Source of the DNA: Pseudolactococcus reticulitermitis
GTDB lineage: Bacteria; Bacillota; Bacilli; Lactobacillales; Streptococcaceae
Length of the DNA stretch: 64,000 nt
Assembly (NCBI RefSeq): GCF_002260845.1
Contig: NZ_BEDT01000001.1
Location: 248,001 to 312,000 of the forward strand
Direction: 5' to 3'
Part shown: in pieces, positions 1 through 64,000 of the stretch
Position numbering within the stretch: the stretch's first letter is position 1
How the letters are laid out: each line of letters begins with the position of its first letter
Notes under the pieces: model-generated
The model's database searches: none
The model's input: only the letters and a program-made list of their open reading frames with translations
Told to the model about the DNA's origin: nothing
Translations under genes and position numbers: made by a program

Positions 1-149
1 AGTTCACGAAGCGTCAAAACACCTTCAACACCTGTACCAACGATCGCTACTGTAGCTTGATCGCCTTCGACAGTGAGGATTTCACCGCTTACGACGTCAC
101 CGACTTTAACGTCACCGACGCTGTTCAATAATTCTTCAAATTCGTTCAT
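1..149 (-). CDS. rpsA: 30S ribosomal protein S1, N-terminal fragment (cut by window edge)
   Basis: The first 49 codons read MNEFEELLNSVGDVKVGDVV and continue into an S1 (OB-fold) RNA-binding domain whose segment VEGDQATVAIVGTGVEGVL is typical of domain 1. Lactococcal and streptococcal S1 proteins, which help the ribosome bind and unfold mRNA, begin almost identically. The ATG at 149-147 has a GGAGG ribosome-binding site at about 164-168. The gene runs off the left edge, so its full length (about 400 residues in the family) cannot be seen. The identification is firm from the N-terminal signature. Confidence 0.85.
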   Translation of the reverse strand, partial: MNEFEELLNSVGDVKVGDVVSGEILTVEGDQATVAIVGTGVEGVLTLRE

Positions 150-218
150 TTTTTAAAAAGTTTCCTCCAACAATTTGACTAGTACACATCTTTTACGACA
201 GATACAGTCCTAATATTT

Positions 219-227
219 ATCTTACCA
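219..227 (-). promoter_or_regulatory. candidate extended -10 promoter for rpsA
   Basis: On the minus strand TGGTAAGAT (TG-n-TAAGAT) lies about 70 bases before the rpsA start and just after the trp terminator. No good -35 box is visible at the right spacing, so this is a tentative call. Confidence 0.4.
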
Positions 228-238
228 TAATTTTTCCT

Positions 239-272
239 AAAAAGAAAGCGATTTTTGACGAGAAATCGCTTT
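239..272 (-). terminator. trp operon terminator
   Basis: Inverted arms at 263-272 and 245-254 (AAAGCGATTT pairing with AAATCGCTTT on the minus strand) are followed by CTTTTT. The hairpin sits 6 bases after the trpA stop and ends the trp transcript. Confidence 0.85.
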
Positions 273-277
273 TTATT

Positions 278-1051
278 TTAGATTTGACTCGCTTTTTGTA
301 AAAATTCAGCCATTTCAGCTGTTTTGCCTTCGTGTAATCCCTTAACAATGTAGGAGCCGACGATGACACCGTCAACCGCTTGGCGGAAATTTTCAACGTG
401 AGCGATGGATGACACGCCAAAGCCAGCTAGGACAGGCGCATCAGAAAGCTCAGCCAATTTCGCCAAGTGTTGATTTAAATCCGCTCGGTAATCGTGGCCT
501 GCTCCTGTCACACCATTGACCGTTACGGCATAGATGAAGCCTTGGGCATCTTTGACTAATTCAGCTTGGCGTTCTGGAGTACTGGTCAGCGTCACAAGTG
601 GTACCAAAGCAATATCAGTATCTACCAAAAACGGCGCAATCATATTTTCATGTTCGCGTGGGACATCTGGCAAAATCAAGCCTTTGACCGGTGTGTTTTT
701 GAGGTCGTTGACAAATTTTTCAATGCCGTATTTATAGATGGGATTAAAATAGGACATGATGACCAAAGGCACATTTGTCTTGATCGTTTTCAAGGTTTCG
801 ATGACCTTTGTCAAAGTCGTCCCGTTTTTCAAAGCGCGAATCCCCGCTAATTCAATCACAGGACCGTCAGCCACTGGATCTGAAAAGGGAAGCCCGATTT
901 CAATAGCGCTGGCACCATTTGTCACCAAAAAGTCAAGGGTTTCGGGTAAGCCCGCGATGCCATTTGCGTGGTCGCCTGCCATGATGTAAGGTACGACGAG
1001 GGTTTTGTTGGCTGCTTTAAGCATTTCCAAGTGTTGTCGTAAGGTTTTCAT
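278..1051 (-). CDS. trpA: tryptophan synthase alpha chain
   Basis: Encodes 257 residues, close to the usual 260-270. It cleaves indole-3-glycerol phosphate to indole and glyceraldehyde 3-phosphate in the alpha2beta2 tryptophan synthase. The catalytic pair is visible as E51 and D62 in the segment [16 protein letters not shown], and the TIM-barrel phosphate loops near the C-terminus ([15 protein letters not shown]) are intact. A longer reading frame begins upstream inside trpB, but the ATG at 1051 has a GGAG site at about 1061-1065 and gives the normal N-terminus. One base separates the trpB stop from this start, so translation is probably coupled. It is the last gene of the operon. Confidence 0.97.
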
Positions 1052-1052
1052 C

Positions 1053-2252
1053 TTAAAATTCTCCTTTTTCAGCACGCGCTTTAATTTGCGCCACATCCTT
1101 GTCGCCGCGACCGCTGAGGCAAACGATGATGCTCTCGTCTTTGCCGTAGCGTTTTGCTAATGTCGGCAGTTTGGAAATGGCGTGTGAGCTTTCTAGTGCG
1201 GGGATGATGCCTTCCGTGACGCATAGCATTTTGAACCCTGCTAAGGCCTCATCGTCAGTGGCTGAGATGTACTCTGCTCGACCCGTTTCATTCCAGTGGC
1301 AGTGCTCAGGACCGAGACCCGGATAGTCCAATCCAGCTGAAATGCTGTAAGCCTCTTGGACTTGACCATTTTCATCTTGGAGCAGACGCATGATATTACC
1401 ATGAAGAACGCCGTCCGTACCACGATTGATAGAGGCAGCTGTTTTACCGCTATCAAGACCGCGACCCGCAGCCTCAACGCCAATCATGGCAACCGTTTCA
1501 TCGTTGACAAAGGGATAGAAAAGTCCCGCAGCGTTTGAACCACCACCGACACAGGCGACAACAGCGGCGGGGAGTTTGCCTTCTTTTTCGAGAATTTGCG
1601 CCCGCGCTTCTCGTCCAATGATAGCTTGAAAATCTCGCACCATTTCTGGGAATGGAGCAGGGCCGGCAGCTGTACCTAGGATGTAGTGGGTGTCTTCAAC
1701 ACTTTCAACCCAAGCACGGAGGGCAGCATTGACCGCATCTTTGAGGACACTTGAACCATCTGTGACCGACACAACTTCTGCACCTAAAAGCTGCATACGG
1801 AAAACGTTTAATTCTTGGCGTTGCACGTCGATAGCGCCCATGTAGATTTTACAGTCCATACCAAAAAGCGCGGCAGCGGTTGCCGTTGCGACACCATGTT
1901 GACCGGCACCTGTTTCAGCGATGATTTTATTCTTACCCATTTTTTTGGCAAGCATGACTTGGGCTAGGGCGTTATTAATTTTGTGAGCGCCGGTGTGATT
2001 GAGATCTTCTCGTTTGAGGTAAATTTTAGCGCCACCGCATTTTTCAGTCAAATTTTTTGCGAAATAGAGCGGATTTTCACGACCGACATAGTTTTTGAGG
2101 AGGTCTGCTAATTCGGCTTGGAAGACTTCATCCGTTTTACTAGCCTCATAGGCAGCTTTGAGTTCTTTAACCGCGTACATCAATGTTTCTGGTACGAAGG
2201 TGCCGCCGTAGGTGCCGAAAAAACCGGCTTGGTCTGGGTTTTGGTAGGTCAT
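1053..2252 (-). CDS. trpB: tryptophan synthase beta chain
   Basis: Encodes 399 residues, a normal TrpB1 length. It condenses indole with serine using pyridoxal phosphate. The PLP lysine is K91 in HTGAHKINN and the phosphate-binding loop is GGGSNAAG near residue 235. The N-terminus ([20 protein letters not shown]) is the conserved start of the family. An AAGGAG site lies just upstream of the ATG at 2252. In this operon an unrelated membrane-protein gene separates trpB from trpF by about 1.2 kb, although the two are normally adjacent. Confidence 0.98.
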
Positions 2253-2254
2253 GG

Positions 2255-3451
2255 TTACTCCTTAACTTTTGAAATTGATTTATTCATGTTCTTTATGCCC
2301 CGATGGATTGGAATAAGATATACCAGATAAATAAATAATACACATATAGTGATAGCCAGTAAAGATTGCCACCACAAGTTTAAAGATATTAATTTTATAT
2401 TATTAACTCTATTTAAATCAAAATTTATGTCTTTAATATATTCAAACAAGCAATATATTACATATAGAAAAATATCAATTAGCTTTGTAGTAATTATTGC
2501 TACTACCATTAAAGCAAATATTATTTCTTTCCTATTTTTTATTATGATCTCCTCCCCTTTTCCCTTAAGAAAAATACGTTTTAAAACTAATGAATTGGCA
2601 ATCATAGCTTGGCTACGTCTATTTTTACTATCTTCCATTTTTTCCAAATGCAGGGGTTGATCATTCAATACACTATTATTAAATTTATAAATATTGTCAA
2701 TATGTATACTATTCTCTTTGTTTTTTATTTGAGAATACTCTACTGATAAAATTTCATCATTGTCAATTTTTTTTAGTAACACATATTCTTTTTTATTAAA
2801 TTTAAAAACCATATAACTCGTATAGTATTTAACAGCTATAGAACGCACTCTAAAATAAACTACAACAAATATTAAAGTTACTATTGAAACAAAAAGGTAT
2901 AAAGCAACCTTCTGTTCTTTTTTTGCATATTCATAATACTTTTTTAATGTCGGATATTGAATCGCAACTATAGTATTATTCACATATAAATTTACAATTT
3001 TATTTTTTGATCGATAAGGTAATTCTATTTTATAATCTTTTACTGATTTTTTTTCTCTTTCCGGAAGCTTTTTGAATTCCTCCTTGTTTAATTCCCTATC
3101 TGAAATAGAATATAAAATGTCTTTGCTTAAATCAATATCCTTCTTATTTATATTAATTACGAGTGATGATTTATTAACTTCAGTTGTATAAAGATATCCC
3201 TTGTCATTAGGTCTGGTAATAGCATAAACATCAACTATATATAAACAAAATATAAAAAAGATAAATACAAAATTAATTATAATTCGTACAAATTTTTCAT
3301 AGTTACCTTCTAATATTTTTTCAATATCGTATTTTGAAAAATGGGAATAAACCTTGTAACAAAATAAAGCTACGGTCGAAATAATTGAAAAAACTTTCAC
3401 GATTGTTCCTAAATTTTCAACAACTTGAGAAACAAAATTTAATTTTTCCAC
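2255..3451 (-). CDS. unknown membrane protein inserted between trpF and trpB
   Basis: Encodes 398 residues and resembles no family I recognise. Predicted membrane segments lie near residues 12-32, 52-72, 185-208, 310-335 and 365-390. The loops between them are lysine- and asparagine-rich. The start is GTG at 3451; its AGGAG site lies inside the last codons of trpF, whose TAG is only 3 bases away, so it is probably translated by coupling to trpF. The gene stops 2 bases before trpB starts. The DNA is strikingly AT-rich (long A and T runs) compared with trpF and trpB, which suggests recent acquisition. Any role in tryptophan metabolism or transport would be a guess. Confidence 0.8.
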
Positions 3452-3454
3452 AAA

Positions 3455-4060
3455 CTATTGTCTCCTAACTTTTAGAATAAATTTTTTAATTTTCTCCAAA
3501 TCCTTCACTCCCTCACTCTCAACCCCACTCGACACATCAACCCCAGTCGGTTTAAAAATAGCAATGGCTTGACCGACGTTCTCGGGATTCAAGCCTCCGG
3601 CTACAAAAAATCGATAGCCGTCCAAGGCAGTCAAATCAACCTTGTCCCAATCAAAGGCTTGACCACTGCCACCGGCAAATTGAGCTGGTGGGGCATCTAG
3701 TAGAATCGTGTGTGCTTTAAAATCGGCGATAGCATCAGGAATTTTGCCGTCTTTAATCCCAAAAGCCTTGATGACTGGCACACTGACTTGCGCCGCGTAG
3801 TCTGCGCTTTCTTGCCCATGGAGTTGCACCATGTCGAGACCGACTTTTGCCACAATTTCCTGAACAACTGCCAAGTCTTCATCGACAAATAAGCCAACTT
3901 TTTTGACGGTTTTCGGCACATTTTTCGCCAAATATTTGGCGTATTCTGGCGTGACTTGACGCTTGCTTTCGGCGAACACAAAGCCGATATGCGTCGCCCC
4001 AGATGCCACCGCCATATCGACAGCTGCCTGTGTTGACAAGCCACAAATTTTAATCCACAT
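3455..4060 (-). CDS. trpF: phosphoribosylanthranilate isomerase
   Basis: Encodes 201 residues, normal for TrpF. It performs the Amadori rearrangement of N-(5'-phosphoribosyl)anthranilate to CdRP. The general-base cysteine is C6 in WIKICGLS, and the acid is the aspartate of HTILLDAPP. The phosphate-binding segment FFVAGGLNPENV and the C-terminal GVDVSSGVE are present. It overlaps the end of trpC by 11 bases, as is common in trp operons. Its final codons also supply the ribosome-binding site of the following membrane-protein gene. Confidence 0.97.
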   Translation of the reverse strand: MWIKICGLSTQAAVDMAVASGATHIGFVFAESKRQVTPEYAKYLAKNVPKTVKKVGLFVDEDLAVVQEIVAKVGLDMVQLHGQESADYAAQVSVPVIKAFGIKDGKIPDAIADFKAHTILLDAPPAQFAGGSGQAFDWDKVDLTALDGYRFFVAGGLNPENVGQAIAIFKPTGVDVSSGVESEGVKDLEKIKKFILKVRRQ

Positions 4061-4820
4061 GGCGCTTGACCTGTAACCCTTTCGCTGCTGCTTTCGGATT
4101 GCCGTCTTTCATCAAGGCTTCGCCAACGAGGACTGCACGGAAATCGCGGGCGACGATTTCAGCCTCGACAGGTGACTTAATCCCAGACTCTGAGATATAA
4201 AAGCGACCGTTTTCTTGTAAGGCGGCCAAGTCCAGACTGTTCTGGAGACTGACTTCGAATGTCTTGAGATTGCGATTATTAATGCCAATCAACTCAGCAT
4301 TGATCCGATGGGCAATCGCCAGTTCTTCAGCATTGTGCACCTCTACTAAGACTTCTAAACCGAGCGAAATGGCATACTCATACAAGTCTTGCAAATCTTT
4401 TTCAGTCAGGCAAGCAACAATCAGCAAGATAATCGTAGCCCCACTATTGACCGCACGCGCAATCTGCTTTTTATCAATGATAAAATCCTTGTTCAGAACA
4501 GGCACATCAACATTTTGGGCGACCAAACGCAAATCGTCAATCGAGCCTTTGAAAAAAACAGGGTCTGTTAAAACTGAAATCGCTGAAACGCCTGCCGCTG
4601 CATAACTTGTCGCTTGTGCAAGCACATCGACTCCCATATTAATGGCACCAAGCGACGGTGAAGCACGTTTGACTTCGCCAATCACTTGTAACCTTTCAGG
4701 ATTATCACGTAAACGTTGGACAAAACCCTTGACTTGTCTGACTTTTCTTGGTGTTTCCATGACCATTTGTGTCACTTCGACTTGCTTTTCTGCCAATATT
4801 TTTTCGAGAAAATTTTCCAT
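4050..4820 (-). CDS. trpC: indole-3-glycerol phosphate synthase
   Basis: Encodes 256 residues. It closes the indole ring of CdRP with loss of CO2 and water. Family marks are VIGEVKRASPSLG (catalytic lysine of the beta-1 strand), PVLNKDFIIDKKQI and the C-terminal SESGIKSP and VLVGEALM. The ATG at 4820 has an AAAGGA site upstream. It follows the chorismate mutase gene by about 30 bases and overlaps trpF. TrpC and TrpF are separate proteins here, not the fusion found in enterobacteria. Confidence 0.97.
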   Translation of the reverse strand: MENFLEKILAEKQVEVTQMVMETPRKVRQVKGFVQRLRDNPERLQVIGEVKRASPSLGAINMGVDVLAQATSYAAAGVSAISVLTDPVFFKGSIDDLRLVAQNVDVPVLNKDFIIDKKQIARAVNSGATIILLIVACLTEKDLQDLYEYAISLGLEVLVEVHNAEELAIAHRINAELIGINNRNLKTFEVSLQNSLDLAALQENGRFYISESGIKSPVEAEIVARDFRAVLVGEALMKDGNPKAAAKGLQVKRHVD

Positions 4821-4849
4821 TGCTTATCTTTCCTTTACTGCACGGTAAA

Positions 4850-5140
4850 CTAATCTTTAAGATTAACCTTAAGCGCCAAATGTTCAATCCTAATAAAATC
4901 TGCTATCATTTGGCGATAGAGATTTTCGACGAGTTCTATATCAGCACCCTTGTCAGCTGCGAGTTTGGTCACTTTGTCAATCACTTGCTGCATACGTTCT
5001 GGTGCTGCTACTTGCGCGGCTGTCTTTTTAAAGGTCGCAGCTTGCTTGACAAACTCACCACGCCTTGCAATCAAAGCAATCAGCGTTTCATCGATTTTAT
5101 CAATTTCAGCTCGAACCTGAGCCAGACTTCCAACCATCAT
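4850..5140 (-). CDS. chorismate mutase, AroQ class, PchB-like, within the trp operon
   Basis: Encodes 96 residues, the length of a single CM type-II (AroQ) helical domain. Residues R10, R27 and K38 line up with R11, R28 and K39 of the E. coli mutase domain. A glutamate falls where E. coli has Q88. The middle segment (FKKTAAQVAAPERM) resembles Pseudomonas PchB, an isochorismate-pyruvate lyase with mutase side activity, more than the E. coli enzyme. The start is an ATG pair overlapping the trpD stop (ATGA). Its product would pull chorismate toward prephenate, or isochorismate toward salicylate, inside a tryptophan operon. The fold is secure; the exact reaction is not. Confidence 0.85.
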   Translation of the reverse strand: MMVGSLAQVRAEIDKIDETLIALIARRGEFVKQAATFKKTAAQVAAPERMQQVIDKVTKLAADKGADIELVENLYRQMIADFIRIEHLALKVNLKD

Positions 5141-6141
5141 TTCACCTCCTGCATGTCGACTAACTTAGCTCGTGCGCTACCACTCGCAATCACGTCACGC
5201 GCTTTGGCAACGCCTTCCGATATCGAATCCACACAACCATTGGAAAAAAAACCAAGGCCGGCGTTCAAGACCGTCACTTCCAAAAACGGACTTTGCTCGT
5301 TATTGAGCACGGATTTGAGAATGGCAGCATTTTCCTTGCCCTCGCCACCGCGAATCTCCTGCAGGGTCACGCGCGGCATGCCAAGGCTCGCATGGTCGAA
5401 CTCGTGCACCGTAATCTCGCCCGTCTCATCCAGCAGCGCATAGCGATTCACGCCGTCCAGACTCGCCTCATCCATGTTATTTGGTCCACTCACGACCACG
5501 GCACGTCGCCGTCCCAATGATTTCAGGACTTCAGCCGTCGTTGTTAGAAGGTCGGGACGAGAGGTACCGAGTAACTGGGTATCGAGATTGACTGGATTGG
5601 TGAAAGGACCGATGAGATTGAGCACCGTGCGCACCTCCAGCTCACGCCGAACTGGCATGACATAGCGCATATTGGGGTGCACATGTTGCGCAAAGAGAAA
5701 GATAAGCCCCGTCTTGTCAAAAATGTCAGCCAGCTCATCTGGTGTGTGATAAAGATTGATACCGAGCGCTTCCAGCACATCAGCCGAACCAGATTTGGAA
5801 GAAATCGAGCGATTGCCGTGCTTAGCCATTTTCACACCACCCGCAGCTAAAACAAAAGCCGCCGTCGTTGAGACATTAAAAGAAAAGGACAAATCGCCAC
5901 CCGTCCCACAGTTATCCATGGCAGTCGTCACAGTCGTTGGAATATGCAAGGCTTTGTCACGGACAACATCAACAATCCCCGCCATTTCATCAACGGTTTC
6001 GCCTTTCATGGCAAGCGCAACAAGAATAGCTGAGAGCTGCGAATCTGTCAGCTCACCATTAAACATAGCATTTGCCATTTGATTGATTTCATACCGTGAG
6101 AGATTCTCACGATTCATGAGTTTGACTAGGTTTTCTTTCAT
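5137..6141 (-). CDS. trpD: anthranilate phosphoribosyltransferase
   Basis: Encodes 334 residues. It transfers phosphoribose from PRPP to anthranilate. The glycine-rich PRPP loop DNCGTGGD, the HGNRSISSKSGSADVLEALG segment and the C-terminal loop characteristic of the glycosyltransferase family 3 are all present, and length is normal. The start at 6141 has only a weak GGAAAG site. The first 27 bases of this gene, in the same orientation, are repeated at 7041-7067 on the far side of the hydrolase gene. That implies the hydrolase was inserted immediately ahead of trpD. Confidence 0.97.
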   Translation of the reverse strand: MKENLVKLMNRENLSRYEINQMANAMFNGELTDSQLSAILVALAMKGETVDEMAGIVDVVRDKALHIPTTVTTAMDNCGTGGDLSFSFNVSTTAAFVLAAGGVKMAKHGNRSISSKSGSADVLEALGINLYHTPDELADIFDKTGLIFLFAQHVHPNMRYVMPVRRELEVRTVLNLIGPFTNPVNLDTQLLGTSRPDLLTTTAEVLKSLGRRRAVVVSGPNNMDEASLDGVNRYALLDETGEITVHEFDHASLGMPRVTLQEIRGGEGKENAAILKSVLNNEQSPFLEVTVLNAGLGFFSNGCVDSISEGVAKARDVIASGSARAKLVDMQEVK

Positions 6142-6176
6142 TTTATCTTTCCATTCTATTCATTTTAAGTCGTTGA

Positions 6177-6971
6177 CTAATTTGCTAAAAAGTCTTTGAA
6201 AATCGTTTGAAATTGTTCATGTTCATCTATCATTAAGTTATGTCCTGCAATATCAGAAATGATTACCTCAACAGGCGTGAACTGTTTCGCAAAAAGTTGC
6301 TGTTGCTTGTAACCGACAACATTATCTTGCTTTCCTAAACAAAATACAGTTTGCACATTGAATGTTTTTGCCAATAATTCCTGTTCATTTGCCAAAGTAT
6401 AGCCTGTTTTTTGAAAATTCTCCAAATATTTCTCTTGTTCCTGAGTGACGGCTGTAAAGACTGAGTTTTGAAACAAAGCATAAGTCTTATCTGTTATAAC
6501 TGTTGCAAATGCTCTGAATTCAGCTTCACTTTCAGGATTTTCAGCATTTATCTTTTCATCAATCTGAACCACTTTTTCAGGTAAAATTCGATTACTTGAT
6601 TGAGCTGTCACAACTGGACAAAGTAAAAACAGTTTTATAATCTGATGCTCAAAATGTTCTAGTAATCCCAATGATAAATAACCGCCATAGGAATTGCCAC
6701 ACAAGATGAAGGGTTCATCTGCTACCGTAGCTTTGATAAATCGTGTCAAACGATGAACCATCTCATCAGCATTTCGTGAAATCATGCCTACATTTGACTT
6801 TCCCATACCCTCTAAATCAACATAAATGCGACGAAAGCCCGTTAAAGCGTCCCCAATAGTTTCAATATTTTCTGACCAAATGCGATGGTCAACACCAAAA
6901 CCATGGAGGAAGATGATAGGAATACCTTTTCCAATTTCTTTGTAGTATAAACTATTTTGGTAGTATGGCAT
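6177..6971 (-). CDS. alpha/beta-hydrolase fold protein inside the trp operon
   Basis: Encodes 264 residues of an alpha/beta-hydrolase. The oxyanion-hole motif HGFG follows strand 3, the nucleophile elbow is GNSYGG (serine near residue 94), and a late AGHNLMIDEH supplies the histidine. The acid is probably the aspartate of LGKQDNVVG. Substrate cannot be predicted; esterases, C-C hydrolases and lactonases share this pattern. An AAAGGAG site precedes the ATG at 6971. It lies between the GIY-YIG gene and trpD and is bracketed by a direct repeat of the trpD start, evidence that it arrived as a cassette. Confidence 0.9.
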   Translation of the reverse strand: MPYYQNSLYYKEIGKGIPIIFLHGFGVDHRIWSENIETIGDALTGFRRIYVDLEGMGKSNVGMISRNADEMVHRLTRFIKATVADEPFILCGNSYGGYLSLGLLEHFEHQIIKLFLLCPVVTAQSSNRILPEKVVQIDEKINAENPESEAEFRAFATVITDKTYALFQNSVFTAVTQEQEKYLENFQKTGYTLANEQELLAKTFNVQTVFCLGKQDNVVGYKQQQLFAKQFTPVEVIISDIAGHNLMIDEHEQFQTIFKDFLAN

Positions 6972-7040
6972 GTTACTCCTTTAAAATGTTTAGTGGACTT
7001 GTTAATTCTTATTTGAGTGATTTCATAACATGAGACAGTC

Positions 7041-7067
7041 CATGAGCTTGACTAGGTTTTCTTTCAT
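7041..7067 (-). repeat. duplicated 5' end of trpD (insertion scar)
   Basis: These 27 bases match 6115-6141, the first nine codons of trpD, with a single mismatch. Read on the minus strand they encode MKENLVKLM and then run into a stop within six further codons. The two copies flank the hydrolase gene as direct repeats, with 899 bases between them (6142-7040). This is a remnant left when DNA was inserted at the trpD start, not a functional gene. Confidence 0.85.
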
Positions 7068-7096
7068 AATTTATATACTTTCTATGCACTTCAAAA

Positions 7097-7567
7097 TTAG
7101 TTCATATTCAAACCATTAGCCGATGCATCTTTATTACCGGTTTGAATATGATAAGATTTATAATCTTTTTTACTTTTAGTTTCGAAATCTATAATTTCCT
7201 CATCAGATGTACTTTCTTCAAAATATTCAAGCACTTCAAAGGAAATTTTTTGAAAATTTTTTCCTTGGTGAAAATCTCGTAATTTTTCGCCTATTCTCCT
7301 TTGAGAATTATTACTATCTCTTTTGGATTCACTATCTGGGTTAAAGTAATTAATATACTGATTCCATCTACCGTATATACCTTTCATTCCGTAAACAGAA
7401 CCGACATATTTTTTACCATCTACATCGATAAGATAAACACCTTTTCTATTGATTAGATAATCCAATTTTTTATTGATTTGATCTTTTTTAAAGTCTTTCA
7501 ATAATTTATCTTTACCTTTTTGTTTAGGCGAAAGCTCACCAGGATTATTAAATATAATTCCTGTCAT
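7097..7567 (-). CDS. GIY-YIG nuclease-like protein inside the trp operon
   Basis: Encodes 156 residues. The segment from about residue 43 reads GVYLID, then KKYVGSVYG, then GRWNQY, the order of GIY, YIG and catalytic arginine in GIY-YIG nucleases; a later acidic helix (EEIIDFETKSKKDY) could carry the metal-binding glutamate. The N-terminus is lysine-rich. Its ATG overlaps the trpG stop (ATGA), with the ribosome-binding site inside trpG. The DNA is more AT-rich than trpG and trpE. It could be a solitary homing or defence-type nuclease; no target can be inferred. Confidence 0.75.
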   Translation of the reverse strand: MTGIIFNNPGELSPKQKGKDKLLKDFKKDQINKKLDYLINRKGVYLIDVDGKKYVGSVYGMKGIYGRWNQYINYFNPDSESKRDSNNSQRRIGEKLRDFHQGKNFQKISFEVLEYFEESTSDEEIIDFETKSKKDYKSYHIQTGNKDASANGLNMN

Positions 7568-8130
7568 TTCGTTTCTCCTACTACAAAATTCTCAATCATC
7601 TTAAGCCCCTCAGGCGTACCAATACTCTCTGGGTGATACTGCATCCCAAAAATCGGTAGGGTTTTGTGCTGAATTGCCATAATTTCATGGTCGTCAGTTG
7701 TTTTTGACAAGACATCAAAATCTGCAGGCATATCAGAAATCACAATCGAATGATAGCGCATGATTTCATGCGTTTTCGGAATGCCCGCCAATAATGGCGT
7801 GTCTTGTACCCTTTCAGCCAGTGAAGTTTTGCCGTGCATGATGCGTTGGGCTAAATCTAGTTTGCCGCCGAAAACTTCGGCTATGGCTTGGTGTCCGAGA
7901 CAGATGCCTAGAATTGGTTTCTTACCAGCAAAGTCACGAATCATCTCTTCCATTCTGCCAGCGTCAGCAGGCCAACCGGGACCAGGGGAAAAGACGATTT
8001 TATCTGCCGACTCGGCGACGTCGTAAAGGTCTCGGTCGTCATTTCGCAAAACCTTGACTTCGGCGAATTCTCCGATGTATTGGGCTAAATTATAGGTAAA
8101 ACTGTCGTAGTTATCAACTAATAAAATCAT
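7564..8130 (-). CDS. trpG: anthranilate synthase component II (glutamine amidotransferase)
   Basis: Encodes 188 residues. It hydrolyses glutamine and channels ammonia to TrpE. The class-I amidotransferase triad is C77 in GICLGHQ plus the histidine and glutamate of YHPES near residue 170. The ATG at 8130 is preferred over an upstream in-frame TTG because GGAG lies 8 bases before it. It overlaps the end of trpE by 17 bases. The protein could also serve a PabA role, since no separate pab genes are visible here. Confidence 0.95.
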   Translation of the reverse strand: MILLVDNYDSFTYNLAQYIGEFAEVKVLRNDDRDLYDVAESADKIVFSPGPGWPADAGRMEEMIRDFAGKKPILGICLGHQAIAEVFGGKLDLAQRIMHGKTSLAERVQDTPLLAGIPKTHEIMRYHSIVISDMPADFDVLSKTTDDHEIMAIQHKTLPIFGMQYHPESIGTPEGLKMIENFVVGETK

Positions 8131-9490
8131 TACTTTCTCCAATCTTGGTCATGGCTTTGACCTTGTTCAGGGTTTCCTGATACTCGTTTTCTGGGATGCT
8201 GTCAAAGACGATGCCTGCGCCTGCTTGTGCGTGTGCCTTGCCGTCTTTGAGCACCATGGTTCTCAGGGCGATGGCGAAATCCATGTCCGAGTTACTTGAT
8301 AAGTAGCCGATGGCGCCTGCATAGATGCCGCGTTTTGTTTTTTCTAACTCGTAAATGCGTTGCATGGCACGGATTTTCGGTGCGCCTGATACGGTGCCTG
8401 CTGGCAAGGTTGATTTGAGGGCGTCTAGACTAGACACGGTGTCCAAGAGCTCGCCCTTAACGACGCTCGTCAGATGCATGACGTAGCGGAAATACTCAAC
8501 TTCCATGTATTTGGTCACTTTGACCGTACCAACCTTGGAAATTTTGCCAATATCGTTGCGACCGAGGTCGACCAGCATGCGGTGCTCTGCGACTTCTTTT
8601 TCATCACCTAATAAATCTTTTGATAAGGCATCATCTTCTGCCTCATCAGTACCACGCGGGCGTGTGCCCGCAATCGGATTGGTCGTGACGACGCCATTTT
8701 TAACGGATACAAGGCTCTCAGGACTCGCCCCCATGATTTGATAATCGCCAAAATCTAGAAAATACAGGTAATTTGACGGATTAGTCAGGCGCAGATTCCG
8801 ATAATAGTCAAAGGGATTACCCGTAATCTGGCTCGTCAAGCGCTGGCTGAGAACGATTTGGAACATATCGCCATTTTTGATGTAGGTCTGCGCCTGCTCA
8901 ACCATCCCCATAAAATCAGCCTTTGCCGTATTACTTTTGAACGATAAAGGATTGAGTTTGACCGTTTCAAACTCATGTTTATGCGGCCGCGTCAAGTTTG
9001 ACAGCACCAAATCCATGGCTAATTGCTGATCAAGCGCCGAGCGTTCGCTATAAATATCTGCCTCAACAATGGTAATCTGCTCCTTTTTATGGTCAAAAAT
9101 CAAATAAGACTCATACAGAAAAAAATGCAAGTCTGGCGTCCCAATCACGTCCTCAGGAATTTGCCCGATATTTTCATAGAGGGAAATGGTGTCATAACTC
9201 ACAAAACCGATAGCGCCACCCGTAAACGGTAGGCTTGACGCCTCTGTATTTTTAACCGTCAGCTTCCCCAGATAATCGAGTGGATCACCCGTTTTGACCT
9301 GCCCATTATCCGTCAGCACCCCATTTTCAAACTTAATTTCATGCACAGGATTGTAGGCAATCATAGAATACCGCGAATTTTCCTTCTCCCGCGGAATAGA
9401 TTCCAAAATCAGCTTGTGTTGCAACTCCAAGCGTAAATACGCCAAAATCGGTGTGATAATATCTGCATTAATCGTTTTTTTTAAAGTCAT
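8114..9490 (-). CDS. trpE: anthranilate synthase component I
   Basis: Encodes 458 residues. It converts chorismate and ammonia to anthranilate. The N-terminal tryptophan-feedback motif appears as LILESIPRE. The chorismate-binding domain carries GTRPRGTDEAED, DLGRNDIGK and LPAGTVSGAPKIRAM. The start is set at ATG 9490: the longer open frame upstream is the T-box terminator hairpin read as protein. The ribosome-binding site is weak. It is the first structural gene of the operon. Confidence 0.96.
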   Translation of the reverse strand: MTLKKTINADIITPILAYLRLELQHKLILESIPREKENSRYSMIAYNPVHEIKFENGVLTDNGQVKTGDPLDYLGKLTVKNTEASSLPFTGGAIGFVSYDTISLYENIGQIPEDVIGTPDLHFFLYESYLIFDHKKEQITIVEADIYSERSALDQQLAMDLVLSNLTRPHKHEFETVKLNPLSFKSNTAKADFMGMVEQAQTYIKNGDMFQIVLSQRLTSQITGNPFDYYRNLRLTNPSNYLYFLDFGDYQIMGASPESLVSVKNGVVTTNPIAGTRPRGTDEAEDDALSKDLLGDEKEVAEHRMLVDLGRNDIGKISKVGTVKVTKYMEVEYFRYVMHLTSVVKGELLDTVSSLDALKSTLPAGTVSGAPKIRAMQRIYELEKTKRGIYAGAIGYLSSNSDMDFAIALRTMVLKDGKAHAQAGAGIVFDSIPENEYQETLNKVKAMTKIGESNDFIS

Positions 9491-9509
9491 AAACTTACGC
9501 TTTCTATAG

Positions 9510-9547
9510 AAAAAGTCCTCGACGAAATTGAACATTTCGTCGAGGAC
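9510..9547 (-). terminator. T-box leader terminator ahead of trpE
   Basis: A 14-bp perfect stem (9534-9547 with 9515-9528) is followed on the minus strand by TTTTT, 20 bases before trpE. It is the off-state hairpin of the T-box switch. Confidence 0.92.
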
Positions 9548-9801
9548 GTTATCACACGCGGTGCCACCTCAATTTGTAGCGAAAAAACCTATCTGAAATA
9601 GTCTTTCTCTATATCTCGTCTCCCTCAAGCAAGGGATTGTGCGATATCGGGCACCCACGTGATTCTTATCGTTTCGAATCAAGATTGAACTAAGTCTAAG
9701 TTAGCTCACACATCGCAGCCCATTCACGTGATCGAACTCTTGTCTCGCAATCACCGACAAGTCCCTGAAAGTCCTAATATCCCGCTACTTCTTCTGCTAT
9801 T
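9510..9801 (-). promoter_or_regulatory. T-box riboswitch, predicted tRNA-Trp specific
   Basis: The conserved T-box AGGTGGCACCGCGT is at 9556-9569 on the minus strand, just before the terminator that it can disrupt. Upstream is a long stem I. Its specifier bulge reads GAATGG, with the UGG tryptophan codon at 9722-9720. Uncharged tRNA-Trp should bind the specifier and antiterminator and allow transcription of all genes down to trpA, including the inserted ones. Folding was done by eye. Confidence 0.92.
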
Positions 9802-9807
9802 GTTTTA

Positions 9808-9836
9808 ATTTTACGATTATTCTGACAAGTTGTCAA
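9808..9836 (-). promoter_or_regulatory. trp operon promoter
   Basis: On the minus strand TTGACA (9836-9831) and TAAAAT (9813-9808) are separated by 17 bases, placing the start of the T-box leader near 9801. Confidence 0.9.
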
Positions 9837-9872
9837 GCGGAAAAAACTTATTTTTCAAAGTATTTTGAAAAA

Positions 9873-11981
9873 TTACTTCACCCGCAGCAAGCGAATGCCA
9901 TTCAAGGTCACGATTATCGTTGCGCCCATATCGGCTAAAATCGCCAGCCAAAGCGTCAACCAGCCTGGAATAACCAATAGCAAAGCAATGACTTTCAAAA
10001 TCAATGAGAAAGTAATATTTTGTTTAATCGTGCGTAGCGTCCTGCGGCTCAGTCTGACAATAAAAGGGAGTTTAGCCAAATCATCACCCATTAACGTGAC
10101 ATCCGCTGTCTCCAAAGCAGTATCCGTCCCTGCCACACCCATCGCGATACCAACATTTGCCAGTGCTAAAGCTGGTGCATCATTTACACCGTCGCCGACC
10201 ATGGCAACATGTTCAAATCTTCTTTGGAGGGTCTGAATCTCTTGTAATTTATCTGCTGGCATGAGCTCCGCCTTGACCGATGAAACCCCGACTTCTCGAC
10301 CAATCTGTTCTGCCGTAGCTTGATTATCTCCTGTCAGCATGACCGTTGTCTTGATGCCTAGCGACTGTAGCGCCTCTATAGCTTGACGACTGGTTGGACG
10401 AACCGTGTCCCGCATGGCAATCATGGCTAGAACTTGCTCACTTGTCCCAAAACAAATGACTGTTTTACTTTCTTGGTGAAATTTTTGATAGGTATCAGCT
10501 GTCTCTGAACTTAGCGAAAATAATTTCGAGCTACCGATAAAATAGGTCACACCTGACATATCACCTTGCACACCACGTCCAGTGAGTGATTTAAAATTCT
10601 CAATGGTAATCTTTGTTGCATCAATTCCTCGTTTGTGGCTTTTTGCTAGGATTGCTGAGGCAAGGGGATGTTGGGCATAGCTTTCCAAGGCTGATATTTT
10701 TTGAAGGACATCAGCTTCATCGAGTTGATTATCTACCACGACAAAGTCAGTTACTGTCGGCTGACCTTCTGTTAAAGTACCCGTTTTATCAAAGGCAATG
10801 GCTTGAAGTTTTCCGATTTCTTCTAAATAAATCCCTCCTTTAACCAAGACACCATGACGCGCAGCGTTGCCGATAGCGGATACAATAGAAACTGGGGTCG
10901 AAATCACTAGGGAGCAAGGGCAGCCGACGACTAATACGGACAAGCCTTGGTAGAGCCATCTTTGCCAGTCGCCACCGAAAAATAGGGGTGGCACCACGAC
11001 GATTAAGGTCGCGAGTAAAATGATAAATGGGGTATAAATTTTCGCAAATTTGTCCACAAAAGCCTGAGCTGGGGCTCGTTCGCCTTGTGCCGCTTCGACG
11101 AGCTGGATAATTTTCGCAAGGGTTGTATCTGTTGCACGCTTCGTCACTTGAACTTCAAGGTAGCCAGCCTCGTTTAGCGTTCCCGCAAAAACATCATCTG
11201 AGATTTTTTTATCAACAGGCAAGGCTTCCCCTGTAATGGCGGCTTGATTGACTGTTGAATTGCCTTTGATGACGACGCCATCCATGGCAATTTTTTGACC
11301 GGGTTTAATCAGCATGACATCACCAATTTGAATATCTTGGACGGCGATGGTTTGTTCAAGTTCATGACGCCGAATCGTTGCCACTTTTGGCGCTACCTTG
11401 ATCAAACTTGAAATGGACTGACGCGCACGGTCGCTCGCATAGCTTTCCAGCATTTCACTAATGGCAAAAAGGATGACGACGATCGCACCTTCGGCAAAAT
11501 CGCCAATCAAGGTCGCACCGATAATGGCAATCGTCATCAAGGTTGCCATGGAAAAATCGAGTTTAATGAGGTCTTTGAAGCCTTCTATAAACAGTTCATA
11601 GCCACCGATTAAGATGGCGACAATCAACAGAAGAGGTGTCAGAAAACCTGTTCCTCCCAAGGTCAACTGACTAATAAAAGCCAAAGCAATCAAAACTGCC
11701 GCAATTAATTGATTCCGATTTTCACGCCAAAAAGAAACCGAATCTTGGCTTTCATTGGCACTCATTTCCTCTTCTGGTGCAACTTTGATATGATCAAAAG
11801 CACCTGCTTGTTCAAGTTCAGCAATACTTGCCTGACCGGTAACCGTTAGTTTAGCAGCCCCATAATTCACTTTGGCCTCACGAACACCCTTGAGTGCTTG
11901 AACGTTTTTCTCAAACTTTGCTGAACAACTTGTGCAGGACAGTCCAGTCAGCCGATAGCTATTTGTTTCTTGATTAACCAT
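9873..11981 (-). CDS. cadA: heavy-metal P1B-type ATPase (Cd/Zn/Pb export)
   Basis: Encodes 702 residues, the length of CadA/ZntA pumps. An N-terminal heavy-metal-associated domain carries C16-T-S-C19. The transmembrane metal site is C354-P-C356, the phosphorylated aspartate is D398 in DKTGT, and the HP motif (YAQHPLA), TGDN and [10 protein letters not shown] follow. The CPC motif with a Cys-x-x-Cys domain and an adjacent CadC regulator indicates export of cadmium, zinc or lead rather than copper. Its start overlaps cadC by 8 bases. Copper specificity is disfavoured by the CadC-type cysteine set of its regulator. Confidence 0.93.
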
Positions 11982-12339
11982 AAGTCACCACCTCTTTTTC
12001 TGGTGCCACCGCGTCTAAAACAAGTTGCTCAATGACAGGATTATCAAGCTGATAATAAACCATTTTCCCCACTTTTTCATGGGTCAAAATCGATAATTTG
12101 CTTAAAGCACGCAAATGATGCGAAGTCGTCGCAACGCTGGCGCCGATAATTAGGGCAAGATCACAAACACAGAGCTGTTCTTGTTTGGTCAAAGCATATA
12201 AAATCTTAAAGCGGCGCTCATCTGACAAGACTTTAAATAACTGGCTGATGGCAAAAGTATTGTGGGCTGCTAATTCTGCCTGCACAGTCTCTACTTTCTC
12301 CGAATCAAAACATCGGATATCACAAATCGCTTCACTCAT
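11974..12339 (-). CDS. cadC: ArsR/SmtB-family metal-sensing repressor, CadC type
   Basis: Encodes 121 residues. It is a winged-helix repressor released from DNA by Cd, Pb, Bi or Zn. C6, C10, C57 and C59 match the C7, C11, C58 and C60 metal site of staphylococcal CadC. The recognition region is [15 protein letters not shown]. The ATG at 12339 is chosen because GGAG precedes it and the cysteine spacing then fits; longer frames run back through the promoter. A perfect palindrome overlaps the -35 box of its promoter, so the operon should be autoregulated. Confidence 0.93.
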
Positions 12340-12385
12340 TTTTCCACTCCTATATTCAAACATTGATTTGATTGTTAACACCTCT

Positions 12386-12414
12386 AGTTTAACATAAAGA
12401 AAAAACATATTCAA
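12386..12414 (-). promoter_or_regulatory. cadCA promoter
   Basis: On the minus strand TTGAAT (12414-12409) and TGT-TAAACT (-10 at 12391-12386) are 17 bases apart. The -35 lies inside one arm of the CadC-type palindrome. Confidence 0.82.
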
Positions 12415-12433
12415 ACGAAAGTTTGAATATGTT
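12404..12433 (-). promoter_or_regulatory. CadC operator that also forms the feo terminator
   Basis: Two perfect 13-base arms (12404-12416 and 12421-12433) enclose GAAA. The core TATTCAAAC...GTTTGAATA resembles known CadC operators. Read on the minus strand the same sequence forms a stem followed by TTTT, immediately after the last stop codon of the feo operon, so it can act as terminator too. Confidence 0.85.
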
Positions 12434-12568
12434 TTATTTCATCTGCTCCTTAACCGGACAAGAACAACCGCAATCCTCACAAGCGCCACGCGACTTGATG
12501 AATTTATAGAAGGCATAGCCCGCACCTGCGATAGCTAGAGCAAAAATAATTAAAGTTTGGAGATTCAT
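12434..12568 (-). CDS. FeoB-associated Cys-rich membrane protein (44 residues)
   Basis: A short gene whose ATG overlaps the feoB stop (ATGA). It has one membrane helix near residues 5-22, a lysine/arginine stop, and then the cluster C30-E-D-C33-G-C35-S-C37-P at the C-terminus. This matches the small FeoB-associated Cys-rich family often encoded directly after feoB in Firmicutes; its role in ferrous iron uptake is not settled. The stop abuts the operator/terminator palindrome. Small genes like this are easily missed, but position, topology and cysteine pattern all agree. Confidence 0.88.
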   Translation of the reverse strand: MNLQTLIIFALAIAGAGYAFYKFIKSRGACEDCGCSCPVKEQMK

Positions 12569-14667
12569 GCAGTCACACTTTCTGAAAGTTGAGGTGCTTG
12601 ATAAACTGGTTTTCTAAAGACAAAGTAACAAGCAAGCAACAGTGATAAAACGGCTAAAAAAGTTGAGATATTGACTTGACCTGTGGCAATCGTCCTACCA
12701 ATTTGATAGACGATAAAACTGATGATATAGGCAATCGCACACTGGAAACCAACCGCAATCCCTGTCCATTTTGCCGTTCCCATTTCACGATAGATGGCAC
12801 CGATTGCTGCAAAACACGGCGCACAGAGTAGGTTAAACAAGAGTAGCGTATAAGCTGACAGCGCTGTAAAATTACTTTGCATAGCAGTATTTAAAGCCGC
12901 GCCACCCTTGGCGTGATACAGCACGCCCATGGTCGAAACGAGCGTTTCTTTGGCAAGTAAACCTGTAAAAGTTGAAACCGTCGCCTGCCAAGAGGTCCAG
13001 CCTAGCGGTGCAAAAATCGGCATAATCAGTTTGCCAATCCCTGCTAAAATAGATTGCTCCGTGTCCACAACCTGCAAACGGAAATTGAAAGTCGTTAAGA
13101 ACCACAGCAAGATGGTCATGGCAAGGATAATCGTGCCCGCACGCTTGATAAAGCTCAATCCCTTATCCAAGGCATAACGTAAGACATTTGACCATTTAGG
13201 CAGATGGTAGTTTGGCAACTCCATGATAAAGGGGGTAACTGAGCCACCTAATAGTTTGGTCTTTTTCAGCATAATCCCGCTAATGACAATCGTAAAGATA
13301 CCAACGAAATAAGCACTTGGCGCAATCAAGGAATTATTAGGGAATAGCGAGCCAGCGACCAAGGCGATAATCGGTAACTTAGCGGAACACGGCATGAACG
13401 TTGTCACCATAATCGTAATCCGACGGTCTCGTTCATTTTCAATCGTCCGTGACGCCATGACGCCCGGAATCCCACACCCAGTCGCAATCAGCATCGGAAT
13501 AAAGGATTTACCAGATAGACCAAAGCGCCGGAAAATCCTATCCATGACGAAGGCCACCCGACTCATATAGCCTGAATCTTCCAGAATGCCCAAACAGATA
13601 AAGAGGACGAAAATTTGTGGGACGAAACCAAGGACAGCGCCGACACCCGCGATAATCCCATCCAAAATCAAACTCTGCCCAATCGGTGCAATCTTTAAAA
13701 AGTCAAGCACATTTTGTGCATATTGCGGCACAATTTCGCCAAATAATTTCTCATTGACAAAATCTGTCCCCATAGTCCCAACCGTTTGGATACTGACATA
13801 GTAAACTGCCCACATCACAAAAAGGAAAAACGGTAGCCCAAAACGGCGTGATGTCACAAATTGGTCAATCTTATCTGACACATTTAGCCGAATGCCTTGT
13901 GTCCGACTTTCGACCATATCAGCCAAAGTCGTCAGATATTGGTAGCGCTCATTGACAACAATGCTTTGTCGGTCATCCAAAAAAATATCTTCTGCAATCG
14001 CAATAATGTCTAAGACTTCCTCAGCTTGTCTTGCTGATAAAGCAAGGCGTTCAAGTATTTTTTCGTCATTTTCAAAGACCTTAATGAGCTCAAAGCGGTT
14101 GGTGACGTGCGTGACATCAGAAAGTTCCGTTAAACTCGCCTCAAAGCGTTCATCATAATGGAGTTGGACTTGTGGCGCCCTTGCTTTTTGACTCTGGGTA
14201 ACCAAGGTATCAAAGCCCTGATTTTTAAGGGCAGAGATATTGACAACGGGGACACCTAGTGAATAAGACAGTTTTTCCGTGTCAATGAAGATGTTCTGTT
14301 TTACCAGCAAATCGGTCATGTTGAGGGCGATGACAACGGGTTTTCCAATCTCAATCAACTGGGTTGTCAGATAGAGATTACGCTCAATATTCGTGGCATC
14401 CACGAGGTTGATGACAACATCGTAATCATCAGACAGTAGATAATCTCGGGTGACATTTTCTTCTGGCGTGAAAGGCGATAGGGAGTAAATCCCCGGTAAA
14501 TCCTGAATGATAATTGACTTATCTTTGACGTATTTCCCTGATTTTCGCTCGACGGTCACGCCCGGCCAGTTGCCGACATACTGATTCGAGCCTGTCAATA
14601 AATTAAAAGTCGAGGTCTTACCCGAGTTGGGATTGCCGACCAGCGCAAATCGTTTATTTTCAGTCAT
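12565..14667 (-). CDS. feoB: ferrous iron transporter FeoB
   Basis: Encodes 700 residues. The N-terminal G domain shows G1 GNPNSGKTS at 11-19, G3 DLPG and G4 NMTD, followed by the helical GDI region. The C-terminal half carries the two Gate motifs (CGIPGVMASRT and CAPCFAAIGAI) and about eight or more membrane segments. It imports Fe(II) across the cytoplasmic membrane. It overlaps feoA by 8 bases and the small downstream gene by 4, forming one translational unit. Confidence 0.96.
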   Translation of the reverse strand: MTENKRFALVGNPNSGKTSTFNLLTGSNQYVGNWPGVTVERKSGKYVKDKSIIIQDLPGIYSLSPFTPEENVTRDYLLSDDYDVVINLVDATNIERNLYLTTQLIEIGKPVVIALNMTDLLVKQNIFIDTEKLSYSLGVPVVNISALKNQGFDTLVTQSQKARAPQVQLHYDERFEASLTELSDVTHVTNRFELIKVFENDEKILERLALSARQAEEVLDIIAIAEDIFLDDRQSIVVNERYQYLTTLADMVESRTQGIRLNVSDKIDQFVTSRRFGLPFFLFVMWAVYYVSIQTVGTMGTDFVNEKLFGEIVPQYAQNVLDFLKIAPIGQSLILDGIIAGVGAVLGFVPQIFVLFICLGILEDSGYMSRVAFVMDRIFRRFGLSGKSFIPMLIATGCGIPGVMASRTIENERDRRITIMVTTFMPCSAKLPIIALVAGSLFPNNSLIAPSAYFVGIFTIVISGIMLKKTKLLGGSVTPFIMELPNYHLPKWSNVLRYALDKGLSFIKRAGTIILAMTILLWFLTTFNFRLQVVDTEQSILAGIGKLIMPIFAPLGWTSWQATVSTFTGLLAKETLVSTMGVLYHAKGGAALNTAMQSNFTALSAYTLLLFNLLCAPCFAAIGAIYREMGTAKWTGIAVGFQCAIAYIISFIVYQIGRTIATGQVNISTFLAVLSLLLACYFVFRKPVYQAPQLSESVTA

Positions 14668-15154
14668 TTTCTAGTACGCTCACTTCCACTTTTTCCGCCT
14701 CATTTTTACGCAGGGTCAGTTCGTATCCTCTGACGTGCAATTCCATCGGGTCGCCCAATGGTGCGACTTTTCTAACAAAGAGACGTGTCCCACGTGTCAC
14801 CCCCATGTCCAGCAGGCGGCGTTTGATTGCTGCCTCAGCAGGATCTGACGGATGCGCCACGGCAATACTGATGACCATAGCCATCTGACCTGGTTTGACG
14901 GATGATAACTTGACTAAGTCACCATGACCAACCATTTTTTTAGATAAGGCGATATTTTCCAAAATGGTATTGTCTAGCGCAACGCGGGAATTGTGAATGA
15001 GAATGACGCCATTATGCTTGTCACGATTCATCACGGCAACACGGGCATTTTTGACAAAACCTAAGTTTTGGAGATGCTTTCTACTATCGGGGTCGCCCTT
15101 TATTTCTGAAACAAAATAGGTTTGCTTCAGAGGACAGCTGGTTAAAGTTATCAT
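14660..15154 (-). CDS. feoA: FeoA protein with two FeoA domains
   Basis: Encodes 164 residues, about twice the usual 75-80. Residues 1-72 and about 80-160 each fit an SH3-like FeoA domain; the second (LSSVKPGQMAMV...RRLLDMGVTRGTRL) is the more canonical, while the first keeps LQNLGFVKNARV. It is a cytosolic partner of FeoB. The duplication in one chain may let it occupy two sites of FeoB oligomers, but that is inference. A strong extended -10 lies about 110 bases upstream. Confidence 0.92.
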   Translation of the reverse strand: MITLTSCPLKQTYFVSEIKGDPDSRKHLQNLGFVKNARVAVMNRDKHNGVILIHNSRVALDNTILENIALSKKMVGHGDLVKLSSVKPGQMAMVISIAVAHPSDPAEAAIKRRLLDMGVTRGTRLFVRKVAPLGDPMELHVRGYELTLRKNEAEKVEVSVLEND

Positions 15155-15263
15155 ATTTGTCTTTTTGAGTAGCCTTCATTTTAAAAGAGACCACTCAATT
15201 CCTTTCAAATTTTAGTCCCTAACAGATTTCAAGATAATGTACAAATGATTTGATTATAAATTT

Positions 15264-15272
15264 ATTATAGCA
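15264..15272 (-). promoter_or_regulatory. feoAB promoter, extended -10
   Basis: On the minus strand TGCTATAAT lies 110 bases before feoA. Between it and feoA is TTAGGGACTAA, a small inverted repeat that might bind a DtxR/MntR-type metal repressor; that part is speculative. Confidence 0.65.
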
Positions 15273-15329
15273 CAAAAAGTAAAAGGTTTTGGACATAAAT
15301 TGAAAAAAATATTGATATTTTTCAGCAAA

Positions 15330-15361
15330 AATAAAAAAATCGAGCATTTTACTCGATTTTT
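15330..15361 (-). terminator. infC-rpmI-rplT terminator
   Basis: Arms 15352-15361 and 15335-15344 (AAAAATCGAG with CTCGATTTTT) are followed by a T-rich tract on the minus strand, 10 bases after the rplT stop. Confidence 0.9.
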
Positions 15362-15371
15362 GAGTCGCTAA

Positions 15372-15731
15372 TTATTTAGCCAAAGCTTTTTTAGAAGCAT
15401 CAGCCAAAGCTGCGAAAGCTGCTGCATCATTAACTGCAAGGTCAGCTAACATTTTACGGTTAACTTCGATTTCAGCTAATTTCAAACCGTGCATCAATTT
15501 AGAATATGACAATCCATTGATACGTGCAGCTGCATTGATACGTGCAATCCACAATTTACGGAAATCACGTTTCTTTTGACGACGGTCACGGAACGCATAG
15601 TTATATGAGTTCATGACCTGTTCTTTGGCAGTACGGAACAAAGTATGTTTTGCACCATAGTAACCTTTCGCAAGTTTCAGTACACGTTTACGACGTTTGC
15701 GGCTTACGACGCCACCTTTAACACGAGCCAT
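15372..15731 (-). CDS. rplT: 50S ribosomal protein L20
   Basis: Encodes 119 residues. It is a primary assembly protein of the 50S subunit and, in Bacilli, often represses its own operon by binding the leader. The N-terminal basic tail ([23 protein letters not shown]) and the globular part ([20 protein letters not shown]) are unmistakable. It is the last gene of the classic infC-rpmI-rplT set. The ATG at 15731 has a GGAG site. Confidence 0.98.
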
Positions 15732-15790
15732 TTATAGTTCTCCTTATTATATCTTAGTTTAATGTAGTCTATGCTTGATTCAGGTCTCTA

Positions 15791-15991
15791 TTATTTAAGA
15801 GAGTAAACCATTTTACGGATACGTTTGTAGTCACCAGTTGATACCATACCAGCTTTACGAAGGTGACGACGTTGTTTTTTAGTTTTCCCGTGGAAACGGT
15901 GGCTTGTATAGGCTTTAAAACGTTTCAATCCTCCAGAACCAGTCCGTTTAAAACGTTTTGCTGAAGCGCGGTGTGATTTTTGTTTTGGCAT
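15791..15991 (-). CDS. rpmI: 50S ribosomal protein L35
   Basis: Encodes 66 residues, the normal length. The sequence [20 protein letters not shown] and the basic [13 protein letters not shown] segment are standard for L35. It sits between infC and rplT with short gaps and is surely cotranscribed with them. Confidence 0.98.
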
Positions 15992-16019
15992 TTCTCAAAT
16001 CTCCTCTAAAATTTTAGTA

Positions 16020-16541
16020 TTATTTCTTTTTCTCGCCTGGTGCCAATTGCATAAACATTTGACGCCCATCCATTTTGGCACGTTGTTCAACGTGGGCAAT
16101 GTCTTGGGTTGCGATAACGAAATCGTCCAAGACTTTTTGACCAACTTCTTTATGGGTAATCATCCGACCTTTGAAGCGGATAGAAACCTTAACTTTGTTA
16201 CCTTTTTCAAGGAATTTAGTTGCTTGACGTAATTTTGTATCAAAGTCATTTTGGTCAATAACTGGAGACAAACGAACTTCTTTGACTGTCACGACAGCCT
16301 GATTTTTCTTTTGTTCTTTCAGTTTTTTCTTTTGCTCAAACTTGAATTTTGTAAAATCCATAATTTTGGCAACAGGCGGTGTCGCTTGTGCTGAAATCAA
16401 CACTAAGTCCATATCTAGATCCATGGCTTGATTCAGCGCATCACGTGTCGGTGTAATCCCGAGTTGGTCACCATCTGCCGAGATCAAACGAACTTCGCTT
16501 GCACGAATCGCCTGATTCATTGTAACTCTTTCTCTTGCTAT
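16020..16541 (-). CDS. infC: translation initiation factor IF-3, probable ATA start
   Basis: IF-3 checks the start codon and initiator tRNA on the 30S subunit. The first ATG (16520) gives 166 residues but has no ribosome-binding site at proper distance. Seven codons upstream, in frame, is ATA (16541-16539), placed 7 bases after AAGGAG (16554-16549). Starting there adds IARERVT and aligns without gaps to streptococcal IF-3 N-termini (IAKKDLFINDEIRVREVRL). IF-3 genes commonly use rare AUU, AUC or AUA starts for autoregulation. The codon before it is ATC, also possible. The C-terminal domain ([28 protein letters not shown]) is intact. Confidence 0.93.
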
Positions 16542-16554
16542 GATTGTTCTCCTT

Positions 16555-16846
16555 GTCTTAAAGATGTTGAGGCGACTGCCCTAAATCGTAGAAAATTAGG
16601 GTTTTGCCGTAAGCAAACAGCGTTTGCGCGGACAAAACATCTATTTTCATAGATTTAAGGAGCCGAAACTCAATTACTGTAAATGTTCTGCTGACTAAAC
16701 GAGCCAACTTCTTCATTGAAAAACAAAACGGACTTTCCGTAGAAAGCCCGCTATAAATCAACTCTAAATTCAGAGAATAAATTCATTTCCATGCCAAGTA
16801 GCTTACGCAATATTGGCGAGAAAGCGGGGGCTTTCTGCTTTTCAAC
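16555..16846 (-). ncRNA. structured infC leader, candidate L20-type autoregulatory leader
   Basis: About 300 untranslated bases lie between the promoter and infC. They contain a Rho-independent terminator (16721-16750) and further hairpins nearer the gene, for example CCCTAA...TTTAGGG within 16581-16604 and GCAAAC...GTTTGC. Attenuated leaders in front of infC-rpmI-rplT are known in Bacilli, where L20 binding favours termination. Assignment to a particular Rfam family was not tested. Confidence 0.6.
16721..16750 (-). terminator. terminator hairpin within the infC leader
   Basis: On the minus strand CGGGCTTTC pairs with GAAAGTCCG (one G-U) across a 3-base loop and is followed by TTTTGTTTTT. 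It lies about 180 bases before infC, so it must be a conditional terminator. Confidence 0.75.
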
Positions 16847-16852
16847 TTCTCT

Positions 16853-16882
16853 AGTATAGCATAATTTTTGGGATTAAGTCAA
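16853..16882 (-). promoter_or_regulatory. infC operon promoter
   Basis: On the minus strand TTGACT (16882-16877) and TGC-TATACT (-10 at 16858-16853) are 18 bases apart. Confidence 0.85.
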
Positions 16883-16937
16883 TAGATTTTGCTTAATTAA
16901 TTTTATTTTATGATTCCATGCCAAACTGACCAATATC

Positions 16938-16970
16938 AAAAGTCGTAAAACTGCTTGTTTCACGACTTTT
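16938..16970 (-). terminator. mnmG terminator
   Basis: Near-perfect 14-base arms (16957-16970 and 16938-16951, AAAAGTCGTGAAAC on the minus strand) end in TTTT, shortly after the mnmG stop. Confidence 0.8.
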
Positions 16971-16987
16971 TCATCTATTTAAGTAGT

Positions 16988-18859
16988 TTATCTACCTGCC
17001 AAATAAACCATTAAAATACTAATATCCGCAGGATTGACCCCTGAAATACGGCTGGCTTGACCAATCGTTTCTGGATTAATTTTCTTGAATTTTTGGCGTG
17101 CTTCTGTGGCAATGCTGTCCAGGGCATCCCAATCCATATTTTTCGGAATACGTTTGGCTTCCAAACGGTGCATTTTAGCGACTTGATCCATGGCTTTTTT
17201 GATATAGCCTTCATATTTGATTTCTGTTTCGATTAATTCAATAATCTTGGCATCCAAAGCTTCTGGGGCTGCCCCGATGAATGATGTCGCAATCTCATAA
17301 GTGATTTCTTGGCGCCGCATAAATTCTGCTGCTGTTAAGGCATCTGTCAAGGGTTTAAAACCCAAAGCCTCTATTTTAGTGTTAGTTTCAGCGATTGGTT
17401 TGAGTTTATTTTTTTGCAGGCGCGACATCTCATTTTCATATTGATATTTTTTAATCTCAAACACATCCCAACGATAATCAGATACCAGACCAACTTTACG
17501 ACCAAGTGGCGTCAAGCGCATATCTGCATTATCATGGCGCAAAATCAAGCGATATTCTGCACGACTTGTCAACAAACGATAAGGTTCAATCGTCCCCTTG
17601 GTTACCAAATCATCAATCATCACGCCGATATAGGCATCTGACCGTTTCAAAATAAACTCAGGCTTGCCTTGTGCTTTCAGCGCGGCATTAATCCCCGCAA
17701 TTAACCCTTGTCCTGCTGCCTCTTCATAACCTGATGTGCCATTGGTTTGCCCCGCTGTGAACAGGCCTGAAATTAATTTCGTTTCAAGCGTTGCCCGCAG
17801 TTGGTGTGGCAAGACCACATCATACTCAATGGCATAGCCAGACCGCATCATCTCAGCATTTTCCAGACCCGGAATAGAGTGCAACATCTCAAACTGCACA
17901 TCTTCTGGCATCGACGTTGACAGTCCTTGCACGTAAACTTCTTCCGTATCTCGCCCCTCAGGCTCTAAAAACAGCTGATGACGCGGCTTATCCGCAAAAC
18001 GCACAATTTTATCCTCAATCGACGGACAATAACGCGGCCCAACGCCTTTAACCATGCCAGAGAACATCGGCGCACGATGCAAATTCTCCTGAATAATCAT
18101 GTGCGTCGCATTTTTCGTATAAGTCAACCAACACGGAATTTGATCCGTCAAATAATCCGCATCCTGAGATAGGAAACTAAAGTGATTTGGCTTGTCATCT
18201 CCTGGTTGAATCTCCGTTTGACTGTAATCAATGGTACTAGACTTGACACGTGGCGGTGTACCCGTTTTAAAACGACCAATCTCGAAGCCCAAGTCACGCA
18301 AATTGTCAGCTAGACCGATAGAGGCTAGGGAGTTATTTGGCCCTGACGAATATTTCAGCTCACCGATGATGATTTCACCACGAAGGGCTGTCCCCGTTGT
18401 GATAACAACTGATTTCGCCGTATAGACCGTCCCCGTTGATGTTTTAATCCCTGTAATCCGACCATCTTCAACGAGAATTTCATCCACTACCGCTTGACGC
18501 AAAGTCAGATTTTCCGTCTGCTCAATCGTTTTTTTCATCTCACGCGCATACAAATCCTTATCCGCCTGTGCGCGCAGCGCCCGAACCGCAGGACCTTTAC
18601 CAGTATTGAGCATCTTCATCTGGATATAAGTTTTGTCGATGTTGCGCCCCATTTCGCCACCGAGCGCATCGATTTCGCGGACGACAATGCCCTTAGCTGA
18701 GCCGCCGACCGACGGGTTACAGGGCATGAAAGCGACCATATTTAAGTTAATCGTGACGAGCAACGTTTGACTGCCCATCCGTGCTGACGCAAGCGCTGCT
18801 TCACTTCCTGCGTGACCCGCACCGACGACGATGACATCAAAATTTTCTTGAATTTGCAT
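16988..18859 (-). CDS. mnmG: tRNA uridine-5-carboxymethylaminomethyl modification enzyme MnmG (GidA)
   Basis: Encodes 623 residues, the usual MnmG length. With MnmE it installs the cmnm5 group on U34 of tRNAs. The FAD site is [19 protein letters not shown] near the N-terminus. [14 protein letters not shown] and the family segments [21 protein letters not shown] and [15 protein letters not shown] are present. The ATG at 18859 is preceded by AGAGGT; an extra 21 codons upstream are not needed. MnmA, which acts on the same U34, is encoded about 3 kb away. Confidence 0.97.
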
Positions 18860-18882
18860 GTTTACCTCTTTATTTAAAACCC

Positions 18883-18932
18883 AAAAAGTCAAGCACACGA
18901 AAAATAGCTGAGCTATTTTCATGGTACTTGAC
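18883..18932 (-). terminator. terminator-like hairpin in the mnmG leader
   Basis: On the minus strand GTCAAG...GAAAATAGCT / AGCTATTTTTC...CTTGAC (18888-18932) is followed by TTTTT. It lies after the mnmG promoter and before its start codon. It may terminate the DUF1456 transcript, attenuate mnmG, or both. Confidence 0.65.
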
Positions 18933-18954
18933 TACCTTGAATGATGATAGTTCT

Positions 18955-18983
18955 AGTTTAGCAAAATTGTCCTAAAGGGTCAA
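18955..18983 (-). promoter_or_regulatory. mnmG promoter
   Basis: On the minus strand TTGACC (18983-18978) and TGC-TAAACT (-10 at 18960-18955) are 17 bases apart. Transcription would begin near 18948, giving an approximately 90-base leader. Confidence 0.82.
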
Positions 18984-18997
18984 GATTTTGACTCAAC

Positions 18998-19492
18998 TCA
19001 AGATTTGCCTCGATAGTCTAGCGCCATGCCTTTCAGCATATTGCGTAATATTTGATCACCAGCAGGCTTATAATTCCGGTGATTTTTATTGCGCAAAATT
19101 GCAGACAACTCACTCGTTGACACCGTTTTTCCCGACTGCGCCAAAAAATCTTGGAGATGATCCGTCGTATAAGTCATGGCGATTTTAATCTTCTTAATCG
19201 TCACATTATTAATCAGCGCATCGCTCGTCATATCAAAAGTCGCAGGTATTTCCTGCCCGTCTTTATCACGTTTCACACCGCGTTGGCTAATGATGAAACC
19301 ATTTAAGAAACGTTCCAAATTTTCGCGAGATAAGGCTTGATCACGCGCCGTATCAGGTTCTTGTTTCTTTAAAATGCCACGGAGCGCTTCTAGCGTGAGT
19401 GTCAGCCCACCCAAGGCAAAAATATCGAGCATGTCGCTATCTTTGATGTCAAACGTATAGCGCAGACGGATTAAAATATCGTTATGATTCAT
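18998..19492 (-). CDS. DUF1456 family protein (YehS-like)
   Basis: Encodes 164 residues. Two similar halves each begin with a DIL/DLQDFL-like helix and a short loop (residues about 5-75 and 95-160), as in the DUF1456 family, whose function is unknown. The ATG at 19492 gives the family N-terminus MNHNDILIRLRYTF. There is no separate ribosome-binding site: an extended -10 ends only 7 bases before the ATG, so the mRNA may be leaderless. An upstream in-frame TTG would add 20 non-conserved residues that read through the promoter. Confidence 0.85.
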   Translation of the reverse strand: MNHNDILIRLRYTFDIKDSDMLDIFALGGLTLTLEALRGILKKQEPDTARDQALSRENLERFLNGFIISQRGVKRDKDGQEIPATFDMTSDALINNVTIKKIKIAMTYTTDHLQDFLAQSGKTVSTSELSAILRNKNHRNYKPAGDQILRNMLKGMALDYRGKS

Positions 19493-19499
19493 ACCTTTG

Positions 19500-19508
19500 A
19501 TTATACCA
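19500..19508 (-). promoter_or_regulatory. extended -10 promoter directly before the DUF1456 gene
   Basis: On the minus strand TGGTATAAT ends 7 bases before the ATG, so transcription should start at or next to the start codon. A small inverted repeat (TTGAGG-n5-CCTCAA, about 19536-19552) lies upstream. Confidence 0.65.
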
Positions 19509-19612
19509 GAAAAACATCTATATTTGTTGTTATAATTGAGGTGTGTCCTCAATCTAAATAAGTCAAAACACCTGTAGAATTGTAGAATAGCGTACTTAAA
19601 AACATTAACTTA

Positions 19613-20974
19613 CTAGCTATCTGTATCTATATTAAATTCTAAAATATCCCATTTCGTGTTGATTACTTTAATCATAGCTACAATTGACATTAAGACAAAG
19701 ATTGCTAATGAAAGTAACAGAGAAGGGAGCCAGATATTAATCCAAACCATGGTTTTATCAAACAATTGAGTTATTCTGACAAACATTAAGCTCAACACAA
19801 AATTACACGTCAAAGATATGATTAGGGTTGTAAATGAATAAATTAGAATTTCAAATTCTTTCTTTAAAAAAATATCTAAAGGTCTTAAACCTAAAATAAA
19901 TAATTGTTTGATTTCAAAGGTTTCTTTTTCTTGCAGTAACATCATCATACATATCGTATTTGCTAATGCAATAAGTATTGGCGCACTTAAAAAGACAACC
20001 ATATTCGAAGTTCTAGTTCCTGCATCGCCACCATCAGGTAAATCAATCAGTAGTGACGAAAATCCAGAAACAAATATACTGATAATTGTTATCGGGATGT
20101 ATACTTTTTTGAAAGTATCAAAATGCTCATTAATGCTATAAGTTGCTAAGTTTAACAAAGATAATCTAAATCTATTGGCTATCATATTGAAAATTCTAGA
20201 AAAGCATAATAAAATTATTTTGCCACTTACATTTATTAACAATGATATGGCAATTATTTCTAGGAAAATCAATAAAACGCTTATAGCACCGAAAGAACTT
20301 ATCCCCATTCTCTCTGGTAAAAGTGACAAGAAGTATGTCATGATAGATATATTTAAAAGTAGCATAAAGATCACTTTCAAATAATAAAATTTGTCCCTGT
20401 TTTTTATAGTTATATTTTCGATATTTTTTTGAATTTTATAGAATGTTCGCCTTGATCTCGTATAGCCACTATACAAAGTCACTATTGTAATGAGTAACAA
20501 TGTAATAAGAAAAGATTGGAACGAAAATCCGATCGTCATAAGGGGAAATTGTTGAGTTCCTTGGGCGCTAACAAGAAAATTATAAAAAGTTTGAGCAAAG
20601 GGAGTTGCTATAATAGAACCACCTATTGCACCTAATATACTGGCAATAGATAATTCTATACCTGATAAAATAGCAAGATACTCAGGTGTCATGCCCAAAA
20701 TAATTTGTACATTATTTTGTTGTCGTAAACCATTTAATATTTCTTTAACAGTATTTTTTAAAACGATTGGTACCATAATCCCACCAAATACTATTGGAAT
20801 AAAAAACAATTGGGTATTGCTTGACATGTCATCATTTACCAAACTACTATTACTAAAGTTAAAAAAATTAGTTAAGCAAATATTAATGACAAAAGCACAA
20901 GTCATAAAAACAGGGAGGGAAAAAAGCCATATTTTCCAAGAATATTTAAATTGAAGCCATGCTAGTGAGATCAT
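19613..20974 (-). CDS. ABC transporter permease, FtsX-like
   Basis: Encodes 453 residues with many hydrophobic segments: one near residues 15-37, one near 52-72, a cluster between about 105 and 175, and further pairs between 205-265, 295-315, 340-365, 375-400 and 415-440. This fits FtsX/MacB-type permeases of peptide or lipoprotein exporters. It starts 2 bases after the ATPase gene, so the two form an exporter pair. The DNA is AT-rich. Because the ATPase gene is frameshifted, the transporter may be inactive unless the shift is a sequencing error or bypassed. Substrate unknown. Confidence 0.85.
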   Translation of the reverse strand: MISLAWLQFKYSWKIWLFSLPVFMTCAFVINICLTNFFNFSNSSLVNDDMSSNTQLFFIPIVFGGIMVPIVLKNTVKEILNGLRQQNNVQIILGMTPEYLAILSGIELSIASILGAIGGSIIATPFAQTFYNFLVSAQGTQQFPLMTIGFSFQSFLITLLLITIVTLYSGYTRSRRTFYKIQKNIENITIKNRDKFYYLKVIFMLLLNISIMTYFLSLLPERMGISSFGAISVLLIFLEIIAISLLINVSGKIILLCFSRIFNMIANRFRLSLLNLATYSINEHFDTFKKVYIPITIISIFVSGFSSLLIDLPDGGDAGTRTSNMVVFLSAPILIALANTICMMMLLQEKETFEIKQLFILGLRPLDIFLKKEFEILIYSFTTLIISLTCNFVLSLMFVRITQLFDKTMVWINIWLPSLLLSLAIFVLMSIVAMIKVINTKWDILEFNIDTDS

Positions 20975-20975
20975 A

Positions 20976-21703
20976 TTATAAATTCCCCGCTATTTCATGA
21001 AGAAGTGAAGCTTCAGTCGGATTCGATAAAATATTTTGTATTTTTCCATCACGTATCACAACTGCCCGGTCAGTTCTTGATGCCATTTCAATATTATGCG
21101 TGACCATGATAACTGTTTTGCCTTGGTTGGTTATTTCTCTTAAAATTTCAAATACTTTTTCACTTGAAACTGAATCTAAGGCACCCGTTGGCTCATCTGC
21201 AAATATGATTTCGCAATCAGTTGCTAATACTCTGGCTATCGCAACTTTTTGTTTTTCCCCTCCAGAGAGAGAATCAATACTCGCCGTTGATTTTGGTTCA
21301 AAATTAATACTCTTAAGTAATTCATCAATTTGATGCTTATCAATTTTTTGATGGCTCAGTCTTAATTGTAAAGCAATATTTTCAAATACTGGCAGAGCAG
21401 AAATTAAATTGTATTGTTGAAAAATAAATCCGATTCTCTCCCTTCTTAATCTAGCCAATTTTTTTGCATTTAGCTCGTATATATTTTGAGCTTCTAAAAA
21501 GACACCCCACTTGTAGGCGTTGACAAACCAGAAATAATATTTAATAGTGTGCTTTTACCCGATCCAGATGGACCGACTATACTTAAAAACTCACCTTTGT
21601 TTACTTCAAGAGAAATATCATCTATTATTCTTATGATATTGTTCGACTTACCTAACGTCATTTCCTTGGTTACATTTTTGATGTTTATAATTGTACTGTT
21701 CAT
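20976..21703 (-). pseudogene. ABC transporter ATP-binding protein (LolD/MacB type), frameshifted
   Basis: From ATG 21703 (AAAGGGGG site) the frame reads through Walker [10 protein letters not shown] and then meets a stop at 21494-21496. In a second frame the protein continues ([31 protein letters not shown]) through the Q-loop, signature LSGGEKQK, Walker B IIFADEPTGALD and the H-loop VMVTHN to 20976. Adding one base in the GGGG run at about 21507-21510 would restore a normal protein of about 242 residues. Either this is a real pseudogene or phase-variable tract, or the assembly lost a G. The permease follows directly. Confidence 0.88.
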
Positions 21704-21789
21704 AGTTCCCCCTTTGGTTACATCATACAATGCTCGCTCTAACATTTTAGAATACTATCAATTTATTTTGTAGAGCTCTTACAGCCAGT

Positions 21790-21817
21790 ATTATATACTT
21801 AACCCCTTTGATGTCAA
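21790..21817 (-). promoter_or_regulatory. promoter of the ABC transporter genes
   Basis: On the minus strand TTGACA (21817-21812) and TATAAT (21795-21790) are 16 bases apart. A second possible extended -10 (TGCTATAAT) lies a little upstream, near 21826-21834. Confidence 0.8.
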
Positions 21818-21854
21818 CGCTTACATTATAGCATATTATAACAGTTATTGGTAA

Positions 21855-21880
21855 AATAAAAAAACGCCCAAAGACGTTTT
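21855..21880 (-). terminator. mnmA terminator
   Basis: A short stem AAAACG/CGTTTT (21875-21880 with 21861-21866) is followed by TTTATTTT on the minus strand, 13 bases past the mnmA stop. Confidence 0.7.
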
Positions 21881-21892
21881 CTGCATCAAAAT

Positions 21893-23074
<1,182 letters not shown>

Positions 23075-23107
23075 TCAATCGCTTTGAAGGGCGTCATTAA
23101 CTACTCT

Positions 23108-23116
23108 AGTATAGCA
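23108..23116 (-). promoter_or_regulatory. mnmA promoter, extended -10
   Basis: On the minus strand TGCTATACT lies about 85 bases before mnmA; no clear -35 box is seen. Confidence 0.6.
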
Positions 23117-23254
23117 GATTTGCTGGTGGATTGCTAGGTAACCGTATTATTTGAACAATGCGTGAAAGATTTTAGTAAGGTTCGTTTTTGACCTTTCAAG
23201 AACAGCACTCAGAACTCTGTTAGATGATGCTGGTATTAAACACTAATATCAATC

Positions 23255-23572
23255 TCACAATGTTTTTTTATTAATATCCACGTACTGTTCTCCCTTAGTA
23301 AATTTTCGAACGCAACCGTTCGCTGGAAAATCTGGATAAATAATTTCCCAGAATGTACCGCAACTTCGACATTTACACCACTTATCTGCATACCATTTTA
23401 AAGTCTGTGCCATACTTTTTCCAATGTAATATGCCTTTGAAACCTTTACGGTTTTAAATATCCCTTCTTCCAGATTTTCAGCTAGCCAATCATTAATATC
23501 ATCCAGCATTTTAATCGAGTTTATTTCAGTTCCAACTCTTTCATCGCAATCACATGCTATTTTTCGAAACAT
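23255..23572 (-). CDS. unknown small Cys-rich protein
   Basis: Encodes 105 residues. No family is recognised. Cysteines cluster as CDCD near the N-terminus and as WCKCRSCGTFWEI later, with one more in NGCVRKF; such C-x-C-x-x-C spacing could bind zinc. It is soluble with no signal peptide. The ATG at 23572 follows a GAGGTG site 6 bases upstream and is preferred over a GTG five codons earlier. It lies between mnmA and the lipoprotein gene; no operon partner is evident. Confidence 0.65.
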   Translation of the reverse strand: MFRKIACDCDERVGTEINSIKMLDDINDWLAENLEEGIFKTVKVSKAYYIGKSMAQTLKWYADKWCKCRSCGTFWEIIYPDFPANGCVRKFTKGEQYVDINKKTL

Positions 23573-23618
23573 AGTGTAGCACCTCACTTATTGAGTAGTT
23601 ATCAACCATTTTCAGACT

Positions 23619-24674
23619 TCACTTTGCCACCTTATCTGGTTGATTAGGCTCCCCTGCTTTCGAGTCAATGCTTTGATTAAATTCTGATGCCTTTAAGGCA
23701 ATCTGATTAAGTTCGGCTGTTTTCGTATTATAGTGGTCAATGTTGATATTGATTTGTGTCTGGCGCGCTGCTAATTCGGCTGCTCTTTGTTCCAAACCAT
23801 TTCTATCCGCATAAAAATCAGCTTCACTGGCGTAATAATAATTTTGTGCTCTAGCATTAAAGGCTTCAATTTCAGCATTTAAATTCGCAACATCAGTATC
23901 ATATTGGGGCATGTCGGTATCAATTTGGGCTTTTAGGGCTGTCAACTCGGCTGTTAATTGCGCTGACTTTTGTTCTAATGCTTCAAATTTAGTTTGATAG
24001 CTTTCAAATAGGGTCACAATTTTGTCTCTATCTTTAAAATACTTGGCATAGTGCTTTTCAAGTTCTGGTGAGAGATTTCGATATTCTGTGCCTAGATAAG
24101 AGTGCAGTTCATTGTCACGCTGACCCAGCTCAAACTTGGCATAGTCAGCCAACATGCTTTCTGTTTTCTCCGTTTTGACTTTGGCATAAGCCGCTTCCAA
24201 AAGTTCCGTCAGTTCTTCGCGCTCCCGACTGCTCAAACGATCCCAGACAGCATGCAAAGTTTCATGCGCTGCGGTCACTTCAACGATACCTGACAAATCT
24301 CTATTTTGAATATGATAAAGATAGATTTTCCGGTGGTCGTAATACCCTAAAATCGTCCGTGAGTCAGTGCTATCGGGTAGCTTTTCATTAAAACTTTCCG
24401 CATCTAACAACTCTGGCTGAGAGGCATCAAACAAGACACGTCCTTTTGGGGTATAGCCAATTTTTTCAGCTATCGCTTTCATTTCTGGCGTTGGCTGATA
24501 AGCCTTGGCAGCTTTTTCGTCAGCTTGGGCTTGAAGCTCTGCCTTTGACAGCTTTTCTGTTTTCGACTGATTGCCACGTGCATTGGCATCCGGTGCTTTT
24601 CCGGTGCCGCAAGCAACTAAACTTAAACCTAAAATGGCAAGGACAAGGAATCCTTTGATACTTTTCTTTTTCAT
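23619..24674 (-). CDS. secreted lipoprotein with an HETLH zinc-peptidase motif
   Basis: Encodes 351 residues. The signal peptide MKKKSIKGFLVLAILGLSL ends in a lipobox LVAC with C22 as the lipidated cysteine. Residues 137-141 are HETLH within VTAAHETLHAVWD, the HExxH signature of zincin metallopeptidases; a glutamate about 50 residues later (E189 of NELHS) could be the third ligand. From about 215 to 330 the protein is a long alanine/glutamate-rich coiled coil. It is probably anchored on the outer face of the membrane, with substrate unknown. The -10 box ends 7 bases before the ATG, so the mRNA may be leaderless. Confidence 0.82.
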   Translation of the reverse strand: MKKKSIKGFLVLAILGLSLVACGTGKAPDANARGNQSKTEKLSKAELQAQADEKAAKAYQPTPEMKAIAEKIGYTPKGRVLFDASQPELLDAESFNEKLPDSTDSRTILGYYDHRKIYLYHIQNRDLSGIVEVTAAHETLHAVWDRLSSREREELTELLEAAYAKVKTEKTESMLADYAKFELGQRDNELHSYLGTEYRNLSPELEKHYAKYFKDRDKIVTLFESYQTKFEALEQKSAQLTAELTALKAQIDTDMPQYDTDVANLNAEIEAFNARAQNYYYASEADFYADRNGLEQRAAELAARQTQININIDHYNTKTAELNQIALKASEFNQSIDSKAGEPNQPDKVAK

Positions 24675-24681
24675 AACTCTT

Positions 24682-24746
24682 ATTATAGCAAAAAATGCCT
24701 TAGAAAACGCTAACAAACCGTTTTTTTAGGGCATTTATGTTAAAAT
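24682..24746. promoter_or_regulatory. divergent extended -10 promoters for the lipoprotein gene and birA
   Basis: On the minus strand TGCTATAAT (24690-24682) ends 7 bases before the lipoprotein ATG. On the plus strand TGTTAAAAT (24738-24746) ends 6 bases before the birA ATG. Both lack a convincing -35 and both leave almost no room for an untranslated leader. Confidence 0.65.
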
Positions 24747-24752
24747 AAACCT

Positions 24753-25691
24753 ATGACAACTTCAACAGCTGAAACCATTTTAAATCTCCTCATCGACCAT
24801 GAAAATGACTGGGTCTCTGGCCAAGAATTAGCCGCCAAGCTGAATCTTTCGCGTGCGGCGATTTGGAAAGCGATTGCCAAATTAACGGCGGACGGTTTTA
24901 CGATTGAGAGCCAACGCGGGCCAGGAAAAGGCTATCGCTATATCCCAGATGAAAAAATGAGTGCTGCTGGCATTAGCCACGATTTGCAGCACCCTATCCC
25001 TGTCCATGTTTTCGACAGCCTGCCGTCGACCAATGTCACGGCGAAACAGGGGCTAGTCAGTGGCGAGATAGCTGAGCCGACCGTCATCATCGCCAATATT
25101 CAAACCAGAGGGACTGGGCATTTCGGTCGGGTTTTCGACTCGCCTGCCCAAACTGGTCTCTATCTCAGTTTTGCCCTGCCGATTCCTCCCAGTCAGCAAG
25201 TCGTGCCCCATCTTCTGGCAACCAGTACCGCCGTCGCCGTCGGCAGAACAGTTAAAGAGCTGTTTGCCATTGATTTGGACTACAAATGGATTAACAATAT
25301 CTATTATCAGGGGCAGAAAGTTGGGGGTATCTTGACCGAGGCCATTGTTAATTTTGAAACCCAGACCTACTCGGCACTCGTCGTCGGCATCGGGCTGAAC
25401 TTGACCAATAAACAAACCGAACTGGGCTACCTCACCAGTCAGCTCGCGATTTCCCGAAACCAAGTCGCAGCCACTCTGATTGACCATTTCTTAGCGCTTT
25501 ACGACACCTATCTAGACGGGCATTTCCTTGATGACTATCAGGCGCATTTTAGCGATCTGGACAAAACTGTCCAGATCCAATGCGGTCAGAAAATCATAAC
25601 TGGCAAGGCTGCTCGCATTGCTAAAGACGGACGATTAATCCTCGAAACGGCAGAGGGTCTGCAAAAATTAACAGCCGGCGAAACCATCTAA
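24753..25691 (+). CDS. birA: BirA-type biotin-protein ligase / repressor, with altered active-site motifs
   Basis: Encodes 312 residues. An N-terminal winged helix-turn-helix (WVSGQELAAKLNLSRAAIWKAIAKL) marks a group-II ligase that can also repress biotin genes. The central catalytic domain keeps QKVGGIL and VVGIGLNL. Two hallmark motifs are altered: the biotinoyl-AMP loop GRGRRG reads GTGHFG, and KWPND reads KWINN. The substituted arginines include the position of E. coli R118. It may be a diverged paralogue rather than the main ligase. It stands alone between its promoter and terminator. Confidence 0.87.
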   Translation: MTTSTAETILNLLIDHENDWVSGQELAAKLNLSRAAIWKAIAKLTADGFTIESQRGPGKGYRYIPDEKMSAAGISHDLQHPIPVHVFDSLPSTNVTAKQGLVSGEIAEPTVIIANIQTRGTGHFGRVFDSPAQTGLYLSFALPIPPSQQVVPHLLATSTAVAVGRTVKELFAIDLDYKWINNIYYQGQKVGGILTEAIVNFETQTYSALVVGIGLNLTNKQTELGYLTSQLAISRNQVAATLIDHFLALYDTYLDGHFLDDYQAHFSDLDKTVQIQCGQKIITGKAARIAKDGRLILETAEGLQKLTAGETI

Positions 25692-25735
25692 AAAGTGCAG
25701 CTTGTCTCAACTTGAGAACCGCTGCACTTTTTTGT
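25692..25735 (+). terminator. birA terminator
   Basis: Arms AAAGTGCAGC (25692-25701) and GCTGCACTTT (25721-25730), with an inner CTCAA/TTGAG stem, are followed by TTTG TTTT. Confidence 0.9.
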
Positions 25736-25736
25736 T

Positions 25737-26653
25737 TTACTTCCTCATACCTTCAAGGTATAACAAATATTTAATCACCATCTCAGACTGCCACCAGTTG
25801 CTACTGAGCGCAAATTCACTCGGGAGTCCGTCCAGCTCCAAGTAATCGCCCAAGCACCCGTCTCAAGCTGGGCTTCTTGAATAAGTTGCACTTCAAAAGC
25901 CACTAAATCTTCAATCCCTGCATAGAAAATACTGGCTTGGTTTTTCATAAAATGCGACGGCATACTGACATATTCTTTTTGCCAAAGTGACGTGTCCTTT
26001 TCAATACTGTCATGCACATCTCGAATCAACTTTTCTTTAAAGGGTTCATAGTCGAAAAGTGCTGACACATCCATCTCGCGCAAATCCACTAACAAGTTGA
26101 TATAGCAAGAAATCTCGTGCATCTCTGGCTTGGCTGATGCCATGTAACTTTTAACTGCTTTAGCCACAATCTCCTCAGCTTTTTTGTAAAAGGACTGCTG
26201 TTTGTCGCCCACTTTAACATAAAAGGACGCCAAACTTGCAGTTGGATTATAAGAGACAGTTGCTTGATAATCCGCGCCAGCAGACCACCATGGTGCATGA
26301 GGGAAATCGTTATTGGATGGGACGACGCCATACCAAAAATCATTGCTAAAATCTTGACCACTTGCGAGATAGTTCAAAATTCCTTTCACAATCGGATTTT
26401 GAGGGTCAAAAACAGCCAGCTCGCGTAAAATTTCGGTTCCTACCCAAGTTTGAATAGGCGTTGAATTTGGATGCCACAAATCACCCTCTAAAGCATGACC
26501 AAAGCCACCATCTTCGTTTTGATAAACTGCAAGGGTCTTGAGTACAGCCTCCTGACTGCCATTCTCAAAATGATACTGGAAACGTGCTAAATCAAGCGGG
26601 CGAGCATTTCTGTAGATAAACTGACGAGCTTTCGAATAGGTATCAGACATCAT
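25737..26653 (-). pseudogene. alpha-alpha-toroid (prenyltransferase/terpene-cyclase-like) protein, 3' frameshift
   Basis: The open frame gives 292 residues with toroid-type repeats such as QNEDGGFGHALEGD, but its last 20 residues are out of character. In another frame the DNA just before the stop encodes DGLPSEFALSSNWWQSEMVIKYLLYL, a tail like those of related proteins (P-E-F-A-x-x-x-NWW), and stops at 25737. One missing base near 25828-25834 would join the two. The start has a strong GAGGAGG site before an ATG pair at 26653. Function unknown; relatives are annotated as prenyltransferase-like. A sequencing error is possible. Confidence 0.75.
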
Positions 26654-26748
26654 GAAAACCTCCTCATTAGTTACCCCAAATATATCACATTTTTAGCGAA
26701 AATTAGTCTTTGAAAAACAGTATTCCCATTTCAAATCCGCTCATATCG

Positions 26749-26757
26749 TGATAAAAT
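26749..26757 (+). promoter_or_regulatory. extended -10 promoter directly before the HAD phosphatase gene
   Basis: TGATAAAAT ends 6 bases before the ATG at 26764, with AGACCT between. Predicted transcription starts at or beside the start codon; no -35 of quality is seen. Confidence 0.65.
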
Positions 26758-26763
26758 AGACCT

Positions 26764-27405
26764 ATGACATTAAAAAATTTATTCTTTGACCTAGACGGGA
26801 CGATTCTGGAAAGCTCTAGAGGGATTATCAACAGTTTTCGCTACACCTTTGATGAAATGAAATATCCTCAGTTATCCGATAACGAGTTAAACACCTTCAT
26901 CGGGCCACCCCTTGAAACGACTTTTGCAACGCTCGCAAAGGGGGATGACGCCTGGGCCGAAAAAGCCATCGCGACCTATCGCGACTACTACGCTGCCAAA
27001 GGTATGCTAGAGGCCGAGCCCTATGACGGCATTTTAGAAATGCTCGATAATCTGCAACGCTTAGATTATAAGCTCTACATCGCGACCTCTAAAAAAGAGG
27101 ATGTCGCCCAAAAAATGCTGGCAGCACTCGAACTATCGCAGCATTTTAAAGGCATCTTCGGCAACACCCCGCAGTCCCATTCCAAAACCCTTGTCCTTAG
27201 GAAATCACTCATCAGTACACAGTCAACGCCTGAAACCTCTGCTATGATTGGGGATCGAGACTATGACATCATTGGCGGATTGGAAAACAAGGTTGCCAAA
27301 ACAATTGGGGTACTCTGGGGCTTCGGTGATGAAACCGAGCTTGAAAAAGCGGGCAGTGACATCATCATCGCCCATCCGCAACAACTTTTGGAGAAAATCA
27401 GATGA
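26764..27405 (+). CDS. HAD-superfamily phosphatase (phosphoglycolate-phosphatase-like)
   Basis: Encodes 213 residues. Motif I is FFDLDGTILES (nucleophile D10), motif II the TSKK of YIATSKKEDVA, and motif IV MIGDRDYDIIGG. The cap lies between residues 15 and 85, as in the Gph/PpaX group. Its TGA overlaps the sdaAB ATG, so it is translationally coupled to serine deaminase; it might dephosphorylate a phospho-serine or other small phosphate, which is inference. There is no ribosome-binding site and the -10 is 6 bases before ATG, suggesting a leaderless mRNA. Confidence 0.88.
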   Translation: MTLKNLFFDLDGTILESSRGIINSFRYTFDEMKYPQLSDNELNTFIGPPLETTFATLAKGDDAWAEKAIATYRDYYAAKGMLEAEPYDGILEMLDNLQRLDYKLYIATSKKEDVAQKMLAALELSQHFKGIFGNTPQSHSKTLVLRKSLISTQSTPETSAMIGDRDYDIIGGLENKVAKTIGVLWGFGDETELEKAGSDIIIAHPQQLLEKIR

Positions 27406-28073
27406 GACACCTCAAATTTAAATCTGTTTTTGACATCATCGGTCCCGTCATGATTGGCCCATCCAGCTCACATACCGCCGGTGCCGTTCGCATCGGTAAA
27501 ATTGTGCACTCGATTTTCGGCGAGCAACCGACCGAAGTTGAGTTCCATCTCTACCAGTCTTTTGCTAAAACCTACCGAGGACATGGGACAGACTTGGCGC
27601 TAGTGGCGGGGATTTTGGGGATGGAAACGAACGACCCCAGAATTCCTGACGCCTTAGAAATTGCCGATAAAGCAGGCATAAAAGTCTTTTGGCACATTCA
27701 CAAAGATGAAAAAGCCGACCATCCCAATACGGCTAAAATTATCATTAAGTCTGAGACCAAGTCCATGTCGATTAAAGGCATTTCCATCGGTGGTGGCAAT
27801 ATCCAAGTGACTGAGTTAAATGGCTTTGACGTTGCCCTGAATATGAACACGCCAACGCTGATTATCGTCCATCAGGACGTCCCGGGCATGATTGCCAAAG
27901 TCACGGACAGCCTCTCAAAACACGATATTAACATCGCTCAGATGAATGTCACGCGGGAAAATGCGGGTGAAAAAGCGATTATGATTATCGAGATTGATTC
28001 TCGTGATGTTGACCAAGCCCTCGCTGAAATCAAAGCCATTGACAACTTGCATAATGTCAATTTCTTTGCCTAA
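27402..28073 (+). CDS. sdaAB: L-serine dehydratase, iron-sulfur-dependent, beta subunit
   Basis: Encodes 223 residues. The N-terminal domain carries the GPSSSHTAGAVRIG substrate-binding motif; the C-terminal 70 residues form an ACT domain (TLIIVHQDVPGMIAKVTDSLSKHDINIAQM) that may bind serine or another amino acid. With the alpha subunit it deaminates serine to pyruvate. It overlaps the HAD gene and is followed by sdaAA after 15 bases. Confidence 0.96.
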   Translation: MRHLKFKSVFDIIGPVMIGPSSSHTAGAVRIGKIVHSIFGEQPTEVEFHLYQSFAKTYRGHGTDLALVAGILGMETNDPRIPDALEIADKAGIKVFWHIHKDEKADHPNTAKIIIKSETKSMSIKGISIGGGNIQVTELNGFDVALNMNTPTLIIVHQDVPGMIAKVTDSLSKHDINIAQMNVTRENAGEKAIMIIEIDSRDVDQALAEIKAIDNLHNVNFFA

Positions 28074-28088
28074 CTTTAAAGGAGTACC

Positions 28089-28958
28089 ATGTTCTATACC
28101 ATAGCAGCATTAGTCACACAGGCTGAGCAGGAGTTTGAGGGGTCTATCTCTGAGCTGATGATGGCGACCGAAATCGAAACATCTGGTCGGACGCGTGCTG
28201 AAATTCTTGCTCTCATGCAGGAAAATCTCAAGGTTATGTTAGCTTCGATTGACAACGGCATGACAGACAAGACATCACGTACTGGCTTGACCGGTGGCGA
28301 TGCGCTCAAACTTGACACCTATCTCAAATCTGGTCGCACTTTATCAGATACAACCGTCTTGACTGCTGCCAGAAATGCCATGGCGGTCAATGAAAGCAAC
28401 GCCCAGATGGGGCTGGTTTGTGCCACACCAACTGCGGGTAGCGCAGGTTGCGTGCCCGCTGTCCTCGCGACAGCCATTGACAAGCTCGGATTGAGCCAAG
28501 CACAACAGCTGGACTTCTTATTCACCGCTGGCGCGTTCGGTCTCGTCATCGCCAACAACGCCTCTATTTCTGGCGCTGAGGGTGGCTGTCAGGCTGAGGT
28601 CGGCTCAGCCGCCGCCATGGCATCAGCCGCCCTCGTCATGGCGGCTGGTGGCACGCCCCATCAAGCCAGTCATGCCTGTGCCTTTGTCATTAAAAATCTC
28701 CTCGGTCTCATCTGTGACCCTGTCGCTGGGCTGGTCGAAGTCCCTTGCGTCAAGCGCAACGCCCTGGGTGCCAGTTTCGCCCTCGTCGCAGCCGATATGG
28801 CGCTAGCAGGTATCCAGTCAAAAATTCCAACTGATGAAGTGATCCAAGCCATGTATCAAGTCGGCCAAGCCATGCCGAGTGCCTTCCGCGAAACCGCCGA
28901 GGGTGGGCTTGCGGCGACACCGACAGGTAAGCGGTTAAAAGCTGAGATATTTGGTTAA
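28089..28958 (+). CDS. sdaAA: L-serine dehydratase, iron-sulfur-dependent, alpha subunit
   Basis: Encodes 289 residues. Cysteines that hold the [4Fe-4S] cluster are visible in GLVCATPTAGSAGCVPA and in ICDPVAGLVEVPCVKRN. The segments AEVGSAAAMASAALV and ASHACAFVIKNLLGL are typical. An AAAGGAG site precedes the ATG. It ends the HAD-sdaAB-sdaAA operon, just before a strong terminator. Confidence 0.96.
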   Translation: MFYTIAALVTQAEQEFEGSISELMMATEIETSGRTRAEILALMQENLKVMLASIDNGMTDKTSRTGLTGGDALKLDTYLKSGRTLSDTTVLTAARNAMAVNESNAQMGLVCATPTAGSAGCVPAVLATAIDKLGLSQAQQLDFLFTAGAFGLVIANNASISGAEGGCQAEVGSAAAMASAALVMAAGGTPHQASHACAFVIKNLLGLICDPVAGLVEVPCVKRNALGASFALVAADMALAGIQSKIPTDEVIQAMYQVGQAMPSAFRETAEGGLAATPTGKRLKAEIFG

Positions 28959-28971
28959 ATCGAAAATAGAT

Positions 28972-29008
28972 AAAGCTCAGCATGTGTGATGACATGCTGA
29001 GCTTTTGA
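28972..29008. terminator. bidirectional terminator between sdaAA and the HU-like gene
   Basis: Perfect 14-base arms (28972-28985 and 28992-29005) with a 6-base loop. On the plus strand TTTTGAGTTGTTTT follows; on the minus strand the tail is TTTATC, weaker. Confidence 0.88.
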
Positions 29009-29014
29009 GTTGTT

Positions 29015-29407
29015 TTAAGACGCTTGAACTTTTTTAAATTTAGCAGTCGCTAGCGCTGTTAAGAGCTTGTCGCCTGCTTTAAACCTAACTTTTGCTGCCT
29101 TGATATGTTTAACGCTAAAAGCTGTTTCAGTTGCTGCTCCCTCACTGGCAAGCGTGATGCTGAAACTTCCTAGTCTGCCGAAACGCACAATGTTCCCCGC
29201 GACGAGTTCAGATTCGACAAGTTTCGCCGCTTCATTTAAAACTGCTAAAACATCGGTATCACTGACTGTCGTTGAACCGTTAGAGATTTTATCTGCCAAA
29301 TCTGCCAAGGTCAATTCACCCACTGACTTAGCCAGAGCATAAAACTTTGGCGGTGCCTCAGGATGTTGGAGATTATTTTTAGAGATTAAACGATAATGAA
29401 TTGCCAT
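29015..29407 (-). CDS. HU-like DNA-binding protein
   Basis: Encodes 130 residues, longer than the 90-residue housekeeping HU. Residues about 55-85 (LAVLNEAAKLVESELVAGNIVRFGRLGSFSITL) match the helix-turn and beta-arm entry of HU/IHF proteins, in the larger variant group with a preceding extension (MAIHYRLISKNNLQ). It probably bends or wraps DNA. The ATG at 29407 has an AAAGGA site. Its upstream region carries seven 22-bp repeats, possibly its own binding sites. Confidence 0.8.
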   Translation of the reverse strand: MAIHYRLISKNNLQHPEAPPKFYALAKSVGELTLADLADKISNGSTTVSDTDVLAVLNEAAKLVESELVAGNIVRFGRLGSFSITLASEGAATETAFSVKHIKAAKVRFKAGDKLLTALATAKFKKVQAS

Positions 29408-29445
29408 AATTGATTTTCCTTTTCTAGATATTGTTGAGTATGACG

Positions 29446-29597
29446 TTACAGCTCGTGTAAAAATATTTTACTGCTCGTATAAAAACTTTTTACTGCTCGT
29501 GTAAAACTTATTTACTGCTTGTGTAAAAACTTTTTACTGCTCGTGTAAAACTTATTTACTGCTTGTGTAAAAACTTTTTACTGCTCGTGTAACTCCT
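29446..29597. repeat. seven tandem 22-bp repeats upstream of the HU-like gene
   Basis: Units begin at 29446, 29468, 29490, 29512, 29534, 29556 and 29578. The core is TTTACTGCTCGTGTAAA, an interrupted palindrome (TTTAC-n7-GTAAA); inner units alternate CTCGTG and CTTGTG with different tails (AACTTT, ACTTAT). The last unit degenerates. The array has no spacers and is not CRISPR. It may be an iteron-like or operator array. Confidence 0.92.
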
Positions 29598-29614
29598 GAT
29601 GATAGAGCGAAAAT

Positions 29615-29691
29615 CAAAACATCGTCATGTTTTGACACCCACACCTTGCGACTAATGAGCCGCTGATAAACAAGCACGCGCGATTTGTTTA
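29615..29691. repeat. two further inverted repeats in the same intergenic region
   Basis: CAAAACAT-CGTC-ATGTTTTG spans 29615-29634 and TAAACAA-n11-TTGTTTA spans 29667-29691; the latter spacer is GCGC-rich. From 29692 to 29820 I see only AT-rich DNA with no gene. The whole region 29408-29898 contains no convincing coding sequence. Confidence 0.75.
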
Positions 29692-29820
29692 TACTTCATG
29701 GTAGCATATTTTTTCCGCTAAATTTCCGAGATGTCACAAACGACTTGAAATATGCCACGAATGACCAAAATATTTTTAATTGTGAGTATATGTGTTCTGA
29801 AAACACTATTTTAATCAAGC

Positions 29821-29850
29821 AAAAAAACAAGCCATCAAAGTTGACTTGTC
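29821..29850 (-). terminator. atp operon terminator
   Basis: On the minus strand a hairpin ACAAG...CTTGT (imperfect inside) is followed by TTTTTTT (29827-29821). A second hairpin (AAACCTT-n10-AAGGTTT, 29859-29882) lies between it and atpC. Confidence 0.7.
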
Positions 29851-29898
29851 TGCAATCTAAACCTTATCCAATGACAAGGTTTTATCTATTTGTTTAAC

Positions 29899-30318
29899 TT
29901 ATCTATGACCAGAAACCCGCAAGCGGTTAAGCGCACGGTGTAGTGCAACTTCGGCACGCTTGGCAGCATCGACATCACGTTTGATTTCGGCTTCTTGAAG
30001 CTCGCTTTCAGCGCGACGTTTGGCACGTTCGGCACGCGTGACATCAATATCACGATCACGTTCAGCTGAATCGGCAACGATGGTCACCAAATTATCACGA
30101 ACTTCAGCGATGCCACCATTGACGGAAATCCAGTCGACGTGCTTTTCATCATCAATCCGACGGACTTTCAGCTCATCAATTTTCAATGACGCAATCGTTG
30201 GAATCATGTTAGGCAAAAGCCCAAGTTCGCCATCAACAGTTGACAACAAGATAAAATAGGCATGGTGATCGTAACAGATCCCATTAGGCGTGATGACTTG
30301 GACTGTCATATAATCCAT
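29899..30318 (-). CDS. atpC: F1 ATP synthase epsilon subunit
   Basis: Encodes 139 residues. The N-terminal beta sandwich ([30 protein letters not shown]) and the C-terminal helical hairpin ([18 protein letters not shown]) are standard. The ATG at 30318 has GGAGG 7 bases upstream. It follows atpD by 11 bases and ends the operon. The subunit inhibits and couples F1 to the c-ring. Confidence 0.95.
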
Positions 30319-30329
30319 ATCAGACCTCC

Positions 30330-31865
<1,536 letters not shown>

Positions 31866-32741
31866 TTATTCCAAGGCACTCGCGCCGGCAACGATTTCCG
31901 TAATTTCTTGGGTAATGGCTGCTTGGCGGGCGCGGTTGTATTGAATGGTCAGATCATTGATGACATTTTTAGCATTATCTGTTGCGGCTTGCATGGCTGC
32001 CATACCTGCAGCGTGTTCAGCCGTTTTGGCATCAATAATGCTACCATAAATCATGCTTTCCGCATATTGGGGCAAAAGTTGTGCCAATATGGTCTCACGA
32101 TCTGGTTCAAGTTCAAATTCTTGATGATGTGATGTGGCTTCATTTTCATCTAAATCGGTAATCGGCAACATCTTTTCGACGCGCACTTGACTGGTCAAAG
32201 AATTGACATGGTGATTGTAACAGACGTACAATTCATCGAACAGTTCATTCTGATAGAGACTCACTGATTTATTGACAATTTTGCGCACTTCATCAAAGGT
32301 TGGCTGATCAGACAGACCACGAAGTTCGTACGATACGTTAATATCGCGAGCTTTGAAGAAATCAGCCCCCATGCCACCAAGGGCAATGATGACATATTCT
32401 TCTTGCTTGTCATGATCATCTGCCAACATTTGCATGACAGCCTTCAAAATCGTTGAATTATAGCCACCGACAAGACCTTTATCTGATGTGATGACGATGT
32501 AACCCGTCTTTTTAACGGGTCGCTTAATCAACATCGGATTATTTGACCCCTCAGATAGTTCTGAGCCAATCAAATCAGTCGTCATCGCCCGAACTTTTTG
32601 GGCATAGACTTGAAAATTCTTAGCGTTTTGTTCAGATCTTGTCAATTTAGCAGCAGAGACCATTTGCATGGCACCTGTAATCTGACTTGTTTTTTTAGTT
32701 GATGCAATTCTGACTTTGATTTCATTTAGCGAAGCTGGCAT
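31866..32741 (-). CDS. atpG: F1 ATP synthase gamma subunit
   Basis: Encodes 291 residues of the rotor shaft. The N-terminal helix ([33 protein letters not shown]) and C-terminal helix ([32 protein letters not shown]) are diagnostic. It starts 15 bases after atpA. The following 123-base spacer before atpD contains no gene. Confidence 0.97.
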
Positions 32742-32756
32742 TAGAGACCCCCTTCA

Positions 32757-34295
<1,539 letters not shown>

Positions 34296-34333
34296 TCAAG
34301 CTAACTTCTTAGGAAAATAGATGCTTTGTGAAC

Positions 34334-34392
34334 CTGCGCAAGCGCAGAGCCGTTAAATCCTATTTTTCTACTAAAGTTTGCGACTACGTCGC
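34334..34392 (-). other. hairpin-bearing spacer between atpH and atpA
   Basis: Two small stems, CTGCGC-AA-GCGCAG (34334-34347) and GCGAC-TAC-GTCGC (34380-34392), sit in an otherwise untranslated 151-base spacer. Neither has a U tract, so they are not terminators; they could affect mRNA processing or stability. Confidence 0.5.
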
Positions 34393-34413
34393 ACCGCTTT
34401 CAGTATCATTGTT

Positions 34414-34941
34414 TTAGATAATAGTTTTCGCAATTTTGTTCAATTGCGATTTAATACTGGCATCGATGATTTTGCCGCGGGCGTTGATAATCACGCCGCC
34501 CAAAATGCTGGTATCGATTGTATTTTTGATTGTGACTTCATTGAGGTCAAATTTGCGTTTAATCGTCGTTTCAAGTTTGCTGAGTTGGGCATCAGATAGT
34601 GCAATGACACTCGTCACCTCAACATCTGAAATCTTGAACAAGCTATCCGCTTGATGGCGGATTTCCTTAATAATTAAAGGTAACAGTGTCATCCGTTGAT
34701 TCTTGACTAAGACATCCAAGAAATTCTTGAAAATATCAGAAGACACATTTTGCAAGCTCTCAATGACTTGATGTTTTTTATCATCTGAATAAGCCACATC
34801 AGTCAAGAAAGCCTGTAAATCAGTCGACTGAATGACTTGATTAAATGCAGCCACTTCGGCAAGAACTGGCTCTAATTGCTGACTATCCTGTGCGACTTCA
34901 AGCAAAGCCTTACTATATTTTTGAGCAATAATGAGAGACAT
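34414..34941 (-). CDS. atpH: F1 ATP synthase delta subunit
   Basis: Encodes 175 residues of the peripheral-stalk OSCP-like subunit. The N-terminal SLIIAQKYSKALLEVAQ and the C-terminal ILGGVIINARGKIIDASIKSQLNKI are typical. A GGGGGA site precedes the ATG. The stop of atpF is 2 bases upstream. Confidence 0.95.
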   Translation of the reverse strand: MSLIIAQKYSKALLEVAQDSQQLEPVLAEVAAFNQVIQSTDLQAFLTDVAYSDDKKHQVIESLQNVSSDIFKNFLDVLVKNQRMTLLPLIIKEIRHQADSLFKISDVEVTSVIALSDAQLSKLETTIKRKFDLNEVTIKNTIDTSILGGVIINARGKIIDASIKSQLNKIAKTII

Positions 34942-34943
34942 CC

Positions 34944-35453
34944 TTATTCCCCCAATTTTTCCAAGTACTGATCAATCAAATCTGACTGTGCTGACGCATC
35001 AAGTGTTTGACCAATCAATTTCTCAGCAATCTTAACTGAAATATCAGCCACATTGCCTTTGATGCCTGAAATGGCTTCTTTTTTAGACTGTTCGATTTCT
35101 TCATTGGCACGTTGTTTGGCACGACGCGCTTCTTCTGCCGCCTCTGCTGCGATCTTAGCTTTATTCGCTTCGGCAGTATCTTTGGCACTGTTGATAATTT
35201 TAGTGGCTTCATCACGCGAACCTGCTAATTCAGATTCACGTTGTGCCGCAAATGCTTCAGCCTGTAGTCGCGCATTTTCAGCGTTATCAATATCATCGCT
35301 GATTTTTTTAGCACGCGCATCAAGCATTGCTGTCACCATGCCCCAAGCATATTTTTTAATCAAGACAAGCAAGATTAAAAAGGCACCGCTGACGACAATA
35401 ATATTGCCTAACATGGAACTCGGAGCAGATGCTAACAAAATAAATGGACTCAT
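34944..35453 (-). CDS. atpF: F0 ATP synthase subunit b
   Basis: Encodes 169 residues: one N-terminal membrane helix (about residues 12-34) and a long charged, alanine-rich coiled coil that forms the stator stalk. The segment LDARAKKISDDIDNAENAR is the usual dimerisation entry. An AAAGGAG site precedes the ATG. Confidence 0.95.
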   Translation of the reverse strand: MSPFILLASAPSSMLGNIIVVSGAFLILLVLIKKYAWGMVTAMLDARAKKISDDIDNAENARLQAEAFAAQRESELAGSRDEATKIINSAKDTAEANKAKIAAEAAEEARRAKQRANEEIEQSKKEAISGIKGNVADISVKIAEKLIGQTLDASAQSDLIDQYLEKLGE

Positions 35454-35465
35454 GACTACTCCTTT

Positions 35466-36176
35466 CTACTCTTCTTTTGCGATTTTTTCATTGATATACA
35501 TGGTTGATAGTAAGACGAAAACGTAGGCTTGCAGCGCCCCGATAAAGAGCGAGAACGCCGTCCAAGCCACTTCGAGTAGAATCGCAAGTGGCAAATAGTA
35601 AACTTCGATATTACCAACCCGTGTAATCAAGCCAATCACAATTTCACCAGCAAAAATATTACCGAATAAACGCAAGGCTAAACTTAGAAAATTGATAAAT
35701 TCTTCCATAATGTTCATGGGTAACATGGCAGCAGGCGTTAAGAAGGCGTGTTTGATGTAGCCTTTAAAGCCGAAACGTTTGATACTCGATAATGTTGCAA
35801 CAAGTGACACCATTAATGATAAAGCCAATGTCACACCAACATCTGCTGTTGGTGATTTCCAGTAAGTTAACTCATTTGACCCTTCAATTTTGGTCATCAG
35901 ACCAATATTGTTGGCAACAAAGATGAACATGAAGAGAACAAAGACGAAAAGTGAGTAGCGACGTGATTCTGTCGCACCCAAATTGTCTTTAGAGACGCCA
36001 TTGACAAAATCAATGATGGCTTCCAATACATTTTGTTTGCCTTTTGGTCGTAAAGTCATCCGACGACTCGCCCAGAAGACAAAGCCAAAGATAATCGCAC
36101 AAGTTAAAACAGTCATGACAAGGACAGCACCATCAAAATAAACCGGTCCAATATGAAAAGACCAAGATTTTTCCAC
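35466..36176 (-). CDS. atpB: F0 ATP synthase subunit a
   Basis: Encodes 236 residues with five to six membrane helices. The essential arginine lies in LALRLFGNIFAGEIV, the proton half-channel helix. The start codon is GTG at 36176 after an AGGAAGTGAG site. It follows atpE by 86 bases. Confidence 0.96.
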   Translation of the reverse strand: MEKSWSFHIGPVYFDGAVLVMTVLTCAIIFGFVFWASRRMTLRPKGKQNVLEAIIDFVNGVSKDNLGATESRRYSLFVFVLFMFIFVANNIGLMTKIEGSNELTYWKSPTADVGVTLALSLMVSLVATLSSIKRFGFKGYIKHAFLTPAAMLPMNIMEEFINFLSLALRLFGNIFAGEIVIGLITRVGNIEVYYLPLAILLEVAWTAFSLFIGALQAYVFVLLSTMYINEKIAKEE

Positions 36177-36262
36177 GAATACTCACTTCCTTTCTAATAT
36201 ATGCACGCCATTAATTACCTATATCAGTAAATTAAATGACCGTGCATAAACTGAGAACCGTC

Positions 36263-36511
<249 letters not shown>

Positions 36512-36534
36512 TTACGTTTTTACTTAACAGTAAA

Positions 36535-36563
36535 ATTCTAGACCTATTTTGCCCAAATGTCAA
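36535..36563 (-). promoter_or_regulatory. atp operon promoter
   Basis: On the minus strand TTGACA (36563-36558) and TAGAAT (36540-36535) are 17 bases apart. The T tract of the estA terminator directly abuts the -35. Confidence 0.9.
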
Positions 36564-36591
36564 CAAAAAAATCGGTCTACAGACCGATTTT
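36563..36591 (-). terminator. estA terminator
   Basis: On the minus strand AAAATCGGTCT-n2-AGACCGATTTT (36568-36591) is followed by TTT, ending a few bases before the atp -35 box. Confidence 0.9.
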
Positions 36592-36619
36592 CTGAAAAAT
36601 AACGAAAAAGTTTTCACTT

Positions 36620-37414
36620 TTAAGATAAACGTTCTTCTTGATTGTATTTTATAGGAAGAAACTGCAAGACACGATCAATCATTTTTGTCCAATAATACCA
36701 CTCATGTGTGCCGTCTGATGTTTCATAAATCACATCGAAGTCCTTATTTTTCAAGTCTTCTATCGCAAAATTATTGGCAAGATAGAGAAAATCTTGATGT
36801 CCACACCAAGCGTAAAGTTTTGGTTGATTATTCCCAAATGTTTGCGCAAAATCAGTCGCCAGTTTTTGGACAGAATTTATCGAATCGTCAAATTTGTCTA
36901 AGTCTCCAAAAACACCCTGCCAATAAGCTAAATCGCCCATTTCTTCTCTTGGGACATTTTCAAAAGAAATCGCACCTGATAAACTCGCCGCATAAGAAAA
37001 TTTATTAGAGGCAAGCGCGATTTTGAAAGCGCCATAACCACCCATAGATAAACCAGCGATAAAATTCTGCTCACGTTTGGTAGATAGGTTAGGTAGAAAA
37101 TTATGTAAGACTTGTGGTAATTCATCTACGATGGCATCATAATATCTAGCGCCGTAAGTCGTATTGGTGTACCATGCCAAGTCCGTTGCTGGCATCACGA
37201 CCGCAAGATTTGTACTTCTGACCAAACGCTCAATGCCAGAACGATTGAGCCAAGAATCTTGATTGCCAGACATGCCATGTAGCAAATAGAGGACAGGAAT
37301 ATCTGTTGTCGGCACATCTTGATCTGGGTTTTGATGCGGTTCAGGATACAACACATTGACCGTGCGCACCATGCCGAGTATTTCTGAGTAGTAGTCGATT
37401 TTTAATAGTGCCAT
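36620..37414 (-). CDS. estA: tributyrin esterase EstA family
   Basis: Encodes 264 residues of the esterase-D/EstA group that hydrolyses short-chain acyl esters. The nucleophile elbow is GLSMGGYGAF (serine near residue 122), with LLHGMSG as oxyanion hole and DGTHEWYYW carrying the histidine. The N-terminus MALLKIDYYSEILGM matches lactococcal EstA, so the ATG at 37414 is correct. However, its only good ribosome-binding site, AAAGGA, is 33 bases upstream with a 7-bp hairpin between; folding would bring it to about 10 bases. Confidence 0.93.
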   Translation of the reverse strand: MALLKIDYYSEILGMVRTVNVLYPEPHQNPDQDVPTTDIPVLYLLHGMSGNQDSWLNRSGIERLVRSTNLAVVMPATDLAWYTNTTYGARYYDAIVDELPQVLHNFLPNLSTKREQNFIAGLSMGGYGAFKIALASNKFSYAASLSGAISFENVPREEMGDLAYWQGVFGDLDKFDDSINSVQKLATDFAQTFGNNQPKLYAWCGHQDFLYLANNFAIEDLKNKDFDVIYETSDGTHEWYYWTKMIDRVLQFLPIKYNQEERLS

Positions 37415-37424
37415 GATCTGATTT

Positions 37425-37453
37425 CTGTACGCTAGTCAGACGTACAGTCCTTT
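37425..37453 (-). promoter_or_regulatory. hairpin bridging ribosome-binding site and start codon of estA
   Basis: On the minus strand AAAGGA (37453-37448) is followed immediately by CTGTACG-n9-CGTACAG (37447-37425), then 10 bases and the ATG. Linear spacing is 33 bases; with the stem folded it is 10. Confidence 0.6.
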
Positions 37454-37491
37454 CTATCTCAATCCATTAGATGAGGTTTGCCTCTATTTTA

Positions 37492-39744
37492 TCATTTTAC
37501 CGTCGAGATGTGCCAAGATTTACCGTTTTTTTCCAATTTAATGGCACCACTTTCATCTGTTCGCAAAGTTTGAACACCATATTTCTGAAAAGTCGTGAGC
37601 GTTTCCAGATTTGGATGTCCATAGCGATTGTCCTGACCACAGGAAATCAGCCCAACTTTCGGTCTAATGGCTTTGATAAAAGGTTCAGACGAAGATGTTT
37701 TCGAGCCATGATGTCCTGCTTTTAAAACATCCACAACAAGCGACGGATACTGCGCCAACAGCTCTCGCTCACCCGCCTCCTCCAAATCACCGGTAAACAA
37801 AAACTTCGTCTCATACAAATTACCATATAAAACAATCGAGTCGTTATTTTTACCATCTCCTTGGGTCAATGGCGATAGCACTTCCAGATAGTGATCAAAA
37901 ATCTTTAACCGTTGACCGACTTGTGCCACCTGAATTTTAGCCTGCGTCTGCTTTAAAAGTTCGATAAATTTGGCATTACCGAGGCTCCCTTGACTGATTA
38001 AAATTTTCTTGACCTTAATTTGATCGATAACCGCAAGTAAATCACCCATATGATCCTCATGTGTATGTGTTATCACCAAGGTATCAATCTGTCCAACACC
38101 TCGACTTTTAAGATAGGGAATCAAAGTCTTATCAGCTGTTGCTGAAGTCTTTCGTTTCTGCCATTTTTGTGCTGGTTCAAACTGAATCCGACCACCTGTA
38201 TCAATGAGAATATTGCGTTGATTAAACCTATCTTGTAAAAAAATACTGTCTCCTTGCCCAATATCCACCATGGTAATGCTTGGTATTGGTGGATATTTCG
38301 TCACGAAGAATAAGCTCAGTAAAATGAAAGCTAGACCAATCCTAACCTTTCGATTACGCCACTGGTCAATTAAAAAGCCTGTCACAACTAGCATTGCCAA
38401 AAAAACGACCACTGTTGGTTTTCCTAGAACCAGTGGATAATGACACCAGCTATCGGTCAATTTGATGAGGCTTTCCAGCCACTGGAAAACGATATTGACT
38501 TCCGTTATCCTAAAGCCTGTTACCATTGCCAGTAAAAAAATGACGGATAGTCCCGGTAAAAAGAGGACATCAAACAGAAAGCTGAAGACAAATGTGAAGA
38601 GAATAGATAGGGGCTGGAAGTTGTGGAAGTAAAGGATGAGGAGTGGTAAAACGGACAGGGAGAGGGTCAGACTTTCTGCTAGTAGCTTGTGATATTTGGG
38701 CAGACTTTCGAAACGGTCACCAAACATGGAAATGACAAAGGCGAATAGTAAAGATAATGTCCCACCTGTTGTCAGTAAAAATTTAGGCATGAAAATAAAT
38801 AAAACCAAGAGGGTTAAACTGAAATTATCAAGTTTTTTGATGCCAAAATTCGCCAAGATTTTCTGAATGAGCGCTCTGATGACGGAGACTGAAAAGCCTG
38901 TGATACCCGCATAAAAGACTGAAAATGGGAGTTGAAAGAGGTCGACAACATCGCGTCTGAAACCCAGTCTGAGCAGTCCTTTGCGTAAAAAATCAATAAA
39001 AAATGAGACTTGCATGCCTGAAAGAGCGAAAAGGTGCATAATGCCTAAACTGGTGTAAATACTGCCCATTTCATCAAAATCTTTGCCAAGATGACCAAAA
39101 AGCAAACCTGTCATATAGGCTGACATGGGGCGTGGAAAGTTTTGCTCACAAAACAAAATGGCTTTGCGACGTAAAAGTGGCAAACTCCAGCTTTGTTTAG
39201 GTGTGATTTTTGTAATCTGCTCAATCGTTAAGACACGATAAATATTTTGGGTTTTGAGATAGGCTTGATAATCAAACCCATTAAAATTACGCTGCCGACT
39301 AGCTTGCTCTAGTTGCCCTGAAATGGACAGGATGACTGGCTGGGCTAATTGCATAAAATACTGCTGTTCTTGCGCTGTTGCTAACTTATAATAGACCTGA
39401 TAGATTTGCTTGCCTGACTTGCCACGAAAGGAGACTTGATCCCCATTGACTTGGAGGGTGTTAAGGATTGGGGTAATCTGTGTCACTGTTGTCTCACGCG
39501 CGAAATCCTTGGTTTCTTGATGTTTCATTCCGAGACAAAGCGTCCCAAAAACTAGTAAAATCATACTGAGCTTGAAACAAATTCTGATACCATTGTGCCA
39601 GATTAAAGCTAGTAAGGAAATGATAAGATAACCTAATATCAAATAGGAAAAACGAAAAATAGTATAGTAGACGATGACGCAAAAATAGGCGATGAAAATC
39701 GGCGGTAAATCAATCCACTGTAATGCTTTCTTTAAGTTTTTCAA
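37492..39744 (-). CDS. comEC: DNA uptake channel ComEC
   Basis: Encodes 750 residues. It has an N-terminal membrane pair with an OB-like region, the competence domain with many helices (about residues 190-470), and a C-terminal metallo-beta-lactamase domain with THTHEDHMGD and GDLEEAGE. It carries transforming DNA across the membrane. The start is taken as TTG at 39744, 7 bases after GGGGAG and overlapping comEA by 35 bases; the longer open frame upstream lies wholly within comEA. The gene appears intact. Confidence 0.93.
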   Translation of the reverse strand: MKNLKKALQWIDLPPIFIAYFCVIVYYTIFRFSYLILGYLIISLLALIWHNGIRICFKLSMILLVFGTLCLGMKHQETKDFARETTVTQITPILNTLQVNGDQVSFRGKSGKQIYQVYYKLATAQEQQYFMQLAQPVILSISGQLEQASRQRNFNGFDYQAYLKTQNIYRVLTIEQITKITPKQSWSLPLLRRKAILFCEQNFPRPMSAYMTGLLFGHLGKDFDEMGSIYTSLGIMHLFALSGMQVSFFIDFLRKGLLRLGFRRDVVDLFQLPFSVFYAGITGFSVSVIRALIQKILANFGIKKLDNFSLTLLVLFIFMPKFLLTTGGTLSLLFAFVISMFGDRFESLPKYHKLLAESLTLSLSVLPLLILYFHNFQPLSILFTFVFSFLFDVLFLPGLSVIFLLAMVTGFRITEVNIVFQWLESLIKLTDSWCHYPLVLGKPTVVVFLAMLVVTGFLIDQWRNRKVRIGLAFILLSLFFVTKYPPIPSITMVDIGQGDSIFLQDRFNQRNILIDTGGRIQFEPAQKWQKRKTSATADKTLIPYLKSRGVGQIDTLVITHTHEDHMGDLLAVIDQIKVKKILISQGSLGNAKFIELLKQTQAKIQVAQVGQRLKIFDHYLEVLSPLTQGDGKNNDSIVLYGNLYETKFLFTGDLEEAGERELLAQYPSLVVDVLKAGHHGSKTSSSEPFIKAIRPKVGLISCGQDNRYGHPNLETLTTFQKYGVQTLRTDESGAIKLEKNGKSWHISTVK

Positions 39745-40384
39745 TCGTCTTCTCCCCGAAGCCTGAAACCTTGCCCAAATCTTCTGGTGTCTTGAAAGGA
39801 CCATTTTGCTCGCGATAGTCGATAATATCTTGGGCTCTTTTGGCACCGATACCACTCAAGGTCTGGAGTTCGGTTAAATCAGCTGTGTTGATGTTGACTT
39901 TATCTGACGGTGCAGTTGTTGCTCCAGATTGTCCTGTGCTAGCTTTATCTGGTGCTGATGAGGGCAGAGCGGTAACATTTTCACCAACGCTTGCGACATA
40001 AATAATCATTTCATCTGTCACTTTTTGAGCTAAATTAATCGACTTCCCATCCGCTTGAGGCGTCAACCCACCTGCCAGAACAATGACATCATTAACCCGT
40101 GCATGACTAGCAACTTTGTAGACCCCAGGATTTTTCACTGCACCTTTAATATCGACTAGGATTTGTTTACTCGCCTCGGATTTTTGACTTTCATTAGACT
40201 GTTTTGCAGTAGGTTGTTCCGATTTTGGTATCGTTACAGATTGCTCTGGTAAGACAAGCGCATCACTAGCGTCATGTGTTAGGCTTCTCAACCCAAAATA
40301 GATAATCAAAATGAGAACTAGCCCGATTCCTATCACGATTTTAAAGTGTTCTTTTACTTGTTTAACCATCATTTTCCAATCCAT
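39710..40384 (-). CDS. comEA: competence DNA receptor ComEA
   Basis: Encodes 224 residues: a membrane anchor (about 14-32), a serine/glutamine-rich linker, an SLBB domain (ILVDIKGAVKNPGVYKV..DVIVLAGGLTPQA) and a C-terminal helix-hairpin-helix DNA-binding pair (VNINTADLTELQTLSGIGAKRAQDII). It binds incoming double-stranded DNA. A GAGGTG site precedes the ATG. It is cotranscribed with comEC; a degenerate ComX box may lie upstream. Confidence 0.95.
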   Translation of the reverse strand: MDWKMMVKQVKEHFKIVIGIGLVLILIIYFGLRSLTHDASDALVLPEQSVTIPKSEQPTAKQSNESQKSEASKQILVDIKGAVKNPGVYKVASHARVNDVIVLAGGLTPQADGKSINLAQKVTDEMIIYVASVGENVTALPSSAPDKASTGQSGATTAPSDKVNINTADLTELQTLSGIGAKRAQDIIDYREQNGPFKTPEDLGKVSGFGEKTIEKLKESITVD

Positions 40385-40402
40385 ATCTTCACCTCACTTT
40401 TA

Positions 40403-40410
40403 TATACGAA
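40403..40410 (-). promoter_or_regulatory. possible degenerate ComX (cin) box before comEA
   Basis: On the minus strand TTCGTATA follows a run of T; it matches 6 of 8 positions of the streptococcal cin-box TACGAATA and lies 18 bases before the ATG. No ordinary promoter is obvious there. Confidence 0.3.
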
Positions 40411-40438
40411 AAAAATCCCCGTTTGTCACGGAGATTTT
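40406..40438 (-). terminator. terminator of the natAB-like genes
   Basis: On the minus strand AAAATCTCCG-n7-CGGGGATTTT (40438-40412, one G-T pair) is followed by TTT, just after the permease stop and before comEA. Confidence 0.85.
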
Positions 40439-40441
40439 AGC

Positions 40442-41662
40442 TTATTTTTTGAGATTTTGGAGAAATTGTTTAAAGATTTTTTCGTCAGAATAACTTAAAA
40501 CATTCTTGGCATAAATTTGCTCACCAAATTTAGCCACAATAAGCAAGGCAACAGCTTGTAGCGCTAAGGCAATATAAGCATCTGTCAAGGTTGAAAGCTC
40601 TGTGGACAAACGACTTGGGACAAGCGTCGTTGAAACGAAAGGAATGAAACTCAAAACTTTGAGCACAATGTTATTGGGAACAGATGCGCCAACAATACCT
40701 GCCATATAACCAATCGTTGATAGAATAGCAATCGGCTGAACAGCTTGCTGCACCTGACTTTGGTCATTCACAAGACTTGCGATAATCGCCGTCAAGAATA
40801 GATAAGATAGCAAGCCAACCACTAGCATCAGAATAGAGAAAATCAAAAAGTTAAGATCAACACCATTAATCATCTCCAGTACTTTTTTGACCATCTCATT
40901 ATCTTTCAAGCTAATACTTGCCCCCACGATCAAGACAACATAGAACAAGATATGTGTGAGGATGAGTAAACCAATCCCAATAATTTTACCATAATATTGA
41001 ACTTTAGCACTGGTTGCCGCTAGTAAGGTTTCCATGATACGACTCGATTTTTCATTGGCAATTTCCTGCGCAATCATATTGGTATAAACCATTAATAGCA
41101 TGAAAATGACAATCGCAACAACCGTCGAAATTAAATAATTTGCTGCATTTTTACCTTCACCACCGTCAGACTCGCCTTTTTTGCTCAAGGTTTTCATGGT
41201 CAAATCAGCAGGAGTTTGAAGACTAAGCAATTCTTCAGAACTTAATTTAAAGTGAGTTGCTTTTTCTGCCAGTTCAATCTGTGACAGGGCTGTTTTGACC
41301 GTTGTTTCATTAAATTTCGTCGCGCCATCCGTTGAAGCAACTAAAGTGTATTTGCCATCTGACTTGACTAAGTAACCATCTATTTTCTCATCCAAAATCT
41401 TTTGCTTCGCAGTTTTGACATCCGCTACGCCTGATATTTTAGCATCTAAAACTTTGTCTGTTTTGAGTGTTTGGACTAGCGCCGTATTATCTACCACAGC
41501 AAGTTTTGGCGTTGTATTACCGCTCGTTTTCGCGATGATAAAGCCGATGGCAAACATCACAATAGGGATCAGCAAAGGGGTTAAGACCGTCAACCAAAAA
41601 CTCGGTGTTTTGATTTTGGTGCGGTAAACTTGTCCCGCGACTAATTTCAGTTGTTTAAACAT
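40442..41662 (-). CDS. ABC-2 type exporter permease (NatB-like)
   Basis: Encodes 406 residues. One helix near residues 18-42 is followed by a large extracytoplasmic domain (to about 185) and then five or six helices. That layout fits the NatB/YhaP branch of ABC-2 permeases, some of which export sodium or drugs. The ATG at 41662 follows AAGGAGG. It overlaps the ATPase gene by 8 bases. Substrate unproven. Confidence 0.88.
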   Translation of the reverse strand: MFKQLKLVAGQVYRTKIKTPSFWLTVLTPLLIPIVMFAIGFIIAKTSGNTTPKLAVVDNTALVQTLKTDKVLDAKISGVADVKTAKQKILDEKIDGYLVKSDGKYTLVASTDGATKFNETTVKTALSQIELAEKATHFKLSSEELLSLQTPADLTMKTLSKKGESDGGEGKNAANYLISTVVAIVIFMLLMVYTNMIAQEIANEKSSRIMETLLAATSAKVQYYGKIIGIGLLILTHILFYVVLIVGASISLKDNEMVKKVLEMINGVDLNFLIFSILMLVVGLLSYLFLTAIIASLVNDQSQVQQAVQPIAILSTIGYMAGIVGASVPNNIVLKVLSFIPFVSTTLVPSRLSTELSTLTDAYIALALQAVALLIVAKFGEQIYAKNVLSYSDEKIFKQFLQNLKK

Positions 41663-42548
41663 TTTCAGCGACCTCCTTGCGGAAAATTTCATCGAGTGTT
41701 GGTGGGGCTTGGACAAAAGCTTGCACATAGCCAGATTGTGTCACTTTAGTGAAAATATCATGACCAACGGCTGCGTCATTAACATGAATCATGCGACCGG
41801 CACCCTGTTTTTCAATCGTCTCAACACCTGAAATTGCTGACAATTCAGCGTCTGGCACATCGCTTTCGACATAGACTTGCGTGCGACCAAAACTATCCCG
41901 AATCCCATAAATATCGCCTTGTAAAACGACTTTTCCTTTTTTGAGCATGGTCACCTGATCACTGAGCAACTCTACTCCACTCATATTATGGCTGGAGAAA
42001 ATAATCGCTGCACCATTTTCCCTCAGCGCTTTAATTTCAGCCATCAAGAGACTGGTATTGACTGGGTCAAGCCCCGTAAAGGGTTCATCCAAAATCAGAA
42101 AGTCAGGGCGGTGGATGAGCGTCGCAATAAACTGTACTTTCTGGGCATTCCCTTTGGAAAGGGTCTGCACTTTATCTGTGATTTTCCCAACAACTTCTAG
42201 TTTGGCCATCCATTGCACGAGTGCTTCACGCGCTTCAGCGCGTTTCATGCCATGGAGCTCAGCAAAATACAAGATTTGTTCTTCAATCGTCAATTTTTGA
42301 TATAGGCCACGTTCTTCAGGTAGAAAGCCAATTTTTTGTTTAATTTCCTGTGTGATGGGCGCACCTTGCCAAGTAATTTGCCCACTATCTGGTTTGATGA
42401 AATCCAAAATCATTCGAAAAGTTGTCGTCTTCCCCGCACCATTTTGCCCAATCAGCCCCATAATTTCGCCTGGCTTAACGGTCATGTCTAGCTGTTCAAC
42501 AGCTAGCTTATCACCAAATTTTTTGGTAAGATGTTGTAATTCTAGCAA
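41655..42548 (-). CDS. ABC transporter ATP-binding protein (NatA-like)
   Basis: Encodes 297 residues. Walker A is GQNGAGKTT, Walker B FLILDEPFTGLD, the H-loop ends IIFSSHNM. The signature reads LSKGNAQKVQ rather than LSGGQ, common in NatA-type ATPases. A C-terminal extension of about 80 residues ends in PPTLDEIFRKEV. The start is TTG at 42548 with AAGGAG 8 bases upstream. It forms the exporter with the following permease. Confidence 0.93.
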   Translation of the reverse strand: MLELQHLTKKFGDKLAVEQLDMTVKPGEIMGLIGQNGAGKTTTFRMILDFIKPDSGQITWQGAPITQEIKQKIGFLPEERGLYQKLTIEEQILYFAELHGMKRAEAREALVQWMAKLEVVGKITDKVQTLSKGNAQKVQFIATLIHRPDFLILDEPFTGLDPVNTSLLMAEIKALRENGAAIIFSSHNMSGVELLSDQVTMLKKGKVVLQGDIYGIRDSFGRTQVYVESDVPDAELSAISGVETIEKQGAGRMIHVNDAAVGHDIFTKVTQSGYVQAFVQAPPTLDEIFRKEVAENV

Positions 42549-42576
42549 ATTAAATTCTCCTTATTTTTTATATTAC

Positions 42577-42605
42577 ATTCTATCAGAATGGTTTGAGTAT
42601 TGCAA
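42577..42605 (-). promoter_or_regulatory. promoter of the natAB-like genes
   Basis: On the minus strand TTGCAA (42605-42600) and TGA-TAGAAT (-10 at 42582-42577) are 17 bases apart. Confidence 0.78.
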
Positions 42606-42629
42606 GCGTTTACTTTACCAGTATATCTG

Positions 42630-43085
42630 CTATTTCCTAATTCGGTAAGCGACATATGCCACAAATAGTAACAGCAAAATACTAAGATGAGTGACTGAAA
42701 TCGTCACTGTTTCAGCATTCAAAGAAAATATCATGACAATAACAAGTAGGATGAGGGTAATCGCCCCAATATGGGCCAGAGCTTGCTGATGAACGTGTTT
42801 TCGACGTTCATCTGTCACCTCTATTTTCTTAGTCCGTAATACCTCTGGATTTTTAAACTGTTTACGAATGTCTAAAGCATAGCCTAGTAGAGTGATGATA
42901 AGTGGTAGTGAAAACCAAAAGATTTTGAAAAATCTTGCTGTCTCTCCATCAGACGATACAATATTAAGGGCTGTAACCAGTATAAGAGCTATGACAATGA
43001 ATGTCCAACCTAAAAGAGAGACTAGCAAATGTTTCTTAAAATATTCGTCTGTTTGAACATTTTTAGCAAATAAATATTTGAACAT
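42630..43085 (-). CDS. four-helix membrane protein A (paralogue of the next gene)
   Basis: Encodes 151 residues with hydrophobic stretches near 22-44, 56-74, 107-125 and 130-148. The conserved mid-segment EVTDERRKHVHQQALAHIGAI is shared with the upstream gene (TTDERRQLLEQEIWSHIGRF). Such DER-containing small membrane proteins usually accompany XRE-type regulators in Firmicutes, as here. The ATG at 43085 has AAGGAG 7 bases upstream. Function unknown. Confidence 0.8.
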   Translation of the reverse strand: MFKYLFAKNVQTDEYFKKHLLVSLLGWTFIVIALILVTALNIVSSDGETARFFKIFWFSLPLIITLLGYALDIRKQFKNPEVLRTKKIEVTDERRKHVHQQALAHIGAITLILLVIVMIFSLNAETVTISVTHLSILLLLFVAYVAYRIRK

Positions 43086-43111
43086 CAAGTATCTCCTTCG
43101 CTCATAAGCAC

Positions 43112-43546
43112 TTATTTTCTCAATCGATAAAAATAGTAAGCCATTATTAAATAAACAAGTGCCATTAATTGCAACAGACTAAAGGTTATTTTTTCCTTTT
43201 CAAGCGAAATAATCACCATGAGCGCGACAATTCCTAGCAGAAATCGACCAATATGTGACCAAATTTCCTGTTCTAGTAATTGCCGACGTTCATCTGTTGT
43301 TTTTAGTCTCGCCGCTCGGAGTCGTTTCGGATTGAGCAAAAGACGCAATAACCAGATACCATAGCCTAAAATAGAAATACTACCACCAATCGCACCAGCA
43401 TAGAAGGTATCTATGTCCTTAACTTGCCGATACATAATGGCTAGATACAAAAGATAGAGCATCGTCGTTAGCGGAAACCAAGTTAAATGATATTTGCCAT
43501 AGTCACTATCTGTCTTGATATTCTTTTTAAATAAATATTGAAACAT
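43112..43546 (-). CDS. four-helix membrane protein B (paralogue of the previous gene)
   Basis: Encodes 144 residues from ATG 43546, which has a GGAGG site 9 bases upstream. Both paralogues begin MFxYLFxKN and share the DERR motif and a YRLRK-like basic tail. It lies between a 43-codon open frame and paralogue A and is probably in one operon with the XRE regulator. Possibly a sensor or bacteriocin-related membrane protein; this is not demonstrated. Confidence 0.8.
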   Translation of the reverse strand: MFQYLFKKNIKTDSDYGKYHLTWFPLTTMLYLLYLAIMYRQVKDIDTFYAGAIGGSISILGYGIWLLRLLLNPKRLRAARLKTTDERRQLLEQEIWSHIGRFLLGIVALMVIISLEKEKITFSLLQLMALVYLIMAYYFYRLRK

Positions 43547-43677
43547 TAGTTTCTCATCCTCCATAAACTTATCCATATCAGAAATTGACTATGTGGTCTG
43601 ATGACAGAACACAAAACTAGTTTCTGATTGTCAGATGCTGTCAATTCATATTTCCCTTGCTTCATTTTCCGTTTCAT
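43546..43677 (-). CDS. possible 43-residue peptide
   Basis: A short frame (MKRKMKQGKYELTASDNQKL...) begins 9 bases after an AAGGAG site and its TAA overlaps the start of the next gene by one base. The tail contains aromatic residues (FLIWISLW). No family is recognised. It may serve translational coupling, or be a vestige. Confidence 0.45.
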   Translation of the reverse strand: MKRKMKQGKYELTASDNQKLVLCSVIRPHSQFLIWISLWRMRN

Positions 43678-43681
43678 GCTC

Positions 43682-43885
43682 TTACACTCCTTCTTCATCC
43701 TTACTGAAAAAGATATCCTCAATCGTTGTATTGAAGTATTGCGCTAACTTGTAGGCTAGATTTAAGGATGCCGTGTACTTTTCTTTCTCAAGAGAAATAA
43801 TCGTTTGTCTTGTCACCTCCATCGCCTCAGCCAGCGCTTCTTGGGAAACGCTATATTGCTTGCGATAGGCTTTGATTTTATTAAT
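43682..43885 (-). CDS. XRE-family regulator with an apparent ATT start codon
   Basis: The reading frame encodes 67 residues of a compact Cro/CI-type protein: INKIKAYRKQYSVSQEALAE, then VTRQTIISLEKEKYTASLNLAYKLAQYF and an EDIF tail. The helix-turn-helix spans about 10-33. The codon at the expected methionine position is ATT (43885-43883), 6 bases after a strong AGGAGG. Upstream in frame there is only CTG before a stop, and the first internal ATG would cut the DNA-binding domain. AUU initiation is rare and IF-3 sensitive. It presumably controls itself and the membrane-protein genes that follow. Confidence 0.8.
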   Translation of the reverse strand: MNKIKAYRKQYSVSQEALAEAMEVTRQTIISLEKEKYTASLNLAYKLAQYFNTTIEDIFFSKDEEGV

Positions 43886-43907
43886 AAGACACCTCCTGTA
43901 CAGTTAG

Positions 43908-43935
43908 CTTTACGTAAAACAAACTATACGTAAAG
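43908..43935. promoter_or_regulatory. probable XRE operator
   Basis: Perfect 9-base arms CTTTACGTA (43908-43916) and TACGTAAAG (43927-43935) with 10 bases between, overlapping the downstream end of the -10 box. Best explained as the autoregulatory site. Confidence 0.7.
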
Positions 43936-43962
43936 TTTACTATACTTTTTGTGACCTGTCAA
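43934..43962 (-). promoter_or_regulatory. promoter of the XRE operon
   Basis: On the minus strand TTGACA (43962-43957) and TAAACT (43939-43934) are 17 bases apart. Confidence 0.88.
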
Positions 43963-43974
43963 CATTTTAATCGC

Positions 43975-44004
43975 AAAAAAAGCAGACTCCTAAAAATCTA
44001 CTTT
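43975..44004 (-). terminator. dnaK operon terminator
   Basis: On the minus strand AAAGTAGA-n10-TCTGCTTT (44004-43979, one G-T pair) is followed by TTTT. Confidence 0.85.
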
Positions 44005-44028
44005 TCATCCCGTTTCACAACGTTTTAA

Positions 44029-45870
<1,842 letters not shown>

Positions 45871-45944
45871 TTATTTTTTGTTTTGTGCCAGGCACATTCT
45901 TTAAATTTATTGATAGTTTTCTGACATTTCGGTCAAACAAATCT

Positions 45945-46478
45945 TTATTGATAAACCACAACCATGGCTGGACGTAGGTTGCGTTCGTGGAGTTGGTAGC
46001 CTTTTTGGAGGACTTGGGCAATGGTGTCAGCTGGATGTTCATCGTCAGCTGGCGCAGTTTGAACTGACATGTGGAAGTTAGGATCAAATTCGCCTTCTGT
46101 TGCCACTTCAACAACGCCTTCTTCTTTAAGGGCATTGAGCAAGCTTTCTTGCGTCATTTCCAAGCCTTTTTTAACATCATCTGTCAAGCCTTCAACAGCA
46201 AGTGCACGTTCAAGGTTATCCAAACTTGGCAAAACCTTACGCGCCAAGTCTTGTGAACGATATTTCAAAATTGTTTGACGCTCCTCATTAGCACGGCGTT
46301 GATTGTTTTGCATCTCCGCATGCGCTTTGAGATATTTATTTTCCATCTCATCGAGCTTAGCTTGGAGCGCTGCTAACTCATCGATTTCGTCGTCGACAAT
46401 CTCTTCCAAAACCGTTTCATTCTCAACTTCCTGAGCTAATTCTTTTTCGACATCTTCATGCTGCTTTTTCTTAGACAT
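45945..46478 (-). CDS. grpE: nucleotide exchange factor GrpE
   Basis: Encodes 177 residues. An acidic N-terminal tail and long coiled coil (about 30-90) are followed by the beta domain with [43 protein letters not shown]. It dimerises and releases ADP from DnaK. The ATG at 46478 follows GGAG. Confidence 0.96.
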
Positions 46479-46498
46479 TGCATCTCCTTTTGCTATTT

Positions 46499-47548
46499 TT
46501 ATATCACTTCATAGTGATTACCGTCAAGATAACGGTAGTAATCACTCAGTTTCATGGTTAAAATCTTCGCCACGAGGTCCATGGTTGAGACAACTTTTTG
46601 ATAGTCCAAATCAACAGGCCCCATCAGTGCTAAAGTCCCCAGACCTCGATAGGGCACAACAAATTGTTGCGTCATGAGGGTGATGTTTTTTGAAATCTGA
46701 TGATTCTCTGTCAAGCTAGAGTCAAATTTGACACTTCTGATTTCATCATCAGAAACCATATCTCGAATCTCATGAATAATGGCGTCATCATCCATCAGAA
46801 TCTTGTAGAGTGAAACGATATCATCCGAATACTCTAATAAGTTCTGCCGACCTGCCGAAATCAAGTTTTCCTTGAACAAGTCTGAAAAGACGTGGTCAAA
46901 GAGTTGCAAGACATCTGTGGTCACGACAAAATATTTTTGTGCGACCTGCGGAATTTCTGTCAACAAAGAATAGTGAATATCCAAAATTCGCTTGCCGACT
47001 AGGCGCTCATCAGAAATAAATTTGAAAGTCGTCAAATCGTCTAAGGTCATCGACCTTGGCAAGGAGAACTGCATCGTTTTGACCAGCCCCGTATCAAGGG
47101 TCATCACAGCCATGGCTGAATGACTGTCGAGCTGGACGATGTCAAATTTAGACAGAACCTGATTTTTCAACGAAACATTCAGGATGAAAGCTGAAAAGCC
47201 AGTCATATCTGATAAGATTTGCGCTGCCTGCTGATAAAGAACATCCAGCTTATAAAACTCACCGTCGAAACGTTTCATGACTTGGTAAACGTCATTATTG
47301 TCTAATTTACCAGGTTTTAGAAAATTTTCAACGAAGTATTTATAACCTGTCACACTTGGCACGCGACCAGATGAGGTATGCTCTTTTTGGATGAAACCGA
47401 GCGTCTCTAGCGCCTTCATATCATTTCTGATGGTGGCGCTAGAAGCGTTAATCGAGGTCATCAAAGCCTTAGAACCGACTGCCTTATGGTTTTGCGTATA
47501 AAGCGAGATAATCAAGTTTAAAATTTGTTGTTGGCGTTTTGTAATCAT
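46499..47548 (-). CDS. hrcA: heat-inducible repressor HrcA
   Basis: Encodes 349 residues. The N-terminal winged helix ([30 protein letters not shown]...[14 protein letters not shown]) binds CIRCE; the rest is the GAF-like dimer core. The ATG at 47548 has GAGGTG 6 bases upstream; an earlier frame start lies in the leader. Two CIRCE elements flank its promoter, so the operon is autoregulated through GroEL-assisted folding of HrcA, as known in Firmicutes. Confidence 0.96.
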
Positions 47549-47605
47549 GTTGAACACCTCATTGATACTGCTCCAATTCAAAAATGTGATGAAATCAGAA
47601 CAGAA

Positions 47606-47632
47606 TTAGCACTCGTAGTTACCAAGTGCTAA
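47606..47632. promoter_or_regulatory. CIRCE element 1
   Basis: TTAGCACTC-n9-AAGTGCTAA, one mismatch from the consensus, lies between the -10 box and hrcA. Confidence 0.93.
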
Positions 47633-47642
47633 CTACATCTCT

Positions 47643-47671
47643 ATTATATAATTCTCTTGTTTCATTGTCAA
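47643..47671 (-). promoter_or_regulatory. hrcA-grpE-dnaK promoter
   Basis: On the minus strand TTGACA (47671-47666) and TATAAT (47648-47643) are 17 bases apart, a consensus SigA promoter between the two CIRCE elements. Confidence 0.93.
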
Positions 47672-47688
47672 GAAAAAAGCACAAAAAA

Positions 47689-47715
47689 TTAGCACTCTTT
47701 TGTTTAGAGTGCTAA
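47689..47715. promoter_or_regulatory. CIRCE element 2, perfect, probably also a terminator
   Basis: TTAGCACTC-n9-GAGTGCTAA matches the consensus fully and lies upstream of the -35. On the minus strand the stem is followed by TTTTTTG, 11 bases past the stop of the preceding membrane-protein gene. Confidence 0.92.
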
Positions 47716-47726
47716 TTTTATATCAT

Positions 47727-48137
47727 TTAGATTAAACCACTAGTTTTAGACGTCAGAAAAACGTTGATAAAGCTGACGGTCATGACGATAAACGTGAACC
47801 ATTCTGCTGATGTTGCACCATTTGACCAAACGTAGTAAGCAAAGTTACACACCAAGATAAACACGAAAAAGAGCAAGGCGTAAATGGCAAACTTCCAGAA
47901 TTTAGCTAACAAGACGATGAAGGCAACCAGCAAGACGACATAGATCAAAAACTGAACATTGGTCATCGAAGCTTTTGACTGTAACTTGAAAGCGTCAACT
48001 GCTTTGAGTAAGGTGTCATAGACAACCTTGAAAATTTGTAAGTTGGGTAAAATGTTATTAATCATCTGCCAAGCTGAATAAATCAGCAGACCAATACTCG
48101 ATAAAATGACAAATGATGATGATTTTCCTGAAAACAT
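47727..48137 (-). CDS. unknown four-helix membrane protein
   Basis: Encodes 136 residues with hydrophobic segments near 8-28, 60-80, 83-108 and 112-132. No family recognised. It stands between the carboxypeptidase gene and hrcA. Its transcript would end at the hairpin formed by CIRCE 2. Confidence 0.75.
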   Translation of the reverse strand: MFSGKSSSFVILSSIGLLIYSAWQMINNILPNLQIFKVVYDTLLKAVDAFKLQSKASMTNVQFLIYVVLLVAFIVLLAKFWKFAIYALLFFVFILVCNFAYYVWSNGATSAEWFTFIVMTVSFINVFLTSKTSGLI

Positions 48138-48222
48138 GGGGAACTGTACTCCTATAACCTTTATATGTTGTTAATACTACCATTCTACCATAATTTTCAG
48201 ACAGTATCCTAATTAAATCCAA

Positions 48223-49041
48223 TCATTTTTTATCCAGTAATTTGACATAATCTTCCAATGTCAAATGATGTTCGGTCATATATTTGGCATTGGCCACACC
48301 GACATAGCGAAAATGCCAGTCTTCATGCTCAACACCCGTACTCGCTGCGCCACCTTCTGGAAAACGTAGGACAAACCCATAGTCTGGAGCAATCGCAGCA
48401 ACTTGTTCAGCAGTCGTTGATTCATTGAGGCTATCAACATCAGATAAATCAATGGCTAAACCAGTCTGATGTTCAGATTTCGTCGGTGGTTGCGAATAGG
48501 TTTGCACGACTTTTTCTGCTGCTTCACGATCGAGCGAGGGATCAGCTGCCATTTCTTGGTCGACGTATTGATTATAAAGGGTTGTTTGGTAATCAACGCT
48601 GCGATAGCCTGAAATCAGGTGTTCGGCAGGATTGATGGCTTGTGCTGCTGTCAAAAATCGTTCTGTCGCATCCGCAATTCGCGCATCGACCCAGACATTG
48701 CCAATCTGTACGACATCTGGATTTAGTTCATCTTTAGGATTGTCGCGATTGACCAAGACGAGGTCCCAATCTGTGGCTTTACTATCCGGCAAATTTTTGT
48801 CTTTTTTAACTTCTGATGTTGCTGTGTCTGATGATGTTTTAGCCTTTTCTGCCGATTTTTGAGACTGACTTGTCGGTGTAGACTTGGTCGGTGTCGCCGT
48901 CTCTTTTTTGAGCAGGGCATGGAAGACAAAGACAACTGCACAAATTGCCAAAATAGTCACCACAGCCACACCAACTAGCCGGTCATAGCGTGGTTTTTGA
49001 CGTGGTCTTCTTCTATGATAAGGTTGTTCATTATTCGGCAT
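48223..49041 (-). CDS. D-alanyl-D-alanine carboxypeptidase, VanY/LdcB family
   Basis: Encodes 272 residues. A basic cytoplasmic tail and one membrane anchor (about 23-44) precede a serine/threonine-rich linker and the zinc peptidase domain. Zinc ligands appear in SEHQTGLAIDLSD (SxHxxGxAxD) and EHEDWHFRYVG (ExxHxH). It trims peptidoglycan stem peptides outside the cell. Its ATG overlaps the preceding phosphatase gene by 11 bases. Confidence 0.92.
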   Translation of the reverse strand: MPNNEQPYHRRRPRQKPRYDRLVGVAVVTILAICAVVFVFHALLKKETATPTKSTPTSQSQKSAEKAKTSSDTATSEVKKDKNLPDSKATDWDLVLVNRDNPKDELNPDVVQIGNVWVDARIADATERFLTAAQAINPAEHLISGYRSVDYQTTLYNQYVDQEMAADPSLDREAAEKVVQTYSQPPTKSEHQTGLAIDLSDVDSLNESTTAEQVAAIAPDYGFVLRFPEGGAASTGVEHEDWHFRYVGVANAKYMTEHHLTLEDYVKLLDKK

Positions 49042-49720
49042 TTAAAATCTCCCGTCCTAATTCTCGGTAGCTCATATCCCCAATTTTACCGATGGCAAAA
49101 TTACCATCTGAGTAGGTTAAGTGGGTGACTGAGCCATTATCTAAACCTTGAAACCTTGGTCGACGACGATCGAGTAATTTGATAAATGTCGCTATCGTCA
49201 TACCGTGACTCACGATGACGATATTTTCTGCACCATTGGCCTCAGCCTTTTTAGCCGCATCAAAGAAGCCATCAAGGATTCGTTTACTGAGCACTTCCCA
49301 AGGCTCTGCCCAACCTGCGGTATCAACTTCTAAAATCCCCTTAGCAATGTCCTCATAGGTTAAATCTTCAGGACTTTTTCCTTTATAGGCATCTGTTCTC
49401 GGCAAGACGCCATTGAAAAGTTCGCCGTCATAGCCGCCATCAAGGCTGCCAAAACACCATTCGCGAATGCGCTTATCCATCTCATAAGGGATGCCTTCGT
49501 TTTCGGAATACTTCAAAATAAAGTGCATCGTTTGAATCGTCCGACCACTATCTGATGAAAAAGCGTAATCAAATTTAACGTTTTTCGCCGCAAGACCTAA
49601 ACCAAGCTCTGTGATACCGATTTCGCCATCACGTGTTAGCGGGGTATCCGACCAGCCTTGGGCTCGCCCGATTGTATTAAACATGGTCTTGCCATGTCTG
49701 ACTAAATAAATATTGACCAT
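49031..49720 (-). CDS. histidine phosphatase (phosphoglycerate mutase-like)
   Basis: Encodes 229 residues. The catalytic RHG lies in YLVRHGKTMFN near the N-terminus; the second histidine is in VIVSHGMTIATF. This branch 1 family includes cofactor-dependent mutases and many broad phosphatases; sequence alone does not show the substrate. It overlaps the carboxypeptidase gene. Confidence 0.9.
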   Translation of the reverse strand: MVNIYLVRHGKTMFNTIGRAQGWSDTPLTRDGEIGITELGLGLAAKNVKFDYAFSSDSGRTIQTMHFILKYSENEGIPYEMDKRIREWCFGSLDGGYDGELFNGVLPRTDAYKGKSPEDLTYEDIAKGILEVDTAGWAEPWEVLSKRILDGFFDAAKKAEANGAENIVIVSHGMTIATFIKLLDRRRPRFQGLDNGSVTHLTYSDGNFAIGKIGDMSYRELGREILNAE

Positions 49721-49770
49721 AAGGGTTTTAACTCCATCTCTGAAAAGGTTTTCTTCTTTACTATTCTAAC

Positions 49771-49803
49771 AAAAAAAGATAGATTTCTCCATCTTCATCT
49801 ATC
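49771..49803 (-). terminator. terminator of the UPF0237-UPF0210 operon
   Basis: On the minus strand GATAGAT-n12-ATCTATC (49803-49778) is followed by TTTTTTT. Confidence 0.88.
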
Positions 49804-49817
49804 GACCTAGCAGCAGT

Positions 49818-51155
49818 TTAGTTTTTAAAGCTGTGAATCGGTGCTGGGATATGGCCACCACGTGCGATAAAGGCTGCTGAAGATTCTTTGTGAACGGGCA
49901 TGACTGGGGCTGTCCCAAGCAAACCACCGAATTCAATCTGCTCGCCGACTTTCCCTTTAGGAATGACGCGAACTGCAGTTGTCTTCATATTAATCACACC
50001 AATCGCTGCCTCATCTGCAATCATAGCCGAAATCGTGCTGGCAGGTGTATCTCCCGGCACAGCGATCATGTCCAATCCAACACTACAAATCGCGGTCATG
50101 GCTTCAAGTTTTTCAAGATTGAGGACGCCAGCATTGACCGCCGCAATCATCCCCTCATCTTCGGAAACTGGAATGAACGCGCCTGAGAGACCGCCGACTT
50201 GGTTACAGGCCATGACGCCGCCTTTTTTGACTTGGTCATTCAGCAAAGCAAGTGCTGCAGTCGTCCCATGCGTCCCGACCATTTCGAGCCCCATTTCTTC
50301 TAAAATACGGGCGACAGAATCACCAACGGCAGGGGTTGGCGCGAGGGATAAATCGACGATGCCGAACTCAACGCCTAAACGTTCAGACGCCATTTTCCCG
50401 ACAAGCTGTCCCATGCGTGTGACTTTGAAAGCCGTTTTCTTAACCACTTCAGCGACGACATCAAAAGACTCACCCCGAACTTTTTCAAGGGCACGTTTCA
50501 CGACACCGGGACCTGACACGCCAACATTGATGACCACATCAGCCTCACCAACACCGTGGAAAGCGCCAGCCATAAAAGGATTGTCCTCAACAGCATTGGC
50601 AAAGACAACGAGTTTCGCACAGCTCATGTCGTCAAGTTTGGCTGCTTCGACAATGATTTCGCCAATGTCACGAACGGCGTCCATGTTAATCCCCGTTTTA
50701 GTCGACCCGACATTGACCGAGCTACACACATAATCAGTCGCCGCAAGGGCTTTAGGCAGGGAATCAATCAGGATTTTATCGCCTTTTTGATAGCCTTTTT
50801 GGGCAAGTGCCGTGAAACCACCGATGAAGTCGATGCCGATTTCTTTGGCAGCACGATCAAGTGCTAAAGCAAAGGGTGTATAATCTGTCGCATCAGTTGC
50901 CGCACCGATAATCGCGATCGGCGTCACGCTGACCCGTTTATTGATAATGGGAATACCGAGTTCATCGCCAATTTCATTCCCAATTTTAACGAGATTTTTT
51001 GCCTTGCTTGTAATTTTTTGATAAATCTTTTCACAGGCACGATCAATATCGCTATCAATACAATCTAAAAGAGAAATCCCCATTGTAATCGTCCGGATAT
51101 CGAGATTTTCCTCTTCAATCATCCGAATTGTTTCAAGAATTTGATTTTGTTTCAC
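49818..51155 (-). CDS. UPF0210 / DUF711 protein (PFL-like fold)
   Basis: Encodes 445 residues, the family length. Conserved stretches are [41 protein letters not shown] and [13 protein letters not shown]. Members adopt a pyruvate-formate-lyase-like barrel of unknown activity and nearly always follow an ACT-domain gene of UPF0237, as here. The start is GTG at 51155, giving [10 protein letters not shown]; an AAAGG site lies 9 bases upstream. That site is the last of three copies in an 11-bp tandem repeat. Confidence 0.92.
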
Positions 51156-51162
51156 TTCATTA

Positions 51163-51195
51163 AACCTTTCTGCAACCTTTCTGCGACCTTTCTGC
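51163..51195 (-). repeat. three 11-bp tandem repeats, each with an AAAGG site, before the UPF0210 gene
   Basis: On the minus strand GCAGAAAGGTT (first copy ends GGTC) occurs three times at 51195-51163. Only the last copy is at usable distance from the GTG start. Confidence 0.88.
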
Positions 51196-51318
51196 GATTT
51201 CACTTTGTGAAATCTTAAAACTTGACCTGCGTTTGCGCTCCGTCCAAGCGGGGTCATTCGCGAACTTAGGTCCGCTCAAAGTCTTTCTGCGCTTTCAAAC
51301 AGTTATGACGGCTGAACA

Positions 51319-51585
51319 TTAAAGTTGGTGCATGGCCTCAAAAATCGCTTCATTCATGATTTTAATGTCAACTTTCAAACTTTCACCTAGGGCTTCAAGG
51401 TTAGTCTTCACCTCCATGAAATGCTCCGTTGCTTCAATCTCAACCACCATGTTCATGGTAAAAAAACCATCCATGATTGTCTGTGAAATGTCGATAATAT
51501 TCACATCAAGTTCTGACAAACGGGTTGACACCCCTGCGACGATACCTGTTCTGTCTTGTCCGATAACTGTTACAATTGCACGCAT
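51319..51585 (-). CDS. ACT-domain protein, UPF0237
   Basis: Encodes 88 residues forming one ACT domain (AIVTVIGQDRTGIVAGVSTRLSELDVNIIDISQTIMDGFFTMNMVVE). It likely binds a small ligand and regulates the UPF0210 partner encoded 160 bases downstream. The ATG at 51585 follows AAAGGAG. Confidence 0.95.
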   Translation of the reverse strand: MRAIVTVIGQDRTGIVAGVSTRLSELDVNIIDISQTIMDGFFTMNMVVEIEATEHFMEVKTNLEALGESLKVDIKIMNEAIFEAMHQL

Positions 51586-51683
51586 TAGATTCTCCTTTAA
51601 TGAGAGATTGAATGACTGTTTTAAGCCGAGGCAAGCTTTTTATCGCTTCAACTTCTCAAAACGCAAACCCTATCTCTATTTTT

Positions 51684-51712
51684 TGCTATAATGGTTAGTA
51701 ATAATTATATCA
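51684..51712. promoter_or_regulatory. divergent extended -10 promoters (prenyltransferase and ACT genes)
   Basis: Plus strand TGCTATAAT at 51684-51692 serves the prenyltransferase gene; minus strand TGATATAAT at 51712-51704 serves the ACT gene. The two -10 regions face each other with 11 bases between. Confidence 0.65.
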
Positions 51713-51762
51713 CAAAAACGACATAATTTTTAGAAAATTTTGTCTTTTAGGACGAGGAAAAA

Positions 51763-52704
51763 ATGACTTTCAAAACATTTCTAAATTTTACGCGTGTTCA
51801 AACCCTACCTGCTGCGCTTTTATCGCCGATTGCCGGTGTGATTTTTGCACTTTATGCTTTTAATAGCTTCCATTTTCTGCCAACGCTGTTATTTTTCATC
51901 GGTCTGATTGCCATTAATTTATTTGTTAGTGCTTGGAATAATCTCATGGATTACCAAAAAGCGCTTGATCCAGACTATAAAACCCATGAAAATATCTTAT
52001 CAACCCGCAATATTGCGCCTAGTCTAGCACTCAAAATTTGCCTTACGCTACTCGCTATTGACCTCATCGTTGGCGTCGCTGTTGTCCTAACGACCAATAT
52101 CGCCATTTTGCCGATTGGTGCGCTGTGCTTTATCATTGCTATTTTCTACACATTCGGGCCTTTTGCCTTCTCTCGTTTCCCCTTGGGCGAAGTGCTTGCT
52201 GGTTTCGCTGAAGGTCTATGCGGCTTCTTCTTCGGCATCTACATCAACGCTTTCGACGCTGATTTCTTCACAGCTCATTTTCAGCAATGGTTGTTGACTT
52301 TTAACATCGATTTCGCGACGCTCATCCCCATTGGCCTCGTGGGGATGATGTGCTTCTGTATGAATTTCAACGTCATGTTGGCGGATAATATCTGCGATTT
52401 GGGGCAAGATGAAAGAAATGGTCGCCTGACCCTGCCGCATTTTATCGGCATTCATCATGCTTTGAGATTATTTGTCGGCATGTACGGTTTGGCTTGTTTT
52501 GTCGTTTTGGCAGGCGTGATGACGGGTGTGCTACCCAAGACAGTGCTGCTCATGAGTTTGGTCTCGCCTTTGGTCATCCGAAATGTCAATCAATTCCTGA
52601 AAAAACAGGACAAAAGCCAAACTTTCATCCTGTCTGTTCATAATTTGATGCTTTATAATGGCGCGCTGGCAGTTACGATTGCCTTAGGGCTGATTTGGGG
52701 ATAG
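51763..52704 (+). CDS. menA: UbiA-family prenyltransferase, MenA-like
   Basis: Encodes 313 residues with eight or nine hydrophobic helices. The first aspartate motif is NNLMDYQKALD near residue 62; the second is DNICDLGQDERNGRLTLP near 210. This fits 1,4-dihydroxy-2-naphthoate polyprenyltransferase of menaquinone synthesis, expected in a lactococcus able to respire with haem. GAGG lies 5 bases before the ATG. No other men genes are in view. Confidence 0.85.
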   Translation: MTFKTFLNFTRVQTLPAALLSPIAGVIFALYAFNSFHFLPTLLFFIGLIAINLFVSAWNNLMDYQKALDPDYKTHENILSTRNIAPSLALKICLTLLAIDLIVGVAVVLTTNIAILPIGALCFIIAIFYTFGPFAFSRFPLGEVLAGFAEGLCGFFFGIYINAFDADFFTAHFQQWLLTFNIDFATLIPIGLVGMMCFCMNFNVMLADNICDLGQDERNGRLTLPHFIGIHHALRLFVGMYGLACFVVLAGVMTGVLPKTVLLMSLVSPLVIRNVNQFLKKQDKSQTFILSVHNLMLYNGALAVTIALGLIWG

Positions 52705-52708
52705 ATTT

Positions 52709-52738
52709 AAAAAAGCATTTGTTTGTGACAGGCTTTTT
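52709..52738 (+). terminator. menA terminator
   Basis: AAAAAGC (52709-52715) pairs with GCTTTTT (52732-52738), followed by ATTTT. Confidence 0.75.
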
Positions 52739-52755
52739 ATTTTGGCTTGAATTTC

Positions 52756-52850
52756 ATTTGTAGATTAAATTTGAGGGAAATTACGATAAAAATCAATTTG
52801 TAAGTTAAATTCGATGAAAAAATAGACTAAAATCAATTTGTAAGTTAAAT
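52756..52850 (+). repeat. 40-bp direct repeats over the promoter of the DUF4143 ATPase gene
   Basis: Copies start at 52756, 52796 and 52836 (third partial). Shared core is ATTTGTAAGTTAAAT; copies 1 and 2 both end in AAAATCA. The third copy overlaps the -35 region. A related inverted sequence, AACTTATAAATGAAAT, lies just past the -10 at 52875-52890. They look like operator sites. Confidence 0.85.
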
Positions 52851-52865
52851 ATGTTTAAGAATCAT

Positions 52866-52873
52866 GCTATAAT
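52866..52873 (+). promoter_or_regulatory. -10 region of the DUF4143 ATPase gene
   Basis: TGCTATAAT (from 52865) lies 31 bases before the ATG at 52905. The -35 position (about 52845-52850) falls in repeat copy 3 and is not a good match, which fits a regulated promoter. Confidence 0.7.
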
Positions 52874-52904
52874 GAACTTATAAATGAAATTGGAGGTAGA
52901 CAGA

Positions 52905-54137
52905 ATGATTTCTAGACCAAAATACTTAAGTAAAATTATCCCCTTTATCGATACAGAATTAATCAAAGTCATCTCAGGTGTTAGACGCTCTGGTAAATCT
53001 TTCTTACTTGAAGCGATTCGTGATCATATTCTCGCCCAAAACCCTAAACATCATATCATTGAGATTAATTTTGAAAAACTAGAATTTGAACCACTTCTCG
53101 ACTACCACGCTTTAAATGACTATTTAACTGATAAAATAGATGCAACATTACCCAAAAAATCTTACATTTTTTTGGATGAAATTCAAGAAGTAACTGGCTT
53201 TGAAAAAGTCATCAATTCATTGCGGGCGACATATCGCGAGCAAGTTGACATTTTCGTAACTGGTAGTAATGCCAAACTACTCTCTAGCGAGCTATCTACC
53301 CTGATTGCTGGCAGATACGTTGAGTTCGATGTCTATCCCTTTACTTTTGATGAATATCTAAGTGCTAAAAAACTGCACTATCCCGATGTTTCAAATACAG
53401 AAGCCTTCATGACCTACATCAATGACGGTGGTATGCCATTCATCGTGGCTCAAAACCTTCTGCCTGAGCAGCGGGATAACTATTTATCCGATGTTTATAA
53501 CTCAATTATTTTGAAAGACGTCATTGAGCGCAATCAAATTCGTGATGCTGACTTACTCAAACGAATTTATCGTTTTGCCATTGGCAATGTTGGCAGAATA
53601 TTTTCTTCGCTTTCTGTTGTCAAATTCCTAAAAAACGAACACATCAACACCTCAGTCGCAACAGTTAATAATTATATTGATGCTGGTGTAGATGCTTATT
53701 TCTATATCCCTGTTCGTAAATTTAACATGGAAGGTAAGAAATTACTCAAGACACAAGAAAAAATCTATACTGTTGATCACGGTTTAAGACAAGCAATTTT
53801 AGGGCGAAATGAACAGGATATTGAGCTTATTCTTGAGAACATTGTATTGCTTGAACTGAAATCAAGAGGTTACCAAGTGACTGTTGGCAGTTCAAATGCG
53901 CTTGAGGTTGATTTTATTGCTGAAAAAGTCGTAAATCATCAGTTGGAGAAACTCTATATTCAAGTCAGCTACCTACTTGCTAGCGCTGAAACTGCTAAGC
54001 GTGAATTTGCGTCTTTAGAATCAATCGCTGATAGTTTTCCTAAGTATGTTTTGACGCTTGATTCATTGTTGCGTGGTAATGATAAGGGGATTCAGCATTT
54101 GAATTTGGTGGATTGGTTGTTAAAAGATGATCATTAA
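52905..54137 (+). CDS. AAA-type ATPase with DUF4143 C-terminal domain
   Basis: Encodes 410 residues. Walker A is GVRRSGKS at 25-32 and Walker B YIFLDEIQ at 87-94; the sensor segment TGSNAKLLSSELSTLIAGRY follows. The C-terminal half is the DUF4143 region with a restriction-nuclease-like end (EVDFIAEK). Such ATPases are widespread and uncharacterised, often near mobile or defence genes. The ATG at 52905 has TTGGAGG upstream and is preferred over an ATG seven codons earlier. It is on the strand opposite to the neighbouring defence operon. Confidence 0.92.
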   Translation: MISRPKYLSKIIPFIDTELIKVISGVRRSGKSFLLEAIRDHILAQNPKHHIIEINFEKLEFEPLLDYHALNDYLTDKIDATLPKKSYIFLDEIQEVTGFEKVINSLRATYREQVDIFVTGSNAKLLSSELSTLIAGRYVEFDVYPFTFDEYLSAKKLHYPDVSNTEAFMTYINDGGMPFIVAQNLLPEQRDNYLSDVYNSIILKDVIERNQIRDADLLKRIYRFAIGNVGRIFSSLSVVKFLKNEHINTSVATVNNYIDAGVDAYFYIPVRKFNMEGKKLLKTQEKIYTVDHGLRQAILGRNEQDIELILENIVLLELKSRGYQVTVGSSNALEVDFIAEKVVNHQLEKLYIQVSYLLASAETAKREFASLESIADSFPKYVLTLDSLLRGNDKGIQHLNLVDWLLKDDH

Positions 54138-54243
54138 TTTTTGTTCGTCGTTATAAATATGAGTTAAACTGTACTGTTTTGTAAAAGTTTTTTCCAATAT
54201 AATGTTGCTTATTTTTAAGTAATATTTACTATTTTCGAATCCT

Positions 54244-56268
54244 CTATGACTCCAAATATTTATTTAAAATATCTCTAATCTGATTATCTTGTTGTTCATT
54301 AATATAGAGATTTTTCCCATGAGTAACTTTATCAATTAAATCTAACTCAGATTTGTCAAAATTTTCATCTTTCAATAAAATTTCGTATAACTCTGTAAAT
54401 AGATTCGGATCATATTTTTGTAACATACCTGAAATTGTATCTTCAAATTTCATATATTCTACTTCAATATCTTTTTTTTCAATCACAATAGAACCAAATC
54501 CAAATTTCTCATCAATTAAATCATTATGTTGCAAACTTTCCCAACAAATTTTACGTTTTGCATATTCAGTAACATTGATTACAGGTCGTTTTTCATCAAT
54601 CAAATGCTCATGAACACTTTTCGTCAAATCTTCAAATAGATATACAAGATTTGGTGTTACTTCTTGATTTTTCCAAATTTTATTAAAATCTATCATTAAA
54701 TCATGTATTTCTAACCAATAATAAAGATAAGCAATCGTGTAAGCATTTATATTCGCCTTATAGCTATTGTACCAATCAGCATTTTTAACAATCCTATCTA
54801 CCGTCTTGAATATGATAATATTAGCTATCTGTGTTTTGAAAAAATCATCATTTATTAAATAAGGCTGTTTTTTCCATATATCAATAATCCATTGTGTAAA
54901 TTCTCTAAAGGCTGTTACACCACCTTTAGAGGCAATATCTGGTCGTTGTTGATAAATATTAAAATATTTGGCAAAATCAGCTTTCTTGAATAATTGAGAT
55001 TTAGGATTTATTTTCTCAAAATTTTTCTTTTCAGCCTTAGATTTTTTATAAGTTTCCTGAGAATATTGACCTGCTACACGTTCATAATACCAATAAGTAC
55101 TATATGAATAGCCATCTAGTAATGGTGTTGGAATTTTCCTAGATAGACTTTCAATTTCACGATGGAATGGATGATTACTTGACAAATCAACTTCTGACAC
55201 CTTATTTTGAGAATTGGCATAATTGGAAATGTTCGCAATTAGCTCATCATAAATTTCATCTTTTAAAATCAAATTAAGTTTCATAGGAACAAATACTTTT
55301 GCTAGTTGTAATTCCGCCTTATCATTGATTAGCACATTCGCTAAACTTGCTGTCGTTTGCCCACCATTAACAATTTGTAAATTAGTAATTTGTGTCACTT
55401 TTTTATCGGAAATTTTTATGTCTGTACACGTTGCTGTGATACCATTATTATACGCAAAAAACTTATCCGGTTCTTTTAATATCGTCGCACGAATACCTTT
55501 ATTTACTTTACCACGTGTTTGCAGAAATGAGCGAATATTTCCTTCAATTAAGCGACTACCATATTTATCGTACAGTCTTGCAAGAACTGCACCATTGACT
55601 GAACACATAAAAGAACGATATTCAGTCGTTTCATTAGCTTGGATACCTGAAATTTCTTGATTTGAAAAATCTAATATTAGATCAACTTTACCACGTTTTG
55701 ATTTTAATAATTTTTCCCAAAAAACAATATCGTATATTTGAAAAGATGTCCTAATACCATTTATCTTTGTAGCATATAATGTGTCGAGACTGGCAACTTT
55801 TGACTTTTCAGTTAAAATAACAACTTTCAATCCTTCTAAACCGTTAAAATCATTGTGTTTCTCATCTCTATGTATGATTGAATCAGCAAGAGAATATCCC
55901 TCACTAGATTCTTCCCCACCTTCTAATACTTCATTAGCCTTTTCAAAGAAATTACTTGCTAATTTAAAGTAACGATCCGCAAGCGTTTTATCTAAGGATT
56001 CAATTTCATTATAATTTATTTTTGGAATAACAAAAAGTGTTAAAATGCCATCATTTTCATTATAAACGTAGCCATCAATCTGACAGCGTTGGTTTCGTGA
56101 TAAAGATTGTTCAAAATGCAGATATTCTGGATTCCCAATAATTTCATCTGCTTCAATCAAATCATCCGTTGTCTGTTTGAAAAATTCCTCAATAAAAGTG
56201 ACATTTACTAAAACACGATTTTTTTCGATTTCTTCTATAAATTCTTGATAAAAATCATTTATTGCCAT
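54244..56268 (-). CDS. AIPR-family protein (abortive-infection phage-resistance family)
   Basis: Encodes 674 residues. The AIPR core is clear: NIRSFLQTRGKVNKGIRATI, FFAYNNGITATCTDIKI and ITNLQIVNGGQTTASLANVL at about residues 245-315. The family is linked to lactococcal abortive-infection loci and to islands with restriction genes. An ATG at 56268 overlaps the DUF4420 stop by 10 bases. It is the last of five overlapping genes; its individual activity is not known. Confidence 0.9.
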   Translation of the reverse strand: MAINDFYQEFIEEIEKNRVLVNVTFIEEFFKQTTDDLIEADEIIGNPEYLHFEQSLSRNQRCQIDGYVYNENDGILTLFVIPKINYNEIESLDKTLADRYFKLASNFFEKANEVLEGGEESSEGYSLADSIIHRDEKHNDFNGLEGLKVVILTEKSKVASLDTLYATKINGIRTSFQIYDIVFWEKLLKSKRGKVDLILDFSNQEISGIQANETTEYRSFMCSVNGAVLARLYDKYGSRLIEGNIRSFLQTRGKVNKGIRATILKEPDKFFAYNNGITATCTDIKISDKKVTQITNLQIVNGGQTTASLANVLINDKAELQLAKVFVPMKLNLILKDEIYDELIANISNYANSQNKVSEVDLSSNHPFHREIESLSRKIPTPLLDGYSYSTYWYYERVAGQYSQETYKKSKAEKKNFEKINPKSQLFKKADFAKYFNIYQQRPDIASKGGVTAFREFTQWIIDIWKKQPYLINDDFFKTQIANIIIFKTVDRIVKNADWYNSYKANINAYTIAYLYYWLEIHDLMIDFNKIWKNQEVTPNLVYLFEDLTKSVHEHLIDEKRPVINVTEYAKRKICWESLQHNDLIDEKFGFGSIVIEKKDIEVEYMKFEDTISGMLQKYDPNLFTELYEILLKDENFDKSELDLIDKVTHGKNLYINEQQDNQIRDILNKYLES

Positions 56269-57164
56269 ACTCGATTATCCTCTAATTCAAACTCAGATAT
56301 TTCAGAAATTGTTAATTCATATTTATAACTTGGAATAGCTTTTGGTACATTAGCATGGTCAATAAATGGAAAATCATCAGAAATTCTGAAATAACTGACT
56401 TCTGAAAATTCATAGTTGAAAACATTATATATTTCCGCATTGTCGTAAGGAAACAGTCCAATTTCAAGTAATTTTTGTTGAAATAGCAGCAAACTTTCAT
56501 GATTTATAATCTTATTCAAAATATTTTTAATAAGTTGAAACAGATTCAAACTATTTTCATGTAATTCTGACGATTTTGTGACTGTCAAAATCGTTAAATA
56601 CATCTCTCTTGATAACTGATTATCATTCGAAATTTTTACTGTTTGTGAACTTTGTGTTTTAGTTTTAATTTCAAAAACTTCTTTCTCTAAAATAAAATCT
56701 TGATTTGCTTTTTCAGGACCAACCCATGATTTAATCGCATCATCTATACCTATTTTTTCAGATAGAATCTTATCAAGAAAATATAATTCTCCCCAAAAAC
56801 CACGAATCCATTGTTCATTCAAAATCATACGGGTTTTCTTAAATAGCTCCGTCCAATACTGAAAACGTTTTGACATAATTTCAAGTACTTCTTTTTCAGA
56901 CACTGCTAATTTGACATGATCAATAATATCTTTGACAAAAACATCAAAAATTTCCTGAGTCACTTCATCTTCGTCAAATAAAGAAATAAACAATCTGAAT
57001 TCATTTTCTCTTTCAAGAATACGACTAGCAATTTTGATTGTCTTAATTTCAAATTTTGGTTTTTCTTTAAAAATAAAGACTAAAGATTGTGCACCATTAC
57101 TATCTGTGCCACGAAAAGCTTTTATTGCTCCAATTTCTGGAATTATTTTAAATGAATCTTTCAT
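56259..57164 (-). CDS. PD-(D/E)XK nuclease-like protein, DUF4420
   Basis: Encodes 301 residues. The predicted active site is D156 (ANQDFIL), E165 and K167 (VFEIKTKT), preceded by the conserved E126 of GFWGELYFLD. This is the pattern of DUF4420 proteins, predicted to be the DNA-cutting subunit in systems with a Z1 helicase. Its ATG overlaps the Z1 stop (ATGA). Strongly AT-rich codon use. Confidence 0.88.
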   Translation of the reverse strand: MKDSFKIIPEIGAIKAFRGTDSNGAQSLVFIFKEKPKFEIKTIKIASRILERENEFRLFISLFDEDEVTQEIFDVFVKDIIDHVKLAVSEKEVLEIMSKRFQYWTELFKKTRMILNEQWIRGFWGELYFLDKILSEKIGIDDAIKSWVGPEKANQDFILEKEVFEIKTKTQSSQTVKISNDNQLSREMYLTILTVTKSSELHENSLNLFQLIKNILNKIINHESLLLFQQKLLEIGLFPYDNAEIYNVFNYEFSEVSYFRISDDFPFIDHANVPKAIPSYKYELTISEISEFELEDNRVWQ

Positions 57165-59767
57165 TCTAAATCCTCTTCCGTTTCATCTGCTGATGAAAAC
57201 AAGTCTAACTGTTCACCTGTAATCATTTGCTGCTGCATAACTGTATTTAACTTTGTTTTGTATGAAATAGTTTTTTCATCTGCTAATTCCGGCACACCTA
57301 AAGCAATAGCCCAGAAGATATTATCTTTATTCTTTTGATAAAATTTTTCTGTTTCAGTATCCGAATTTTTATTTTCTTTGTTAAAAGATAATTTTTCAGG
57401 GTAGATAATCACAAGAGGATTTCGTTCGTCTTCCCTAAATTTAGAAAAATAATCTTTTTCACTTTTAAATTCGTGAGATTCTTTTTGTTCTTCTGTTAAA
57501 GCAAATTTACCATCACCACTGGAACCCACACGAGAATTAGCAAAAGCGATAACTTCATGCTTAGAATTGTAACGAAAAGCTCGTTTTCTCGGCTTATCAG
57601 CTTTTGTATAGGCAATTTTCACATCAAATGTCTTAAAATGCTTCAAGGTTTCCGCTACAACTTGACTATTCAACTTATTAAAATTACCATATAAATAATT
57701 AGCTAATAATGCTTTAACCAATTCTTTATCTGCATTTTTCCATAAATGTGTTTCATCAAATCTTTCCTGATATTCAGAAATCCACGTTTCAACAGTTTGA
57801 CGATTTTGCTTCACTGACTTGACATCTAATTTTGTTGTTTCACGATAATCACCCGAAATTTTGACTGTCACTTCATGATCTCTGGCATTACGCATTTTAT
57901 TTCCCGCTGTAATTAATAATCTTACTTCATCAGCCTCAGCTTGTTTAATATAAATTCCGAATTCTTTTGGTGTTTGATGTTCATTTGCCATTCTCTTTAT
58001 TTGTTTTTTCAGATCTTCTGTTGCATCTAAAATTTGGCTATACCACTCAATAGATTGATTAGGCATATACAACTTGATAAGATCATCATAATTCGGACGA
58101 TAGCCAAACCACCGCCCCATTTGCATTAATGTATCATACATCAATGTATTTCTATAAAGATATGAGGTTGACAAACCTTCTAATGTTAAACCACGAGATA
58201 ATGCAAAACCTCCAACAGCAATTATCCTAGCACCATTTGGATAATCTTCATAATTAAATGACTTGTTTTTGGCGTTAATCACATCAACTTCAATTGCATC
58301 AATTGATTCCGAAAGTTGTTTTTGGACACTTTCAAAACTCTCAGCAATCTTAGGAAATTCTTTTTCAAAAAGTTCAAATAGTTCTACTTTAATCGGTTGT
58401 TCAGTTAGAATGTAATTCTTAATCTGAGTTTTTAATCTAAATACTTCTTCTGAAATCAATTCCTTTACTTGTTGCTGAATGTAATTCAAATGACTAACAT
58501 TGACAAGCATTGAACGATGTTTTTTCTTATCGCCACGTAAATCACGAATCGCATTCTGCAAAAAGAAAATTTTAATTGCTTCTTTCAATGACTCTGGCAA
58601 TTCCTCAATAATAAAATCTCCTCTTCGTTCCTTAGGAATAACGATTGGAATCTCCGTTTCTGCATCATCATTAGTATTCAAAATATGATGATATTCACCT
58701 TTTTCTGGAAAAATAGTTGATGCACCCATATAATTTGAAGGTGTTTTAAGCACCTGTATAAAATCACTCGGAAATAAATCATCTTCTTCTGTATGATCAA
58801 TAAATACATTGGCAAAAGGTGTTGCAGTAAATCCGACATAGGAAGAACGTTTAAAAAGATTTAGGATAGCACGAATACCTTTATTAATTGTTGTTGGACT
58901 ATCCGCATCTTTTGTATTAATCGTTGCATTGTCTGCCTCATCATCAATAAAAAGAACTGATTTCTCGATTTTGCCAAATCTTTTTATATCCTGCTTGTTT
59001 CCATTTTCAAGCCATAATGCCAAATTTTCCAATGATGTTTTATTTTTTTTAATTACTGCAACAATAGGCACTTGACCTAAATTAACTGGATTGGCATACT
59101 TTATAGAAAAATCTTTGTCTTTATTTGTGACAAAATATGATTGCTCCTTATTTCCAAAATCTGCAACTGTCCTTTTTTCAGATTTTTTTACTGAGGAAGA
59201 AATACCAGAAAAACCGTATTCTATACGTTCCTGTGTCTGACGACGTAATTTTTCTATTGTTCCAGTTGTTACAACAATCATATTATAGCCAGCATCCGCT
59301 GCTTTATTCATTAATGCGATAAAGTTTCCTGTTTTACCAGATTGAACATCACCAATGACCAAACCTTTTTTAGAAAAATCTTCTTTATCAAAAGGATCTC
59401 CAACATTATTCATTACCTTATCCATAGATGTTGAGATAGAATTAATAACTTTTAATGAATAGCCCTCAACATTTTCCAAATATTTATGATAAGCATCAAA
59501 TCGTTCAGTGCCACGTTCAAAACGGCTATCTACAAACCAGTTTGCATTTGGGTTACTAGTAAGAATCGTATCCTCATCAAGGGAAACTGATTTTTTTGTA
59601 TATATCCGATTAGAGAGTTCAACTAAACTCTTATCATCAAGTTGCCAAATTGCATTATATTGTTTCAAAATATTTTCAACAACCGAATATTCAGGATTAT
59701 CTTCTCCAACTGAAATTGCTGCAAGTGCAATTTCTTCATATTGAGCTATTTTTTCATAATCAATCAT
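57161..59767 (-). CDS. Z1-domain superfamily-II ATPase/helicase
   Basis: Encodes 868 residues. Walker A is GDVQSGKTGNF at 139-149, the DEAD-box-like motif II FIDDEADN at 273-280 and motif III GFTATPFAN at 312-320. The Z1 segment (GGFALSRGLTLEGLSTSYLYRN, then LMQMGRWFGYR) lies near 525-570 and carries the arginine-finger motif. Z1 proteins were defined by comparative genomics in restriction-like operons with MORC ATPases. It overlaps the MORC gene by 8 bases. It presumably translocates or remodels DNA for the nuclease. Confidence 0.92.
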   Translation of the reverse strand: MIDYEKIAQYEEIALAAISVGEDNPEYSVVENILKQYNAIWQLDDKSLVELSNRIYTKKSVSLDEDTILTSNPNANWFVDSRFERGTERFDAYHKYLENVEGYSLKVINSISTSMDKVMNNVGDPFDKEDFSKKGLVIGDVQSGKTGNFIALMNKAADAGYNMIVVTTGTIEKLRRQTQERIEYGFSGISSSVKKSEKRTVADFGNKEQSYFVTNKDKDFSIKYANPVNLGQVPIVAVIKKNKTSLENLALWLENGNKQDIKRFGKIEKSVLFIDDEADNATINTKDADSPTTINKGIRAILNLFKRSSYVGFTATPFANVFIDHTEEDDLFPSDFIQVLKTPSNYMGASTIFPEKGEYHHILNTNDDAETEIPIVIPKERRGDFIIEELPESLKEAIKIFFLQNAIRDLRGDKKKHRSMLVNVSHLNYIQQQVKELISEEVFRLKTQIKNYILTEQPIKVELFELFEKEFPKIAESFESVQKQLSESIDAIEVDVINAKNKSFNYEDYPNGARIIAVGGFALSRGLTLEGLSTSYLYRNTLMYDTLMQMGRWFGYRPNYDDLIKLYMPNQSIEWYSQILDATEDLKKQIKRMANEHQTPKEFGIYIKQAEADEVRLLITAGNKMRNARDHEVTVKISGDYRETTKLDVKSVKQNRQTVETWISEYQERFDETHLWKNADKELVKALLANYLYGNFNKLNSQVVAETLKHFKTFDVKIAYTKADKPRKRAFRYNSKHEVIAFANSRVGSSGDGKFALTEEQKESHEFKSEKDYFSKFREDERNPLVIIYPEKLSFNKENKNSDTETEKFYQKNKDNIFWAIALGVPELADEKTISYKTKLNTVMQQQMITGEQLDLFSSADETEEDLE

Positions 59768-61202
59768 TCAATTCTCCTTCAATTTTTTCTAAAATCGTTT
59801 TTTTATTTTGATAAACTTCAGTATTTTTTAGATTTTGCAACAATTTTTGTTTGCTAAATATATCGCTCTGAAAACTCATCAAGGTCATAATTTCTTCATA
59901 AACCTCGTCATCAGTACTTGATGAAACTTTTTCAACTTCCCTATCTTTACTTGCCATATCATAACGAATACTATCAAAAGGTATATTGTTTGATACTTGT
60001 TTGATAAATATCATCAAAAGTCGAGAATCTTGATCGGAAATATTTTCAAATAACTGTCGCAAAATTGGGTTATTTTGATTAATCTCATAAGAAACTTTTT
60101 TATCTTTTTCAAACCTATCAAATATATGAATTAAACCATCATTATTTCTTTTATTGCCACGATGTTTATAAACACGCTCTGATTTACCTATTGTCCTTGT
60201 GATAATTTCTTTAAGTTGGGTTTTAATACCTACTGGAATATTTAAGGTTGATTTCTTAACATCAATTTCCCAACTATCATCCATTGAATTTGGTAAATCT
60301 ATTCGAATTTTTGCTAAATTTGATAGTTCATTAGAACGAGCAACATTAAACCATTTTCCCCATGTGATAAGACGTCTATTTCTATAAATATAAAGTCCTT
60401 GATTAATGTTAAATTCATAGTATTTTTCTAAAAATCGTTTCTCTTCTTGTGATAGGCGATTTTGATAAGGGATAATATAAGGTTTAACTGTAATCCGCCT
60501 ATCAGAAAATCGAATTGATTCTTCTTCCAATGGCTGAGTTGCTTTATTTTTAGTGAAATATGGATCAACTGGTAATAATTGCCTACCGTTAAATTTAATC
60601 GCCAGATTTTTTTCTAAATACCGATGAAAAACAAGTGAAACATGTAAATCTGTTTTTGAAAGCAATTCATCAAATTGTCGCTTATCAGAAATCTTGTCAA
60701 ATTTCTCCCAAATCACCACCGTACCTGATTCAAAATTACTAACTGACTTCTCAATTAATATATTAGAAATATCTTCCCTTGATAATATCTTCAAAGTCCA
60801 ATCATTAGTTTTTGAAATAATATCTAAATCCCAAACAGCTCCTGACATTTCTCCATTTTCTTCGCAAGAAACAACCGTTAATTTTCGACACTGAGAAAAA
60901 GACGCCATTTTCAATCCTAATCCAAATCGTCCCAAGTCGTTTTTATGCCGCTCTTCTAAAATAGATTTAGAGCCATATTTCATAGCTGAAATTAATTCCT
61001 CTTCTGACATACCATAACCATTATCAATTATAGCGACATAGCGATTTTCATTTTCAAACAAAACATCAATATATTTCGCGTTTGCCGAAATAGAATTATC
61101 AATTATATCAGCTACTGCTGTTTCAAAAGTATAGCCAATGGAGCGTTGACTTTCAATTAAATTAGACGCATCTGGAACTAAAATTATTGTCTTATTCTCC
61201 AT
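59760..61202 (-). CDS. GHKL ATPase of the MORC/MutL-like type
   Basis: Encodes 480 residues. The Bergerat fold motifs are E27...D32-I-I-D35-N36, DNGYGM at 60-65 and GRFGLGLKMAS at 91-101, followed by an S5-like domain. Prokaryotic MORC homologues of this kind are described next to Z1 and methylase genes. The ATG at 61202 has AAGGAG 7 bases upstream and overlaps the methyltransferase stop by 11 bases. ATP-driven dimer clamping on DNA is inferred from the family. Confidence 0.92.
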   Translation of the reverse strand: MENKTIILVPDASNLIESQRSIGYTFETAVADIIDNSISANAKYIDVLFENENRYVAIIDNGYGMSEEELISAMKYGSKSILEERHKNDLGRFGLGLKMASFSQCRKLTVVSCEENGEMSGAVWDLDIISKTNDWTLKILSREDISNILIEKSVSNFESGTVVIWEKFDKISDKRQFDELLSKTDLHVSLVFHRYLEKNLAIKFNGRQLLPVDPYFTKNKATQPLEEESIRFSDRRITVKPYIIPYQNRLSQEEKRFLEKYYEFNINQGLYIYRNRRLITWGKWFNVARSNELSNLAKIRIDLPNSMDDSWEIDVKKSTLNIPVGIKTQLKEIITRTIGKSERVYKHRGNKRNNDGLIHIFDRFEKDKKVSYEINQNNPILRQLFENISDQDSRLLMIFIKQVSNNIPFDSIRYDMASKDREVEKVSSSTDDEVYEEIMTLMSFQSDIFSKQKLLQNLKNTEVYQNKKTILEKIEGELND

Positions 61203-62388
61203 CAAACAACTCCTTTTTCAAACGAATAATCTCTTTAAATATTTCAATCAGAACATCAACCACAATCGAATTACCAGCCATTTTATACAAATGTGTATTT
61301 GAAAAATACTTATCTCTTTTATTAGCTAAAATAAGATTTTCAAATTTTATTTCTGGAAATCCCATTAATAAAAAAGTTTCACGTGATGTTAAATAACGCA
61401 TTTTTGTAACATTTCCTTGTGGATCTTTGTCTACAATCACACCTGCATTAGGATTACGATCTTGCTTAGTTGTAATTGTATTAGTGAATTCTTCACTTAT
61501 TTGACCATTTACAACAAGCTGTAAATTTTCAGTTGCTATTCTTTGACGACTTGGTGTGAAATTAGGCTCAGCCAATTTTTCTTCTTCTGGAAATTTACCT
61601 AGACGCAAAAATTTAGCTAAATTCTTTTCTTTTGTAGATTTAAACTTATCCGGAATCTTACTAGCTACTTCTTCATGTGAAAATTTGTCTATTCTGACAC
61701 TCAGCATAAAAGTTCGACTGCGTTTTTGCGGTACACCAAAGTCAATCGCATTTAATCTTTCATAAACACGATTTTCATACCCCATTTTATTTAGTTCTGT
61801 TTGCCAAGTTTTAAAATTATCATTATGTTTTGGCGAATTGATCGCATTGACATTTTCCATCAGCAAGAATTTCGGAAGTATCTCCTTCTCATCAAACTTT
61901 TCTTGTAATATTCTTTCAACTTCCCAAAGTAAGCCACTCCGTGTTCCAGCACCTTTTTCAATACCTTTACTATCCTTATTTTGAAAAGTACTAGCCTGAG
62001 ATAAATCTTGACATGGAAAACTGTAAGTTAATAAATCTATATCATCAGGAATATCTTTCCCTTTAACTTTAGTAATATCACAAAGATTACGGTTCCGTTC
62101 AATCGCCCCATATAGGCGTTGTAATTTTTCTTCGTTCATTCGACTTAAAGTTTTTTCTTTCATTGGATTTTTTCCATCTGATGAAAGTGTTAAATTAGAT
62201 AATTTTTCTAAAATTTTTGGTTTTGAATATTTTGACGGCTCTTTATCTCCGTTATGCATTTTGTCATAGGCATAAATCGCATTTATATCCCATTCAATAG
62301 TATTTATAATTTCGTGTTCAATTCCTGAATCAAGCAATGCTTGCTTTTGTGCTCCAATTCCTGAAAACGCTTCTATAACTCTTAACAT
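61192..62388 (-). CDS. C5 cytosine DNA methyltransferase of the defence operon
   Basis: Encodes 398 residues. Motif I is EAFSGIGAQKQAL at 6-18, motif IV SFPCQDLSQ with catalytic C126, motif VI MENV at 177-180, motif VIII QKRSR at 221-225 and motif X AGNSIVV near the end. The target-recognition region lies between about 240 and 330; recognition sequence cannot be read. The ATG at 62388 gives the family start MLRVIEAFSG; upstream codons lack a ribosome-binding site. It leads the operon and would mark self DNA. Confidence 0.94.
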   Translation of the reverse strand: MLRVIEAFSGIGAQKQALLDSGIEHEIINTIEWDINAIYAYDKMHNGDKEPSKYSKPKILEKLSNLTLSSDGKNPMKEKTLSRMNEEKLQRLYGAIERNRNLCDITKVKGKDIPDDIDLLTYSFPCQDLSQASTFQNKDSKGIEKGAGTRSGLLWEVERILQEKFDEKEILPKFLLMENVNAINSPKHNDNFKTWQTELNKMGYENRVYERLNAIDFGVPQKRSRTFMLSVRIDKFSHEEVASKIPDKFKSTKEKNLAKFLRLGKFPEEEKLAEPNFTPSRQRIATENLQLVVNGQISEEFTNTITTKQDRNPNAGVIVDKDPQGNVTKMRYLTSRETFLLMGFPEIKFENLILANKRDKYFSNTHLYKMAGNSIVVDVLIEIFKEIIRLKKELFDGE

Positions 62389-62468
62389 ATTTTCTATTTC
62401 TTTCCAATCAACATAATTTTTAACATATATTAACAAAAAATTGAATTTTTCAAATATCTTTTTAAATA

Positions 62469-62477
62469 ATTATAACA
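62469..62477 (-). promoter_or_regulatory. defence operon promoter, extended -10
   Basis: On the minus strand TGTTATAAT lies about 80 bases before the methyltransferase ATG; a second TATAAT is 12 bases further up. The surrounding 62389-62628 is very AT-rich and holds no gene. Confidence 0.55.
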
Positions 62478-62628
62478 CATTCATTATATACTTTAGCAAA
62501 GAATTCCGTAATAAATATATAACCTTGATATACTTTCATAAAAAGTAATACTATAAATAAAATATACAAATTCTATTAAAAATAAAAGAACATGATTTAA
62601 ATAATCATCGCTCTCTTATAATAACTCA

Positions 62629-64000
62629 TCACTCCCCAACAGGTGAAAACGCCCCAATCAAAGCCTCGGCACATTTCAAGCCATCAATCGCAGCTGAAAC
62701 AATCCCGCCTGCAAATCCTGCGCCTTCACCACTCGGATAGATGCCTTTGGTTGAGACGGATTGGAAACTCTCTTCATCTCGATTAATCCGCAAGGGCGAC
62801 GATGAGCGCGATTCGACACCTGTCATTACCGCATCTGCCATGGCAAAGCCATGTAATTTCTTATCTAGTCCAGTCAGCGCCTCTCTCAAAGCCTCTGTGA
62901 TATAGTCAGGAAACAGCGCTGACAAATCCGTTGGCTTAACACCTAAAGAATAGCTTGGCGTGACACTTGCCATTGCTGTTGACGGTTCGTCCTTGAGAAA
63001 GTCCCCAACTAATTGGGCTGGTGCTTGATAGGTGCCGCCACCTAGCTCAAAGGCTTTCTTTTCTAATTCTCGTTGGAAGGCAATCCCTGCCAGCGGATGA
63101 TCGCTGCCAAAATCTTCTGGAAAGACTTGGACTAAAAGCCCGCTGTTGGCATTGTTTTGGTTCCTTGCGTGTTCACTCATGCCATTGGTCACGAGATGGC
63201 ATGCCTCAGATGCGGATGCGACGACAAGACCGCCCGGACACATGCAAAAGGTGTAAACACCACGGCCGTTGCTGGCTTTGTAGGTCAAGCGATATTCTGC
63301 AGCCCCAAGTCTGGGATGTCCCGCGAACGCCTTATACTGGGCGCGATTGACGACTTCTTGCGGGTGCTCCACACGAACACCAACCGCAAAAGGTTTTGCC
63401 GTCATCTTCACGCCATCCGCATAAAGCTCACTAAAGGTATCACGCGCGCTATGCCCAATCGCCAAAATCGCCTGCTCAACCGCAATTTCTTCGCCCGTCG
63501 TCAAAATCAAACCTCGTAACTGACCATCTGAAATCTTGAAATTTTTAACCTGCGTCTTAAACCGTACCTCGCCACCTAGCGCAATAATCTCCTGCCGGAT
63601 ATTTTTCACGATATCGCGCAATAAATCCGTTCCGACATGGGGATGCGCCTTGTAGAGAATTTCTTCTGGTGCGCCCGCATTGACAAACTCCGTCAGCACC
63701 TTGCGCCCGCGCAAATCTTTGACACGGCTAGTCAATTTTCCATCCGAAAAGGTCCCCGCACCGCCCTCGCCAAACTGGACATTCGACTGAGGATTTAGCT
63801 CGCCTTTTGTCCAAAATGCGTCTATGGATTTGACACGGTCATCGACGGCTTCGCCGCGTTCCAGAACGAGTGGCTTGTAGCCCATTTGCGCTAATAAGAG
63901 TGCCGCATACATGCCAGCCGGTCCAAAACCGATAACGACTGGTCGATGTGACAGCTTTCGAGTTCCAATTTTTGGATTTTTGTAAGTCAAATCTGGTGAA
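62629..64000 (-). CDS. FAD-dependent oxidoreductase, cut by window edge
   Basis: At least 456 residues; the frame is open to the window end, and relatives of about 530 residues have an extra N-terminal domain, so the start is missing. The FAD-binding motif is VIGFGPAGMYAALLLAQMG. FGEGGAGTFSDGKLTSRVKD and the C-terminal GIYPSGEGAGFAGGIVSAAIDGLKCAEAL are typical of the uncharacterised flavoprotein family related to HI0933/YhiN-like and FixC-like dehydrogenases. It borders the defence island. Substrate unknown. Confidence 0.88.
   Translation of the reverse strand, partial: SPDLTYKNPKIGTRKLSHRPVVIGFGPAGMYAALLLAQMGYKPLVLERGEAVDDRVKSIDAFWTKGELNPQSNVQFGEGGAGTFSDGKLTSRVKDLRGRKVLTEFVNAGAPEEILYKAHPHVGTDLLRDIVKNIRQEIIALGGEVRFKTQVKNFKISDGQLRGLILTTGEEIAVEQAILAIGHSARDTFSELYADGVKMTAKPFAVGVRVEHPQEVVNRAQYKAFAGHPRLGAAEYRLTYKASNGRGVYTFCMCPGGLVVASASEACHLVTNGMSEHARNQNNANSGLLVQVFPEDFGSDHPLAGIAFQRELEKKAFELGGGTYQAPAQLVGDFLKDEPSTAMASVTPSYSLGVKPTDLSALFPDYITEALREALTGLDKKLHGFAMADAVMTGVESRSSSPLRINRDEESFQSVSTKGIYPSGEGAGFAGGIVSAAIDGLKCAEALIGAFSPVGE

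Follow-up and report, generated by a model that had tools for sequence, protein, structure and literature searches.

A methylase-bearing Mza-type operon in Pseudolactococcus reticulitermitis, a probable horizontally acquired restriction-modification system

The window, a 64,000-nucleotide stretch of Pseudolactococcus reticulitermitis DNA, carries five intact genes with open frames in succession on the minus strand at 54244-62388 (Table 1). The genes overlap by 11 bases (methylase/MORC), 8 bases (MORC/Z1), 4 bases (Z1/DUF4420) and 10 bases (DUF4420/AIPR). All five Pfam families are well over cut-off, the ResIII part of the Z1 protein being marginal. The methylase gene starts at an ATG, with a possible TTG extension to 62436; the MORC gene also starts at an ATG, and an alternative TTG at 61205 is possible. 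The GC content of the operon block is 29-33% (about 30%), compared with 39-47% on both flanks. The gene coordinates and Pfam matches, these GC values, and motif conservation across 98 complete loci (52 homologues for DUF4420) bear out the description given in an earlier note, namely, five overlapping minus-strand genes, each keeping its key motifs, in a block more AT-rich than its flanks. The AT-rich DNA ahead of the methylase gene is probably the promoter region, as judged from position only; promoter-like matches within this stretch show no excess over shuffled sequences.

Table 1. Features of the operon and of the variable site in which it lies
Feature	Position	Strand	Details
Variable site holding the operon and a DUF4143 ATPase gene	52705..62628		Flanks: UbiA-family gene, FAD-dependent dehydrogenase gene
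AIPR protein, MzaE homologue	54244..56268	-	674 aa; AIPR 3e-88; AIPR_N 5e-24; PADLOC MzaE 4.6e-61
DUF4420 PD-(D/E)XK nuclease (predicted), MzaD homologue	56259..57164	-	301 aa; DUF4420 1e-47; PADLOC MzaD 2.3e-20
SF2 helicase-like ATPase with Z1 domain, MzaC homologue	57161..59767	-	868 aa; Z1 2e-73; PADLOC MzaC 2.4e-99
MORC/MutL-type GHKL ATPase, MzaB homologue	59760..61202	-	480 aa; HATPase_c_3 2e-36; PADLOC MzaB 1.6e-71
C5 cytosine DNA methyltransferase	61192..62388	-	398 aa from ATG; Pfam DNA_methylase 1e-51
AT-rich intergenic stretch upstream of operon	62389..62628	-	Position only

The PCQ, ENV and RxR motifs of the methylase are conserved in the 98 complete loci, and its closest solved relative is 4dkj/8c56 (PDB match 4dkj, 2.5e-41), which we take to be M.MpeI-like. 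The GHKL boxes of the MORC protein are conserved in the same loci, and a late Lys is conserved as well. At the usual catalytic Glu position, the MORC protein has Asp in 97 of 97 sequences; MutL and MORC3 use Glu there as catalytic base. All SF2 motifs are present in the Z1 protein, of which GxVQSGKT, IDDEAD, TATP and QMGRWFGYR are conserved (98 complete loci); Walker A, IDDEAD, TATP and the DTxxQxGRxFG motif are invariant or almost so. Sequence searches of solved structures returned no relative of the Z1, DUF4420 or AIPR protein.

DUF4420 residues E125, D155, E164 and K166 (numbered without the start Met), which include the E164xK166 pair, are invariant among 52 homologues. The C-terminal half of the DUF4420 structure model (pLDDT 92.4) aligns best to DpnI (Z 6.7) and EcoRV (Z 5.0), both scores being modest. 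The two elements by which a PD-(D/E)XK fold is recognized, a conserved D-(D/E)xK site and a matching fold, are both found in this protein, which, as modeled, has an intact PD-(D/E)XK site within a fold resembling those of two restriction nucleases. Foldseek alone gave no significant match for the DUF4420 model or the AIPR model, and the structural likenesses described for both models rest on the VIA second look.

The AIPR model (pLDDT 85.6) offers a structural clue to a family for which sequence searches of solved structures found no relative. Residues 1-190 resemble PD-(D/E)XK proteins, with AF1548 the best (Z 9.3), followed by MspJI (Z 7.8) and HamA (Z 7.3), and with further likenesses to EndoMS, SduA and McrC; no conserved (D/E)xK pair was found in this nuclease-fold domain. 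Because the model points to a nuclease fold without the conserved catalytic pair, a structural or regulatory role of AIPR would be likelier than that of a toxic effector. Nearly all the invariant residues fall within residues 211-370, a middle domain that is weakly ParB/sulfiredoxin-like (PadC, Z 6.3; ParB-N, Z 5.9; Srx, Z 5.1). As profile comparison of AIPR with DUF262, ParB, DUF4420 and MORC gave no link, with the positive control, DUF262-ParB, itself weak (probability 18.6), sequence profiles give no backing to this likeness, which is a lead only.

These features bear on the idea that the operon causes abortive infection, in which it would sense infection and AIPR (or DUF4420) would damage host DNA or RNA so that the cell dies, with the methylase only blocking self-activation. 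The AIPR family name and the similarity of the protein to the AbiU model in PADLOC are consistent with this idea, as is the presence of two ATPases and a nuclease-fold protein, which suits a sensor-effector logic. However, an AIPR nuclease-fold domain devoid of the conserved pair has no obvious toxic activity, and being linked to a C5 methylase is characteristic of restriction systems, making abortive infection an unlikely explanation.

Methylation-guided restriction or defense, the reading preferred here, fits because the genes are co-inherited, no active site has been lost and the surroundings are a hotspot of restriction cassettes. A profile scan of GTDB genomes and viral contigs yielded 112 loci. 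In 80 GTDB loci, a sample ordered by likeness to a query that was itself derived from loci with a methylase nearby, the order MORC-Z1-DUF4420-AIPR is found on one strand in 76 and a C5 methylase lies within 3 kb in 76. As the four-gene order recurs in loci from many phyla, the arrangement is not due to chance. Median junctions in the GTDB loci, derived from the longest open frames, are overlaps of 4-20 bases. The four exceptions to the methylase linkage comprise two truncated contigs, a contig ending 1.4 kb downstream and a locus with methylases 4.7 kb away. The position of the methylase varies among loci, being upstream on the same strand, downstream on the same strand, or on the opposite strand. 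The genes are co-inherited, answering in the negative the concern of the earlier note that they might be scattered in relatives.

A separate search for MzaC, made across a different class, identified 8 genomes; a C5 methylase is located nearby in all 6 loci fetched and in L062, and one MzaA-bearing locus from this search (L171) includes both a methylase and a Vsr gene. A copy of the operon on a Thalassospira plasmid is also accompanied by a methylase. Vsr genes are present in 73 of the 98 complete loci, and none was seen in the window operon. In two E. coli mza loci (L177 and L178), no methylase is present within the approximately 24 kb shown, suggesting that methylation guidance may be dispensable in some branches. 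The E. coli stretch read for dcm does not include that gene, and a cytosine methylase is present there in a prophage. In both E. coli loci, an IS421 element is located between two short frames at the place of mzaB (L177, 7888-10730; L178, 7877-10728), and mzaB appears to be split by the insertion in both.

Pairwise distances of the four core genes correlate at r 0.75-0.86, compared with r 0.42-0.50 for methylase versus core distances (98 loci, the kinship of loci being uncorrected in both), and p was 0.001 in all Mantel tests against Z1, the minimum attainable with 999 permutations. Given this difference, the four core proteins can be read as a fixed machine and the methylase as a more freely exchanged component. 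Defense independent of methylation would push this separation further: the four-gene core would recognize structures in phage DNA or intermediates of replication, with the methylase as an accessory or a passenger. The methylase-free E. coli loci accord with such a view, and so does a methylase whose position and phylogeny are much more variable than those of the core, but the near-universal presence of the methylase across distant phyla and its partial co-divergence with the core (Mantel r 0.50, p 0.001, kinship uncorrected) argue against it and make it quite improbable.

The genomic site, which fits methylation-guided restriction, is one where restriction cassettes vary between genomes. The operon lies between the FAD-dependent dehydrogenase gene and the DUF4143 ATPase gene, the latter adjoining the UbiA-family gene. 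In the sister genomes, the same site is either empty, as in L045, where the dehydrogenase and UbiA genes are only 110 bp apart, or holds other cargo: type I restriction genes with RhuM (L043), a C5 methylase and a nuclease (L042), an AAA/REase pair (L041), a MutT-like gene and a type IV PLD-helicase (L039 and L040), a C5 methylase and a GHKL ATPase (L038), or a metabolic gene only (L037). The cassettes at the site in sister genomes thus include restriction systems of type I, type II and type IV. In addition, Z1 is rare: among 12 genomes of the genus it occurs in one, among 59 relatives in 3, and among 398 members of the phylum in 10. The state of the site in sister genomes and the rarity of Z1 support horizontal gain of the operon into a restriction-cassette hotspot. 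The same rarity within the genus and the low GC content might suggest an island that has decayed or fallen silent and is no longer active, but this is hardly credible, as none of the five frames is interrupted, each catalytic motif that was checked is preserved, and rarity is compatible with horizontal gain.

Beside the operon, the AAA_14/DUF4143 ATPase gene (52884-54137, plus strand) matches the PADLOC candidate PDC-S01 (1.8e-148), and a broken copy is present at the same site in L040. At this hotspot in L038, a different GHKL ATPase gene overlaps the C5 methylase gene, forming another ATPase-methylase pair (9010-11440). Elsewhere in the window, a low-GC gene for a 398 aa protein with membrane-like stretches and no Pfam match (2255-3451, minus strand) lies between trp genes resembling trpB and trpF. 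The trp gene cluster also includes an alpha/beta hydrolase (6177-6971) and a protein of 156 aa whose match to the GIY-YIG nucleases falls below threshold (7097-7567, minus strand). Among housekeeping genes, a low-GC permease-like gene of 453 aa with no Pfam match (19613-20974, minus strand) adjoins an ABC-ATPase-like frame (20976-21458).

Gene content, intact motifs, conserved order, near-universal methylase linkage and site variability are the observed basis from which we infer a defense function, its self/non-self logic and all the biochemical steps. Overall, the operon is probably an ATP-dependent restriction-modification system that belongs to the Mza superfamily and was gained horizontally. 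Its mechanism is proposed by analogy with CglI/NgoAVII, which likewise joins a C5 methylase and a nuclease to an SF2 ATPase bearing Z1. The C5 methylase would mark host sites and thereby protect them, while the MORC and Z1 ATPases would assemble on unmarked incoming DNA and move along or remodel it, enabling the DUF4420 PD-(D/E)XK subunit to cut the unmarked DNA. AIPR would be a DNA- or nucleotide-binding subunit for assembly or checkpoint (gating), and most likely not the main nuclease. Functional data on a methylase-bearing Mza member were not found in the literature.

A broader reading joins the methylase linkage to the AIPR model. The Mza core might generally be the restriction half of a methylase-guided system, in which case methylase-free mza operons of the E. 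coli type would be exceptional and may rely on a methylase of the host, and AIPR might consist of a nuclease-dead PD-(D/E)XK domain and a ParB/sulfiredoxin-like nucleotide switch that permits DUF4420 to cut. This broader reading is possible though doubtful. The MORC ATPase of Mza and its relatives is related to silencing proteins of eukaryotes, and no account of how these systems tell self from non-self was found in the literature; the near-universal linkage of a C5 methylase across phyla would be a direct and testable answer to this question, and the operon, compact with its five genes, would be well suited to testing it. Specialists might make use of the methylase linkage and of the lead on the AIPR fold.

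Mza (mzaABCDE), a name used in RefSeq annotation, is an experimentally validated defense system with the sigma factor MzaA (Gao 2020, as cited in PMC9523054). In PADLOC, the MORC, Z1, DUF4420 and AIPR proteins match MzaB, MzaC, MzaD and MzaE, a connection absent from the earlier note, and the homologues are in the same order in both systems. Whereas Mza has the sigma-70-like MzaA, the window operon has no MzaA and is led by a C5 methylase instead. The sole MzaA-model match in the genome, on another contig (C2:4360-5067), covers the sigma-70 part only and is probably a housekeeping sigma factor. In a Z1 tree, three MzaA-bearing Mza reference systems cluster together and the window Z1 lies outside their clade.

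A putative defense system reported in 2022 has a core of Z1, a PD-(D/E)XK DUF4420 protein and a cytosine methylase, to which type II adds AIPR, with MORC associated (PMC9523054). This system is widespread, is reminiscent of mzaABCDE with about 20% identity to mzaBCDE, and mostly has no MzaA (PMC9523054). All five families of its type II form are found in the window operon; the associated putative transcriptional regulator reported for it was not seen here. The third MORC operon type of Iyer 2008 combines MORC, an SF2 helicase with the motif DThhQXuRhFG and an E-D-ExK nuclease, in neighborhoods where cytosine methylases are frequent, and AIPR is named there as common in restriction-modification operons (PMC2292703). 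The precedent of Iyer, Abhiman and Aravind for grouping MORC, Z1 and methylase genes, to which the earlier note appealed, is thus real, and the window operon is an instance with no difference in kind: its MORC protein, the Z1 residues YDTLMQMGRWFGYR, which match the helicase motif, and DUF4420 E125/D155/E164/K166 are the corresponding elements.

ATP-dependent restriction has been proven for CglI/NgoAVII, in which a C5 methylase and a nuclease accompany a Z1-bearing SF2 ATPase, and translocation has been proposed (PMC4267653; PMC5737866). The window operon shares with it the C5 methylase, the Z1-bearing SF2 ATPase and a separate nuclease. However, the CglI/NgoAVII nuclease is of the PLD type with a B3 DNA-reading domain, and that system has no MORC or AIPR, whereas Pfam finds no PLD domain among the five window proteins, in which the candidate nuclease is the DUF4420 PD-(D/E)XK protein. 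The operon had been taken for a unit with little description, a view that does not hold, as it corresponds to the methylase-bearing form of Mza, published as a putative defense system (PMC9523054) and having a validated relative. On the evidence of its sequence, the operon is a further example of a known arrangement rather than a new kind of system.
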